Positions 1-64,000 of a stretch of 64,000 nt of DNA are shown here, piece after piece (the stretch's first letter is position 1; the number at the start of each line of letters is the position of its first letter). The stretch spans positions 62,600,487 through 62,664,486 of the forward strand of contig NC_080175.1 in assembly GCF_950295315.1 (NCBI RefSeq), written 5' to 3'. Origin of the DNA: Erinaceus europaeus (Eukaryota; Chordata; Mammalia; Eulipotyphla; Erinaceidae). The notes under the pieces are model-generated. The model saw only the letters and a program-made list of their open reading frames with translations, was not told the DNA's origin and ran no database searches. The position numbers and the translations under genes were made by a program.

Positions 1-236
1 CTTGTGAAGAATTTTAGAATTTTTAGGGTCTATGTTGACTTTGTATATTTTTGTAGGTAAAAATTATCATTTTAATAATAATCTTTTAATTTCATGAGTA
101 TGCAGTATCTTTCCATTTCCTGCATTTCACTTGATTTCTTTCACTAACATTTTATAGTATTTACGGTAGTTGTAAACATGAGTGTATTATTAATTTTACT
201 CCATCTATCATTTTTTAAAAAAATAATAGATGCATG

Positions 237-420
237 CAAGTTGGAGGATATACCATAATGGTTATATGGTTATGCAAAAAGACTTTAATGTCCAAGACTA
301 TAAAATCCCAGTTTCAATCCCCAGGACCTGGGGCAAATAAAGTCTTTTTTAAAATTAGTTGCTCACAGTGTTCCAGGTATTTTAATAAATTAAGACTTTT
401 TTTTCTCAGCACAAATTAGA
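237..420 (+). repeat. SINE-like segment, source copy of a local duplication
   Basis: The first part (about 237-345) resembles the second hedgehog SINE family here ('CATAATGGTTATGCAAAAAG' head, then a CAATCCCCAGGACC box). From 293 to about 417 the sequence is repeated, at roughly 85-90% identity by eye, at 1077-1204, including the non-SINE part 'TGCTCACAGTGTTCCAGGTA'. Confidence 0.55.
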
Positions 421-699
421 TTCTAATTTTAGATATGGCCATGTAAATACATAATTACTACCCCTATGTGGTAAATTAGGAAGAATGGTATGCCCAAGAA
501 ACTGTGGAATTAAAGAAAGAGAAATGAATAAATCTAATTCTGGAACACCAAAGAAAAAGTAAGGAATAGTCTTGGTGTGATAAAGAGGAATGTCTGCATT
601 ATACAAAGTCTGAGGAGATTTATCATGTTTCAAATTCAGCCCACTGAATACAGCAGTACATTGAGAATGATGTATGAACATAGGTATATAGGTCTCTTT

Positions 700-860
700 G
701 GACAAGTGTCTTTCATTTATAGGTAGGTTTTCTCAGATGGAAAGAGGAGAGACAGGAGACATAGAGGGAAAAGATAGACACCATAGCACTGATGTTTCCT
801 CAGATGTGATGGGAGTCAGACTCAAACATTGCAAAGTAGGCATTTGCAATATGCTAACTG
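700..860 (-). repeat. Degraded antisense SINE
   Basis: The purine-rich GAGAGACAGGAGACATAGAG core followed by 'GACACCATAGCACTGATGTTTCC'-like sequence matches the reverse complement of the CT-rich middle of local SINEs. Ends are unclear. Confidence 0.45.
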
Positions 861-954
861 GTTTCACTTTTTCTGACAGTGAATGGCAGCGTATGATGAT
901 ATGCAGTGTCAGAATTGTATTCTGTAATACTAGTTAGAAAAGAAAGAAAAGCAA

Positions 955-1245
955 GAGGGTTGGGCAGTAGCCCAGCGGTTTAAGCACACATGGCGCAAAG
1001 CGCAAGGACTGGAGGAAGGATCCAGGTTCGAGCCCCCGGCTCCCCACCTGCAGGGGGGTTGGGGGGTCAACTCACAAGACTATAAATCCAGCTTAAATCC
1101 CCAGGACCTGGGGCAAATAAAGTCTTTTTAAAAATTACATGCTCACGGTGTTCCAGGTAGTTTAATAAATTGAGACATTATTTTTTTCTCAGCACAAATT
1201 ACAAATTAGTGTTGGGGCAGTGAAGCAGGTCAAAAAAAAAAAAAG
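955..1245 (+). repeat. SINE with 125-bp foreign segment inside
   Basis: The 5' half (955-1075) is the ~280-bp SINE family with its polymerase III B box GGTTCGAGCC. At the point where the family normally reads CACAAG-GGTGAAGCAGG, 1077-1204 is replaced by a copy of 293-417. SINE sequence (GCAGTGAAGCAGGTC) then resumes before a poly-A. Confidence 0.7.
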
Positions 1246-1248
1246 AAG

Positions 1249-1280
<32 letters not shown>

Positions 1281-1342
1281 GAGAAGGAAGGAAGGAAGGA
1301 AGGAAGGAAGGAAGGAAGGAAGGAAAGAAAGGAAAAGAAAGA
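1233..1342 (+). repeat. A-rich tail with (GA)n and (GGAA)n microsatellite
   Basis: Purine-only tract growing out of the SINE tail: poly-A, then GAAA, GA and about ten GGAA units. Confidence 0.9.
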
Positions 1343-2157
1343 AAAGCAAACTGTTCTGGTTGAACTCCTGTTTTGAATCGGATTTGCTATTCTTTTAAGT
1401 ATAGGCAGTCATTAATCTGCAGAAAAAATTATTTTCTTTGTACCCAGAGACTTAAGAGTTAGATCAGGAGCAGACATTCTCCCTTAATTTAATTTATTGC
1501 TGGATAGTATTTGTAGTGATTCAAAATTCTACATTATGGTCTGTGATAGTTTCATCAAGGCAGCTAATAACTTACATGTCTAAGTGGTGTCTGTTGAAAT
1601 AAACTTGGATTTCACTGGCACTTAGTGATATTTTAGTTTTAATTAAATTTTACACTCAAAATAAGGAATGAGTGAGCTGTTCCTGGTCTGGTCTTATAAC
1701 AGACTGCAGGTCTATCATGGAAGCATAGGTGATTTTACTTATCACTCAAACAACATTCCCTAACCTAACTGGCATTAAATGATGTTTCCTAATTTTATTT
1801 TCACTAAGTTCTATAAGAAAAAGATGTTGCTATTACTGCTAAATGTGCAGCAGACATATCTATAACTTTCTTTTTTATAAGTGTTAGTCATGTGCTAGTA
1901 TATATTTTTTTTACAAATAAACTAATACATCCCAGCACTGAAGCTGCCTCTGTTGTGGCAGCACCTTCTGTTTGGTACCAGAGTTGAAATACAGCCACGA
2001 ATATTGCAAACTAAACTTTGTCCCTAAAAGTTCTCAAAAAGAGGCCAGGGTATTAGTATATAGATCTGGGTATTAAACTTGGAGTGCCCATGCAAGTCTA
2101 GTGCTCTGCCACCTAAGACCTCCCTACTGTAGTATAGTCTTAAAAACCTGTGAGAGA

Positions 2158-2442
2158 GGAGTCGGGCGGTAGCACAGCGGGTTAAGCTCAGGTGGCACAA
2201 AGCTAAAGGACCAGTGTTAGGATCCCAGTTTGAGCCCCCAGCTCCCCACCTGCAGGGGAGTCACTTCACAAAGTGGTGAAGCAGGTCTGCAGGTGTCTGT
2301 CTTTCTCTCCCCCTCTCTGTCTTCACCTCCTCTCTCCACTTTTATCTGTCCTATCCAACAATGACATCAATAACAACAACAATAATAGTTACAACAATAA
2401 AACAATAAGGGCAATAAAAGGGAATAAATAAAAAATTTTTTT
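2158..2442 (+). repeat. ERI-type SINE, full length
   Basis: tRNA-derived head GGGCGGTAGCACAGCGGGTT (A-box-like), B-box-like region, CT-rich middle and AACAACAATAA / GGGCAATAAAAGGGAATAAA tail. This is a useful reference copy of the main family in the window. Confidence 0.85.
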
Positions 2443-2448
2443 AAATGT

Positions 2449-2675
2449 TAGTGAATTGATAGTGGTTTACAAGATCAGAAGATTAGAGTGCACATGTTAT
2501 CATGTGCAAGAACCCAGGTTCAAACCCCTGGCCTTTACCTGCAGGGGAAAAACTTCACAAGTGGTGAAGCAGGGTTGCAGATAACTCTATCCCGTCTTTT
2601 TATCTCCCTCTCCCCTCTTGATTTTTGTCTCTATCCAATAAATAAATAAAATAATGTTTAAATAAATATTAATTG
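2449..2675 (+). repeat. Older, shorter SINE subfamily
   Basis: Shares the CCTGCAGGGG...TTCACAAGTGGTGAAGCAGG block with the main family but ends in CTCTATCCAATAAATAAATA instead of the CAACAATAA tail. Confidence 0.7.
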
Positions 2676-3355
2676 GGTATATTTCCTAACCTTACCTACC
2701 ACCAAAGTTCTGTACTCCCCTCCCACCCTTCTATAATCATCATGAAATCTTAATAATAATTTGGGTAATTTTTTTTTTTTTTTGCAAAATGATCTCCTTA
2801 CATGATTCACCAAGCCTAATCACTTCCAGTTCCACCCACTTTGTCTGGTAGGATACAATATTGTCTTCTGTTAAACATTTAAAATTTTTTAAGTTATCTT
2901 CATGTGTTTGATAGAGACAGCCAGAAATGTGCCCAGTCACCAAAATTGCCGTGGAAAACACGGTCTTGATTAATGAGTGAAATAGTACTTCAGACTGAAT
3001 GAAAAATTAACCAAGTAATATATACTTAGCTAATTAACTTAAACTCAATTTCAATTTATTGCATGACAAATAGTTATTTATTATACCCATCAGCAAATCC
3101 ATGTAAATATTCCAGAAGAGTACTGGAATTTGAAAGTGCTTAATCCTTTCAAGTTTTGTCTTCTCTACATATTCTTGCTTAAAAGTATGTATACTCCAAA
3201 ATCAAAATGGGTAATTATTTAACTAATAAGTTTCAGAAGTTGCTGAGACTTTCTGATATCCTAAAACTACGTTTGAGGTAATTCAATCAGTTCAAAATTG
3301 TATATTTTTAATATTGAAGATGTGAACCTACTGTATAATGAGCTTTTTATAAGCA

Positions 3356-3662
3356 TCTATTACACTTTATTTCTTTATCTATTCCCTTTTATTGTCCTTG
3401 TTGTTTTATTATTGTAGTTAATGTTGTTGTTGTTATTGATGTTGTCATTGTTGGATAGGACAGAGAGAAATGGAGAGAGAAGGGGAAGACAGAGGAGGAG
3501 AGAAAAGATAGACACCTGCAGACCTGCTTCACAGCCTGTGAAGCGACTCCCCTGCAGTTGGGGAGCCGGGGGCTCAACCAGGATCCTTATGCTGGTCCTT
3601 GCGCTTAGTGCCACCTCTGCTTAACCCACTGTGCTACCACCTGACTCCCTCTATTACACTTT
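3356..3662 (-). repeat. ERI-type SINE, antisense, with 13-bp TSD
   Basis: The element at 3369-3649 is flanked by perfect direct repeats TCTATTACACTTT (3356-3368 and 3650-3662). The TSD shows insertion by the L1 machinery. Confidence 0.9.
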
Positions 3663-3954
3663 CATGAACTTATATATTATCAGTTTAGGATAAAAATGAG
3701 ATTCATGTATCTTTGACTTCTAAGATTTTGACTTTCTTCAATAAAAGAAGTGAATCTGATAATATACAAGTGTTTTCACTGTTTTAGTGACAGCAAAGAC
3801 GTGGCTACTAACCAAGGACATTTGTTTATTCATACCACAGATGCATCTAACAAAGAATAAATTGCAAAGTTGTTGATGTTTTAGCATTTGCTCAAAGCGA
3901 CAATGTAGTGAGCCATATATAGAGGTGAGAAAGGGAGATGGTAGCAAGAATAGT

Positions 3955-4389
3955 TAAAAGGGTGGTAATTCTTACTATCTAGTAATACCATGCTTTGACA
4001 TTTACTTAAAGGACACTTACACACTAATTTGAAGGGACACTTGCATCCCTATGTTAATAGATGCATTATTCACAATACCCAAAGAGTGTAAGCAGTTTAA
4101 ATGTCCATCAACAGATGACTGGCTAAAGAAATCATGACCTATATATTCCTGGAAATACTACTCTTTGATCAAAAAAAGATGATGTTGTATCCTTTGGGGC
4201 AAGATGCTTGGAACAGGCCAGAGTTGGTGATTATGGGTGGTTTCCCTCATACAGAGAGTCTAGAGATCTGATATATCTGAACTTGGAAAAAAATTATAGA
4301 AACAAATAAGCTGTTTCTAAGACTTGTGAAAACTCAGAGGGTGGAGATAGAGAATTTTGGTGGTGGATGTGGTGCGGGACTGTACATGT
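3955..4389 (+). repeat. Ancient L1 ORF2 3' region, sense
   Basis: Contains the typical L1 'ATGTCCATCAACAGATGACT' block and the downstream region leading to the 3' UTR, heavily mutated. It was later split by the antisense L1 beginning at 4405. Confidence 0.7.
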
Positions 4390-6455
4390 TAATCTTACAA
4401 TCTTTTTTTTTTATTTCTTTATTGGGGAATTAATGTTTTACATTTGACAGTAAATACAATAGTTTGTACATGCATAACATTTCCCAGTTTTCCATATAGC
4501 AATACAACCCCCACTAGGTCCTCTGTGATCCTTCTTGGCTCTGTATTCTCCGCACCCACCCACCCTAGAGTCTTTTACTTTGGTGTAATACTCCAATTCC
4601 ATTTCAGGTTCGACTTGTGTTTTCTTTTCTGGTCTTGTTTTTCAACTTCTGCCTGAGAGTGAGATCATCCCATTTTCATCCTTCTGTTTCTCACTTATTT
4701 CACTTAACATGAACTATTCAAGGTCCATCCAAGATTGAAAACAGTGAAGTCACCATTTTTTATAGCTGAGTAGTATTCCATTGCATGCATATATATACCA
4801 CAACTTGCTCAGCCATTCATCTGTTGTTGGACACCTGGTTTGCTTCCAGGTTTTGGCTATTACAGTTGTACTGCCAAGAACATATGTGTACACAGATCTT
4901 TTTGGATGGGTGTGTTGGGTTCCTTAGGATATGTCCCCAGGAGAAGAATTGCAGGATCATAGGGTAGGTCCATTTCTAGCCTTCTGAGAGTTCTCCAGAC
5001 TGTTCTCCACAGAGGTTGGACCAATTTACATTCCCACCAGCACTGTATGAAGGTTCCTTTGACCACACAACCTCTCCAGCATTTCCTGCTGTTACCTTTT
5101 CTGATCTATGACATTCTCACAGGAGTGAAGTAATATTTCATTGTTGTCTTTATTTGCATTTCTCTGAAAGTCAGGGACTTGAAGCATTTTTTCATGTGTT
5201 TCTTGGCTTTTTGGATCTCTTTTGTGGTGAATATTCTGTCCATGTCCTCCCCCCATTTTTGGATGGGATTATTTGTTTTCTTGTTGTTGAGTTTGGCAAG
5301 TTCTTTATATATTTTGGTTATTACACTTTTGTCTGATGTATGGCATGTAAGGATCGTCTCCCATTCTGTGAAGGGTCTCTTGGTTTGGGTAGTGGTTTCT
5401 TTTGCTGTGAAGAAACTTTTTAGTTTGATGTAGTCCCATAGGTTTTTGCTTGCCTTAGTCTTCTTTGTAACTGGATTTGTTTCACTGAAGATGTCTTTAA
5501 AATTTATACAGAAAAGAGTTCTGCCAATATTTTCCTCTAAGTATCTGATAGTTTCTGATCTAACATCCAAGTGCTTGATCCACTTGGAATTTACTTTTGT
5601 ACTTGATGAAATATAGTGGTTCAGTTTCATTCTTCTGTGTGTTTCCACCCATTTTTTTTTCCAACACCATTTGTTGAGGAGACCCTGCTTTGCCCATTTA
5701 ATAGTCTGGGCACCTTTGTCAAAGATTAGGTGTGGGGACTTACTTCTGGGCCCTCAATTCTATTCCACTGGTCAATGTGTCTATTCTTGTTCCAATACCA
5801 AGCAGTTTTAATGACAATGGCCCTATAATACAATTTGAGATCTGGGAGTGTGATGCTTCTGGTTCTGTTCTTCTCAAGATTCGTTTGGCAATTCTAGGTC
5901 TTTTCTGGTTCCAGATAAACATTTGTAGCATTTGTTCTATTCTCCTAAAAATGTGGTCAGTATCTTGATGGGAATAGCATTAAATTTATATATGTATCTG
6001 GGTAGTATATTCATTTTGATGATGTTAAGTCTTCCAACCCATGAGCATGGAATATCTTTCCTCTTCTTTGTGACTTTTCAATTTTCTTGAGTAGTGGCTC
6101 ATAGTTTTCAGTATACAAGTCTTTCACTTCTTTGGTTAGGTTTACTCCTATATATTTTATTGTTTTTGTTGCTATAGTAAAAGGAGTTGATTTCTGGGTT
6201 TCAACTTCTAACTTAGTGTTTGCATAGAGGAATGCCACTGACTTTTGAATGTTAATTTTGTAGCCTGACACCTTACTGTATTGCCTGATGATTTCCAAAA
6301 GATAATTGCTGGATTCCTTAGGTTTTTCTGTGTATATTATCATGCCATCTGCAAATAGGGAGAGTTTGACTTCTTCTCTTCCATTCTGTTTGCCTTTAAT
6401 TCCTTGCTCCTGCCTGATTGTTATGGCAAGAACTTCCAACTAATCTTACAATCTT
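4390..6455 (-). mobile_element. 5'-truncated L1 with perfect 15-bp TSD
   Basis: The body (4405-6440) is antisense. Poly-T at 4405 marks the poly-A tail. The minus strand then carries a 3' UTR and the C-terminal part of ORF2, including the Cys-rich segment with CKLVQPLW and reverse-transcriptase sequence near 6011-6439, broken by stops. One RT fragment reads FADGM where functional copies read FADD. The direct repeats TAATCTTACAATCTT at 4390-4404 and 6441-6455 are identical, so this is a clean retrotransposition event. Its 3' UTR is unrelated to that of the full-length L1 at 23.6-31.5 kb. Confidence 0.92.
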
Positions 6456-7639
6456 GTAAACTACTATTAATCACAAATGAAATAATGAAAAAAAGGTGTT
6501 GTTTAATTGCAGTTGTTTATAACTGCATAAACAATGAGGAGGAGTAATTGAAAACACATGTGAAAAGGTATATTTTCTTTCAATTAAAACTGCGTAATAA
6601 GTACACAGAGAAAACTAATGTACTTTTTACATTTTTGAGTGGGCAGGAGAAAGTAAGCAATTTGTAGCAGCCTTAGAAATACTTCCATGTGAAGAGCTCA
6701 AAGTAGAAAAAAAAAACAAAAAACAAGCCTCCAATGTGTCATTATCTCAGCTTAAAATAAGCATCTTTAATTAATGTAATTTATGTGTGTTTAGATTAAG
6801 AAAACTGTTGGGAATTAAAGAGGATGCACACAGATTATATTTTGTAGGTGATTCAACTAAAACTTCATAGGTAGTAAAAATTCAGTGGCAAAAAGTGAAC
6901 AGTGTTTTGATGGAAGAGTAAAAAGTTTCCACAAAGTAAGTTTAATGTTCCAGTTAAGGGTTGGAAATTGAAGGATTAGATTTTTTGAAAGCACAGTCTG
7001 ACCAGTTAAAGAGAAACAGAAATTGATTCTATGAAATAGAGTGGTGTCTTAAAAGAGAAAGTAAAAGTAGGTGTAAAATGAAATAAGAAACAGGTTCTCT
7101 TATTTTTAAACATTGTAACCTCTAAAACTATATATAGTTTCCCAAATTTATAAATCACTGACCACATACTCAGAATTATGGACCCCCTGGATACCTCCCA
7201 CTCTTTAGGATTGTTTTATAGAGGAATTTTCAGTTTTCTTGACTTTGGCAATTTAATGCTGTGGACTTTCATTACACTTTAACTCAATTCATTCCTTGGG
7301 TTACCTTTCATCAAATTGGAAAAATCTCTGAATTTTTACTTGAATTGGTATCGCTAATAATGTTTATACTCATGCTTTGTTCTATTTTTCTTCTTAGTTT
7401 CTCAATTTTTGTGCTTTTCTTATCCTACTTCTCTCTTAAATATTTGATTTAAATAAACAATTCTGGAACCCCTCCAATGCACCTAGCACTCTGAATATCT
7501 AGGAATATGAATGAAAAGTTGGCATGAGATTGATAGCAGAGGAAATAACTATGTAACTAACCTCAACTTTCCCAGAAGTCTACTGCCCGAGAGGGAATAT
7601 ATCACGTGATTATGGCATGTATTTCAGTTACTTTAAAGT

Positions 7640-7865
7640 TTAAATAGCCACAGAGATAGCTCACCAGTTCAGATGTCTGCTTTGCCATAAACACTGTTCA
7701 CATTTGCATTATGGCAACACATGGTAGGTGTTGTGACAGTTGGAGAATCTTCAGCGCTACGGTGTCTTCCTCTACCCAAGTGCCATCTTTCTCTGTGAGT
7801 GAAGAAAGTACCCCTAAACCTTGAAATTGCACAAATGGAGGGCCCTGTTCCCACCAGAAAAAAGG
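7640..7865 (+). repeat. Degraded SINE-like sequence
   Basis: 'AGATAGCTCACCAGTTCAGA' followed by TGCTTTGCCATA resembles a tRNA-derived SINE variant of the same lineage. Low identity. Confidence 0.35.
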
Positions 7866-7984
7866 GGGAAAAAATCAAACAGTATTATTTACCTATCTTT
7901 TTTTATATATCTTTCTTCCTTTCTTGTGGGTTTCAGTCTACATTTCATTTATTAATAGATCATTGTCATGGTAAATTCCATTTT

Positions 7985-8270
7985 TTAGTATTTATCTATT
8001 TAGTCACCAAGGTGATCTGTGGTGCTCAGTACCTAAACGACTACACCACTCCTGGCAGCCATGCTTAATTCTTTCCTTTAGATAGAGTTAGAGAAGTGGA
8101 GAGAGTAGAGGAAATTAGAGAGAAGAACAACTATAACGCTGATCCACCATTTATGAAGTTTCCCCACAGCAGATGCTCCCATGTAATGACCCAGGGCTCA
8201 AATCTGGGTCCTGATACATGGTAACATGTGTACTGTATTCAGTGATCACCTGTCACTCCCCTGCCCCGAT
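7985..8270 (-). repeat. Antisense SINE, old
   Basis: Reads as the reverse complement of a SINE with the 'CACTCCTGGCAGCCATG' block, the GATAGAG purine tract and a 3' 'GGTGATCACTGAATACAG'-like head. Confidence 0.5.
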
Positions 8271-8449
8271 TTCAAATTTTGGTATTTACCTGGTATCTTC
8301 CTCCTCTTGGTTGCTTCACTTTGCTCTGGCTCAGTGAATTCACCATGCATTTTTTTAATGTCAGAAAGAGAGTTTCGGTTAAAAAAAGAGCCGAGTTAAA
8401 AAAAAAAAAATTCATGAACAACATATTCTGAAGATAAAGTACTTTGGCA

Positions 8450-8451
<2 letters not shown>

Positions 8452-8481
<30 letters not shown>

Positions 8482-8482
8482 T
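8452..8482. repeat. (TA)n microsatellite
   Basis: Alternating TA over about 30 bp with one TG interruption; a similar short tract is at 9008-9044. Confidence 0.9.
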
Positions 8483-9344
8483 TGCTATGAACCCTGTATG
8501 TGACACTGTTTTTTTAGTTTAATTTCTCACCTTGGGATTGACGAAAGAATCCAAGTTTAAACTTAAAATCCCAAACTTAACATTTGGTAGAACCATGGAT
8601 AATCTATTTAAGGAGAAATATTTTTTTTGCTATACAGGAGAAGGAAATTTTGTCTTCACCTTTTTGTCAGTGCGCTAGCTTTTTCTATATACTGAGCTTA
8701 CACAAAGGAGTGTTTTTTCCTCTAATTGAATGGCATCTAATGTTCTATAACACCTTATCCAAATGCACTGCCATTCTGTTTTTGTTCAATTTGTATTTCA
8801 GTTAATACGGTTCAAAATTTTTAACAATGCTTCTCTGTGTATCCCTTTAGTTTTTGCTGCTTTATTAAAGGAAGTTTAACTGTATATTACTGGAAACAAG
8901 GGGTGGTTGGAAAGGCTTTAGGAAGTGGTTACACTAAGCAGAAAAACATATTAGAAATATAAATTGATTTATTAAAGTTTCATTTTAATTTCATCCTGAA
9001 ATTTTCATATATATGTGTGTGTGGATATATATGTATATATATATTAAATATCTCTTCTGTCTTTTGTCTTTGTCTTAGTTCCTTCACCTAACTAGCTTAT
9101 AAAAGATGAATGACATTCACATTTCCTTTTGTTCTTCATGACTTTACATGTCCTTATGCAAATTCTGTATGCATTCTTTTATAGAAATATTTTAGTATGT
9201 AATCTAACTGCATTTCATTTATATTTTGATTATTATAATAGCAATGTAGGGTTTCTGTTTTCAAACAAGTTTTCAAATTTAAGGGCAGCTTCCTTATGTA
9301 TATTCTAATCTGGTAATTAATACCGGTCTGAGTATGAATAGACT

Positions 9345-9965
9345 CATTTATTTTTTAAGTATATTTATTTATTGAATAGAGACAGCCAGATATCAAAAGG
9401 GAAGGAAGTGATAAGGAGGGAAAGAAACAGAGAGACACTTACAACACTGCTTCACCAATCAAAAAGTTTTCACCATACAGGTGGGGGAGGGGGTTGGGGG
9501 CTTGAACTCACCCTGGGTCCTTGCACATTATTTTTTATTTTTTTATAATTTATTTTTTTAATTTATAATAAAGAAACATTGGCAAAACTATAGGATAAGA
9601 GGGATACAACTCCACACAATTCCAACCACCAGATCTCTGTATCCCATCCCCTGCCCTGATAGCTTTCCTATTCTTTAACCCTCTTGGAGTATGGACCCAA
9701 GGTCATTGTGGGATGCAGAAGGTAGAAGGTCTGGTTTCTGTAATTGCTTTCCTCTGAACATGGGCAGGGAATGTTGCCATGTCGACATGTTGACAGGTCG
9801 ATCCATACTCCCAGCCAACTTCTCTCTTTCCTTAGTAGGGTGGGGCTCTGAGGAATCGGAACTCCAGGACACACTGGTGGGGTCCTCTGTCCAGGGAAGT
9901 CAGGTCGGCATCATGTACTTGCACATTATAACATGTGCTCAACCAAGTGCTCCATCACCAGTCCA
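9345..9965 (-). repeat. Old antisense SINE split by an L1 fragment
   Basis: SINE halves 9345-9531 and 9918-9965 join naturally across TTGCACATTATAACATGTGC, a block found intact in related copies. Confidence 0.75.
9520..9929 (-). mobile_element. L1 3' end fragment nested in a SINE, 12-bp TSD
   Basis: The antisense L1 3' UTR (9532-9917) is bordered by identical CTTGCACATTAT repeats at 9520-9531 and 9918-9929. Only the last ~390 bp of the L1 3' UTR were copied. Confidence 0.88.
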
Positions 9966-10202
9966 CTGAAAAGACTCATTTTCAAGATAAATTTCATTAT
10001 TGCTTGAATAATTTCTGTTTTGGTTGGATTACAAAATAAATAATAATATAGCTGATAAAAAGCTGTTTATATTTTATGAAAACTTTATAGGTAACAAAAG
10101 TTTAAGGGAGCATAGTTGGCATTTCATTTACTTGCTTAGATTTTAATCTCAGAATTCATATTTAAAATTGTAATTAATTATAATTCACATATTTCTTTTC
10201 AG

Positions 10203-10277
10203 CTCTTCTTCAAGTGACAATTTCACTTAGCAAAGTAGAGCTTAGTGTGGGTGAATCTAAATTCTTCACATGCACAG
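10203..10277 (+). CDS. NCAM2: NCAM2 exon 2: start of Ig1
   Basis: NCAM2 is a neuronal cell-surface adhesion protein (five Ig and two fibronectin III domains, membrane or GPI anchored) that binds itself across cells and is prominent in olfactory axons. This 75-nt exon starts with the last two bases of an Ala codon and reads [19 protein letters not shown], then FFTCT, ending with one base of the next codon. The Cys is the first half of the Ig1 disulfide. The [20 protein letters not shown] stretch fits NCAM2 rather than NCAM1. It corresponds to about residues 19-44 of the precursor, immediately after the signal peptide. The acceptor is ttttcAG and the donor is ACAG|GTATGT. Phase 1 on both sides and a length divisible by 3 make it symmetric. 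Confidence 0.95.
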
Positions 10278-10366
10278 GTATGTATTTTTACAACTATTTC
10301 CAGATAATTTGTTTTATGCTTTGCTATTATAGTAGCAAACTCAAGTCTCTAAAAATAATATATTAC

Positions 10367-10520
10367 TGGGCTGGGGAGATTGCATAGTTTTTATGCAAAA
10401 AGACTTTCATACTTCCATCAAATGTCCCAGGTTAAACTCCCAGCATTAGTCAATAAATCAGAATTAAACAGTGTTCTGGTTATAAATAAATAAACAAACA
10501 AATAAGTAAATAAATAATAT
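10367..10520 (+). repeat. SINE of second family (short tRNA-derived)
   Basis: 'GGGGAGATTGCATAGTTTTT' head, TATGCAAAAAGACTTTCAT, a degenerate B box and an AAATAAATAAAC tail. Confidence 0.7.
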
Positions 10521-11437
10521 AACAAGACATGAGAGGTTGTGCCTATGTGTCAAAAAGTGTAGTTTCAACTATGAACCTTTCGATAAGAAAATAATGATAA
10601 AATTAAAAAATAGTGTATTTCATTTGTGTTTACAACAATTGGTTAAGATTTAATAACATAATTTAAATGTAAATCCATAAAACTTATTTCTATTATTTTT
10701 ATTAGTTTTTAACTTTTTCAAGAAATTGAAGCCACTTATTCCCAATAGAACTTACCAATGTGTGCCCATTTAGTAATTCAGACTAAAATTCATCTTATTT
10801 AAATGTCAATATTAATATGGATTTAAGTGGTATAACTGAATTGTATTTGCAAGTATGGAAGTTTTTAGTTAAACTTGACTGAACATTTTACTACTAAGAA
10901 AATCAAATCTATGAAAAGTAGTCTCTAAAAGTAGACAGTTATTTAATCATGAGATCTCATAAAACTTTCTGACAACTAAAATATACTACGATATGCATGA
11001 TATTATATGGGCTTCATTTCAGTTTAATAATGCACAAGTAGAATTCTTAGAGAAGAAATTTAAATAGTTAAGCATTAAATTCTAATTCAACAAATTGTGC
11101 AACTCAGAAATGAGCTAATTCTTCCATTTAAATTCATTTGTATGCATGTAAGCATTCATAACTAAAGTTTTAAAGATCTTTATTTAGATACCAACAGTGT
11201 TTTTTAGAACATTTAAAAATATTTCTGCTAAAGATTATACTTAATTAACTCTGAACAGGATTAAAAGGTACATAATCTTACTCATTATTTTATATGCACA
11301 AGCACATGCATAAAACTCAACTGTATCACAGTTGCTAAATGATAAAATAGTTTAATAATTACCTTGAAGATAAAATTAAATTCCATTTCTTTGGATTTTT
11401 ATGAAATACTGATAAATATCATATTTTATTCTATATA

Positions 11438-11628
11438 TATTACATACTTTTTAAATTTTTATTCATTTATTATTGGATAGAGACAAAGAGAAATTGAGAA
11501 GGGAAGGGGAGACAGTGAGGAAAGGAGTCAGAGAGCTTTCCCCCTGCAGGTGGAGAGCAGGGGCTTGAACCCAGTTCCTTGCTCACTGTAATGTGTGCCA
11601 CTACCTGACCCCCTGTATTACATACTTT
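11438..11628 (-). repeat. Short SINE, antisense, 13-bp TSD
   Basis: The element at 11451-11615 lies between identical TATTACATACTTT repeats (11438-11450, 11616-11628). It contains the CCCCCTGCAGGTGGAGAG and CTTGAACCC blocks of the older SINE subfamily in reverse. Confidence 0.88.
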
Positions 11629-13175
11629 AAAACCAGGACAGAATTTACAAGTATAAATTCAAATCACTTGTTGAGCTGTACTACTGTCATAGAAATGACC
11701 ACTTTCTCTTTCTGGTTTACTATCTAAGAAAAAGGAAGAGGAAGAAGGAGAAGAAGAAATGAATTTTTATGTTAAATAGAGTAGTAAAATAAGAATCTAT
11801 AAAGATGTGGGAGACTTAATGGAAATCAAAATATTTTCTTGTATATTGTCTGTACTTCAGAAATGATTATTTTGATATAACTTAGAAATTCTCTGAAACT
11901 ATAAACCATGCACATTTAAAATAGTGAAGTAAATATGACTTAAAAAATCTAAAAGGTAATATAGAATGTAACCATACTATTAAAGAATTTATTGTGTTAC
12001 ATATATCAAGTAAAATTTATATTGTATTCTCAAGACAATAAAAAATTAAAGCTATGTATTAATTTGCCTAATACTGTGTTTTATCAATAAAATAATTTCT
12101 ATAAATGCAAAAATATTAAGAATAGAATTTATTAACTAAATCAATACAAATAAAAATTAGAACTGCCCAAGGAAATCTAGAACAAACTATGTGATAATGA
12201 AATTATATAACATATTGTTAAGAATAAAAGCATTGAAATACATGTATTTTAGTTTGCTCAAATTTAAAGTTATACACTTTTTTTTTTTTTAGGACAGACA
12301 AATATTTTATGGAGAGGGTAATTTAAAATGATGCATTCTTCAAATGGGTTACCTTGTAACCATTATGGTTTTATAGTACTGTTTAGTTAAAGATAACAAA
12401 ACTGAGATACATTTAAACTTTAAAAACAAACTATTCTTCCTCTATGGAATTAGATATGTTCCAGCAAAAGGTGAAGAAAGTGCAGCTAAATTTTAAGTGG
12501 ATCTCAAAGACACCCTGCAGATGTTACTTAACTTGTTGATTTTTTTTTTCTTTAAACTTTTAAGTTAACATTGTATGTTATTTCCTTAGATTACCTCTCA
12601 AGTAACTAGGTGGAATGCATCCTTTTGTTGACTAAAAGCAAATACAGGAAATCGTAGCTTTTAGAAAGAAGATCATAAGCTAGATTCCAACTGGAAAACT
12701 TAAATAAATAAATGTTTACCCTGTAATGATTTGGTTGTAATTGCTTAGCAGTCTAAGTACCATTTCTTTTGATTCCAGCAAATAGATATGGGCAGGGAAA
12801 ATGTTTTTCTTTTCAGGTATATGTTTCTCAAGTAGAATTCATTTCTGACTTAGTATCAAAGACAGTTTAGTACTTAAGTGTCAATCCACAGATCACTATG
12901 GTCAAATTTCAATATAGATTAAAGACCACTATAATAGTTTCATATAAATCTTTTAAATTTTACTTACTTAATAAGACTGAATCCTCTGAGTTATACAAAT
13001 GAAGACAAACATGTGAACTAACATTTGCATTTGCTTTCAATTTTTTAAAATATTTTGAGCTTCATAGTCTTTTATTTACATTTTTCTAAGTTGTTATATA
13101 TAATATTAAATATCAGTGCCAAAACAAGAATTTGAAATGTATTTTCAAACATATGTTTTTCATGAATCTTTGCAG

Positions 13176-13382
13176 CTATCGGTGAACCTGAAAGTATAGA
13201 TTGGTATAACCCTCAAGGAGAGAAGATAATTTCAACACAGAGAGTATCAGTGCAGAAGGAAGGTGTTAGGTCACGGTTAACCATCTATAATGCAAATATA
13301 GAAGATGCAGGGATATATCGTTGTCAAGCAACAGATGCCAAAGGACAGACACAAGAAGCTACAGTTGTTTTGGAAATTTACC
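13176..13382 (+). CDS. NCAM2: NCAM2 exon 3: rest of Ig1
   Basis: This 207-nt exon encodes about 69 residues that complete Ig1. It reads from [17 protein letters not shown] to EATVVLEIY, finishing on the first base of a Gln codon. Visible Ig hallmarks are the core Trp in SIDWY, the [16 protein letters not shown] strand with the D-x-G-x-Y-x-C signature, and the second disulfide Cys. Ig1 is the domain mainly implicated in trans homophilic binding in the NCAM family. The acceptor is tttgcAG and the donor is C|GTAAGT, close to consensus. Entry and exit are both phase 1. No stop or frameshift is present. Confidence 0.96.
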
Positions 13383-13439
13383 GTAAGTAAATTATATATT
13401 TGTGATTTTATTGCCTGAAATTTTAGTTCTTGTAAAAAT

Positions 13440-13700
13440 ATCAAAACTGGGTTGTGCACGTGGCAAAACAGGCACTTTACCTGTTGCTATACCTTTCCAC
13501 CACATAAAGCATGATTTTCTTGCCATCACTGTTCTTTTACTGCTACAAGTGAGCTTTTTGTCAGACTAAAAGAGAGGGGGGAGTGAAGGAAAATTACCAC
13601 AATACCCAAGCTTCCTCCACTTGGTGGGGACCAGACTTAAATTTGGCTATGTGTATGTAAGCAGGGACATTATCCAGGTGAGCTATTTTGCTGACTCATA
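13440..13700 (+). repeat. Degraded SINE-like sequence
   Basis: Partial similarity to the second SINE family and to the antisense head of another; weak. Confidence 0.3.
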
Positions 13701-13714
13701 TAATATATATGTTA

Positions 13715-14020
13715 TTTGCCTCCGGGATTATCGCTGGGGCTCAGTGCTGGCATTGTGAATCCACTGCTCCTGGTGGCTTTTTTTTTTTCTATTTTATATT
13801 TATTTGATAGGGCAGCGAGAACTTGAGAGAGCAGGGAGAGATAGAGAGGGAGAAAGAAAGACAGATACCTACAGACCTGCTTTGATGCTGGCTTGTGAAA
13901 TGCCCACCCCTGAAAATGGGGGTGAGGGGCTGCAGTTTCTTGCTCTTCTTACTTTTGTGCATTTAACAGGGTGCACCACCACCTGCCACCTCCTGCCACC
14001 CCACCCCCCCCCCCACCGCC
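13715..14020 (-). repeat. Antisense SINE with CTCC-type 3' module
   Basis: Contains 'GGGATTATCGCTGGGGCTCA', the CCACTGCTCCTGG block, the GATAGGGCAG core and a reversed tRNA-like head ending GTGCACCACCACCTG. Confidence 0.65.
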
Positions 14021-14040
14021 CAAAATAGTAACTTCTTAAA

Positions 14041-14361
14041 GAAGGATACAAAATGGGAGTCCAGCGGTAGCACAGCAGGTTAAGCGTGCTTGGCACTAAG
14101 TGCAAGGACCAGAGTAAGGATCCAGGTTCCAGCACCTGGCTCCCCACCTGAAGGGCAGTCACTTCACAGGCAGTGAAGCAGATATGTAGGTGTCTTTCTG
14201 TCCCCCTCTCTGTCTTCCCCTCCTGTCTCCATTTCTCTCTGTCCTATCCAACAATGACGACATCAATAACAACAACAATAATAACTCCAACAATAAAACA
14301 AGGACAGCAAAAGGGAAAATAAATAAATAAATAAATAAATATTGAAAAATAAGGATACGAA
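14041..14361 (+). repeat. ERI-type SINE with near-perfect TSD
   Basis: The SINE at about 14053-14350 is preceded by AAGGATACAAA and followed by AAGGATACGAA. The tail is (AAAT)n. Confidence 0.8.
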
Positions 14362-14577
14362 GAGAAAATGAGGGTTGAAATGACAAATGATATGATTATT
14401 TGTATGTGAGTGTTGAAAAAACTGAAAAATGTTTAAGGTGCAAATGCTCTAGAACAAATACAAATCTGGAATCTTCAATGATTTAAAGTTCAGAGAATAT
14501 AAAGAAATAACAAATTATAATCACAGTGGTAAGACTCATATATTCATATGGAACCTCTTGTGACATTGTAAGGATTA

Positions 14578-14803
14578 GATTTTATTTTATCTTATTTATT
14601 AAATTTTTATTGCTAAAAATGAAACACTAACAAAAACCATAGAATAAGAGGGGTACAACTTCACACAATTCCCACCACCAGAACTCTGTTATCCCATCAC
14701 CTCTCCTGATAGCTTTCCTATTCTTTAACCCTCTGGGAGTATGGATTTAGGGTCATTATGGGGTTCAGAAGATGGAAGCTCTTGCTTCTGTGGATTTTAT
14801 TTT
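14578..14803 (-). mobile_element. Short L1 3' UTR fragment
   Basis: Antisense 3' end (14589-14792) with the block CCCACCACCAGAACTCTGT. Flanking repeats GATTTTATTTT (14578-14588, 14793-14803) look like the TSD. Confidence 0.75.
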
Positions 14804-14988
14804 TAAGGAGGTGAGAAGTTATTATTGACAGAAACTAAAGAATCTGGTTTAAAGTTTGAAAGGTTCTAGATTTATCTGATTTTTTTGTTAGATTATCAGT
14901 ATATGAAAATTCTGCACTATGTTATTGGCAGAAACCAGTAATAATTAACTTTAATAATTAACTTTTGTATTTTGCTTCCTTGCTACAG

Positions 14989-15132
14989 AAAAACTCACTT
15001 TCAAAGAAGTGGTATCTCCTCAAGAATTCAAACAAGGCGAGGATGCAGAAGTGGTTTGCCGAGTTAGCAGTTCACCTGCACCGGTTGTCAGCTGGTTGTA
15101 TCACAATGAGGAAGTGTCTGCTATATCTGACA
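14989..15132 (+). CDS. NCAM2: NCAM2 exon 4: start of Ig2
   Basis: This 144-nt exon encodes 48 residues, the first half of Ig2. It opens with (Q)[20 protein letters not shown] and contains the first disulfide Cys (VVCRV) and the core Trp of [10 protein letters not shown]. It ends one base into the Asn codon completed by exon 5. The exon is phase 1-1 and divisible by 3, so skipping it would keep the frame but remove half of Ig2. The acceptor is tgctacAG. The donor is ACA|GTTAGT, which lacks the usual G at -1 and A at +3, so it looks weak. Confidence 0.95.
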
Positions 15133-15557
15133 GTTAGTATTTTGGTAACTCCCTAAATTATATGCTCTAATAATTTCACTGCATTTTTTAAAAACCATTT
15201 TTCCCCTAACTGGCTTGGATAAATGTGGAAATTAAAACTTTGACCCTACATTTCAAACAGCTATTTTGAGAATCTTAAAATTGTAAACTTAGATATGGTA
15301 AATTCTGAACCCCAAAGCAAATTCGGTTCCTCTGCTGTTTTAAAACATTTTACCAAAACATGACTAAGGCCAGTCATCATATATTGTAAGTGGCTGTGTT
15401 GGACAAGGTAGTTTTGAGCAGCTATGATACAGATGGTGGCCTACACATTTCTAGTAGTATGTATCTAGAGAAGTAATGAAAAATTTCCCTGATATTTGCT
15501 CTTGATAAAAAAGTATATGTACATGTACATGTACATATACATATGCATATACATACA

Positions 15558-15712
15558 GCATAGGAGTTGAGAGAGATAGCATAGTGGTAATTCAAAAGGG
15601 CAGGCTCAGGTTCAATCCCCACACTACCATAAGACAGAAGTTAGCAGTGATCTGGTTTTTCACTGTATCTTGCTCTTTGTACATTACTCTCTCATTAAAA
15701 TAAAATGAATAA
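15558..15712 (+). repeat. SINE of second family
   Basis: GAGATAGCATAGTGGTAATTC head, GGTTCAATCCCCACACTACC B-box region, and an ATTAAAATAAAAT tail. Confidence 0.7.
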
Positions 15713-17129
15713 TATGCATATATATACATATATATATATATGTCAGCATAGGAACGTTAGGGTAAATAAAGCAGTCAAAACTGATATATTGGAATTCTCC
15801 ACACTGTAATTCAGATATGATCTTACACCTCACTATATGTAAACTTAAAAAAGTGTCTGTATGAATCTTATTTATTATTCTGATGTGGTTCTTTCAAAGA
15901 CACCTACATGTTCTAAATATTATGGTAATATGCATATGAAAAATAGAAAAGGATATTCATTTAAATTATCTTCATGATTTTGATTCAGATCGAGGTAAAA
16001 TTCCAGAATAATATGACATTTGATATTGAAAGCAGAATTTACTTACATTATCCTACTTTCCCATTGTGCATTGGGAACGTTTACAATTTCAAATATATGT
16101 GAATGCACCTGCATTGCAGAGAAGTACAAAATAATTGAATCCTTTTAAATACTTTCCGTCTTGCATGATTCCATTTTGTATTTTAAAATATGAAGCTTCT
16201 ACAGAATAAAAGAAAGCAAAGTATTTTTAAACATGCACAGAGAACATATCAATAGTCACTTTTTTAATTTAAGAGACTCTGAGCTTGCCAAAGCAATGGT
16301 TGTCACTGACTAGGAATCTTGTTTTCTATTATAAGTTAATGACAAATAATTCTTACTTTCTTTTTGTTTTATCCTAAGTGCTTTTGATTTATATTAGCAA
16401 ACCACAAGAGGAAATTCTATAATACACTTCATCTTTTCCTTTTTCTATAATGAAGAAAAGACAGTTCTTTTATAAACCATTGTGTGACAATGTCTAAACA
16501 TTTTAAGATTGCCTAATCTTGGGATTTGAGTGTACATCTGGATATTTGTAAACCTTAATTACAAGAAATTTTGAAAGGAATTACTTTTTTTTAAAAGGGG
16601 GCATAGAACAAAAGCCTTGAAGCTAAGATTGATAGTTAAATGTGTTGATGATGGAAGATTGATGTTTCTATGCTACAGCTGATACATTATTTCCCTTTAT
16701 TTCTGGATAGGATGATGTGAAAATGCAATTTCATTGTGGTTTCACTCTTTCTTCATGAAACTTTCAACAATGTGTCTAGCTTCTCTTTGCTTATTTGAAT
16801 TTCCTCTCTATAGCTAATATATTATTATACCCATGTTAGACAATGGAATTGTTTTATATAAGCCTCTAGTCATATATTGAATATTAAGTGACTAACATAT
16901 TTGACTACATATACTGTTTTCATAAATTATATTTATTTTCTTATTGATTTAAATATTGAGGATTAGTTTTACCAAATTATAGGCATTACGTTGATAATTA
17001 GAAAATCCAAGGAGTTGTGCTTAAGTCTAGAGTTGAGTATGAATCTTAGCACTAACCTACACGATAGGAAAAAAAAAATTGTTTCTTTAAAGAAAGGTGT
17101 ACACTTTTGCTCTTATTTTACACTAGTAT

Positions 17130-17310
17130 ATGAAAGATAGAGTTGAATTGTGTGAAAGAGTCTCACCGCACCAGGCTGACTTTATTCAGATGGAGAAATA
17201 GAAAGACAGAGAGAGAGGGGGAAAGACACTACAGCACTGGAGCTGCCACTGGTACCATAGGGATCAGGCTTGAACTGGGGATTTCCACAAGTTCCACTTG
17301 GGACTTTTCT
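17130..17310 (-). repeat. Degraded antisense SINE
   Basis: GAGAGAGGGGGAAAGACACTAC purine core with a reversed tRNA-like 'ATCAGGCTTGAACTGGGG'. Confidence 0.45.
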
Positions 17311-17431
17311 AACATTTTAATATTGTATTACCTTACCACATTGTTCAATGTTTTAAATAATGTATACTTATAGAAAGTAATCTTCTTCACCAAAATAGGC
17401 TTCGATTAGATCCTTTCTTTATGTAAATGGA

Positions 17432-17570
17432 GTGGCCAGGGAGACAGTTCAGCAGATAGAGCTCATGCATGAACACAAGTTCAAGACTCATCACTGCCAT
17501 GACAGAGAGGTGCTCTGGTCTTACTCTAATTAGATAATATTATATAAAATTTTTATTTATAAAAATAAAA
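17432..17570 (+). repeat. SINE of second family, divergent
   Basis: GGGAGACAGTTCAGCAGATAG head and GAGGTGCTCTGGTCTT block. Confidence 0.55.
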
Positions 17571-18317
17571 ATAAGCAACGAAGAAGTATAATGAAATAAG
17601 ATTAAGTTTATAGCTATGATTGGAATTTAATTGAGGATTTAGAATGATACAAATTGTTCAGGTACCTTTCTGAAGCCTTTATATGCTAGGAAAGTTAAAT
17701 TCAGAGGCCCAGGTGAAACAAGCACATATAGAAATGATCTACTAGCAATGTCATTTGTAGATGCTGTGTAGTAGAAAATTGACATTATAATTTCCACAAA
17801 ATATTTGAAGCAGAGGATTTTGGTGCTGCTTATGGAAATGAGACCTATATGCTAAGGTATCCATATTTGGGTGACATTTTAAACAAAAATTGAATATCTT
17901 GATTTTCAGTATTATCTTGATGGGGCATATGTCATTGTAGAAGTCTATTCAACCACAATAAGTGTGAAAGGTACCTCTTAAACTTCTTAAATGCTTTAAT
18001 CATTGCCTAATAAAGTACTCTTTTTGCATCAAAGTGTATGATTAAAGCAACCTCATTCAACAAACTAAGAAACATTCATTCAGTAGCTATTGAACACCCA
18101 ATATATGCTGTCTAGTGTACTAGATAATGGAAATGCATAGGTAAAAATATACATATATTTCTATATCCACTACCTTAGAATAAACAAGTAATATTGTACC
18201 CAAATGAAATGCATATACTAGTGAACATAAAATATTTTAAAGTCTATTATGAAGAGATTACATTGGCAAAGGATTATAAAAAAAAGAGCATCTAAACTTG
18301 TTTGTGTCCAAGTTGTC

Positions 18318-18320
<3 letters not shown>

Positions 18321-18364
<44 letters not shown>
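18321..18364. repeat. (GA)n microsatellite
   Basis: About 22 uninterrupted GA units. Confidence 0.95.
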
Positions 18365-18368
<4 letters not shown>

Positions 18369-18591
18369 GGCCTTCACTTTGAAAAACGATTAGCTAGGCA
18401 GAGCTCTGAGTACTTCTGAGGACAGGATATGATTGACAGCCAGTGACTAGGATGTAAAAGACAGCATGTATGTCTCATTCCAAAATTGCAATAAATTTAT
18501 TGGAAATAGAATCCATGGATAAGTATTAAGAGAATAGCTAGATTAGTGGAGAAATATGATGCGGATTTGTTAGTAAAGAATCTTAAAAATG

Positions 18592-18792
18592 GGGTCAGGC
18601 AGTGGCACACCTGGTTAAGCACACACATTACAGTGCACTAGGACTTGGGTTCCAGTCCCTGGTTCCCACCTACAGGGAGAAACTTTGTGAGTGGTGAAGC
18701 AGGGCTGCAGGTGTCTCTTTGTCTCTCTCCCTCTCTATTTCCCCCTCCCCTCTCAATTTCCCTCTGTCTCTGTCCAATAATAAATAAATAAT
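18592..18792 (+). repeat. Older, shorter SINE subfamily
   Basis: GGGTCAGGCAGTGGCACACC head, GGGCTGCAGGTGTCTCTTTG middle, TCCAATAATAAATAAATAA tail. Confidence 0.75.
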
Positions 18793-19063
18793 GTATGAAA
18801 AAATGAATATTAGCATAGGAGCTAAAAGAGAAGTTTGAATTAAGTCAACATAATCATAACCTCTCTATCAGTGTTTGAAATATCTCCAAAGGGGCTATTA
18901 GTAAAGACCCTTTATCAAGGGAGTACTATGACCTATTTATTATGTGTTTTAGAAGGGAATCAGTTCCTCAGTGAAGAGAATATATTAGATGAAATTAAAG
19001 GAAACGTTTAACAGACCAAGAATTGTCTTGAAAGTTATCAAAAAAATAATAATAAAATTGGGC

Positions 19064-19490
19064 AGGGGTAGATAGCATAATAGTTATGCAAAGAGACTCT
19101 CATGCATGAGCCTCTGAAGTCCCAGGTTCAATCCTCACACCATCATAAGCCAGAGCTGGTCAGTGCTCTGGGAAAAAAAGTTAAATAATAATAATAAAAT
19201 TGTCAAGAAATAATAAGTGAGTGACAAGGTAGCACTGGGGATATAGCACAGTGTGAGCTCAAAAGACTTGCATGCCTGAGGCTCCAGAGGTCAGTTGTTC
19301 AATACCAGGTACTGCCATATGCCAGAGGTGAGAAGTGTCCCAGACTCCTTCTTTCTCATGAAAACAAGCTAATTAGTATTTAAAAATAATGATGTATTTG
19401 CTTAATAGATGTTGACAGTGCTGGGGATTAGACCAAAAGCCTCACACATTCAAGTCCTATGATCAACCCACTTAGCCATCTCCCTAGTCA
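19064..19490 (+). repeat. Cluster of second-family SINEs
   Basis: Two sense copies (19064-19200 and 19235-19365) sit head to tail, followed by an antisense relic at 19385-19490. The first two share 'CAAAGAGACTCTCATGCATG'-like and B-box-like 'CAGGTTCAATCC' segments. Confidence 0.6.
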
Positions 19491-19829
19491 TGAATATATC
19501 TTTCTTATACACTGATGCATATCATTTAGCACCTAATAAGTAAATGTTCAGTGACAAGTATGAGTGCATTCAATAATTAAATTTCATAGAATATATTTAT
19601 AATGTATCTGAAAATAGTATGAGGTATAAGAACATACTTTACTTGATAAGAAAGGAGAAGTCACAGCATAGAAATAAAACTTTGAGATTAAAAATTAAGG
19701 CTGGATTTGCACAAAGTATCATCAGGATGAAACACTGCTTAAACTAGCCATATTATTTTAATCTGTCAGATAATGCATTCTCTGTAACAGTTTATTGCTT
19801 TTTTATATTAGTGACTTCATGATGATTGA

Positions 19830-20645
19830 CAAGATTATGGGATAAGAGAAGTACAGTTCCCACCACCAGATTTCTGGGTATCTTATCTCCTCCCTTGCAA
19901 GTTCCTTACTCCTTATCCTTCTATAGGCCAAAGATCTTTATGGGGTACAGGAGATGGAAGGTTTGGCTTCTGTAATTGCTTGTGCACTGGACATGGGCAT
20001 TGGCAGGCTGATCCATACTACCAGCCTGTTTCTGTCTTTCCCTAGTGGGGCAGGGCTCTGAAGAGGTGGGGTTCCAGGGTACATTGGTAAGGTCATCTGT
20101 CCAGTGAAGTCAGGTTGGCGTCACAGTAGCATCTGCAACTTAGTGGCTGAAAAAGCATGGCGTCACAGTAGCATCTGCAGCTTAGTGGCTGAAAAAGCAT
20201 TAAGATCTAAAGCAGAACAAATTGTTTAATAATCAGGAATCTAAAGGTAGGACTATAGCAGATGAGATTTGGGGTCTCCATTTTGGAAAAAGCTAGTCAG
20301 TCTATTTTAGGTCTATTTCAAGGGGCTCATGACTTTACTAACTTTGATCTGAGCCCAGCAGGTAACATGCAGGTGGGCTAAAGGTATTGTCTGGGCAGAT
20401 GTATCAGAGTTGGAAATAGAACTAGAAAGCTGGATCAGGAAAGAGAGTAGCGCTCAAATATGGGAAAAGTATATAAATACAATTAACTATAAACTTCATT
20501 GATCTTATCTGGGGCCCATGTCTATTCATATTTATCACAGAAGCCTGTGTAACCTCTGCAAACTTGTAGGTCTGAGCTCATATTTCATCGTCATAGCAAG
20601 AAACATTCTAGGCTGCATTCATTTCAGGACCAGTGCATGTGCATA
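19830..20645 (-). mobile_element. L1 3' UTR fragment, variant 1
   Basis: Antisense L1 3' UTR with the same order of blocks as 36510-37330 and 58620-59390. A 42-bp segment is duplicated in tandem at 20117-20158 and 20159-20200 (one base different). Confidence 0.75.
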
Positions 20646-20650
20646 AGCAC

Positions 20651-20868
20651 ACATAAAATTGAATCTTGAAATATAAGTAATGAAGTCTAATCTCTTGATT
20701 CCTAAAATGCATTATCTTGTATTCAGAAAAAATAAAACTCCTCAAACAAATTTGAGCATACATAAAATTGAATCTTGAAATATAAGTAATGAAGTCTAAT
20801 CTCTTGATTCCTAAAATGCATTATCTTGTATTCAGAAAAAATAAAACTCCTCAAACAAATTTGAGCTA
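20651..20868. repeat. 109-bp tandem duplication
   Basis: The sequence from 20651 to 20757 recurs base for base at 20760-20866, as far as I can read. The unit is not a SINE or L1 piece I recognise. Confidence 0.93.
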
Positions 20869-21143
20869 TAACCATTTTTATTTCTTTTATGTGACATGTA
20901 TATCACTGTATTATTTCTCTGTATCCTCAGGGTATACAAAATGGTGTGTTTAATTATTATGTGAGGAAAGCTATTCAACCAATTTGCCATCATTTTCCAT
21001 ACCCAAGTTGCTGTATATTTCCAGTCAAAACATCTTCATGCCTGCAATATCTAATCTTTCCATATTCCTTTTTGTATAATTTTTTCATTCAGAGTACCAA
21101 GGGGAAAAATAGTAGCCAGGCAAGTTTATGTGGGGATAAAGTC

Positions 21144-21148
<5 letters not shown>

Positions 21149-21208
<60 letters not shown>
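21149..21208. repeat. Self-complementary (TA)n tract
   Basis: Two long runs of alternating AT separated by a short TTACA interruption, about 190 bp upstream of exon 5. Highly prone to cruciforms and to length error in assemblies. Confidence 0.92.
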
Positions 21209-21211
<3 letters not shown>

Positions 21212-21398
21212 ACAAGGCAGTGTGGAGTGGAAAAACTGAAGTCATGAAATTACATTTTACTTTCAAATTTGAATTTGCTTGTTGATGGAAAGTTTGATAG
21301 TGTCAGACAAGTGCCATATTTCAACTCTTAGCAATTTAGCATACCTGACCCTACCTTCAATTACTAGTATCATGCCCTCCCCTTTGCTTACTTTCCAG

Positions 21399-21536
21399 AC
21401 CGGTTTGCTATGTTAGCCAACAATAATCTGCAGATTCTCAACATCAATAAAAGTGACGAAGGCACATACAGATGTGAAGGAAGAGTGGAGGCTAGGGGAG
21501 AAATCGACTTCCGTGATATCATTGTTATTGTTAACG
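21399..21536 (+). CDS. NCAM2: NCAM2 exon 5: rest of Ig2
   Basis: This 138-nt exon encodes 46 residues. It reads (N)[19 protein letters not shown], then [18 protein letters not shown] and RDIIVIVN. It supplies the second Ig2 Cys in the D-E-G-T-Y-R-C motif and an N-glycosylation sequon NKS. With exon 4 (144 nt) it makes a 282-nt Ig2 unit, exactly the length of the exon 2+3 unit for Ig1. The acceptor is actttccAG and the donor is G|GTAAGT, a strong site. Phase is 1-1. The next exon lies 30 kb downstream. Confidence 0.96.
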
Positions 21537-23619
21537 GTAAGTCAAGAACAATTGGTACATATGTGTGTTTCATTTTAGAAAAAAATATTTACTAAAAGGG
21601 CAACCACATAAACTAATAACTCGAGACATCTTTAATAACAGTCTTTATAAAGGAAAGAAATTTCATTCTCCTAAGGTGCTTGCTTTGCATAATAACTTCA
21701 TAGGTAGAATCTCAAATTTATTTTGCACTGTGAATCTCTTTAGCCAAGTCACCAGAGAAGTAGTAGCTATTTGCTGGCTGTCTAGTTGCTGAAAGAATGT
21801 CACGTAAAGTACAGTTACTGCTAAATTTCATGAGTGTTTTTTTCTGCTTAAGCGAATCTATTTAACAGAGTTGTGTGTTTCCTCAAATTGAATAATGAAT
21901 CGTTAAAACTTATCCTTTCAAGTATAAATGGACATTAATAACTAAGTTTGTGGCATCACAGTGCTACTACTTCCTTCAAACTAGGCTTCTTCTAATATAT
22001 TTTTTGCCTATGTTAACCGGATATTCATAAGACAGGGAAATGTATTAATATTATCCTGCTTGTCTCCACTTTGGTTATCTAAATTGCTATGGACATTCTC
22101 ATTGTAGTTTTTAAGGTCATTCAAATATTACATTTTCTCTATGATTATGACTTTCTGATGAGTGTTCCTTTTTCTATTTTTTCCTTGAATCACTATACAT
22201 TTTCTTCTAGTTCTAATCTTACAAGTCCACTTTCCTTTCTACCCTTAAAACTATGAATGTTTCTACTTGCCTTTCTGACAAAATCAAAACCATATTTCAC
22301 TGAAAATGGAGGCAACTGTGATTACCTACTTCTTTCCTAATCATTCAGTCATGAGTAAACCCTTTCTTCAGTTGTATGGGTATACTAGTCATAATACCAA
22401 ACATATACAATTTTACTTTTTTATCCTAATTTAAAATAACAACTCAGTAATGAAATAACTATCATCACAGAATTTTATAAGCAATGTATTTTTTTTTAAC
22501 AATTTAAAGTATTGGCTGTGATTCTACTGAGTTGGAGAAGGAACAGAGAAAAATGAATCCTTTTGTTTTATAGCCTACTTTTTGCCACTCTAAATGGCCT
22601 CTTTAGTTTGGAGAACACTAGTAATATCAGATAGATAGATCTAAAATAGTTATTTGGACTTTCGGTTCCTGTGGCAAGGTAATTTAACCACAAAGCTTGT
22701 TCTAAAAGATAAAGAGACTATTAAATCACTTCTTTTTTCTTCTCTCTCTCTTTCACAAAGTCTGTAATTATTTGGGACTTGTGGAACATAAAACAAAAAA
22801 GACCAGGTAGTAATTCATGGTAACTACGTAGGCTGAAAAAAAAATTGCACATGCTTATGAGGGAAGACAGTGAATTTGGTGTTCAGAAGAGATCTAGCAT
22901 TTTAGAGCTTTTAGTAGATTTCAGTCTTTTATTTCTTCCTAGTGTCTCCGACAGTGGGGATTTTAATCTTCTACACAAGAGGATGAATTCAGTGATTGAA
23001 GTATCATTTTAAATAAGAATGTATCTATATCTATATCTATAAACATTTCTTGTCTCTTTAACATGTATAACAAAGTTAAGTTGCTGCAACGGTTTGACTT
23101 GTTAGCTAATGACTTCACTGTCAATTGTGCTTGGTTTCCAAAATAATTTTAAGGTGGCATATGTAGGTGTGTTTACTTATGCTCACTATTATCATGTGGT
23201 AATTTAGGTTATAATATTAGATAATATATGTAACTTTTCAAAGTACTAAATTTAAGTCCGAGTTCAACATGTAGTGTGTGTGTGCCTTATGCCATTTCTG
23301 TGGCCCTAGTTGATTCCACGCACCACATGGCAGTACCATGGCACCAGGGAAAGCTCTAGTGCTGTGTGTTGTCTTGATTTCTATCAGTTGAATGAGGAAA
23401 AAAATGCTATACTTATAGGAAGCAGTATATATTTAGTATTACTATATGATATACATGTAAAACTATGCACATATTTTACACTGAAACATCAATTCAAGCC
23501 TGCAATTGAAAAGGAAATGTCATCTGACAGGCATAACATGTTAATGTATTCTACTAATGTAGTTTCACCTTAAATTAATTTATAAAATGTGCTTGTCTGT
23601 TCCCAAACTACATTTTTTT

Positions 23620-23731
23620 CTTCTTTCTAACTTTTATTAGATAGGACAGGATAAATTGAGAGTGGAGGGGAGAGAGAAGAAGAGAAAAATAGATACCTAC
23701 AGACCTGCTTCACTGCTCTTGAAGTGGGCCC
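23620..23731 (-). repeat. SINE fragment downstream of the L1 tail
   Basis: This is the 3' two-thirds of an ERI-type SINE in antisense (AGACCTGCTTCACTGCTC..., GATAGGACAGGATAAATTGA), missing its head. It sits between the L1 poly-A and the outer A-run adjoining the TSD, so it is best explained as transduced sequence. Confidence 0.65.
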
Positions 23732-25080
23732 TTTTTCTTTTTCTTTTTTTATTTAAGAAATGATTAATTAACAAAACCATAGGGTAGGAGGGGTACATCT
23801 GCACACAATTCCCACCACCCAATCTCCATATCCCACCCCCTCCCCTGATAGCTTTCCCATTCTCCATCCATCTGGGAGTATGGAGCCAGTGTCATTTTGG
23901 GTTGCAGAAGGTAGAAGGTCTGGCTTCTGTAATTGTTTCCCCGCTGAATATGGGCATTGACTGGTCGGTCCATACTCCCAGTCTGCCTCTCTCTTTCCCT
24001 AGTAGGGTATGTCTCTGGGGAAGCTGAGCTCCAGGACACATTGGTGGGGTCTTCAATCCAGGGAAGCCTGGCCAGCATCCTGATGGCATCTGGAACCTGG
24101 TGACTGAAAAGAGAGTTAACATACGAAGCCAAACAAATTGTTGAGCAATCATGGATCCCAAGCTTGGAATAGTGGAGAGGAAGTGTTAGGGAGGTACTCA
24201 CTGCCAACTCTAGTGTACTTCTGCTTTCAGGTATATATTTTGCAGTAGTTTATGGATACGTGTGAACATAAGCTTTCTCTCACAGAAACTGGTGTATATC
24301 TAGGTTTTGGGACTTTGTTAAAAAGTGAACCACCTGAAATGAAATTAGAGTATACTATGAAAGGAAAGGTCTCACCCGAGTAATGAAGCTGAAGGGTTGT
24401 CATTCCACACGTGAAGTCTCTGGACACAGTCTGAAGTGAAGCATGTTGAGGTGGCAATCATTGCATTGGGTAGGTTGTGATTGGCGGATGCAATATTATT
24501 TGATATGGATTGGGAGAGGCATATGGGAAAGTGGGCCCTATCCAAGGGTTCCGGGACTGGGGAAAATAGGGGCTCTATAGTGGAGATGTGAAGTTCCTGC
24601 TGTCTTAAGGTTCAAAAAGACAATCGATAGTTAATGTTATCATCACAATATTTGGTAATTGGGTTAACTTTGAAAAGTCCTTTTGTTATGGTTTGCTGTA
24701 CAGTACCCAGTATCTTGTATATAGCTGTGCTATTGGATGCTTCTGATCTACTTGGTCTAGGCTTTTGAGAGAGTCCGCATATCAAATACACAGCCTATAT
24801 ATTAAAAAGATTCAGTTTGTGATTTGAAAAACTTTGAGACATACAATTGATTTTCCCCCTCTCATATTAATTAACTAGTGATTTATATGTCTACATTTTG
24901 CTAGGAGTGTACATAAACACCATTCCCACCACCAAAAGACTGTGACCCATCCCTCCCACCCACTCCCACCCCCCACTAGCCCAGGAAGCTGCATGTCTAC
25001 CATTCACCACAGGGTTTTTACTTTGGTGCCCTACTTACAATTTGGTCAGGTCCTGCTTTTAGTTTCGCTTTCAGATCTTC
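23732..25080 (-). other. 3' UTR of the full-length L1 (variant 2)
   Basis: About 1.35 kb between the ORF2 stop and the A-rich tail, matching 59397-60860 block by block. It carries GGGTACTCACTGC-type sequence after the shared ~425-bp 3' terminal module. Only CCCACCACCAAAAGACTG and similar low-complexity stretches are G/C rich. Confidence 0.75.
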
Positions 25081-28000
25081 TTAGTCACTTCTGTTGATGA
25101 GTGGGATCATCCCATACTCATCTTTATCTTTCTGACTTAGCTCACTTAACATAATTCCTTCTAGCTCTGTCCAAGATGGGTTAGAGAAGGGGGGTTCATT
25201 GTTCTTGATAGCTGCATAGTATTCCATTGTGTATATATACCACAGCTTTCGCAGCCACTCATCTGGTGTTGGGCACCCGGGTTGCTTCCAGGTTTTAGCT
25301 ATTATGAATTGTGCTGCTATGAACATAGGAGTACACACCTCTTTTTGGTTGGGTGTTATGGAGTCCTTGGGGTATAACCCCAGGAGAGGAATTACTGGAT
25401 CATATGGAAGGTCCATGTCTAGCCTTCTGAGAGTTTTCCAGACTGCTCTCCACAGAGGCTGTACCAATTTACAACCCACCAGCAATGCAAAAGGCTTCCT
25501 CTGTCCCCACAACCTCTCCAGCATTTGTTCCTGCTATCCTTTTTGATGTATGCCATTCTTACAGGAGTGAGGTGGTATCTTAGTGTTGTCTTAATTTGCA
25601 TTTCTCTGACAATCAGTGACCTAGAGCAGTTTTTCATATGTTTGTTAGCCTTTTGGATCTCCTCTGTAGTGAATGTTTTGTTCATATCCTCTGCCCATTT
25701 TTGGATGGGGTCATTTGCTTTTTTGGTGCTAAGTTTGCTGAGCTCTTTATATATTTTGGTGATTGGTTTCTTGTCTGATGTATGGCATGTGAAGATCTTC
25801 TCCCATTCTGTGAGGGGTCTCTTTGTTTCTGTGATAGTTTCTTTGGATGTACAGAAGCTTTTCAGTTTGATGTAGTACTATTGGTTTGATTCTGCTTTAA
25901 TCTTCCTTGCAATTGGGTTTCATTCATTAAAGAAGTCCTTGAGGTGTAGGTGGGAAACTGTTTTACCAATGTTTTCCTCTAAGTATTTGATTGTTTCTGG
26001 TCTGTCATCTCGGTCTTTGATCCATTTGGAGTTGATTTTTGTTTCTGGTGAGATAAAGTGGTTCAATTTCATTCTTCTGCATGTTACAACCCAGTTTTCC
26101 CAGCACCATTTATTGAAGAGAGCCTCCTTTTTCCATTTAATACTTTGGGCCCCCTTATCAAAGATTAGATGTCCATAGGTGTGGGGATTTATTTCTGGGC
26201 TTTCAATTCTGTTCCACTGGTCTGTGTGCCTATATATGTTCCAGTACCATGCTGTTTTGATGATGATTGCTTTATATTATAGTTTAAGGTCTGGGAGTGT
26301 GATGCCTCCATTTCTGTTTCTTTTCCTCAAGATGGTTTTGGCAATTCTAGGTGCTTTCAGTTCCAGATAAATGATTGTAGTGTTTGTTCTATTCTCTTAA
26401 AGAAGCTTGGTGGAACTTTGATGGGTATTGCATTAAATTTGTATATGGCTCTGGGGAGAATATTCATTTTGATGATATTTATTCTTCCAATCCATGAGCA
26501 TGGGATATCTTTCCACTTCTTGGTATCAGTTTCTATTTCCTTGAGTAGCGATTTATAATTTTCAGCATACAAGTCTTTCACTTCTTTGGTCCACTTTATT
26601 CCTAGGTATTTGATTGATTTTGCTGAAACAGTAAATGGGAGTGATTTCTGGATGTCTTCTTCTTCTTCAGATTTAGTGTTTGCATAAAGAAATGACACTG
26701 ATTTTTGTACATTGATTTTGTAGCCTGATACCTTGCTATATTGCCTAATAACTTCAAGTAATTTTCTGCTGGATTCTTTAGGTTTTTCTATGTATACTAT
26801 CATATCATCTGCAAATAGTGAGAGCTTGACTTCTTCCCTTCCAATCTGTATTCCTTTGATTTCTTTCTCTTGCCTGATTGCTATGGCAAGAACTTCCAAT
26901 ACTATGTTGAAGAGTAACGGTGACAGTGGACAACCCTATCTAGTACCTGATCTGAGGGGGAATGATTTCAGCTTCTGTCCATTGAGTATGATGTTGGCTG
27001 TAGGTTTGCTATATATAGACTCCACTATCTTGAGGAATTTCCCATCTATTCCCATTTTTTGTAGAGTTTTGAGCATGAATGGGTGTTGGATTTTGTCAAA
27101 GGCTTTCTCTGCATCTATTGAAATATCATGTGGTTTTTGGCTTTGCTTTTATTCATGTGGTGAATGACATTGATTGACTTATGGATGTTGAACCAGCCTT
27201 GCATTCCTGGGATGAATCCCACTTGATCATGATGAACAGTCTTTTTGATATGTTGCTGTATCCGGTTGGCCAAGATCTTGTTTAATATTTTGGCATCTAT
27301 GTTCATCAGAGATATTGGTGTGTAGTTTTCCTTTTTTGTTCTGTCCCTATCAGCTTTTGGTATCAGGGTGATGTTGGCTTCATAGAAGGTGGAAGGGAGT
27401 ATTCCTGTTTCTTCAATCTTATGGAAAAGCTTAAGAAGTATGGGTACTAACTGTTTCCTGAAAGCTTTGTAGAATTAGTTTGTGAAGCCATCTGGTCCAG
27501 GACTTTTGTTGTTGGAGAGATTCTTAATAACGGTTTCAATTTCTTTGTCTGTGATTTGTGCATTTAGATTTTGTAGTTCTTCTTGGTTCAGTTTTGGAAG
27601 GGCATATGCTTCTAGGAATTGTCCCATTTCTTCCTGATTCTCTAGCTTGGTGGCGAATAGTTCTTTATAGAAGTTTTTCAGGACTCTCTGGATTTCTGTG
27701 GTGTCAGTTGTGATATCTCCTCCATCATTTACAATTCTATTAATTTGAGTCTTCTCTCTTTTTTGTTTGGTTAGTTTTGCTAGGGGTTTGTCAATTTTGT
27801 TTAATCTTTCAAAGAACCAACATTTGGCTTCATTGATCTTTTGTATAGTTCTTTTGTTTTCTATGTTGTTTATTTCTGCTCGAACTTTAGTGATTTTTGT
27901 CCTTCTGGTAGCTTTAGGGTTCCTTTGCTCCTCTTCCTCTAAGTCCTTGAGGTGTTCAGTAAGGTCGTTCATTTGAGCTTCTTCTTGGTGTTTAATATGT

Positions 28001-28906
28001 GATTGTATGGCTATAAGTTTCCCTCTCAGTACTGCTTTACCTGTGTCCCAAATATTTTGATAGGTTGTGACTTAATTTTCATTTGTTTCCTGGGACATTT
28101 GAATTCCTGCTTGAGTGAGTCTCTGACCCAGTGGTTCTTAAGGAATATGTTGTTTAGTTTCCAAATTCTGTGACTTTTAATAATTTTCTGTTTGTTGTTA
28201 AATGTGAGTTTTACTCCGCTTGGTCTGAGAAGATACTTGGGATGATTTCAGTGCTCTTGAATTTATTGATGCTGTCTTTGTGGCTTAACATGTGGTCTAT
28301 CCTTGAGTATGTGTTATGTGGATTAGAAAAGAAGGTGTATTCCAGTTTTTTGAGGTGAAGGTCTCTGAAAATGTCAATAGGTCTTGTCTGTCTATCTCTT
28401 CATTCAATTCTCTTGTATCTTTATTGGTTCTCTGCTTTGTTGATCTGTCTAAGTTTGAGAGTGGGGTATTGAAGTCTCCCACTATTATTGTATTACTATT
28501 GATGTATTTTTGAAATTCTTTCAGTAGGTGCTTAATGTATTTAGATGGTCCCTCATTGGGTTCATAGATGTTAATAATTGTTAAGTCTTCTTGGCTGATT
28601 GATCCTCTAATTATTATGTAATGTCCTTGCCTATCTTTTATTATTTTATTTAATTTAAAAATCTATCGTGTCTGAGATGAGAATGGCTGTTCCTGCCCTT
28701 TTTTGTGGTCCATTAGCCTGTATGATAGTTTTCCATCCTTTCACTTTAAGTCTGTGTTTATCTTGTTGTGACAGATGGGATTCTTGCAAGCAGCATATGG
28801 TTGGGTTATGTTTTCTGATACATCCCCCCACCCTGTGCCTTTTGATGGGTGAGTTTAAGCCATTTATGTTTATTGATATTATGGATATAATGTGTTGTAG
28901 TGCCAT
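25081..28906 (-). pseudogene. L1 ORF2 (endonuclease/reverse transcriptase), broken
   Basis: The span from ATG (28906) to stop (25081) is 3826 nt, almost exactly the 1275-codon length usual for mammalian L1 ORF2, but it is not a multiple of 3. N-terminal APE-type endonuclease is visible at 28906-28297 (ININGLNSPIKRHR, LQESHL, GDFNTPLS). The reverse transcriptase follows, with SPGPDGF near 27490 and the catalytic FADDM near 26800. The C-terminal Cys-rich segment is at about 25480-25540, where a small deletion shifts the frame after LLHCWW. Several stops and frameshifts break the frame, so it is a dead copy with most motifs still legible. Confidence 0.9.
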
Positions 28907-28944
28907 TGTTCTAAAAAACAGTTTGCTCTGATATATTGCAAGTA

Positions 28945-29876
28945 TTATAGTGATGTTCTTGTTTGTAAGAGGTCTTTTAGAACCTCTTTCAGGGTTGGCT
29001 TCGTGTTGGTTGCCTCCTTCAACTGTTGTTTGTCTAAGAAGGTTTTGATCCCTCCATCTAGTTTGAATGAAAGTCTAGTAGGATATATTATCCTTGGTTG
29101 AAACCCTTTTTCAATCTGGGCTCGATAGATATCTTGCCATTCCCTTCTGACTTTTTAGAGTTTGAGTGGAGAAGTCTGCAGATAATCTTATGGGTATTCC
29201 CTTGTATGTGACTTTTTGTTTCTCTCTTGCAGCCTTTAGGATCCTTTCTTTATCCTTACTTCTTCTCATTATGACTATGATGTGTCTTGGTGTCTTCATG
29301 TCTGGGGTGATTCTGTTTGGTACGCTCTGGGCCTCTTGAATCTTGATGTCCTTTCTGTTATTCAGGTCTGGGAAGTTTTCTTCTATTATTTCCTCTAGAA
29401 TGTTTGTTTCCCTTTCCTCTCTTTCTTCCTCTGGCAGGCCAATTATGCCAATGCTGCTTCTTTTGAGATCATTCTATATGTCTCTGTTGTTGTTTTCAGT
29501 GTCTCTCAACCTCTTTTTAAGCTCTTTCACCTCTTTCTTTGTTTTCTCTAACTCATCCTCTCTGACTAATTCTGTTTTCTGCTTCTGTTAGTCTGCTTTC
29601 CCTTGCCTCAGCTTCTTTCTTCATTACAGCTATTTCAGCTATCAGTTCTCTAATTGCCTCAAGATAATCAGTATTTTCCTTGGTGGTCTCAACTGTTGTT
29701 TCCCTAATATTGCCATTCCTTTCCTCCAGTGTTGTTTTCATTTCTGTGATTAATAAGTTTATTATTGCTTGCATCCTTTTCTTATCTATGGTTACTTCTG
29801 GCTGATTTGTAGTTTTTTCTGGGCTCTTGTCTTCATTCATTGGAGTAGCAGTTTTATTTGTTTTTGATCTACCCAT
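28945..29876 (-). pseudogene. L1 ORF1 (RNA-binding protein), broken
   Basis: The ATG at 29876 opens MGRSKTNKTATPMNEDKSPE, then a Glu/Lys-rich coiled coil to about 29553, where the frame is lost. The C-terminal RNA-recognition and CTD part resumes at 29299-29111 (MKTPRHIIVIMRRSKDKERI; FSTQTLKSQKG) and in a shifted frame to a stop at 28945. The span of 932 nt, about 310 codons, is normal for ORF1p. ORF1p coats L1 RNA in the cytoplasmic ribonucleoprotein. Confidence 0.85.
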
Positions 29877-31480
29877 TTTTTTGATTTATGTGTTTTTTTT
29901 ATATATGCTCTGTTGTTCCTCATTTGTTGTGTCTTGAGTACAAGTAACACTGTACTAAATACCTTTATGACAATTGCACTCACCAACCTCAGGAATTATA
30001 GTAGCAACTGAAGCAAGTATTGAAGCAGTTTAATCATTACCAGTTAGCCAAACAATTTCTCCAGTCCGTGAAAAAATAGTAATCAAATCCCAGTGAATAA
30101 GAAAGAGAAAAGAAAGAAGGGATAGCAAGAATAGATAGTTATGCAAATCTACTATCTACTGTATATTCTAGGGGTAACAAGAGGGGAAAGGGAACTAGAG
30201 CAGAGATACACACATAGAGAGTCCACTCTGAGTCAGATTTCTTCCCCAAAATAATTCACAAATTCAGAAAGGCATAGAAGAAGGAAGCAGTGTATGACAA
30301 GATAAAAAAGGAAAAGAAAAAGAAAAAGAAAGAAGGGACAAGAGAGAGAAAAGGGAAAAGATAAGAAAAAGAGCTGTAATTAAAGAGCAGTGAAAGGAAA
30401 GGTTTTTTATTACTTTATTTTTAATTTAATTTAATTTATTTTTTTTGATAGCTAGGAGGGGGTGGGAGGGGAGAGTCTGTAGAGGAGGTAGGATTAAGGA
30501 GACAAGTTCCTCCCACAATAGCTAAGATGCCCACTACCCTAGCACTGAAATATATGCTAAGAGTTAATTCTGATCAACCTAAAGGGGTGGGAAGATATAT
30601 GCCTTTAAATAATATTAATAGTAAAATAGAGCAGGGTAAAATAAAATAAAAACACTGTCCCAAATTACCTCATACCTTTTGATCAGAGGCAGCTGATTGT
30701 TAAGAATGAGAAAAAAAAAAACCTCAGGACTAGACAAGGATAGATGAAACAGACAGTTATGCAAATCTACTATCCACTGTATATTCTAGGGGTGGCTAAA
30801 GGAAGAAGGGAAGTTGAGCAGAGACACTCTCAGTGAGAGTCTACACTGAGTCAGAATTCTTCCCCAAAATAATTCCCAAATGTGTATCAGTGAATTAAAA
30901 AACCACACTGTTTTGTGGTGTGCGGGCTGGGCGCTGTGGCTTTGGAAGCTGTAGGATTAAGGAAGAAAGGATGACAAGAATGAGAAAAAGAAAAAAAAAG
31001 AAAGAGAGAGAGAAAAAAATAAAAAGATAAGAAAAAGAACAGTCATAAAAGAGCAGTGAAAGGAAAGGTTTTTTTTTTTAATTTATTTATTTTTAATTAT
31101 TTAATTAGCTATGCGGGGTGAGGTGGGGGCTTGGCTACTTAGAAAGAAAAAAGGCCAGAGGTTTCAGAAGGGTATAGATTTAGAATGAATGATACTCCCT
31201 GGTGGGACAGGAATTTGGTAAAGAAAGAACTGGTTATGGGGGAGGGGGGCAAAGGGGAGGAGGTATGCTTAAAAATTAAAAGGAAAAAAAAAATTTTCCC
31301 CTTTTTTTCTACTCTAATTCTTAACCCAAATTAAGTTATAGTCACCTCCTTGGTGTCACCGCTAGGACCCCTTATTGGCTGGCCTACTAAAGGCAGAAAA
31401 TCCTACTGTTTCCAGGAGATGTGGTCAGAGCTCAAGCCACTAGCAGCTTCTCAGTCCGCCATCTTCCGGGAACCCCCCCC
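29877..31480 (-). promoter_or_regulatory. L1 5' UTR/promoter with two tandem monomers
   Basis: Two similar blocks lie in tandem, about 30120-30460 and 30740-31110. They are offset by 618 bp at their TATGCAAATCTACTAT segment and about 666 bp at their GAAAGGAAAGGTTTTTT segment. Each contains a perfect octamer ATGCAAAT (30141-30148, 30759-30766), a POU/Oct-factor site. The extreme 5' end has AAGATGGCGG (minus strand, within 31455-31465), a YY1-type element used for start-site positioning in human L1. No ORF is present. Confidence 0.75.
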
Positions 31481-31494
31481 AACTAGATTTTTTT

Positions 31495-32800
31495 GTGAGT
31501 TCTTGCATATGAATTTATTTCTTTGAAAGGAATTTTTATTAGGTTATTGGTGTGTTAACAAAATTTTAATATTTTGCCCCTCATATTGGGCATTCAATCT
31601 AAAACATTTCGTCCTGTATGTATACACTTATTTCAGAGTGCATATAGTGGTCAACATTTAGATGTTTTATTTTGTGCCACTCAAATCAATCAACACAGGT
31701 AATATCCTTCTTTTTTTCACAGCAATGTCCTTTACAAAGCAAATCAACCTTCTTTAACATCTCACTTTCCTGTAACAAAATCCAGTGCAGATATTAATCT
31801 GACCTCTGCCTGAACACAGTTTTATCTCCAGTTGTACTAATTAGTCGCATTCACGCTCCCTGTATGTTCAGAAAACTTTTATATCTTAAAACTCCTGGAA
31901 CCACTTTTCTTTAAAATAACAGTGTTTATAAAATCAACCATTGATTTATTCCCCTTCAGGACGATGCACTTGGACCCATGAAGGGTAGGCATTGACTAAT
32001 GCCTCCAGATGTCTGTGCTTTTCACTCACATATTGCCTTTACTTTGGCCAGAAAATGATTTTTTTTTCAGTCTTATTGACTCTAGCCTGCTTAGTGGCTT
32101 CTTTTAAATCTTGAACTTTAAAAGTTTTATTTATTCTGCTCTTATAGAGCTTTTTCAATATAGTTTATTGAAAATAATATTAAGAACTACTTTTATACAC
32201 ATTATATTTCCATAATTTGCAAAATTTAACTAACTCTAGACCATTCTTCATGAGTTAGACTGCAAGTCTTTTCTCTCTTATTTATTGAGAAAATATTAAT
32301 TTATAGAACTGCTGCTGGTCCCCAAAACTGTTTCAACTCATTCCTACCTCTCTGCCTTTTAGTTCTCTGTTATGCTGAAATGGATCACAGTTTACCACTA
32401 CTACTTCTATATTTTCTCTTGCTTTGTTTCTTAAGTCTCATCTATGAATCAGATTACTCTTTCTGGTTAACTTCACTCAGCATGATTCCCTCCAGTTCCA
32501 CCCCCCTCGTAGTAGTAGAGAATGTGTCATCATTTTTTTATAGCTGGCCAAAACATCATTGTGTATATATCACAACTTCCTTAACAACTCTTAAGTCCTT
32601 GGACTTTTTTTTTCCCCAAATCTTGATAATTATAGATAATATTATGATGAACATGGTTGCACAACTGTCTCTTCAAATAAACCTTTTTTGTGTGCCTATT
32701 CTTTGGATAAATACTTAGGTAAGAAATTGCAAAGTCATATTGTAAACTACTTAATTTTGAGCAATTACCACACTATTTTCCACAGGACAGGTCCTCTTTT
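31495..32800 (-). repeat. Ancient antisense L1 remnant
   Basis: 32366-32800 is recognisable as the reverse complement of an old L1 ORF2 end ('CTTAAGTCTCATCTATGAAT', then 'TTATAGATAATATTATGATG' and 'CACACTATTTTCCACAGGAC'). 31495-32365 is less certain. Confidence 0.55.
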
Positions 32801-32811
32801 TTAATTATTGT

Positions 32812-33228
32812 ATTTTTTATTTTTATATACTTTTAAAATTTTTGTTCATGAAAAGATAACACTGACAAAAACCACTGGATAAGAGTGCAACTCCACACAA
32901 TTCCGGCCATCAGAACTATGTATCCCATCCCATCCCCTGATAGCTTTCCTATTCTTTGTCCCTCTGGGAGTATGGACCCAGGGTCATTATGGGATGCAGA
33001 CGGTTGAAGGTCTGGCTTCTGTAATTGCTTCTCAGTTGAACATGGATATTGGCAAGTCCTTCTATACTCCCAGCCTGTCTCGCTCTTTCCCTAGTGGGCT
33101 AGAGCTCTGTGGCACCAGGGCTCCAGGACATGTTGGTGGTCTGCCCAGGGAAGTTCGTTTGGCATCATGGTATCATCTGGTGACTGAGAAGAGTTAACAT
33201 TTCAAGCCAAACAAATTGTTTACTAATC
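32812..33228 (-). mobile_element. L1 3' UTR fragment
   Basis: T-rich start, then ACACAATTCCGGCCATCAGA and the CTCTGGGAGTATGGACCCAG block shared with the other hedgehog-type L1 3' ends. Confidence 0.75.
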
Positions 33229-33231
33229 ATA

Positions 33232-33450
33232 TTTTTAACTCTTTATTGAGAAATTAATGATTTAAAGGTGATAGTAAAATATAGTAGTTTGTACATGTAT
33301 AACGTTTACCAGTTTTCCACATAACAGTTCAAGCCTCTGTCTTAATTGCTAGTAAGTCTCATCCTTACTGATTTGGACTTCATCTTGGGTCCATCATCAC
33401 ATTCCCCCCTGCATCAAAATATGCTGAGGCCCTATCCTAATATACTAAAT
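33232..33450 (-). mobile_element. L1 3' UTR fragment of the third type
   Basis: 'CTTTATTGAGAAATTAATGA' and 'AGTAGTTTGTACATGTATAA' match the 3' UTR of the L1 at 4405, not that of the neighbour at 32812. Confidence 0.7.
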
Positions 33451-34547
33451 AACTGTTTCTCCACACCCATTTTTTTTTAAAATCAGATTCTGTTTCTGAA
33501 AGAAACTATACACTTTCTTTCCTTGTTTGTTCTTTGTAGTCCTCTTATAATTTCCCTTATCTTGATAAATATTGGTTTTTTTCCCCTTACAATCAATGAA
33601 AAGACATCTTTTTAAGTTATTCTCTAATGCCAGAACTACCAACTAGAAAGATCTTTTAATTTTCCTCAATTCTCTTCCTAGAAATTTTACTTTATTTCTC
33701 ATTCTGTGTGTATAATTTTCAGAAATATTTACTCTCCTCTGATAACTGTATAAAAAATCTGGCATTTCCAGTGGGAGGATTAACCATCCATATAATAATG
33801 ATGATATGACTTGCTCTAGTCAGTGCCATGTAACCAAACATAATAGATTCTATGCCTGAAATTAGCATTCAAGGAAAATCACTTTTTTTTTGTATTTTTT
33901 TTCTGTTGCCCTAAAAACTAGCCTGACCTTAAAAGAGATTTTTTTTCTTTGCCTTGAGTACCGTGTTAAAGAATGTTGAAGAGAGTCACAGCTGATCTGC
34001 AGGTGCAGACTCATAACATAAATGAGATCTTCAAAAGTACAATTTTTAAACTCTGAAATTTTAGAGTCACTTGTTATTACAGAAAACCAGACGAAAGCAA
34101 TCAGTGGTTTTATACTACTTAAACAAGCAATTTAAACTGTCATACTTTTGAAATTGAAAAAAAATAACATTAGACATACTTCTAAAATTATTTCTGAGTG
34201 TAACTTGGACATTTTATAATTATATCCTTTAACATTTATAGTTTCTTATAAGCATTGATTTTATTATTAAAATTTTCAACTCCATTTACAATACTACTTT
34301 TTATTTGCATTCTTATTCACCTAGTATATGGAAAATGCAGGCTGGTATGCTTCAATTTGTATTATATCCAGAGTACAGTTATATACTATTTAATGAGGGG
34401 AATACATTTGTGGAATGTATCATCAGGCAGCTTGGTCATTGTACAAGTATCATAGAGTTTAATTACACAGCACAGCCTACTACATGCCTAAGATAAATAA
34501 TATGGCCCACTGGGACTACCATCAATCATGTGGTCTACTCTTGACTG

Positions 34548-34785
34548 AAAACATCATTAACAGGGCCAGATAGTGGTGCACCTGGTTAAGCACTCACATT
34601 ACATTGTACAAGGACCCAGGTTCAGCCTCTGATCCCCACCTACAGGGGAAAAACTTCAAGAGTGGGAAGCAGGGCTGCAGGTGTGTCTCTGTCTCTCTCC
34701 CTCCTATCTCCCCCACTCCTCTCAATTTCCCTTAGTCTCTATCCAATAATAAATAAAAAGAAATTTTAAAGAAAAACATCATTAA
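34548..34785 (+). repeat. Short SINE with 13-bp TSD
   Basis: SINE of the older subfamily (34561-34772) between identical AAAACATCATTAA repeats at 34548-34560 and 34773-34785. Confidence 0.88.
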
Positions 34786-34971
34786 GACACGCATGAGTAT
34801 ATGAATAGGCTTAAAAGAATATCATTTCCCTCAAGGTCCTTGTGATTTGATATAAATAAAATTTAAACTAATATACTATATACTATAGTTCTTTAATGAT
34901 TATGGAAAAGCTGCATTAGAAATCTTACTAATAAGTACATTTTATATATAGGCATAGGTTGCTTTATAATC

Positions 34972-35350
34972 AGAAATTGCCCCGGCCAGTGGGGCGTTAA
35001 CAGGGGCTAGGAACCCAAGAATCTGGAATGAAAGGAACAGGAGACACAAGAAATGACAGCAAGACAGGATTCTGATCAAGCTGCAAAATTTTATTGTGTT
35101 CACAGGCATTATAAGGCTTTGGGGAAGGGGGATTGCAAGAGGAGAAGGAGGAGGGGGAGCAATTATCAGGGTGGAATGTTCCTTGCAACATACAATGGCC
35201 GAAACCATGTTTGTTACCACAACTATGTGGTGTGTCACTTGATTTCTGATAAATGGCCTACCTGAGGGGAAATAGAAACTTGTCTCAAGGGCTTCCATTG
35301 TTTCAAAGCTTATCTTCTATCAAGCAGAGAAATGGCTCTTGACAAGAAAT
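34972..35350 (-). mobile_element. Solo LTR A with perfect 6-bp TSD
   Basis: A 367-bp LTR at 34978-35344 in antisense. On the + strand it begins TGCCCCGGCC and ends CTCTTGACA. AGAAAT precedes and follows it (34972-34977, 35345-35350). A reversed AATAAA lies near 35090. A 6-bp TSD is typical of class II (betaretrovirus-like) elements. No internal sequence remains, so it is a solo LTR from LTR-LTR recombination. Confidence 0.82.
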
Positions 35351-35487
35351 AATTAATACTACTCTTGAAATACTTGACTTTGTGACCAGTTAAGCAATGA
35401 AAGCTGTTATTTTGTAAAACAGAAATAGGTTATCTCAAGTATGGTACTAGAAATGAAGAAATACCCATCTCAGTAGAATTATACTTA

Positions 35488-35855
35488 ATTAACTGTTGTC
35501 GTGGTGGTCTGGTGTCGGGCTGCACCGCGGAGAAGAGAGCAGACGTCCAGAGCAAAGGGGTACACAAATCTTTATTATAGAATGGGGGGGTTTGGTTCAG
35601 ACCACGTGGAGCCAGCCGGCAATGGCTGTCCCCACTACCTGACCACAGGGGGAGAGCAGGGAGCGAGACCTCAGAGAGCGAGAGCTGAGAGCCAGCCCGG
35701 GGGGGGGGGGGTGAGGGGGCTTTTTATTGGGCGACAACCAGGGGTGACATGTAGGGCCAGGATTGGTTGAAGGGGGGCAATGCTAGGGTTTCGCGGGGCG
35801 TAGTAAAACCTGGGGGCGGAGACTGCATCAGAATAACTCCTCAGCAACAGTTAAC
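35488..35855 (-). mobile_element. Solo LTR B, same family as the 63-kb provirus
   Basis: A 356-bp antisense LTR at 35494-35849, TGTTGTCG...CAGCAACA on the + strand. Flanks ATTAAC and GTTAAC agree at 5 of 6 positions (aged TSD). Its reverse complement matches 62969-63376 throughout: GGAGTTATTCTGATGCAGTC, CCCTGGTTGTCGCCCAATAA, AATAAAGATTTGTGTACCCC and GGTGCAGCCCGACACCAGAC. It has one copy of the U3 block that is doubled there. Short ORFs across it are chance. Confidence 0.9.
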
Positions 35856-36066
35856 CATGTACAAAAACTCTGATTTGAATCCAGGCATCAGGAGCATGGA
35901 TGATATAGGAGGCTCCAATGATGATAGAATAGACACTATGTTCTCTACTCTCTCTCTCTCTGATATGAAAGCTAATAATAATAAAAAGCCATCCTTGGAG
36001 TAGTGTAATTGCTCATGAAAAAGGCCCTGACACCACAAAAACAAACAAACAAACAAATAAATAAAT

Positions 36067-36255
36067 ATGGGCTGGACATACCTGGTTAAACATTTATATT
36101 ACCATATGGAATAATCAGGGTTCAAGTCCCACCCCCCCTGCAGGGGGGACACTTCATGATCAATGAACCAAGTCTGCTGGTGTCTCTTTTTCTCTCTCCC
36201 CTCTTCCTCGCTCCTTCCTCTCAACTTTTCTATGTTATAACAAATAAAATAGAAA
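36067..36255 (+). repeat. Short SINE, divergent
   Basis: 'TGGGCTGGACATACCTGGTT' head and CCCTGCAGGGGGGACACTTC block, then a CT-rich middle. Confidence 0.6.
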
Positions 36256-36499
36256 AATAAAAAGGGAGGGAGGGAGGACATCAGAAGTGGTGGAATCATC
36301 CTGTAGTCACTGAGCCCCAGCAATAAACTGGTGGCAAAAACAAAACAAAACTGTGATATGGTGTCAATGACCTTACCTTGTCTTCAAAATCAACTAGGAA
36401 ATATAAAGGTGTTAAAATATGAGCCTGAGGAAGTGTTTGGAGTTTTAGATTATTTGTAAGGAAGATTTACTGTTTTGAACATAAAGAGAACATCTTAAA

Positions 36500-37330
36500 A
36501 AAAATTTTTACTTATAAAATGGAAACACTGACAAAAACCATAGGATAAGAGGGATACAACTCCACAAAATTCCCACCACCAGAACTCTGTATCCCCTCCC
36601 CTCCCCTGATAGCTTCCTATTCTTAACCCTCTGGGAGTATGGACCCCGGGTCACTATGGGGTGCAGAATTTTGAAAGTATCGCTTCTATAATTGCTTCCC
36701 CACTGAACATGGGCATTGGCAGGTCGATCCATACTCCTGGCCTGTCTCTCCCTTTTTCTAGTTGGACAAGGCTCTGGGAAAGTGGGGCTCCTGTACATAT
36801 TGGTGGGGTCGTCTTCCCAGGGAAGTCCGGTTGGCACCATAGTGTCATCTGGAACCTGGTGACTGAAAAAAGAGTTAACATTTAAAGCCAAACAAAGTGT
36901 TGACTAACCATGAACCTAAAGGTTTGAACAGTGCAGATGAAGATTTGGGGTCTCTGTTTTGGAAAAAGCTAGTAGGTCTATTTTAGGTATATTCCAAAAA
37001 GCCCATGACTTTGTTAGTTTTTGCCTAAGCCTGACATCTCATATACAGGTGGACCTAAGGTATTGTATGGGGAGATGATGTCATGGCTGGAAAAAGGGCT
37101 GGAAAGGTGGATCAGGGAAGAGAGTAGCTCCGAAATATGGGAAAAGTGCATAAGTGTCGTTGACTGTAAGCCCCATAGATTTGATCTGGGGCCCATATTC
37201 TGTATAGGAGCCTGTGTAACTTCTGCATCCTTGTAGGTCTGTGGTTATGAGTAAGAATGTTCTAAGTTGCACAAATTTCAGGGCCCGTCTTTCTCAGGTG
37301 GTAGATAATGTATTTTATGCTGAGCCTTAA
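36500..37330 (-). mobile_element. L1 3' UTR fragment, variant 1
   Basis: Antisense 3' UTR beginning with an A-rich tail (read as T/A on +) and carrying CCCACCACCAGAACTCTGTA, then the variant 1 extension 'GATTTGGGGTCTCTGTTTTG'. Confidence 0.8.
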
Positions 37331-37486
37331 GGAAATGAGATTTTAAAAAAAGGTAAAGGCATAGATATGTTCACAGGTAGGTTATTTTAATAATTTGATA
37401 TATATTTTACCTCATAAATCTGATATTCTGGTTAAAGTTATGTGGTTTCCTTTATGTAGCAAACATTGATGGACTTTTTTTATTGT

Positions 37487-37799
37487 AAAAATGTCTTCCA
37501 TAGGGGAGTTGGGCGGTTGCGCAGTGGGTTACGCACATGTGGTATCAAGTGCAAGGATCTACGTAAGGATCCCGGTTCGAGCCCCTGGCTCCCCACCTGC
37601 AGGGGAATCACTTAATAAGTGGTGAAGCAGGTCTGCGGGTGTCTTTCTCTCCCCCTTTCTGTCTTCCCCTCCTCTCTCCATTTCTCTCTGTCCTATCCAA
37701 CGACGGCATCAATAAGAACAACAATAATAACTAAAACAACAAGGGCAACAAAAGGGAATAAATACATAAATAAATATTTTTTTAAAAATGCCTTCCATA
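37487..37799 (+). repeat. ERI-type SINE with 16-bp TSD
   Basis: Full-length sense SINE (37503-37783). Flanks AAAAATGTCTTCCATA (37487-37502) and AAAAATGCCTTCCATA (37784-37799) differ at one base. Confidence 0.9.
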
Positions 37800-38461
37800 T
37801 GTTTATGTGACTTCTTATATACTTTGATTTAATTATTCTAATTATGATTATTATTTTGAGGTGATGATGTTGAATAAGACTGTTGATGTTCAGGGGGAAT
37901 AATATCATACAATTGAAGAACAAAAGCAAATGAAAAGTGTCTTCCTGCCTGATGATACAGAAACATGCTTTGTTTTTGTCACACCAGTTTTTCTGCATAA
38001 AAGGCATTTGTGTTTTATTGCACAATCTGGGGCTGGAGTCTTTTCAATTAGATCAAGCCTCCATTTTCTAGGGGCTATCTTTCTTTTATATGGATGGGTG
38101 TGGGAAAGGCAGGAAGATCATGAGTTACATCACCCCACCTTGCACAACTCTTCTCCTTCCCAGAGCTCTTCTCATCACTAAGGCCATGGCCCCATCCATC
38201 CTTTAGACAAAGCCTCAGTTATTTATTGTAACAAAGTGGTGAGAAATTTGATGGTGGTGAGTTATTTCAGGCCTTAATCCTAGCATATCATTGACTAGAA
38301 TGAATTTCAAATTCTAGTATAGTGACTTGAGCATTGGATTAGGAAGCATGAAGTCCTGAGTTGGATCCTTGACACTGTATCAGCCAGAATAGTGCTCTGA
38401 TTCTCTCTCCTCCCCCACTTTTCCAGCTTCATGGGAATTCAATACATGAAATCTTTGAAAT

Positions 38462-38464
38462 ATA

Positions 38465-38495
<31 letters not shown>

Positions 38496-38890
38496 TTCTG
38501 GCTACCAGCCACCCTGTCTCCCACAACCATACTAGACAAAGCCCAGACCTCTTGGAATTTGGTGTTAACTCCTTAAAATGTATGTTGGAACATCTCACCA
38601 CCAAAAAACTGTCATTTTTTTTTCCACTGAGCCCTCATACCTTAGTAAAGTTGGACCTACATCCATAGACTGCTTATGTTTCACACTGTTCACTTATTTG
38701 TTTCTTATATCACACACATGAACAAGATCATCTGGGATTTCTTTGACTTATCTCACTTAGCATGATAGCTTCCAGTTCTCTCCATGCTGTAGGAAAAGAC
38801 AAGATTTCATCTTTTATTACAGTTGAGTGAAATCCTTTAGTGTACCTGTTTTCACCATGCTGGTAACCTTTTTTACTAAGCTCTCAGTGA
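38462..38890 (-). repeat. TA tract and ancient antisense L1 3' end
   Basis: A short TA repeat at 38465-38495. The reverse complement of an old L1 C-terminal/3' UTR region is at about 38590-38890 ('CTTATCTCACTTAGCATGAT'). Confidence 0.5.
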
Positions 38891-40003
38891 CTACCTTTCA
38901 TTGTTACATGTCATTACATATCTATTATGCATTTTCTAAACTGACTGGCTATTTCTTTTATAAATTACTGAACACTTTGGACTGGTTAATTAATTAATTA
39001 CATGCTTACTTAAACTCAAATTATCCCTCCTTCTTTACTCTGTTGTATCTTTACCTGACCATATTCTTATCCCTTGGTTTAAAGAAATGTCCTCTAAGAC
39101 TACTCAGAAAAATGCTCATATAGCTGGAAGGCCTGGACATAGCATTTAAATCTAGCATATAAGCACTACATAGTTATTTTTATAAAATGCTCTTTTTAGG
39201 TGTAATGATTCATTACTTTTGGACTCTTTTGTAAATCTGTGAGAAATGATTCACTCACAGCTGGTTCAAACTAGTAGTAATGGAGGCAAGAACAATTGAA
39301 AGTGGATGAAAAACACCTAGTAGTGTAATTTTAAAGTAATTGTGTCTTTAGACTTCCTTTGAAATTAAAATCAAGGGTGACTGGTAATGCCCATATAACA
39401 CTGTGTGAGTAGTTCTGCAGATCTGGATCTATGGTGCACTTTGTTACTAAAGTGACCCTCTGACAGTGATTTTAAATTTTCAACCATTTCTAGTCATTAT
39501 TTAAAATAAGGAAATAATTTTTGTTTTATCAAAAGTGAAATGCCAGGGTTTTTTTTTTTTCTTTAAATTGTATGCACTGTTGCACAATGAACAGCATGAA
39601 TGTATGAAGCAGGGAAATAGTCTCTGATATGTAATTGATTCAGCTATGGAGAGAGATATTTTAAATCAGTTGATGACAGAAAATCATGAGGGAATTGGTG
39701 ATTTATGACAGTAGCACTAAATACTGTTTTGTAAATACTCAATAATAAAGGTTTATCAAAACCTGAACAATTTCTAGTCTCATTCTACATGATGTGATCC
39801 CATTAAATCTCAAAAGTTAGAAATCTGGAGATAAAATAAATAGCTTTTCTTGATTCATATCCAACCATTACTTTAGATAGCATTAGTTATTTTGACAACT
39901 AGAATGAAACTTAAGAAACTAAGTAAATCACCATTTCAATAAAGATATGGGCCTACATTTCTGTGCAGTTTATCTTCAACATAAATAATTGTGAGAGTAC
40001 TTT

Positions 40004-40304
40004 AAAAAATAGAATGTTTGGGAGTCAGGCGGTAGCACAGCGAGTTAAACACACGTGGCGCAAAGTGCAAGGACTGGCATAAGGATCCCAGTTTCAGCCC
40101 CCCTCCCCCGCTCCCCACGTGTAGAGGAGTCGCTTCACAAGTAGTGCAGCAGGTCTGCAGGTGCCTATCTTTCTCTCCCCTTCTCTGTATTCCCCTCCTC
40201 TCTCCATTTCTCTCTGTCCTACCCAACAACGACTCAATAACTACAACAATAAAACAACAAAGGCGGCAAAAGGAAATAAGTAAATATAAAAAAATAGAAT
40301 ATTT
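40004..40304 (+). repeat. ERI-type SINE with 16-bp TSD
   Basis: Sense SINE (40020-40288). Flanks AAAAAATAGAATGTTT and AAAAAATAGAATATTT (40004-40019, 40289-40304) differ at one base. Confidence 0.9.
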
Positions 40305-40799
40305 TACCTTTTTTTTCATTCTGCATTACTCTTTTGCCCAGGATTTACTAAATAGCCATTTGTTAAAAGCTACAGAATGACATTTATTCATTGTATACTA
40401 TGTTCTTTTTATAGCTGATGGAGATGAAAAGAAAAAAAAACTTTCATAACTCATTTCCTGAAGATAGCCTTTTGTCTTTCACATAGAGATTGGCCTTTGC
40501 ATTTTTTTTTCTCTAACATCTGGCTAATAAGTACAGAAGTGGACCCTGTAATTTGTAAAAATATTATCAACAATGAAAACTAAGAAATCAACAGAGGGCC
40601 ACAATATATACTGATCAATAAAATTGATCAGTAAAGTTAGTTATTGTGAAGGTTACATCTACTTTGTAGATATAAATGCTATTCAATTCAATAATATCTA
40701 AATTGTTTCTGAATAGCAGGCACATGTTTTGTTCTGCATGATGTGCTTCAAAAGAAGACAACTTGAAATTCAATGTCAATTTTCTATTCATAACGAGGG

Positions 40800-41330
40800 C
40801 GTCCATGGTAAATTTCTCTTGCCTTCTTTGTATTGGTTTGGATCATATTGATGAGGTAGCCAGGGGCAAGGATATGGCCAATGGACTGGATTATATGAAA
40901 AAAAAATCACAAAACAGGGTGAGGAAAGAGGCAAGGATGGGTGATTTATTGAAAATACATTAACCAGAGAGATACAGTAGACAGGAAGCATAGAGAAGCC
41001 AATTGTAAGGAGGCAACAAAAACCTGTCATTTACCAAGACTTTTTATAGCTGGTTCACAATGGTATTTTTCATCTGTTTGTTTACTTCTCATTTATTTTT
41101 CAAGTCATCTCTACCATGATCAGTGTTCCATTCTTTTAAGATGGTGACATCTCTCCTCATCGTTCTAGTTGGATATACATTGTAAAAACAGGACACAAGG
41201 ATAAAATATACATGGCAAAAACAGGACATAATAGAAAGTGTGCACTATCATATAAATAAGACATGAGGATTTAAAATTTTAATGTGTTGGGAAGTGTGTT
41301 GTCAGTCTTCATAGGGTGGGTCAAATTGCC
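40800..41330 (-). mobile_element. Possible antisense LTR, ends undefined
   Basis: A reversed TATA-like CTATAAAAAG (about 41041-41050) and a reversed polyadenylation signal (TTTATT near 40946) are about 100 bp apart in LTR order, in moderately G/C-rich sequence unlike its surroundings. I could not find termini or a TSD. Confidence 0.35.
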
Positions 41331-41696
41331 TTATTTGATATTATTAATTTAAATTAGGTCTTGACAATTTCTGTGCCATCTAATGAGAGCATTAAGTACC
41401 CAAAACATATACATTCGTTGATAGTAGACTACAACTGAGAGGCAGACTGAATTCAATTTAAGTCAGATATGAGTTAAATAAACATCTAATTGTATGTGAA
41501 ACTATCTGCTTATAATAGTTTATACTTTAAATATAGTATGTTTTTCTCCATTATATTTATACATCTGGTTATTCTATAGAGAGTGAAATTTCTGTATAAA
41601 ATATACTTCCCTTTGTTGAGTCAGGAAATAGGGAGAGCTTGAGAGCACAGATACTTTGCTGCGTCTTGTTTGCATCCATGTGAAGTAGGGACTTGA

Positions 41697-41885
41697 AGCC
41701 AGGCAGTGGTGCACCTGGTAAAGCACACACACTGCAATGCTTAAGGACCCATGTTCAAGCCCCTAGTCCAAACTTGCAGGGGGAAAGCTTCTCTGGTGGT
41801 GAAGTAGTGCTGCAGGTGTTTCCCTGTCTTTATCACTCACTCTGCTCTTAATTTCTCTTTGTCTTTATCCAATAATACATTGAAT
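41697..41885 (+). repeat. Short SINE
   Basis: CCAGGCAGTGGTGCACCTGG head, CTTGCAGGGGGAAAGCTTC, CTTTATCCAATAATAC tail. Confidence 0.7.
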
Positions 41886-41924
41886 TAAATTAAAGAAACT
41901 TGAGCACAAAGAATATCTTTGCAC

Positions 41925-42350
41925 ACTGTGGGAGCAGTTTTGGTAAGGCAACCACACCTGGCTTGCAATGTCATCAGGCAAATAGGAAGCTGGCCTTTAT
42001 GGAATCTTCCCAGGGCCTCAGGACCTTTTTCCTCATTCGAACTTCACTTCTATAGGATTTTTTTTTAACCTCATAACTTAATAAAAGAAGATTGGAATCT
42101 GCATACTGATCATGAGCATTATCCTGCAATTCTTTCAAAGACTCCTGAAAGGAACCCTAGCTGGAGGGAGCTGAGGATGGGGCAACCCCTCCCCTCTCCC
42201 AATACCTCCTCTAACTCCTCTTCTTGTCTCTACCCTTTCTTTGCTTTCCCTTTGTCCTATATAAGACTTATTTCAGGCATCATCTTTTAACAACCTTGTC
42301 TTAAGTTCAGCTACCTTATTGCATGGTGTCTTCCCATGAGATGTTATGAC
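41925..42350 (+). other. Possible old LTR-like sequence
   Basis: CT-rich sequence with a TATA-like CCTATATAAGACTTATTTC near 42258, then TGTCTTCCCATGAGATG. Reminiscent of an LTR promoter, but without visible ends. Confidence 0.22.
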
Positions 42351-43379
42351 ACTGCTTTCAACTCTAAAATATGTTCCCGTCTAGTTATTTGAAAGGTCTC
42401 ACCAGATTATACAAAGAATGCTCATGTATAGGTTTTGTTTTAAAAACAAATTATGTGGTTCAGCAAGAGGAAAAGCATGCAGACAAACATCAGTCTTCAG
42501 ATGATAACCCCAAGAGCCAGATTCCCAAGAGCCTTGTTTTCCCACAGTGTCTACAAGTTTGAACTCTCAGGATCTGAGAAGAATATCAAAGAAGCTCTCA
42601 GTGGGGATCTTTTAACAATTCAAAGCAGACCTGCAAAATAGTTAACCCAGATGCAAACTATCAGTACAGAAAATGCTCTGGGGACTGCCATAGGCAATCT
42701 TTGGTTCATCAGAAATTCCAAAGTCTTTGTCTTTGTCAAAAATCAAATACCAGACATCTAAGTAATCCCAGGTATATTTTAGGACTTTTCCAGCTGAGCT
42801 ATAAACTAACTCCATATCTGCCACCTAGCAGAGAAGCTTTCATGTGGACATCTATCAGTGTACCATTTGTGTGAAACAATCTCACAAAAGTGTGCTCTAA
42901 TGCTTTAAGAACAAAGGTAATGAAAACGACTGAAAACAAAACAATGATTTCATCCTCCTCCCAAAAAGTTACCACAGGTTATTTGTAAGAGAAACAAAGT
43001 ATCTTAAACTGTATTAAGCGAATTCACTACCCAATGGGGAAGGAAGAAAATGGATTTCTCAAATCATCCCCTCTTATATGTGTAGTCTCTTTCTCTCACT
43101 TCCTTGTATGTGCAAAATTCCAGGTTTTGAGAGTCTTAAATTAACAGCTGATCTTGCAAAGATAGTATGCAGGAATGATCAAATTAGTTCCTTTTTTTTC
43201 AATATATACACATGTAAGCTAGAGTTACTTTCATAACAATAGTGGACAATAATAGATGTAAACCAAAGTTCTTTCCTTAACAATAATGGATGCAAACTAC
43301 AATTTCTTAAAGATACTTTTAAAACCCTTCTTATTCAGTTATAGTAGTACCTTTTATTTATTTTATTTTTGTTTTATTT

Positions 43380-43592
43380 TTAAATTTATTTATAAGATAA
43401 AAAGTATTGACAAGGCCATAAGAGGTGTACAATTCCACTACCAGAGTTCTGTATCCCATTATTTATTTATTTATTTTTACTAGAACATTGCTTAGCTCTG
43501 GCTTAATGGTGGCACAGGACACTGAACCTAAGACTTTGGAGCCCCAGGCATGAGAGTTTCTTCTTATCACCAGTATGCTATCTACCTTCCAT
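43380..43592 (-). repeat. L1 3' end scrap next to an antisense SINE
   Basis: 43385-43460 matches the first ~75 bp of the L1 3' UTR. 43457-43590 is the reverse complement of a second-family SINE ('GAGCCCCAGGCATGAGAGTT'). Confidence 0.55.
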
Positions 43593-43604
43593 AAGTAATA
43601 GTAG

Positions 43605-43919
43605 TGTTGAAGGACAAGGTACCACCCAGAAAATAGGATTGGTTACAGGTGTGGCTTAGAAAGGTGGAGGTGGGGCTTGGGTTTTAAAAAGCTGCATGGA
43701 TCTTTGAGCTTTCTCTCTCTGCCATGATCTTTATCTCTCTCTCTGGACATGGTCACCATGTGCTCTGTTCTCTCTCTCTCTCTGTCTCTCTCTCTCTCAT
43801 TCTAACATGTGAATGTTCTCAATTTTCCTTAATAAAAGTTTAAGATACCTGGAAATCATGTTCTCTCCTCAATTCTTTCTTGAGAAAATGTGTGACGGAC
43901 CTTTATTATTGGGAGAACA
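43605..43919 (+). mobile_element. Probable solo LTR, sense
   Basis: TGTTGAAGGAC at the left and GGGAGAACA at the right form TG...CA ends. Inside are a TATA-like TTTTAAAAAGC near 43684, a CT-rich stretch and AATAAAAG near 43833, in the order U3-R-U5. No matching TSD was found, so ends are provisional. Confidence 0.5.
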
Positions 43920-44140
43920 AATGCCTCCCCACTTCCCTCAAAAGAGTAGTACTCTATAGCTTCTTCTTGAGCATCCTGTAATTTTAAATATTGAAAAGTG
44001 GTGATAGCTTTAGGGATCCTATCTTCAGTTAAAAATAGTTTTAACTTATTTTGTACAAAATGGCATTATTTTTCACAAAAAGATACTTTAATTATTATTA
44101 ATGCATTACTTTTTTCTCCTTAAAATGTAAAGCAGGTGTG

Positions 44141-44296
44141 GTCCAGGAAGTGGTGCAGTGGATACAGCATTGGACCCTCAAGCATAAGGTTATAAATTCA
44201 ATCCCTGGCAGCACTTGTACCAGAGTGATGTCTGGTTCTTTCTCTGTGTGTGTCCTCCTGTCTTTCTCATTAATAAATAAAATCTAAAAAAAAAAG
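44141..44296 (+). repeat. SINE of third family
   Basis: GGTCCAGGAAGTGGTGCAGTG head, AATTCAATCCCTGGCAGCAC, ACCAGAGTGATGTCTGGTTC and an ATTAATAAATAAAAT tail. Confidence 0.7.
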
Positions 44297-44439
44297 TAGA
44301 ACAGGTATGTATAAACTTTGGGATTAGTGGATATATTTAGTATCATGATTGTAACAAAATGCCACAATCATGGTACTGAGTATATTCATTAACCACAAAT
44401 GTTTTTAAGTTTTATTTAAAAAAAAAAGTCATGCAGCAT

Positions 44440-44720
44440 GTACTCAGTATATATGTATTTAAAGCTCTTTGAAAAAAATTATACTATACACCAGGGTGCC
44501 AATGATCGTTCCAACACCTTTTATCCCTTTGCCCACCCCCACCCAGAGTACTTTGCTTTGATACAGTATATCACACTCAGTCCGAATTTCACCTTTCATT
44601 TTTATTTTATGTCCTTGTTTCTTAAGTTCTACCTACAACTGTGATCATCTGGTATTTATCCTTCTCCTTTTGTCTTACCTCACTTTACATGTTTCCTCCA
44701 AGGTTCCATCTAAGAGGAGG
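44440..44720 (-). repeat. Ancient antisense L1 3' end
   Basis: Degenerate copy of the 3' UTR and ORF2 end seen at 4440-4720, with the same order of CCACCCCC, TTCTTAAGTTCTACC and TTACCTCACTTTACATG blocks. Confidence 0.5.
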
Positions 44721-44949
44721 CAAAAGAAATAACATTTCTTTAAATATTTGTAATTTGAATTATCAGTTTATGTTGTACTAAGTTTGTATCCAAGGTGATA
44801 TCAGAACTCTCTGGCTTAAGAAGTATTTTCATTTGTAAAGAGTTGAGATTATGGAATACACAGAAGAAAATATTAACAGAACACTCTGATGTAAAGTTTA
44901 GAAATGTTTTCAGAGCCAGAAATTCAATAGCAGGAAAACTATAACAAAC

Positions 44950-46640
44950 ATAAAACAATGCAATTATACCAAATTGGAAACTTTCAGCATAGCCAAAGGA
45001 ATCATTATCAAAATCCTACTGAATGGAAGACAATATATGAACTCAGGAGATGAGAAATTATAGCCATGTGTCAACAACTACTGTAAACCTTCAATAAGAG
45101 ACTACAAGAAAAGAAAAATACCTCACAAAATTCTTCAACCAAATAAATAAATAGATAAATACATGAATAAAGTGACTATCTGAACACTTTACTAAAGATG
45201 ATATATAGAGGCCTGGGGAGACAGCATAATGCTTATGCACAAAAACTTTCATGCTTGAGGCTCTCAGGTCCCAGGTTGAATTCCCAGGACCACAAAAAGT
45301 TAGAGTTGAACAATGCTCTGGTCTTTCTCTCTGTGTCTTTGTCTCTGTATCTCTATCTCTTTTTCTCCTTAAAATAAAAAATTAAACTTTTTTTTTTTTT
45401 TTACCTCCAGGGTTATCACTGGTGTTGGGTGCCAGCACTATGAATTCACTGCTCCTGGAGGCTATTTTTCCCATTTTGTTGTGCTTGCTGTTGCCCTTGT
45501 GGTTGTTATAGCTGTTGTTGTTGGATAAGACAAAGAGCTTTTTTTTTTTTAAAGAACATATAAAGATGGCAAATTAGAACATGAAAAATTGTTATCACTC
45601 ATCTCAGAAATGCTAATTAACAATGAAATGCTACTTAACTGAACTTGTGAGAATGATCAACATCACCAAGGAGAGAAACAAGTATCATAAACAATGGAAA
45701 GGAAAAGAATTATTTTACATCATCAAAACACAGGTAATAGTGCAAAGTAGTCCAACCCCAGTGTGCAGAGTCATCAAAGTACTAAACATGTATATGTCCC
45801 AGAGTTTCACTCTGTTCTTCCTCCCTCACTCTATCCCTCCCTCTCACTTTCATTAATTTATAAATACATAATTTAAAAAGAGACTCATAAGTAGCATAGT
45901 GGTTAAGATGATGGTGTCTCAAGCTGGGTGGTAGCATACCTGGTTGAGTACACATGTTACAATGCACAAGGAACTAGGTAGGTTCAAGCCCCCCAGTCCA
46001 CACTGTAGGGAGAAAGCTTTACAAGTGCTGCAGCAATGTTGCAGGTGTCTCTCTGTCTCTCTCCTTCTCTATCACCTCTTTCCCCCTCAATTTCTGGCTT
46101 TCTTTATCCAATAAATAAATCAATTAAAAATAACAAAAAAAATCTTGGTCTCTCAAACATGAGGTCCTAAATTCAATCCCTGGTATCACATAGGCCAGAT
46201 TTGTGCTTTTATTCTCTCTCACTCTCTCTGTTTTAATAAATATTTTAATAAATGAAAATAATTTAAATATAGTTACTTTGTGATATGGAAGTTCCTCTCC
46301 TAAATATCTGCCTGTCAAACTCTAAAATGTATACAAAGATATTTTAGCCAAGTCTTGGAACCAACCCACATGCCCAATGGCAGAGTAATGGGTAAAGAAT
46401 ATCTGTGGCATAATAGAATATTACTGTAAGAAAGAATGAGACCTTGTTTTTTCACTATAATATCTGTGGAAGTGGAAGGGATTCTGCTAAATGAAATAAG
46501 AATAAAAATAAATGCAAGATGATCTCACTCATATGGGATTCCAAACACAACTTGATATTTATCAGCAGATCTGAAGATACAAATGGGTAAGAGAAGAGAG
46601 GCATAAGAGGAAGTTAAAGGGAAAATTACCTGTGGTAGAA
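44950..46640 (+). repeat. Ancient sense L1 with SINE insertions
   Basis: ORF2 C-terminal sequence ('GGAAACTTTCAGCATAGCCA', 'CAACCCACATGCCCAATGGC') interrupted by SINEs at 45210-45385 (second family), 45395-45545 (antisense), 45924-46130 (short type) and 46131-46240 (third-family piece). Confidence 0.6.
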
Positions 46641-46709
46641 GAAGACGACGCTTTGATACCAGGCAGAATATTCTGCTATATATTTAGAGTCCTGTGAAAT
46701 TGAACCCCT

Positions 46710-46860
46710 TGGGAGTCGGGTGGTAACACAGCGGGATAAGCACAGCAGAGCGCAAGGACCTGCAAAAGGATCCTGGTTCGAGCCCCAGCTCCCTACCTGC
46801 AGGGGAGTTGTGTCACAAGTGGTGAAGCAGGTCTGTAGGTGTCTATTGTTTTTGTCTTCA
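46710..46860 (+). repeat. ERI-type SINE, 3'-truncated
   Basis: Good head (GGGAGTCGGGTGGTAACACA) and B box, but it stops after GTAGGTGTCTATTG. Confidence 0.75.
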
Positions 46861-46878
46861 TATTTGGTGTCATATTTA

Positions 46879-47180
46879 AGAAAGTACTGCCAAGGGAGCC
46901 GGGCGGTAGTGCAGAGTGTTAAGTACATGTGGCGCAAAGCTCAAGGACAGGCATAAGGATCCAGGTTCAAGGCCCCAGCTCCCTACGTGCAGGGGAGTCG
47001 ATTCACAGGCGGTGAAGCTGGTCTACAGGTGTCTGTCTTTCTCTCCTCCTCTCTGTCTTCCCCTTCTCTCTCCATTTCTCTCTGTCCTATCCAACAACAA
47101 TGGCATCAATAACAACAATAAAAAAACAAAAGGGCAACAAAAGGGAATAAATAAATATATAAAAGAGAAAGTACTGCTAA
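46879..47180 (+). repeat. ERI-type SINE with 15-bp TSD
   Basis: Full-length SINE (46894-47165). Flanks AGAAAGTACTGCCAA and AGAAAGTACTGCTAA (46879-46893, 47166-47180) differ at one base. Confidence 0.9.
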
Positions 47181-47189
47181 ATCTGTCAT

Positions 47190-49260
47190 AAAGTTTTTGC
47201 TGTATATATTCTTCTAAGATTCTTAGTTTATGTCATTGATTTCATTTTATTTAATTCTTAATGTTAAATATGAGTATTTAATTTATTTTGAATATAGTCA
47301 CTTTCCACAGCACCATTTTTTTTAAACAGGGTGGGAAAGGAGGTGGGGTATTTTATTTTCAAAGATTTTATTTATTTATTAATGAGGAAGATAGGAGGAA
47401 AGAGAAAGAACCAGACATCACTCTGGCACATGTGCTGCTGGGGATCGAACTCAGGACCTCATGCTTGAGAATCCAAAGATTTATCACTGCGCTACCTCCC
47501 AGACCACCCCAGCACCATTTTTTAAAGACTGTCTTTTTCTACATCTATTAGTCCTGTATCCTTGTTAAAAATCATTTTTCAGGGGACCGGGTGGTCGCAC
47601 ACCTGGTTGGGTGCATATGTTACAATGAACAAGAACTTGGGTTCAAGCCCCTGGTCTCCACCTACAGGGGGAAAGCTTCAAAAAATGGTAAACCAGGGTT
47701 GTAGATGTCTCTCTGTCTCTCTCCCTCTCTATTTACCCCTTCCTCTCAATTGCTGACAGTCTCTAACCATTAAATAAAGATAATATATTAAGATCATTTT
47801 CGGTGTATTTGAATACATTTCATTTTTCAGTGTATTTTAATTCATTTCATTGGTCTATATGTCTGGCTTCTGAATGACAGAATGCAGTGGTCTTTTTTCT
47901 TTTAACCTTATGTTGCTTTGACATGAGTTTTTAAAATGAGGAACTATATTGTCTTTTTTTTTTTTTTTTGTCCTTTGATATTTCTTAAACATTTTATGAT
48001 GAAGTCAGACTAATAGTGCTGGGAAGGGTATGTGCCATGTTTTGTCATGTGTAAGTTCCAGATTCAAACCCTGCACCACTTGTGGGAGCTTTACGACAAG
48101 AAGAAAGCTCCAGTGCTATACTGTCGATCTTTCTCTTACTCCCTCTCCTTCTCCATTTCCATCTCAGTCTCTTTTCCTCTCTTCCTTTGTGAATGAATAA
48201 TTTGTTTTGGAGTGGTGAAATCATGCATGTGTGAAATCAAATCTTCACAAAGCAAAACAAAATGGATACATATATATATATATGTATGTATGTTATAATT
48301 TTAATATTGATTGCAATGAATCTGTACACTAGAGTACTGATAGCTAACAATATTAAATATTCCATTCCAAGCATGTAGAATGTAGTTACTTTTATTTATG
48401 TCTTAATTATTTTCCTGGATACATTACACTTATCATTATACACATTAAATTGCTTTGTTAATTTATAATTTTATTATATATTTTAATTTGGAATTTTGTG
48501 CTTTTCATGCCAGGATTTTGGTTATTAACATATAGATAGGCAACTGATTTTTGTGTGATAACTTTGTAATTTTCTAATGCACTAAATTAATGTCATGGTT
48601 CTAAAATGTTTGGTATCCTTTAATGATTTCCACATACAAATTTATATCATCTGTGAACAGAGATAATTTAACTTCTTCCTTTCCAGTTCAGTTACCTTCT
48701 ACTTCTTTCCCCTGCTGAAAAACTCAGGTAAAACTTTTAAGCATAATGTGAATAAAAATGACAAAAGTAGGTGTCACTACCTTCTTCATGATCTTAAAGG
48801 AAATTCTACTTCTGCTTGTATTTTCTATTTCTTGTAGTCATTTTGTCCCTCATTTCTGCACCCCTGTCTTTTTCTTTTTCCCATTTAGTTGATTGTGGCA
48901 TTTCTAAATGTTTTCATTCTCTTTTGACTATATTATCTATTTTCTTTGTGGTTATTCATGATTTTGAACATGGCATTTTAAAATTACAACACTCAAATTC
49001 AGATTTCTACCACTTAATTATAACAGCTTACAAAATTGTGTTCTTTAATAGCTCCATTGTTATCTATGTTGGCAGTTACTATCAAAATTTATGTATTTTT
49101 TTTGTTAAAAGGAAGAAATTTTTATGATTTATTATGTTCAGTTACAATTCTGGTTAGCAGGCTATATAGTTGGTTCATAGACAGTCTCTCTATCTACTCC
49201 AAAAATGTGCCTTCTGTTGCTACTTATAATTCATTTGCATGAAAAGTAATTATTGATGCT
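47190..49260 (-). repeat. Ancient antisense L1 with SINE insertions
   Basis: Scattered reverse-complement ORF2 blocks (CACAGCACCATTTTTT near 47310 and 47510, 'ATATCATCTGTGAACAGAGA' near 48645), heavily mutated. Inserts: antisense third-family SINE 47355-47506, short SINE 47583-47795, another SINE 48010-48230. Confidence 0.55.
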
Positions 49261-49329
49261 AAAGTCTCTCATTTTATTATTTGTTTTTTCTTTGTTGTAT
49301 TTCCCATTACTGCTTCTGATTGTGTTTTA

Positions 49330-49705
49330 AATTGAGCATGGGGGAGGGGGGGATTGATGGTTCCCAGTACAGTTGTTGACACATGGGTATTTCTCATGTC
49401 TCCATGATGGGTGTCTGCAGGACACTCTCATCCTCAATTTAGGTCTTGTTCCATTATCATATATCAGGATCTCAAAGTCTCCATGTGCCCCAGTCCCTCC
49501 CCAAATTCCTTTGCTTTTGTGCCATACACTAAACCCAGTTCGTTTTACTTTGTTTTTTCCCTTTGTGTTCTTGTTTCTTCAGTTCTGCCTGCCAGTGAGT
49601 GAGATAATCCCATACTCACCCTTCTTTTTTTTTGGCTTATAAATATGACTAATGTTAATAGGTCAAGTAATATTATATATATACAAATAATATATTTATA
49701 TACAC

Positions 49706-49750
<45 letters not shown>
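49330..49750 (-). mobile_element. L1 3' fragment followed by (TA)n
   Basis: L1 3' UTR/ORF2 end in antisense (49340-49640, ending in the 'GTGAGATAATCCCATACTCA' block), then TA-rich DNA with a pure (TA)n at 49712-49748. Confidence 0.65.
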
Positions 49751-50084
49751 CACAAGCTTAAACTGACTAATCTTATTTAATTCATTAGTCTTTTAAATTA
49801 TGTAGAAAAATGTGGAGTTGCAAGTAACTGTTACAATACTAGTAGTTTTTATTCTGATGATGTTTAAATATATTTTTTCTTAATTCATCTGAAAATTAGA
49901 ACTGTAGCTACAAACCATTACTTCCACATCCATTAGTGAGATATCCCACCCAGTAAGCAATCTCTTCAGCCCCTGTGCTGATTTCTCTTAACTTCAAAAC
50001 TTTTCCATCATTTATGCCATACTCTTTGTCTTCTGGAAAATATTTGAAGGAAAGTGGCTGAAGGAAAAGTGCAAAACAGAGGAG

Positions 50085-50200
50085 ACATGGAGGGGGTGGG
50101 GAAAGTTAATGTGGTGGAGTGTACGCTTTGCTATATACAAGGACTTGGGTATAAGTCCCTATATCACATAGGAGCACCATTCATGGTGCTACTGGAAAAA
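50085..50200 (+). repeat. Degraded SINE-like sequence
   Basis: Loose match to tRNA-derived SINE: 'GTGTACGCTTTGCTATATAC', then 'GGTATAAGTCCCTATATCAC'. Confidence 0.3.
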
Positions 50201-51044
50201 TATTTAAATATAATCACACTTCTAAGAATCTGTCTAATCTTATAATTTAAGATGTGCATATAACAAACCAATTATGATTAATTGCATAAAATGCAATTTC
50301 ATTTTCTATTGAAAATCACAAAAGTGTACATTGTTTTTTAAAAAATGCTTTGCTTTGAAATTTTAGTTACCATTATAGATGTTATTAATTTGGTTATTGC
50401 AAACAGTGCATTTCAGTAACAATTTCAACATGTCTGTAGTGTGCAGCCCACACAGTTCTTTTGCAGTGTAACTTGTTAGAAAATGAGGGAGCTTAATTTT
50501 AAAGCTGAATTGTTCGTGAAAAACATTTCATACTCTCCATGGCTGAAGCAGTTTCTCTTCATAAAATGTTCTATAGTTGTTTCAAGAAATTAAGTGTAGT
50601 TAGTCAGAAAGAACATTATGGTTTGACACTTAATTTGAAAGCCCTGTCTTGGGGTAGTGAATGATGACTTATAGAACTGCATACACCAATGAGAATCCAA
50701 ATAGGAAATCCACTTATGCACCAAGGAGATGTCAGTCTTGATGTAAACCATGGTGGTATTGGATATTTCCTCTCTTTTCATGAGAAATCAATCAATCAAT
50801 CTGTCTGTCTGTCTGTCTGCCTATCATCTATTTGTATGTATGTGTGTGTATTTCTGAATTGTCTAAATGTCATCTCTTTGTCTATATTTTCTTGTTTAGT
50901 GTATTAAAATAATAAAGCAGCAATATACTTGCTATACATTAAAAGGCATACTAATAATTTTAAAGTCATTGTACTGTGCAGCCAGGTCTCTTCTATTGAT
51001 GTAATTACACACTGAGCTAGAATATTTTACAACTTAACCTTAAG

Positions 51045-51675
51045 GAGGCCAGGCAGTGTTACAGCCAGTGGTGTGTGGATGTTACAGTGTACAAAGACTG
51101 GCTTCAAGTCCCTGGTTCCCAACTACAGAAGGGAAGCTTCAAGACTGGTGAAACAGTGCTATAAGGTGTCTTTTTCTCTCCCCCATTCTCTTCCAATTTC
51201 TCTCTATATCCAAATTAAATAAATTTTAGGAAGTTGGGCGGTAGCACAGAAGGTTAAGTGCATGTGGGGCAAAGCACAAGGAATGGCGTAAGATATCTGG
51301 TTCGAGCCCCCAGTTCCCCACCTGCAGGAGAATCACTTCACAGGCAGTGAAGCAGGTCTGCAGGTGTCTTGTCTTTCTCTCCATCTCTCTATCTTCCCCT
51401 CCTCTCTCCATTTCTCTCTTTCCTAACAATGATGACATCATTAACAACAATAATAATAATTACACCAATAAAAAAACTACAAGGACAACAAAAGGGAAAA
51501 TAAATAAAAATAAACAAATTTTAAAATATTTAAAACAACATTAAAATAATACTACATAGGCCCAAGAAAACAGCTCAGTGAAGAGCAAAGGACTTGCATG
51601 CTTAAGGTCCCAGAGACACCTGACTCAGTACCGGGTACAGCCATCAGCCAAAGTTCTAGTCTCTCACAAATTTAT
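51045..51675 (+). repeat. Three consecutive sense SINEs
   Basis: A short-type SINE (51045-51225), a full ERI-type SINE (51229-51525) and a second-family copy (51555-51675), all upstream of exon 6 and the last ending only ~80 bp before its acceptor. Confidence 0.75.
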
Positions 51676-51758
51676 CAATTCAGAGTGAAAAAAAAGTCCT
51701 AACAGTGTTGATGAAATATTTTTCATCTCTATTTAACCTGCATTCATCTCTCTTTCAG

Positions 51759-51876
51759 TGCCACCAGCAATCACAATGACTCAGAAGTCCTTTAATGCCA
51801 CAGCAGAAAGAGGAGAAGAGATGACATTCTCTTGCAGGGCCTCTGGCTCTCCTGAGCCCACCATCTCCTGGTATAG
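51759..51876 (+). CDS. NCAM2: NCAM2 exon 6: start of Ig3
   Basis: This 118-nt exon opens with (V)[20 protein letters not shown] and runs through [18 protein letters not shown], then two bases of an Arg codon. It carries the first Ig3 Cys (FSC), the core Trp (ISW) and a sequon NAT. It enters in phase 1 and leaves in phase 2, so it is not symmetric alone. With exon 7 it sums to 279 nt, one Ig domain. The acceptor has a pyrimidine-rich tract (ctctctttcAG) and the donor is AG|GTAGGT. Confidence 0.96.
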
Positions 51877-51951
51877 GTAGGTGACACTTCCAGTGCAATT
51901 AACCTTGGGACCATAATCCAGTTTACAGGAAAATAAAAATAAACCACATAA

Positions 51952-51970
51952 CACACACACACACACACAC
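51952..51970. repeat. Short (CA)n
   Basis: About nine CA units, 76 bp after exon 6; CA repeats next to exons can bind hnRNP L. Confidence 0.9.
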
Positions 51971-52940
51971 AGTATTATCATCAAGAAAAAAAAGGTGTCT
52001 TTGAAACTCATATTATGAGCCTTTAATTTTCAGTTAAATTGGTTAACCAACATAGCAATTTAATGTAAGCTAATGACTACAAGCGTATCTGTTCGTCATT
52101 CTGCCAATAAAAGCATATTGCAAACCAAAAGGACCCAGGAGCCGTGTGACTTGCACAATCATTTCTTGTTACTGTTAGAGAATAATTAAAAATAGTAATG
52201 CACTGAGGGCACTATGTTGGTGTGAAAAAAAACTGTATTTCATCAATTTATAATACCTGTTACATAGAATTCTAAATCTTCTGATTGATAGTTAACATAC
52301 ACACACAAATGTACACATGTATCTTATTTGGAATGTTATTTGGTAACATCAAACAGACTTAAAAGTTTCATTCCTTTATACTGTGGCTTATACTGCTGGA
52401 AGGTATACTATGAAGCTCAAAAATAGACAATCCTGTAAATATGCATTAGTTATCCACTCAACTTACAACTCATACATAGCTGCAAATATTTATAGAATCA
52501 CTTCAGTGTTTCATAAACACTTTTGTGGAACAATAGTCACAAGAAAATAATTAGTAAAAATGCACTCAAATTGCAAAATTATCAGACTTTTAAATTAAAC
52601 CATATTTTGTAGATAGCAACTGAAATTCAATATTATATTTTATTACTTTTTGAATACTTAGTAATATCTTCAAATTTAAAATATGTATTTCCCATCATGG
52701 CTAAGAATATACAAGATATATTTCTAAGATTAAGTTTTGCTTAAAGTTCTCATAGACATTTGTTGGGTTGCGTGGCAGGAGAGAGAAGAGACCAGGAACT
52801 CATGGTGGAGTGGGAACACAAATCTTTATTCATGCAGACGTCCCAGAGTTGGGTATGAGCACAGCAGATTTAGGCCACATGGAGCTAGCAAAATGGCCAC
52901 CTCCCACTATGCACGCCAGCCCTTCTCTAGGTTGGGACAC

Positions 52941-53172
52941 AGAAGAGAAAGAGAGAGATAGAGAGAGAGATAGGGAGAGAGAGAGAGAGAGAGAGAGAGA
53001 AGAAGAAGAAGAAGAAGAAGAAGAAGAAGAAGAAGAAGAAGAAGAAGAAGAAGAAGAAGAAGAAGAAGAAGAAGAAGGAGAAGAAGAAGAAGAAGAGGAG
53101 GAAGAAGAAGAAAAAGAAGAATACGAGGAGGAGGAGGAGGAGGAGGAGGAAGAAGGAGAAAAGAGTGGGAAA
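52941..53172. repeat. Polypurine tract with (GAA)n
   Basis: About 230 nt almost without pyrimidines on the + strand: (GA)n, then roughly 26 uninterrupted GAA units (about 53000-53077), then mixed GAA/GAG/GGA. Confidence 0.95.
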
Positions 53173-53179
53173 CAGAAGT

Positions 53180-53219
<40 letters not shown>

Positions 53220-53508
53220 TTATTTATTTTCCCTTTGTTTTTGCCCTTGTTGTTTTATTGTTGTAGTCATTATTGTTGTTGTTATTGATGCCTTCGTTGT
53301 TGGATAGGACAGAGAGAAATGGAGAGAGGAGGGGGAGACAGGGAGAGAGAAAGATAGACACCTGCAGACCTGCTTCACCGCTTGTGAAGCGACTTCCCTG
53401 CAGGTGGGGAGCCAGGGGCTTGAACCGAGACCCTTATGCCGGTCCTTGTGCTTTGCGCCACCTGCGCTTAACCACTGCGCTACCGCCTGACTCCCAGAAG
53501 TGACTTTT
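53173..53508 (-). repeat. Young ERI-type SINE with perfect 14-bp TSD
   Basis: The SINE (53187-53494) lies in antisense between identical CAGAAGTGACTTTT repeats at 53173-53186 and 53495-53508, inside LTR C. Its ~35-nt unbroken A tail and intact A box (TAGCGCAGTGG) and B box (GGTTCAAGCC) suggest a recent insertion. Confidence 0.93.
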
Positions 53509-53827
53509 ATAGAAGAATTTCAAAAGTGGCAAGGTGGGGCGGAATTGGCTAGGGAAGAGGGTGGAGAAAAGAAAAAGGCATTCTGGGAAGGTAGAAAGCT
53601 GGCAGGATGAGCACTACCCTGAGGGGATAACATGGTGGGGATCTTTCAGGCAAAAGAATGATTATGTATATTGACTATTGTGTCAGCAATGGAGCATGGG
53701 GAGGGCACTGGCTTTAAGGCCCAACATCATTAATTCCTTTGTGACACACATATATACTGAAACTTATATACCTATATCTTTATGAAAAAATTAGACATAA
53801 AATATTAACATATTCAGCCCAGATAAT

Positions 53828-54145
53828 TTTTTTCAGGTGTTTTTTCTCTTTCTTTCTTTCTTTCTTTCTTTCTTTTTTTTCTTTTTTTCTTTGTTTCTTT
53901 CCCTCCAGGATTATGACTGGGCTCTGTGCTGGAAGTATACACTACTCCAGGCAGCCATTTTTTCCCATTTTATTGGATAGGACAGAAAGAAATTGATAGA
54001 GGATGGGGGATATAGAGAGGAAGAGAGAAAGATAGATACCTGGAGACCTGCTTCACCACTGGTGAAGCGTAACTCCTGCAGGTGCGTGGGTCCTTGCATT
54101 TAGTACTATTTGCACTTAACAGGGTGCACCAACCGCCCCCCTCAG
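53828..54145 (-). repeat. Antisense SINE with TTTC tail
   Basis: CTTT microsatellite, then CCAGGATTATGACTGGGCTC, the GATAGGACAG core and the reversed head ACAGGGTGCACCAACCGCC. Confidence 0.7.
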
Positions 54146-54784
54146 GTTTCTGTAACAGCCATTGTTAGGTCAAATTACAGCACACAAAAATGTTTTGCAT
54201 AGTTTACTACAATGAATAATGTTCAAAATCATATTTTTCATTTTGTTTTTCCAGGAACTTCTATTATATATAGTTTGTTCTTTCTTCAAATTTCTCATAC
54301 ATTTAGTTGGACATATAGTTGTGTAGACTAGTAATAAATAGGATTCAGAGTAAAATAGTGTAAGGATTCTTTTTTTTGTTTTTTGAGGTCAAGCTGGTTT
54401 TTAATATTATATGTGTTTTTAAAGAGACAAATACAGATTTCAGCAGATTACTTTAGGTGTTTCCACATCATGTGTCCAACACCATGGTGTCAATATCCTT
54501 CATCCTTACCCTTAACCTGTCCCAACTAGTGACCTTTGTTCTGTGTAATATTTGGTTATAGAGTAGATAAAAAACAAAACAAATGTGGTTTTTTTTTTAG
54601 TGAAAAATAAAGATTAGAATCTAAACAGAAGATTATCTCAGTCAAAGAGAGAGGAGAAAGTAAGTTTGACAGAGCTCATCTGGATAGTACATCTATCATT
54701 TTCATCATGTAAGGAACCCAGGTTCAAGCTTGGTCCCCACAACTTTGAAGCAAACTTTGATAACATGGTGTCTTTCCCTCTCTC

Positions 54785-54803
54785 TTGTCTTCTGCCCCTT
54801 TTT

Positions 54804-54859
<56 letters not shown>

Positions 54860-55255
54860 TTTCTTTCCTTTTTTCTTTCCTTCTTTCTTTCCTTCTTTCT
54901 TTCTTTCCTTCTCTCTCTCTCTCTCGTTCTCTCTCTCTCTCTCTGTCTTTCTCTCTTTCTTCTTTTTTGCCTCCTGGGCTGTCACTGGAGTTTGCTGTTG
55001 GCACTACCAATCCTCTGCTCCTGGAGGTCATCTTTTCCATTTTTTATTGAATAGGACAGAGAGAAATTGAGAGTGGAGGGGAAGATAGAGATGGGGAGAG
55101 AATGATAGATTCCTATAGACCTGCTTCATTGCTTGTGAAGCAACCCCCTAGCAGGTGGGAAGCCTGGTGATGGAAAGAGAATCATTGTGCCAGTCCTTGC
55201 ACTTCATACTGTGTGTGCTTAAATGGATGTTCTGCCACACAGCACCCCAGCCTCT
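54785..55255 (-). repeat. Antisense SINE with long CTTT/CT tract
   Basis: (CTTT)n and CT at 54803-54965, then GGGCTGTCACTGGAGTTTGC and the reversed SINE core through GCCACACAGCACCCC. Long ORFs here (poly-Phe/Ser or Lys/Glu) are products of the microsatellite. Confidence 0.75.
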
Positions 55256-55926
55256 CTTTCTAGCTGAAAAATTCTACCCAGAAAGATGAAGCTTCATTAA
55301 TGGAGAAAAATCCAGTGCTGAAAATTATCTACTTTATCTATAATGGTTTCTTCTTGTCATTAAGTAAATGAAATATTTTGCATAACTCTCATAACATTAA
55401 ACATATTCACATAGCTCATCTTACACTTTTATTGGCAGTACTTACCTGCAATATAAATTGATTATTTGTAGTACATTCTTTGAAAGTTATTTAAAGCTTA
55501 TTTTAAAAAGAATTCTTTCTAATATGTACCATAAGATAGTAAATAAGCACAGTGTATAAATATGTGTTGCTACCAGCATAAAAATTATATAGAATTAAGA
55601 TAAGCAAAGAAGCTATTTTGTGTAATAGTCAAAGTACAAATTGAACCAGTGTTTTTTTTTTATTCTTGGTCTCTGATTAATGTGATTTCAACATAGTTCA
55701 GATGCTATTCTTGTCTCTCTGATCAAAATGATTTTCAAGTATAATTTTATTGTGTATATATTATGTTTTATTGGACTACCAAAATATATGTTTAATTTCA
55801 ATGCATTCCTTTCTATGATAGTAGCCATGACGTGATTGACCTCTAGAGTTCAAAAAATTCAGTATGATCTTCTCCTGAGTTATGAAGTCAGATTTATAAT
55901 AATCAGTTCTATTTTTCCCCCCTCAG

Positions 55927-56087
55927 GAATGGCAAGTTCATTGAAGAAAATGAAAAATACATACTGAAAGGAAGTAATACAGAACTCACTGTCCGGAACA
56001 TAATCAATAGTGATGGAGGTCCTTACATGTGCAGGGCCACAAATAAGGCAGGAGAAGATGAAAAACAGGCCTTTCTCCAAGTCTTCG
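55927..56087 (+). CDS. NCAM2: NCAM2 exon 7: rest of Ig3
   Basis: This 161-nt exon begins with the last base of the split Arg codon and reads [20 protein letters not shown], then [20 protein letters not shown] and [13 protein letters not shown]. It contributes the second Ig3 Cys in the S-D-G-G-P-Y-M-C motif. It enters in phase 2 and leaves in phase 1. The donor is G|GTAAGT. I saw no short VASE-like alternative exon between it and exon 8, but a cryptic one cannot be excluded by eye. Confidence 0.96.
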
Positions 56088-57082
56088 GTAAGTATTATAG
56101 CATACTCCAAAGCACTTATATGGAAACCCTGCTTAGTTACTTAGTTATCATTGGGGTAGTATGGTATGAACCAGTAGAAAATATCTTTCTTAAAGTTTCC
56201 TCCTTTCAAATAAAAACAGTACATGCAAATTCACATGTTACATAACACATAACTGTTTTGATCATTTTTATCAGTATTGAGGATATTTGAATATATATGC
56301 ATATATAATATAAGCAGATCAACTAAAGTCAATAGATTAAGCTTTAAACTTTTGTTAACAATTATGTGTTTACACATTAAATATTCAAAATTTAATAGAT
56401 TAAGAAAAAATAGGTATATTTTATGACTAATTGTACTTAAATGCTATTTTTTAAGTTTTTCTATTGAAATATAGATTGCTTGTATTTAACCCATTTATGT
56501 TAACACCAGTAAAAAATTAAGAGATTGTAGATATTACATAGTTAAGAAAAATAAAACTGAGTTAACCTGTAAACATATGAGACATCATTTTACTGCTATA
56601 CTAAATTAGTAGCCTTAATTTTACATTGCATAGAAGTTATAGTTATAAAGGAAGATTTAGCTACATTGTGTAGTAATATTCTGAAAATAAACTAAGATTA
56701 AACTAAGATTAATCAACTAGAATAATAAATTAACATGTATATGTAATTGCTTAATATATCTAATATATAATATAATATATATATATTTTACCAGAGCACT
56801 ACTCAGCTCTTAGAGAGAATTATAATTTGTATCTTGGATTCTGAACCACTTCAAATTATTATTGTTATATTTTTTTAATTTGGGAGGTTAATATTTTATA
56901 GTAAAGTTGTTGCATACATCTAAGATAGTGAAATAAGAAATTTAAATTAATTTATTGATAATTAATAGGAATCATCATTCTTTGCATCTTTCTTGCCTCT
57001 TTACAAATCAAAACTAGCATGTAAGTGCTATAATATACATTCATTCTATATATTTAATCTATGTATAAATTTAATACATAAA

Positions 57083-57114
<32 letters not shown>

Positions 57115-57153
57115 ATCTCTAAAACAGAGTGAGTAATGTATATATTTCTACAG
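56088..57153 (+). other. NCAM2: NCAM2 intron 7
   Basis: The shortest intron here (1.07 kb), very AT-rich, with a TA-dinucleotide tract at about 57083-57112 just upstream of the next exon. No SINE or L1 is evident. The acceptor is atttctacAG. Confidence 0.9.
57083..57112. repeat. (TA)n microsatellite before exon 8
   Basis: About 14 TA units ending some 40 bp before the exon 8 acceptor. Confidence 0.92.
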
Positions 57154-57299
57154 TACAGCCTCACATAATACAACTCCAAAACGAGACTACACATGAGGAT
57201 GGTCAAGTTACACTCATCTGTGAAGCGGAAGGGGAACCCATTCCAGAAATCACTTGGAAAAGAGCTGTGGATGGTATCACTTTTCCTGAAGGCAAAAAG
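57154..57299 (+). CDS. NCAM2: NCAM2 exon 8: start of Ig4
   Basis: This 146-nt exon reads (V)[20 protein letters not shown], then [20 protein letters not shown] and ITFPEGKK. It contains the first Ig4 Cys (LIC), the core Trp (ITW) and a sequon NET. It enters in phase 1 and ends exactly between codons (phase 0). An open reading frame from an upstream ATG at 57129 overlaps it, but that start lies in intron sequence before the acceptor and is not a real start. The donor is AAG|GTAAAA followed by a run of 13 A, lacking the G at +5. The rest of Ig4 is beyond the window. Confidence 0.95.
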
Positions 57300-57479
57300 G
57301 TAAAAAAAAAAAAAGTGTGAGATATACTATTCATATTATATTAACTTTCATATTCACTCTAACTTACTAAGTAACATGTTGGAGTTAAATAAAATATTTT
57401 ATAACAAAAATAAAATCCTACACAAATTATCGGTAAATAAAATTCAGTGGAAAACCATGTTGATATAATATTTAATGAT

Positions 57480-57795
57480 TTAAAATGACTATTTTCATAG
57501 GACAGAAAGAGAGGGAGAGATAAGGAGAGAGAGATATACTTGCAGCACTGCTTCACCATTTGTGACACTTTTCTTCTGAAGGAAGGGACCAAGGACTTGA
57601 ACCTGGGTTCTTCTGCATAGTAATATGTACATTCAGTTGGGTGCATCACTACTCAGCCCTCTTAATGATGTTTTTAAAGTGGAAAAGGTTGCTCAATAGG
57701 TAGGTAATAGGACTTACATGTGAGTCATAGATTTGATTTCTGAGACTTCATATATCAGAAAGCTTCTCTAGTCTTTCTTTCTCTTAAATAAACAT
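57480..57795 (+). repeat. Two old SINE relics
   Basis: Antisense short-type SINE 57490-57660 (CAGCACTGCTTCACCATTTG, ACTTGAACCTGGGTTCTTC) and a sense second-family relic 57680-57795. Confidence 0.5.
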
Positions 57796-57929
57796 GTAAT
57801 CATAAAAACTGAAGACATTTTTCACTAAACCACAAAAATTTAGGTTCCTGACATTCTTAAGATTATTTACATAGACTTTTAATATGTGTTGAATATGCTA
57901 AACATTATATTACAATTTACTCCCTTGGC

Positions 57930-58560
57930 CAGTACTTTACATTAAAAATAGTAAACATCATATCCAATTGAAATTTATTCCCATAATTCAAACAAACACA
58001 TATCTAAAAAATATAATGTATCTAAGCAACAAAATAAAAAATTCTATGATTGGATCAGTAGATACATAGAGTCCTTTGGCTGGATTTGATATTTGTTTAA
58101 AACAAAAACTCTCAATAAAAAAATGCGTTGAAGGAACATGCCACATTATAGTAATGTTTATATATGACAGACCAACAGCTAACATCATGTTCAAATGTTA
58201 AAAAGAGACAGCATTTCCTCTAAGATCTAGAACAAGGCAGTTATGTTCATTCTCCCAGTATCATTGAGAGTTATATTACAAGTTTCAGACAAAGCAATTA
58301 AATAGAATAGGAAATAAAAGGAATATAAAATGGAAAAAGAGAATAAGTGAAATTATCATTGTTTGCAAATGACAAAACACTAAAGATTTCATTAAGATCA
58401 TCATAAATAATAAGCCAGAACTGTATTCTGGCAAGTTGTAAAATCAACATACAAAAGCCAGCTTTGTTTCTACATGCTAACAGTGAACTAGAAGAGAAAG
58501 AAAACAAAACAATTCATTTACAACTGCATCAAAAATAATTAGGTACTTAAGAATAAAGGC
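57930..58560 (+). repeat. Ancient sense L1 reverse-transcriptase region
   Basis: 'GTTTGCAAATGACAAAACAC' and 'CAACATACAAAAGCCAGCTT' are the decayed catalytic and following RT blocks of L1 ORF2. No frame is left. Confidence 0.6.
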
Positions 58561-58619
58561 TGGGCCAGTGATATAGCTCATCTGGGAAGATTCCTATTTT
58601 GTTATATGCATGACATATT

Positions 58620-61500
58620 TTTTTTTACTCATCTAATGATTGACAAGACCTTAGGATAAAAGGGGTATAATTCTACACAATTCCCAACACCAGAGTTCCA
58701 TATCCCATTCCCTCCATTGAAAACTTTCCTATTCTTTATCACTCTGGGAGTATGGACCCAGGATAACTATGTTTTGCAGAAGGCTTATGTAATTGCTTAT
58801 GTAACGTTTGGCTTATGTAATTGCTTCTCAGATGGTATGGGCATTCTCAGGTCAACCCATGCTCTCATACTGTTTCTATCTTTCCCTAGTGGGGCAGGGA
58901 TCTGGAGAGGTCTCCACCCTCCAGGATACATGATATCTGCCCAAGCAAGTCAGGTTGGTGTCAAGGTAGTATCTGCAAGTTGGTGGCTGAAAAAACATTA
59001 AGATAGAAAGCAGAACAGATTGTTTAATAATTGGGACCCTAAAGGTAAGAATATAGCAGGTAGGGTTTGGGGAGGTCTCCATTTTAAAAGAGTCTATTTG
59101 GTAGGTCTATTGTAGGTATATTCCAAGGGGACCACAACTTTACTATTTTTTGCCTGAGCCTAACAGCTAACATGCAGGTGGTCTAAAGGTGTTGTCTGGG
59201 GAGATGGTGTTAGAGTTAGAAATAGGACTAGAAAGCTGGATCAGGGAAAGGACTAGCTCCCAAATGTGGGAAAAATACAAAAATATTGTCAATTTGATCT
59301 CAGGCCCATATTCAGAACAGGAGGCTGTGTAACTTCTGCATCACTACTGGGCTGAGCTTGCATTCTGTGGTCATAGCTAGGAACATTCTTTTTAAAAAAA
59401 ATTATTTATTTAAGAAAGTAGACATTAACAAAACCGTAGGATAGGAGGGGTACAACTCCACACAATTCCCATATCCCATCTCCATATCCCATCCCCTGGT
59501 CTCCATATCCCATCCCCTTCCCTGATAGCTTTCTCATTTTCTGTCCCCCTGGGAGTATGGACCCAGGGTCCTTGTGAGTTACAGAAGGTGGAAGGTCTGG
59601 CTTCTGTAATTGCTTCCCCGCTGAACATGGGCGTTGACTGGTCGGTCCATACTCCCAGTCTGCCTCTCTCCCTAGTAGAGTGGGTCTCTGGGGAAGCAGA
59701 GCTACAGGACACATTGGTGGGGTCATCAGTCCAGGGAAGTCTGGTTGGCATCCTGCTGGCCTCTGGAAACTGGTGGCTGAAAAGAGAGTTAACATACAAA
59801 GCCAAACAAATTGTTGAACAATTATGGACCTAAAGGCTGGAATAGTGCAGATGAAGTGTTGGTGGGTACTCACTGCAGACTATTGTGTATTTCTGCTTTC
59901 AGGTATATATTTTGCCCTAGTCTATGGATACGTGTGAACATATGCTCTATCTCAGGGGACCTGGTCTATATCTAGGTTTTGGGACTTTGTTAGGAAGTGA
60001 ACCACCTGGAATGGAATTAGAGAATACAGTGAAAGGAAAGGTCTTACCTGAGCGATGAAGATGAAGGGTTGTCATTCCACACCTGAAGTCTCTGGACACA
60101 GTCTGAAGTGAAGCATGCTGGGGTGGCACTCGTTGAGTTGATTAGGTTGCCTTCAATGGGTGCAATATTATTTGATATGCATTGAGAGAAGCATGCAGGA
60201 AAGTGGGCCCCACCAAAGGTTCCATGACTGGGGGAAATATAGGCTCTATAGTGGAAATGTGAGGTTCCTACTGTCTTAGGGTTCAAGAAGACAATGGACA
60301 GTTATTATTATCATCACATTATTTGGTAATTGGGTTAACTTCAAAAAGTCCCTTTGTTAGGGTTTGCTGTATAATACCCAGCATCTTGTATATAGCGGTG
60401 TCACCGGTTGCTTCTGTTCTCCCTGGTTTAGGCTTTTGAGAGAGTCAACATATCAAAGACTCAGCCTATGTATTAAAAAGACTCAGTCTGTGTTTTAAAA
60501 AGTTCTAGACATATGATCAATTTTCCCCTCTCATATTAATTGAGTAGGAGTGTACATAAGCACCATTCCCACCACCAAAGACTGTGTCTTATCCCACCCC
60601 CCAACCCCGAATGTCCACCCTCCCCCTCACTACAGGGTTTTTACTTTGTTGCCCTACTCTGGATTTAATCAGATCCTGTTTTAGTTTCCCTTTCTGTTCT
60701 TTCTCAACTTCTGTTGATGAGTGGGATCATCCCATACTCATCTTTGCCTTTCTGACTTAGCTCACTTAACATAATTCCTTCTAGCACCATACAAGATGGG
60801 TCAGATAAGGTGGGTTCATTGTTCTTAATAGCTGCATAGTATTCCACTGTGTATATATACCACATTCTAGGCTTCATTCACTGCAGGTCCTGTCTTCCTT
60901 GAGTGGCAGAGTATGTTGACTCAACCTCCCTTATGAGAATAGGGCAGTCTCTAACATTATTCACCCACAGTGCGGGCAAGGTCGTTATGTAGAGGCCCAC
61001 AAGTGGATCTACTATGTTGTTCTTGATGGAGATGACCAGTGAAAGTAGAGAGAAGGATCTGTAAGAGGTCTAGGCCCATCAAGTCTATGTGGGAATCCCA
61101 GAATTTCTTGACTAGGGCCCCGGATGATAGATCAAAAGAGACATCATTGAAGTATGCTGTCCTCTAGCCCTTATCCAGCTTTTATAGTCCTTACTTTGAC
61201 AAGGTTAGCTTTGAAATGATGGAGGGAAGTCAAATAGGAAGTAGGTGAGGAGGCTATCTAGGTCTGAGTAGAAAGAGGAGGCTATCTAGGTCTAAGTAGA
61301 AACTATTTTATTAAGTTCTTTCTGATACTTAATTTAAAAAAGTGTCTTTTGGGGGGTCTTCTGTTTGTTTGCTGCATTTATTGAGTCATTGCAAACAACT
61401 ACCCTTTTACTTTAAGGTATAAATTCTCCTCTAACTTGTGGATACATGTGAGCATGTTCTCTATCTCAAGGGACCTGGTTTATATTTTTACAGGAGGCTT
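58620..61500 (-). mobile_element. L1 3' UTR (variant 1) split by a second L1
   Basis: The outer element runs 58620-59390 and resumes at about 60862. The two sides join across ACATTCTAGGCTTCATTCA, a block that is continuous at 20605-20625. The distal part (60870-61500) has no match elsewhere in the window, and includes a small local repeat GAGGAGGCTATCTAGGTCT at about 61248 and 61277. Confidence 0.7.
59391..60862 (-). mobile_element. L1 3' end (variant 2) nested in an L1
   Basis: The A-rich tail at 59391-59412 and the 3' UTR match that of the full-length L1. It stops about 150 bp into ORF2 ('TAGCTGCATAGTATTCCACT', TATATACCAC), so it is 5'-truncated. ACATTCT flanks both sides (possible short TSD). 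Confidence 0.75.
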
Positions 61501-61504
61501 AAAC

Positions 61505-61789
61505 TGTCAATACATTTTTTTCTTTTTATTGTTATAGTTATTATTGTTGTTGTTGTTGATGTTGTCATTGTTGGATAGGACAGAAAGAAATGGAGAGAGG
61601 AGGGGAAGACACAGAGAGGGGGAGAGAAAGATAGACACCTGGAGACCTGCTTCACAGCTTGTAAAGTGACTCCCTGCAGGTGGGGAGCTGGGGGCTCAAA
61701 CTGGATCCTTATGCTGGCCCTTGTACTTTGTGCCACATGCACTTAGCCCGCTGTGCTACCACCGGACTCCCAATTGTCAATACATTTTT
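61505..61789 (-). repeat. ERI-type SINE with perfect 15-bp TSD
   Basis: Antisense SINE between identical TGTCAATACATTTTT repeats (61505-61519, 61775-61789). Confidence 0.9.
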
Positions 61790-62149
61790 GATAATGACTT
61801 TTCCTTTGAAATATTAAGTCACCTATAATCTTAGACTAGAGAGACAAGAAACAACATGTCTTGTCACTATATAAGGTACAGCTATATGTGAATAGCATTA
61901 AATGGCATAAGTCATGATGAGGCCTTGTATGATAAATCCTAACCATGGGATTTTCGAAATAAACCAAATTCCCAAATAACATGGTTACAGTAATAACTAT
62001 CTGTTGTCTTCTTAAACTCTAAGATAGCAGACACCTTCCTCATTCTCTACAAAACCCATATTTCTCCCTGTCCTAGAAACTTTGGGCCATAGCTCCTTTT
62101 CCTGCATACTTCATTACATCCATAACATTTACTACTGCATTTCTTGACT

Positions 62150-62421
62150 TTTTAGGATTACTATACAGATTCAATACAGCCTCCATCAAAATTCCAATGA
62201 CATATATAATAAAATAGAAAAAATATTCCTGAATTTGCTTAAAAAACCAAAAACACCTGAATTTCCCAAAAATACCTGTGAAAAAAAGAATAATAATGAA
62301 GATATCCTACAGCCCCCCCAGCTCCAAATTAGACTACAAAACTATTACAATTGCATTTTGATACTAGAATTAAATCAAACATGAAAAGTAATGGAATAGA
62401 ACTAGTGTCCAGAAATGAAGC

Positions 62422-62473
<52 letters not shown>

Positions 62474-62840
62474 GAGTCTTTGTGAAGGTTGTGAAGGGTG
62501 TATTGAATGGAGACATCTCTTCAGTATAAGGTATTATATAAAACTGAATAGCTACATGTCAAATAAGAATGCAGTTGACAGTGAAATAGCTCACTTGGAT
62601 AGTGTACTAATTTGATGTTTTTACAACCCAGATTCAAGTCTGATCCTTACTTCATAGAAGGGATCTTTGGTGCTGTGATATCCTCTCCCTCCCTTCCTTT
62701 TGAGAGAAAGGAGGTGGGGGTAGAAAAATGAGCCAGTATCTCATACTATGTACAAACGAAATTAACACAAAATGGATTAAAGTCTTAGACACAAATGCAT
62801 AAAGTACATTGAAGAAAATATAAATAAAATACTCCAAAGT
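62150..62840 (+). repeat. Ancient sense L1 pieces with SINE insert
   Basis: Old ORF2 blocks at 62150-62415 ('CCTCCATCAAAATTCCAATG', 'CTACAAAACTATTACAATTG') and 62745-62840 ('TGGATTAAAGTCTTAGACAC'). A degraded SINE lies at 62575-62740. Confidence 0.6.
62426..62470. repeat. (CA)n microsatellite
   Basis: About 22 CA units within the old L1. Confidence 0.95.
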
Positions 62841-62859
62841 ATTGACTTCAGAGAGTTTT

Positions 62860-62968
62860 TCTTTAAATATTTATTTATTTATTTCCTTTTTGTTTGTATT
62901 GTTGTTATTGATGTCATTTTTAGATAGGACAGAAATTGAGAGGGGAGGGGAAAACAGAGAGGGGGAGA
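62860..62968 (-). repeat. ERI-type SINE cut by the provirus
   Basis: The antisense SINE reads from its tail (TATTTATTTATTTCC) to GAGGGGGAGA and then stops abruptly at the LTR. The remaining head should lie beyond the 3' LTR if the provirus is complete. Confidence 0.75.
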
Positions 62969-63376
62969 TGTTGCAGAGGAGTTATTCTGATGCAGTCTCT
63001 GCCCCCAGGTTTTTCTATGCCCCGCTAAATCCTAGAGTGCCCCCTTTCAACCAATCCTGGCTCCGCCCTCAGGTTTTTCTATGCCCCGCTAAATCCTAGA
63101 GTGCCCCCTTTCAACCAATCCTGGCCCTACACGTCACCCCTGGTTGTCGCCCAATAAAAAGCCCCCTCACCCCTCCCCTCTCTCTCTCTGGGCTCTCGGC
63201 TCTCCCTCTCTGAGGTCTCGCTCCCTGCTCTCCCCCCGTGGTCGGCCATTGCTGGCTGGCTCCACGTGGTCTGAACCTAACCTCCCCCCATCCTATAATA
63301 AAGATTTGTGTACCCCTTTGCTCTGGACATCCGCTCTCTTCTCCGCGGTGCAGCCCGACACCAGACCACCGCAACA
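62969..63376 (+). promoter_or_regulatory. 5' LTR with doubled U3 block
   Basis: It begins TGTTGCAGAGG and ends CCACCGCAACA, giving inverted TGTTGC/GCAACA ends. The 64-bp block 62997-63060 is repeated at 63061-63124 with two differences near its start. Each copy carries a CCAAT box (63051-63055, 63115-63119). A TATA-like CAATAAAAAG lies near 63152, and the polyadenylation signal AATAAA is at 63297-63302. Order and spacing are those of a working retroviral LTR. Confidence 0.88.
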
Positions 63377-63381
63377 ACATC

Positions 63382-63399
63382 TGGCGCCCAATGTGGGGC
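63382..63399 (+). promoter_or_regulatory. Primer-binding site for tRNA-Lys
   Basis: The 18 nt TGGCGCCCAATGTGGGGC, five nt after the LTR, are complementary to the 3' end (with CCA) of tRNA-Lys1,2, with one C-to-T change at a CpG. This primer type is used by betaretroviruses. Confidence 0.92.
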
Positions 63400-63452
63400 A
63401 CGAACCCATGACCCTGAGATTAAGAGTCTCATGCTCTACCGACTGAGCCAGC
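63382..63452 (-). other. Near-complete tRNA-Lys(CTT) copy continuing the PBS
   Basis: The minus strand reads as tRNA-Lys from the CCA end back to about nucleotide 6-9: T arm, variable loop, anticodon arm with GACTCTTAATC and D arm GGCTCAGTCGGTAGAGCA. Compared with the conserved mammalian tRNA-Lys-CTT as I know it, 67 of 71 positions agree. Differences are two CpG-type C-to-T changes (63392, 63409), T-to-A at 63400 opposite A58, and T-to-C at 63449. The 5' acceptor strand is absent, so it cannot fold as a functional tRNA. A tRNA finder may flag it as a tRNA-Lys gene or pseudogene. Confidence 0.9.
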
Positions 63453-63986
63453 GGCTGACCTCCCTCATGCAGCGTTGCATCCCCTGCCAATTCTTCCCCT
63501 AGCCATCTACTTCGGACTGAGACTTGTATCGGACTTTCTGACATACCCTATATACATTTTACACAATTTTGAAGCAGCTTATTTCCCTTCACGCTGCTGG
63601 TTTTTCATAGACTGATCCTGAGTAATTCATAGACTTTACAGACTGTTGCCTTGAGGACTATACAATGCCAAATAGCCCCTCTGTTTTCTGGGTCATGCCT
63701 CCCGCCTCCCCCTCATTATGTACCCTTGCCCCTTTCCCCACCCAAACAGGGAATGCTCCTTTACACACCAATCCTTCCCTTCACACCACACTGGCTTTTA
63801 CTTCCCCCCTACTTGTCCCTTCCTATTTTGTTTAGGCTTATGCCCAAAAGGTTTCTGCCCCATGATAGTCTTTTATAGACTTTGTACATCTTATGCAATT
63901 ACTAGATAGAAAGATAGAAAAGATGTAGAGATATTGTGAAGAGATGGTTGAGCAGGCTGCCCTTAAACCTATGAGATGAGTCTCTC
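63453..63986 (+). other. Retroviral leader, no gene seen
   Basis: Sequence between the tRNA-like copy and the splice donor. It is C/T-rich (TTGCCCCTTTCCCCACCCAA) with no credible coding frame. Confidence 0.6.
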
Positions 63987-63995
63987 CAGGTAAGT
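63987..63995 (+). promoter_or_regulatory. Consensus splice donor in the leader
   Basis: CAG|GTAAGT, a perfect U1 match, with the cut after 63989. In retroviruses a donor here makes subgenomic mRNA. In this intron it could also feed into NCAM2 exons downstream. Confidence 0.7.
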
Positions 63996-64000
63996 CTCTC

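Follow-up and report, generated by a model that had tools for sequence, protein, structure and literature searches.

How did a provirus come to carry, directly after its 5' LTR, almost an entire tRNA in antisense orientation? The question is raised by the end of a 64,000-nucleotide stretch of hedgehog DNA (Erinaceus europaeus), referred to here as the window. The antisense copy of tRNA-Lys(CTT) starts at 63382 (TGGCGCCCAATGTGGGGCACGAACCC...), two bases 3' of an LTR of the form TGTTG...CAACA (62969-63379). The Rfam tRNA model matches 63393-63450 on the minus strand with 36.6 bits (gathering score 29, E 1.5e-5), and the likeness to a tRNA is therefore not a matter of chance. ARAGORN made no tRNA call on the 63382-63452 copy. 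An earlier reading of the letters alone (the sequence-only reading) had described a long copy beginning at the complement of CCA, and the LTR boundary and the Rfam match confirm that this copy is real. The locus is very likely a scar of abnormal reverse transcription, in which the tRNA primer was read through past 1-methyladenosine 58 (m1A58) and plus-strand transfer was then misdirected. The features of this locus (L001) are as follows.

62963..62968, plus strand: left target-site duplication (TSD), GGGAGA, inside a SINE.
62969..63379, plus strand: 5' LTR of 411 bp, TGTTG...CAACA, of a class II/beta-like endogenous retrovirus (ERV) family for which we coined the label LTR_A; the coding domains of the family come from a sister locus, L033.
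62990..63117, plus strand: 64 nt of U3 duplicated in tandem; the element's 3' LTR lacks this duplication.
63380..63381, plus strand: spacer TC, separating U5 from the tRNA copy.
63382..63399, plus strand: 18-nt antisense copy of the 3' end of tRNA-Lys(CTT), nt 76-59, which is the normal length of a primer-binding site (PBS).
63400, plus strand: A in place of the T that faithful copying of tRNA nt 58 would give; the m1A58 misinsertion signature.
63401..63448, plus strand: read-through copy of tRNA nt 57 to nt 10.
63449..64000, plus strand: 3' part of the LTR_A-family interior, which follows the tRNA copy without a gap and runs past the window to the 3' LTR.
L001:2334-2690, beyond the window: 3' LTR of the element.
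L001:2691-2696, outside the window and after the 3' LTR: right target copy TGGAGA (5/6), where the SINE sequence resumes.

L001 is a two-LTR element of 1581 bp in all. Its interior lacks about 5.7 kb of upstream internal sequence, which L033 retains ahead of the common 3' part, and it has no gag-pro-pol domains of its own. Five open pieces of L033 gave Pfam matches to Gag p24, two zinc knuckles, protease, reverse transcriptase with its thumb, RNase H and integrase with IN_DBD_C, with RNase H and the Gag p24 C-terminal domain slightly below the curated cut-offs. Judged by these predicted domains and by 6-bp target duplications, LTR_A is a class II/betaretrovirus-like ERV. The letters after the tRNA copy, CAGCGGCTGACC, are LTR_A-family interior (L017, L033 and L011 read ...ATTCCAGCGGCTGACC at the same place), and the reliable tRNA copy therefore stops at nt 10 (63448); an end near nucleotides 6-9, as first proposed, was a slight overcount. 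The letter at 63400 is indeed A instead of T. Other changes in the copy are C to T at 63392 (nt 66) and 63409 (nt 49), both at CpG sites, and one at 63449.

The assembly (2.72 Gb) was searched with 63360-63480. Among the best 40 of 1227 candidates, which were scored, most match through the tRNA and similarity then ends. The window's own assembly holds at least 64 loci with a long tRNA copy, of which 64 were read; all locus counts are lower bounds. Every one of the 64 copies starts with the CCA complement, although TGG has one altered letter in four of them. In 62, the start is two bases 3' of a U5 end, which belongs to LTR_A in 46 and to a second family, LTR_B, in 16; the U5 tip of LTR_B is usually TTTTAACAACA. 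In 37 of the 64 the last copied nucleotide is exactly tRNA nt 1, and in the others it lies at nt 2-23, with a small cluster at nt 9-11. L142 and L144, which have no CCA complement and do not lie at an LTR, were kept out of the 64. In L155 and L157, tRNA-Lys copies beginning at the CCA complement adjoin sequence that is neither LTR_A nor LTR_B, and these are perhaps further LTR families with the same scar.

The species is rich in SINEs, which we take to be tRNA-related, and a tRNA gene or a tRNA-derived SINE might have been inserted beside the PBS. Such an insertion has next to no probability here, however, given a copy that holds the CCA complement, is antisense to the provirus and keeps a fixed distance of two bases from U5 in 62 of 64 loci. 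The junctions inspected showed neither a TSD nor an A-tail belonging to the tRNA, and none of the copies looked like a separate tRNA insertion with its own TSD.

Most of the long copies look like separate reverse-transcription accidents. Only two small groups, L005/L022/L024/L025/L026 and L139/L140/L143, resemble multiplied copies of one event. In the first, which lies on contigs of about 0.2-1.7 Mb, the five loci have one common junction (LTR, tRNA to nt 10, LTR piece) and for this reason look like multiplied copies. If a single ancestor had gained the long copy with its altered letter once, and all loci had inherited it, the variety downstream would be due to later internal deletions. The nearly uniform letter opposite nt 58 and the common junction within each of the two groups agree with such an ancestor. 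On the other hand, the 37 junctions exactly at nt 1 are at a position that has significance only for a strand templated by the tRNA itself, and the 7SL RNA that follows some copies begins at its own nt 1. The copies are also spread over two LTR families and three U5 subtypes (11, 9 and 8 of 31 read-through copies tested), and the same subtypes hold ordinary copies (24, 16 and 2 of 43 tested); 30 of 40 places in the least biased LTR_A census, described below, have ordinary leaders. Because junctions, LTR families and U5 subtypes differ, a single long-PBS ancestor was rejected as very improbable. The sequence-only reading had further suggested that, if other members share the copy, the element has spread with a larger leader that mimics a tRNA. 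This is not supported, since the junctions differ in most copies and there are ordinary members without a tRNA copy.

The letter opposite tRNA nt 58 is A in 56 of the 64 loci, T in 7 and C in 1. When the two multiplied groups are collapsed, 58 loci remain, with 50 A, 7 T and 1 C. At all other positions these 58 loci have 46 differences in 4179, of which 31 are CpG transitions, and no site other than nt 58 has more than 8 differences. Both families show the preference, LTR_A with 41 A, 4 T and 1 C (n=46) and LTR_B with 14 A and 2 T (n=16). The first 30 loci were found with a query that itself had A opposite nt 58 and are therefore biased toward A. A neutral sample of 24 long copies (L001 among them), from a query ending before nt 58, has 21 A, 2 T and 1 C, and 18 loci from a query with the faithful base have 14 A and 4 T. 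The T in 7 of 64 loci points to faithful bypass or to an unmodified primer. As described in PMC13191261, m1A58 normally halts plus-strand strong-stop synthesis, and an unmodified primer is copied to its 5' end; as described in PMC4787781, reverse transcriptase at m1A shows arrest together with misinsertion, depending on the context. The prevalence of A suggests that the copied tRNA carried m1A58. Its recurrence in two LTR families, in copies that often end exactly at nt 1, supports the original proposal that a mature, CCA-bearing tRNA was read through with misinsertion at the m1A58 site.

The A would instead be a faithful copy if the template had U58, from a tRNA-Lys gene or pseudogene with T58, or otherwise had no m1A58. 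Two tRNA-Lys(CTT) loci, L158 and L159 (positions 496-585), have 90 bp in common, flanks included. L159 abuts a SINE and carries T58, yet ARAGORN still recognises it as a tRNA, and the 73-nt query of the copied tRNA-Lys(CTT) had no 100% match among the best 40 of 534; both points favour a U58 template. Against it, the sole gene-like tRNA-Lys locus found, L158, which is followed by a T-run, has A58 (but its A57 differs from the copied tRNA), and L159 has the flanks of L158 and looks retroposed. The pair looks like the result of pre-tRNA retroposition in which m1A58 was copied through. The 7 T and one C at the site are hard to derive from a U58 template, and A58 is, to our knowledge, near-universal in tRNAs. 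We consider a template of this kind highly unlikely. The sequence-only reading had counted on the species having no tRNA-Lys with T58; among the loci found this holds for the gene-like one, although the SINE-adjoining copy does have T58.

Ordinary members of both families provide the background against which the long copies can be read. For LTR_A the least biased census came from U5 plus TGGCGCCCA as the query, a choice with no bias toward either form; its best 40 places are those most like the U5 of L001 and not a random sample. Ordinary leaders make up 30 of these 40 (one inferred from adjacency), with 5 long copies (one of them L001) and 5 short tRNA-Lys-type misjoins. When the query ended in the full tRNA-Lys-type PBS, the best 40 consisted of 24 long read-throughs, 14 short misjoins and 2 ordinary copies. 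The ordinary LTR_A PBS is TGGCGCCCATCGTGTTCC or a close variant and matches tRNA-Lys(CTT) at 14 of 18 positions, 9 of them contiguous. It is carried by all 20 LTR_A copies that were fetched upstream of the leader, two of them with one altered letter.

The ordinary PBS of LTR_B is TGGCGCCCACGTGGACC with close variants, and 9 contiguous positions match in 16 of the 17 PBS-bearing copies among 20 fetched. With a less biased LTR_B query, for which 27 of the best 40 places (the query's own included) were examined together with places known earlier, 22 places bore a PBS: 17 ordinary, 2 with a tRNA-Lys 18-mer and a normal leader, 2 misjoins and 1 other. None of these 22 has a long tRNA copy. Where the LTR_B query included the tRNA-Lys PBS, the 20 places fetched gave 7 tRNA-Lys 18-mers with a normal leader, 5 long copies, 6 short misjoins, 1 ordinary copy and 1 without a PBS. 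The 7 of 20 with an 18-mer and an ordinary leader indicate that a tRNA-Lys-type PBS, or the mismatch, is not always fatal. A plain 18-nt tRNA-Lys PBS was also considered for the ordinary members and was ruled out by the contiguous match of about 9 nt in both families. The ordinary PBS may use a primer other than tRNA-Lys; we know of no tRNA end that fits it. In L060, L061, L070 and L101, which include both LTR families, an 18-nt PBS is followed by a common AACTGC.TAGACCTGCGTC.. sequence. Two extended tRNA-Lys PBS patterns had 0 matches each in a viral contig collection, a result that says little on animal ERVs.

The sequences joined to the tRNA copy were traced in 41 loci, the 23 later loci being covered unsystematically. 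In 21 of the 41 the partner is the interior of the same family, cut at varying points, and the idea that the variable partners are mainly captured host RNAs was ruled out by this count. Three loci enter 7SL RNA in sense orientation from its nt 1 (L002/L031, L003/L032 and L019/L045; Rfam Metazoa_SRP, E 2.8e-19 for L031 and 1.3e-20 for L045), and four enter an inverted leader (L016, L018, L077 and L156). The leader contains GCCCGGC, and the inverted-leader and 7SL joins thus have a 7-nt identity with the tRNA end. Each of these two classes has one junction site; its loci were counted as separate, and some could be copies. Other partners are LTR sequence, inverted LTR_B (L014/L042) and DNA of no recognised family or host DNA. 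The ordinary LTR_A leader (L120, L124) contains, shortly after the PBS, CACCACGCCCGGC, the reverse complement of 7SL nt 1-13 (L045), which is possibly an old captured 7SL fragment or due to chance.

Junctions at premature stops differ from those at nt 1. Microhomology was scored by hand in loci from the 41 traced, with L001 and L021 taken as nt 10 ends, L054 as nt 14 and the partner of L021 as host DNA. The test leaves out L008, L051 and L068, four further members of the L005 group (counted as duplicates), the three 7SL and three inverted-leader joins with 7-nt identity, and five nt-1 joins that lack a known parent. At the 15 premature stops the mean microhomology is 1.87 bases vs 0.35 expected, a value reached in 0 of 20000 simulations; at the 8 ends at nt 1 it is 0.63 vs 0.32 expected (P 0.13). 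These values suggest that premature stops were transferred through microhomology and that ends at nt 1 jumped between template ends in a nearly blunt manner. The microhomology at nt 1 does not distinguish jumping by reverse transcriptase from end joining.

It is to be weighed whether the read-through end was joined by host DNA end joining in the nucleus and not by reverse transcriptase. The blunt-like joins at nt 1 agree with host end joining. So does L021, in which a lone LTR with tRNA (to nt 10) is joined to host DNA and flanked by 251-257-bp duplicates of it, as if strong-stop-like DNA had been integrated by one end. The two-LTR composites, however, carry 6-bp TSDs, and their joining therefore preceded integration. 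An exact 6-bp TSD is present in 7 of the 11 with both ends visible (L030, L035, L040, L041, L045, L048 and L049), and the remaining ones have a 5/6 match (L001, L038 and L050) or 5 bp (L017); the count leaves out L024, L025, L026, L034 and L047 (one multiplied group, the second LTR piece continuing into PBS-like sequence). Host end joining also fits poorly with the 7-nt identity used by the 7SL and inverted-leader joins and with microhomology so far above chance at premature stops, though end joining can use microhomology. We regard it as unlikely.

Joining during reverse transcription is the reading that we prefer, and the composites give it some detail. L045 consists of LTR, tRNA, 7SL and LTR with the TSD GAGGGG, that is, a host RNA caught between LTRs, whereas L001 carries none. 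The LTR pairs of the 11 composites diverge by 0% (L030, L040), 0.2% (L041) and 2.6-4.4% (the other eight), and the near-identical pairs indicate that some events were recent. One LTR is about 55-65 nt longer than the other in U3 in L001, L048 and L045; a plus-strand end taken from another RNA of the same particle would produce such an asymmetry. Four single-LTR insertions, L031, L032, L036 and L043, have a 6-bp TSD (5/6 in L043) and a right end that is not an LTR and ends in CA (oriented positions ~829, ~823, ~823 and ~695). The right end of L031 is 7SL sequence (..GGCATCA), that of L032 is at the same place within one base, and those of L036 and L043 are ..TTTTAACAACA, which resembles the LTR_B tip, and ..GGAACAACA. 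Integrase may accept non-LTR ends that terminate in CA.

The following sequence of steps would account for such inserts. Plus-strand strong-stop synthesis would run from U5 into the tRNA-Lys(CTT) primer without halting after the usual 18 nt, and reverse transcriptase would bypass m1A58, usually inserting A. The 3' end copied from the tRNA would then fail, or be unable, to pair with its proper acceptor and would switch to another 3' end, such as a truncated minus strand, another LTR strand, or a minus strand that had previously switched onto packaged 7SL RNA. A stop inside the tRNA would lead to a switch by short microhomology, whereas synthesis that reached nt 1 would be followed by a nearly blunt end-to-end jump or by use of the 7-nt identity. 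The contiguous PBS match of about 9 nt would make the copied tRNA end a poor match for the acceptor and would favour misjoining; from the PBS comparison, the mismatched PBS is thus a candidate cause of the failed transfer. 7SL is described as abundant in retroviral particles (PMC4997597).

A broader interpretation is offered tentatively, as a possibility somewhat short of even. These ERVs would replicate with a PBS of about 9 matching nt and would not inherit the primer sequence, and copied tRNA would usually misdirect transfer. The mismatched PBS, perhaps kept by escaping silencing by tRNA fragments, would then yield a steady supply of rearranged inserts, each recording the bypass of m1A58 on one molecule in the germline. 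Failed transfer could be the cost of a mismatched PBS. Ty1 and Ty3 are described as strictly inheriting their own PBS and not the primer copy, and for mouse ERVs it has been argued that a mismatched PBS is kept to evade tRNA fragments (PMC7472051).

The m1A58 stop that sets the 18-nt rule for the PBS comes, according to PMC13191261, from in vitro work and HIV-infected cells. The hedgehog genome holds at least 64 inherited products of a failure of this stop, and with so many products the insertion at nt 58, the next stop site and the fate of the product can be tested from germline sequence alone. The loci suggest that a mismatched PBS has a cost and that 7SL and other sequences can enter proviruses along this path. 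If ERVs of other mammals bear such scars for other primers, genomes would be an archive of past tRNA modification in the germline.

Among the open PMC matches listed, a set that mostly leaves subscription papers outside, no title or opening abstract mentions integrated full-length primer-tRNA copies with the nt-58 signature. Several known systems are alike in part. Large deletions were reportedly attributed by Pulsinelli and Temin in 1991, to judge from the title, to errors in strand transfer. LTR-mediated retroposition (Tan et al. 2016, via PMC5408686) also involves template switching between an element and packaged host RNA, with integration between LTRs; the excerpts of PMC5408686 at hand mention no primer-tRNA copy, whereas here the copy is at the 5' junction and the partners are often the element itself or 7SL. 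HIV provirus deletions associated with tRNA-Gly likewise have a reverse-transcribed tRNA beside a deleted provirus, but it lies near the 3' end and is proposed to be self-primed (PMC12220202), and in the hedgehog it is tRNA-Lys(CTT) at the 5' LTR. Mouse ETn, MusD and IAP are, like LTR_A and LTR_B, common ERV families with a PBS that mismatches the primer. In that study faulty insertion at tRNA modifications was considered for the PBS, and the PBS mutations are reported to match no known modification (PMC7472051); in the hedgehog copies nt 58, just outside the PBS, does match one.

In lentiviruses and spumaviruses, a sequence of primer over-extension similarly continues the complementarity to the primer beyond 18 nt beside the PBS (PMC13191261). 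That sequence is described as short and part of the viral genome, whereas the hedgehog copies reach up to 76 nt and are absent from ordinary members. Read-through of tRNA-Lys3 in HIV-1, observed in vitro with unmodified primer and in TRMT6-mutant cells, also yields plus-strand DNA in which the copied primer extends past the 18-nt PBS and A58 to the 5' end of the tRNA, and only products that stop at nt 58, 55 or 54 are reported to act as active templates (PMC13191261). The HIV-1 case as described there is a biochemical product, whereas the hedgehog copies are integrated and inherited, at dozens of loci, with an altered letter at nt 58.
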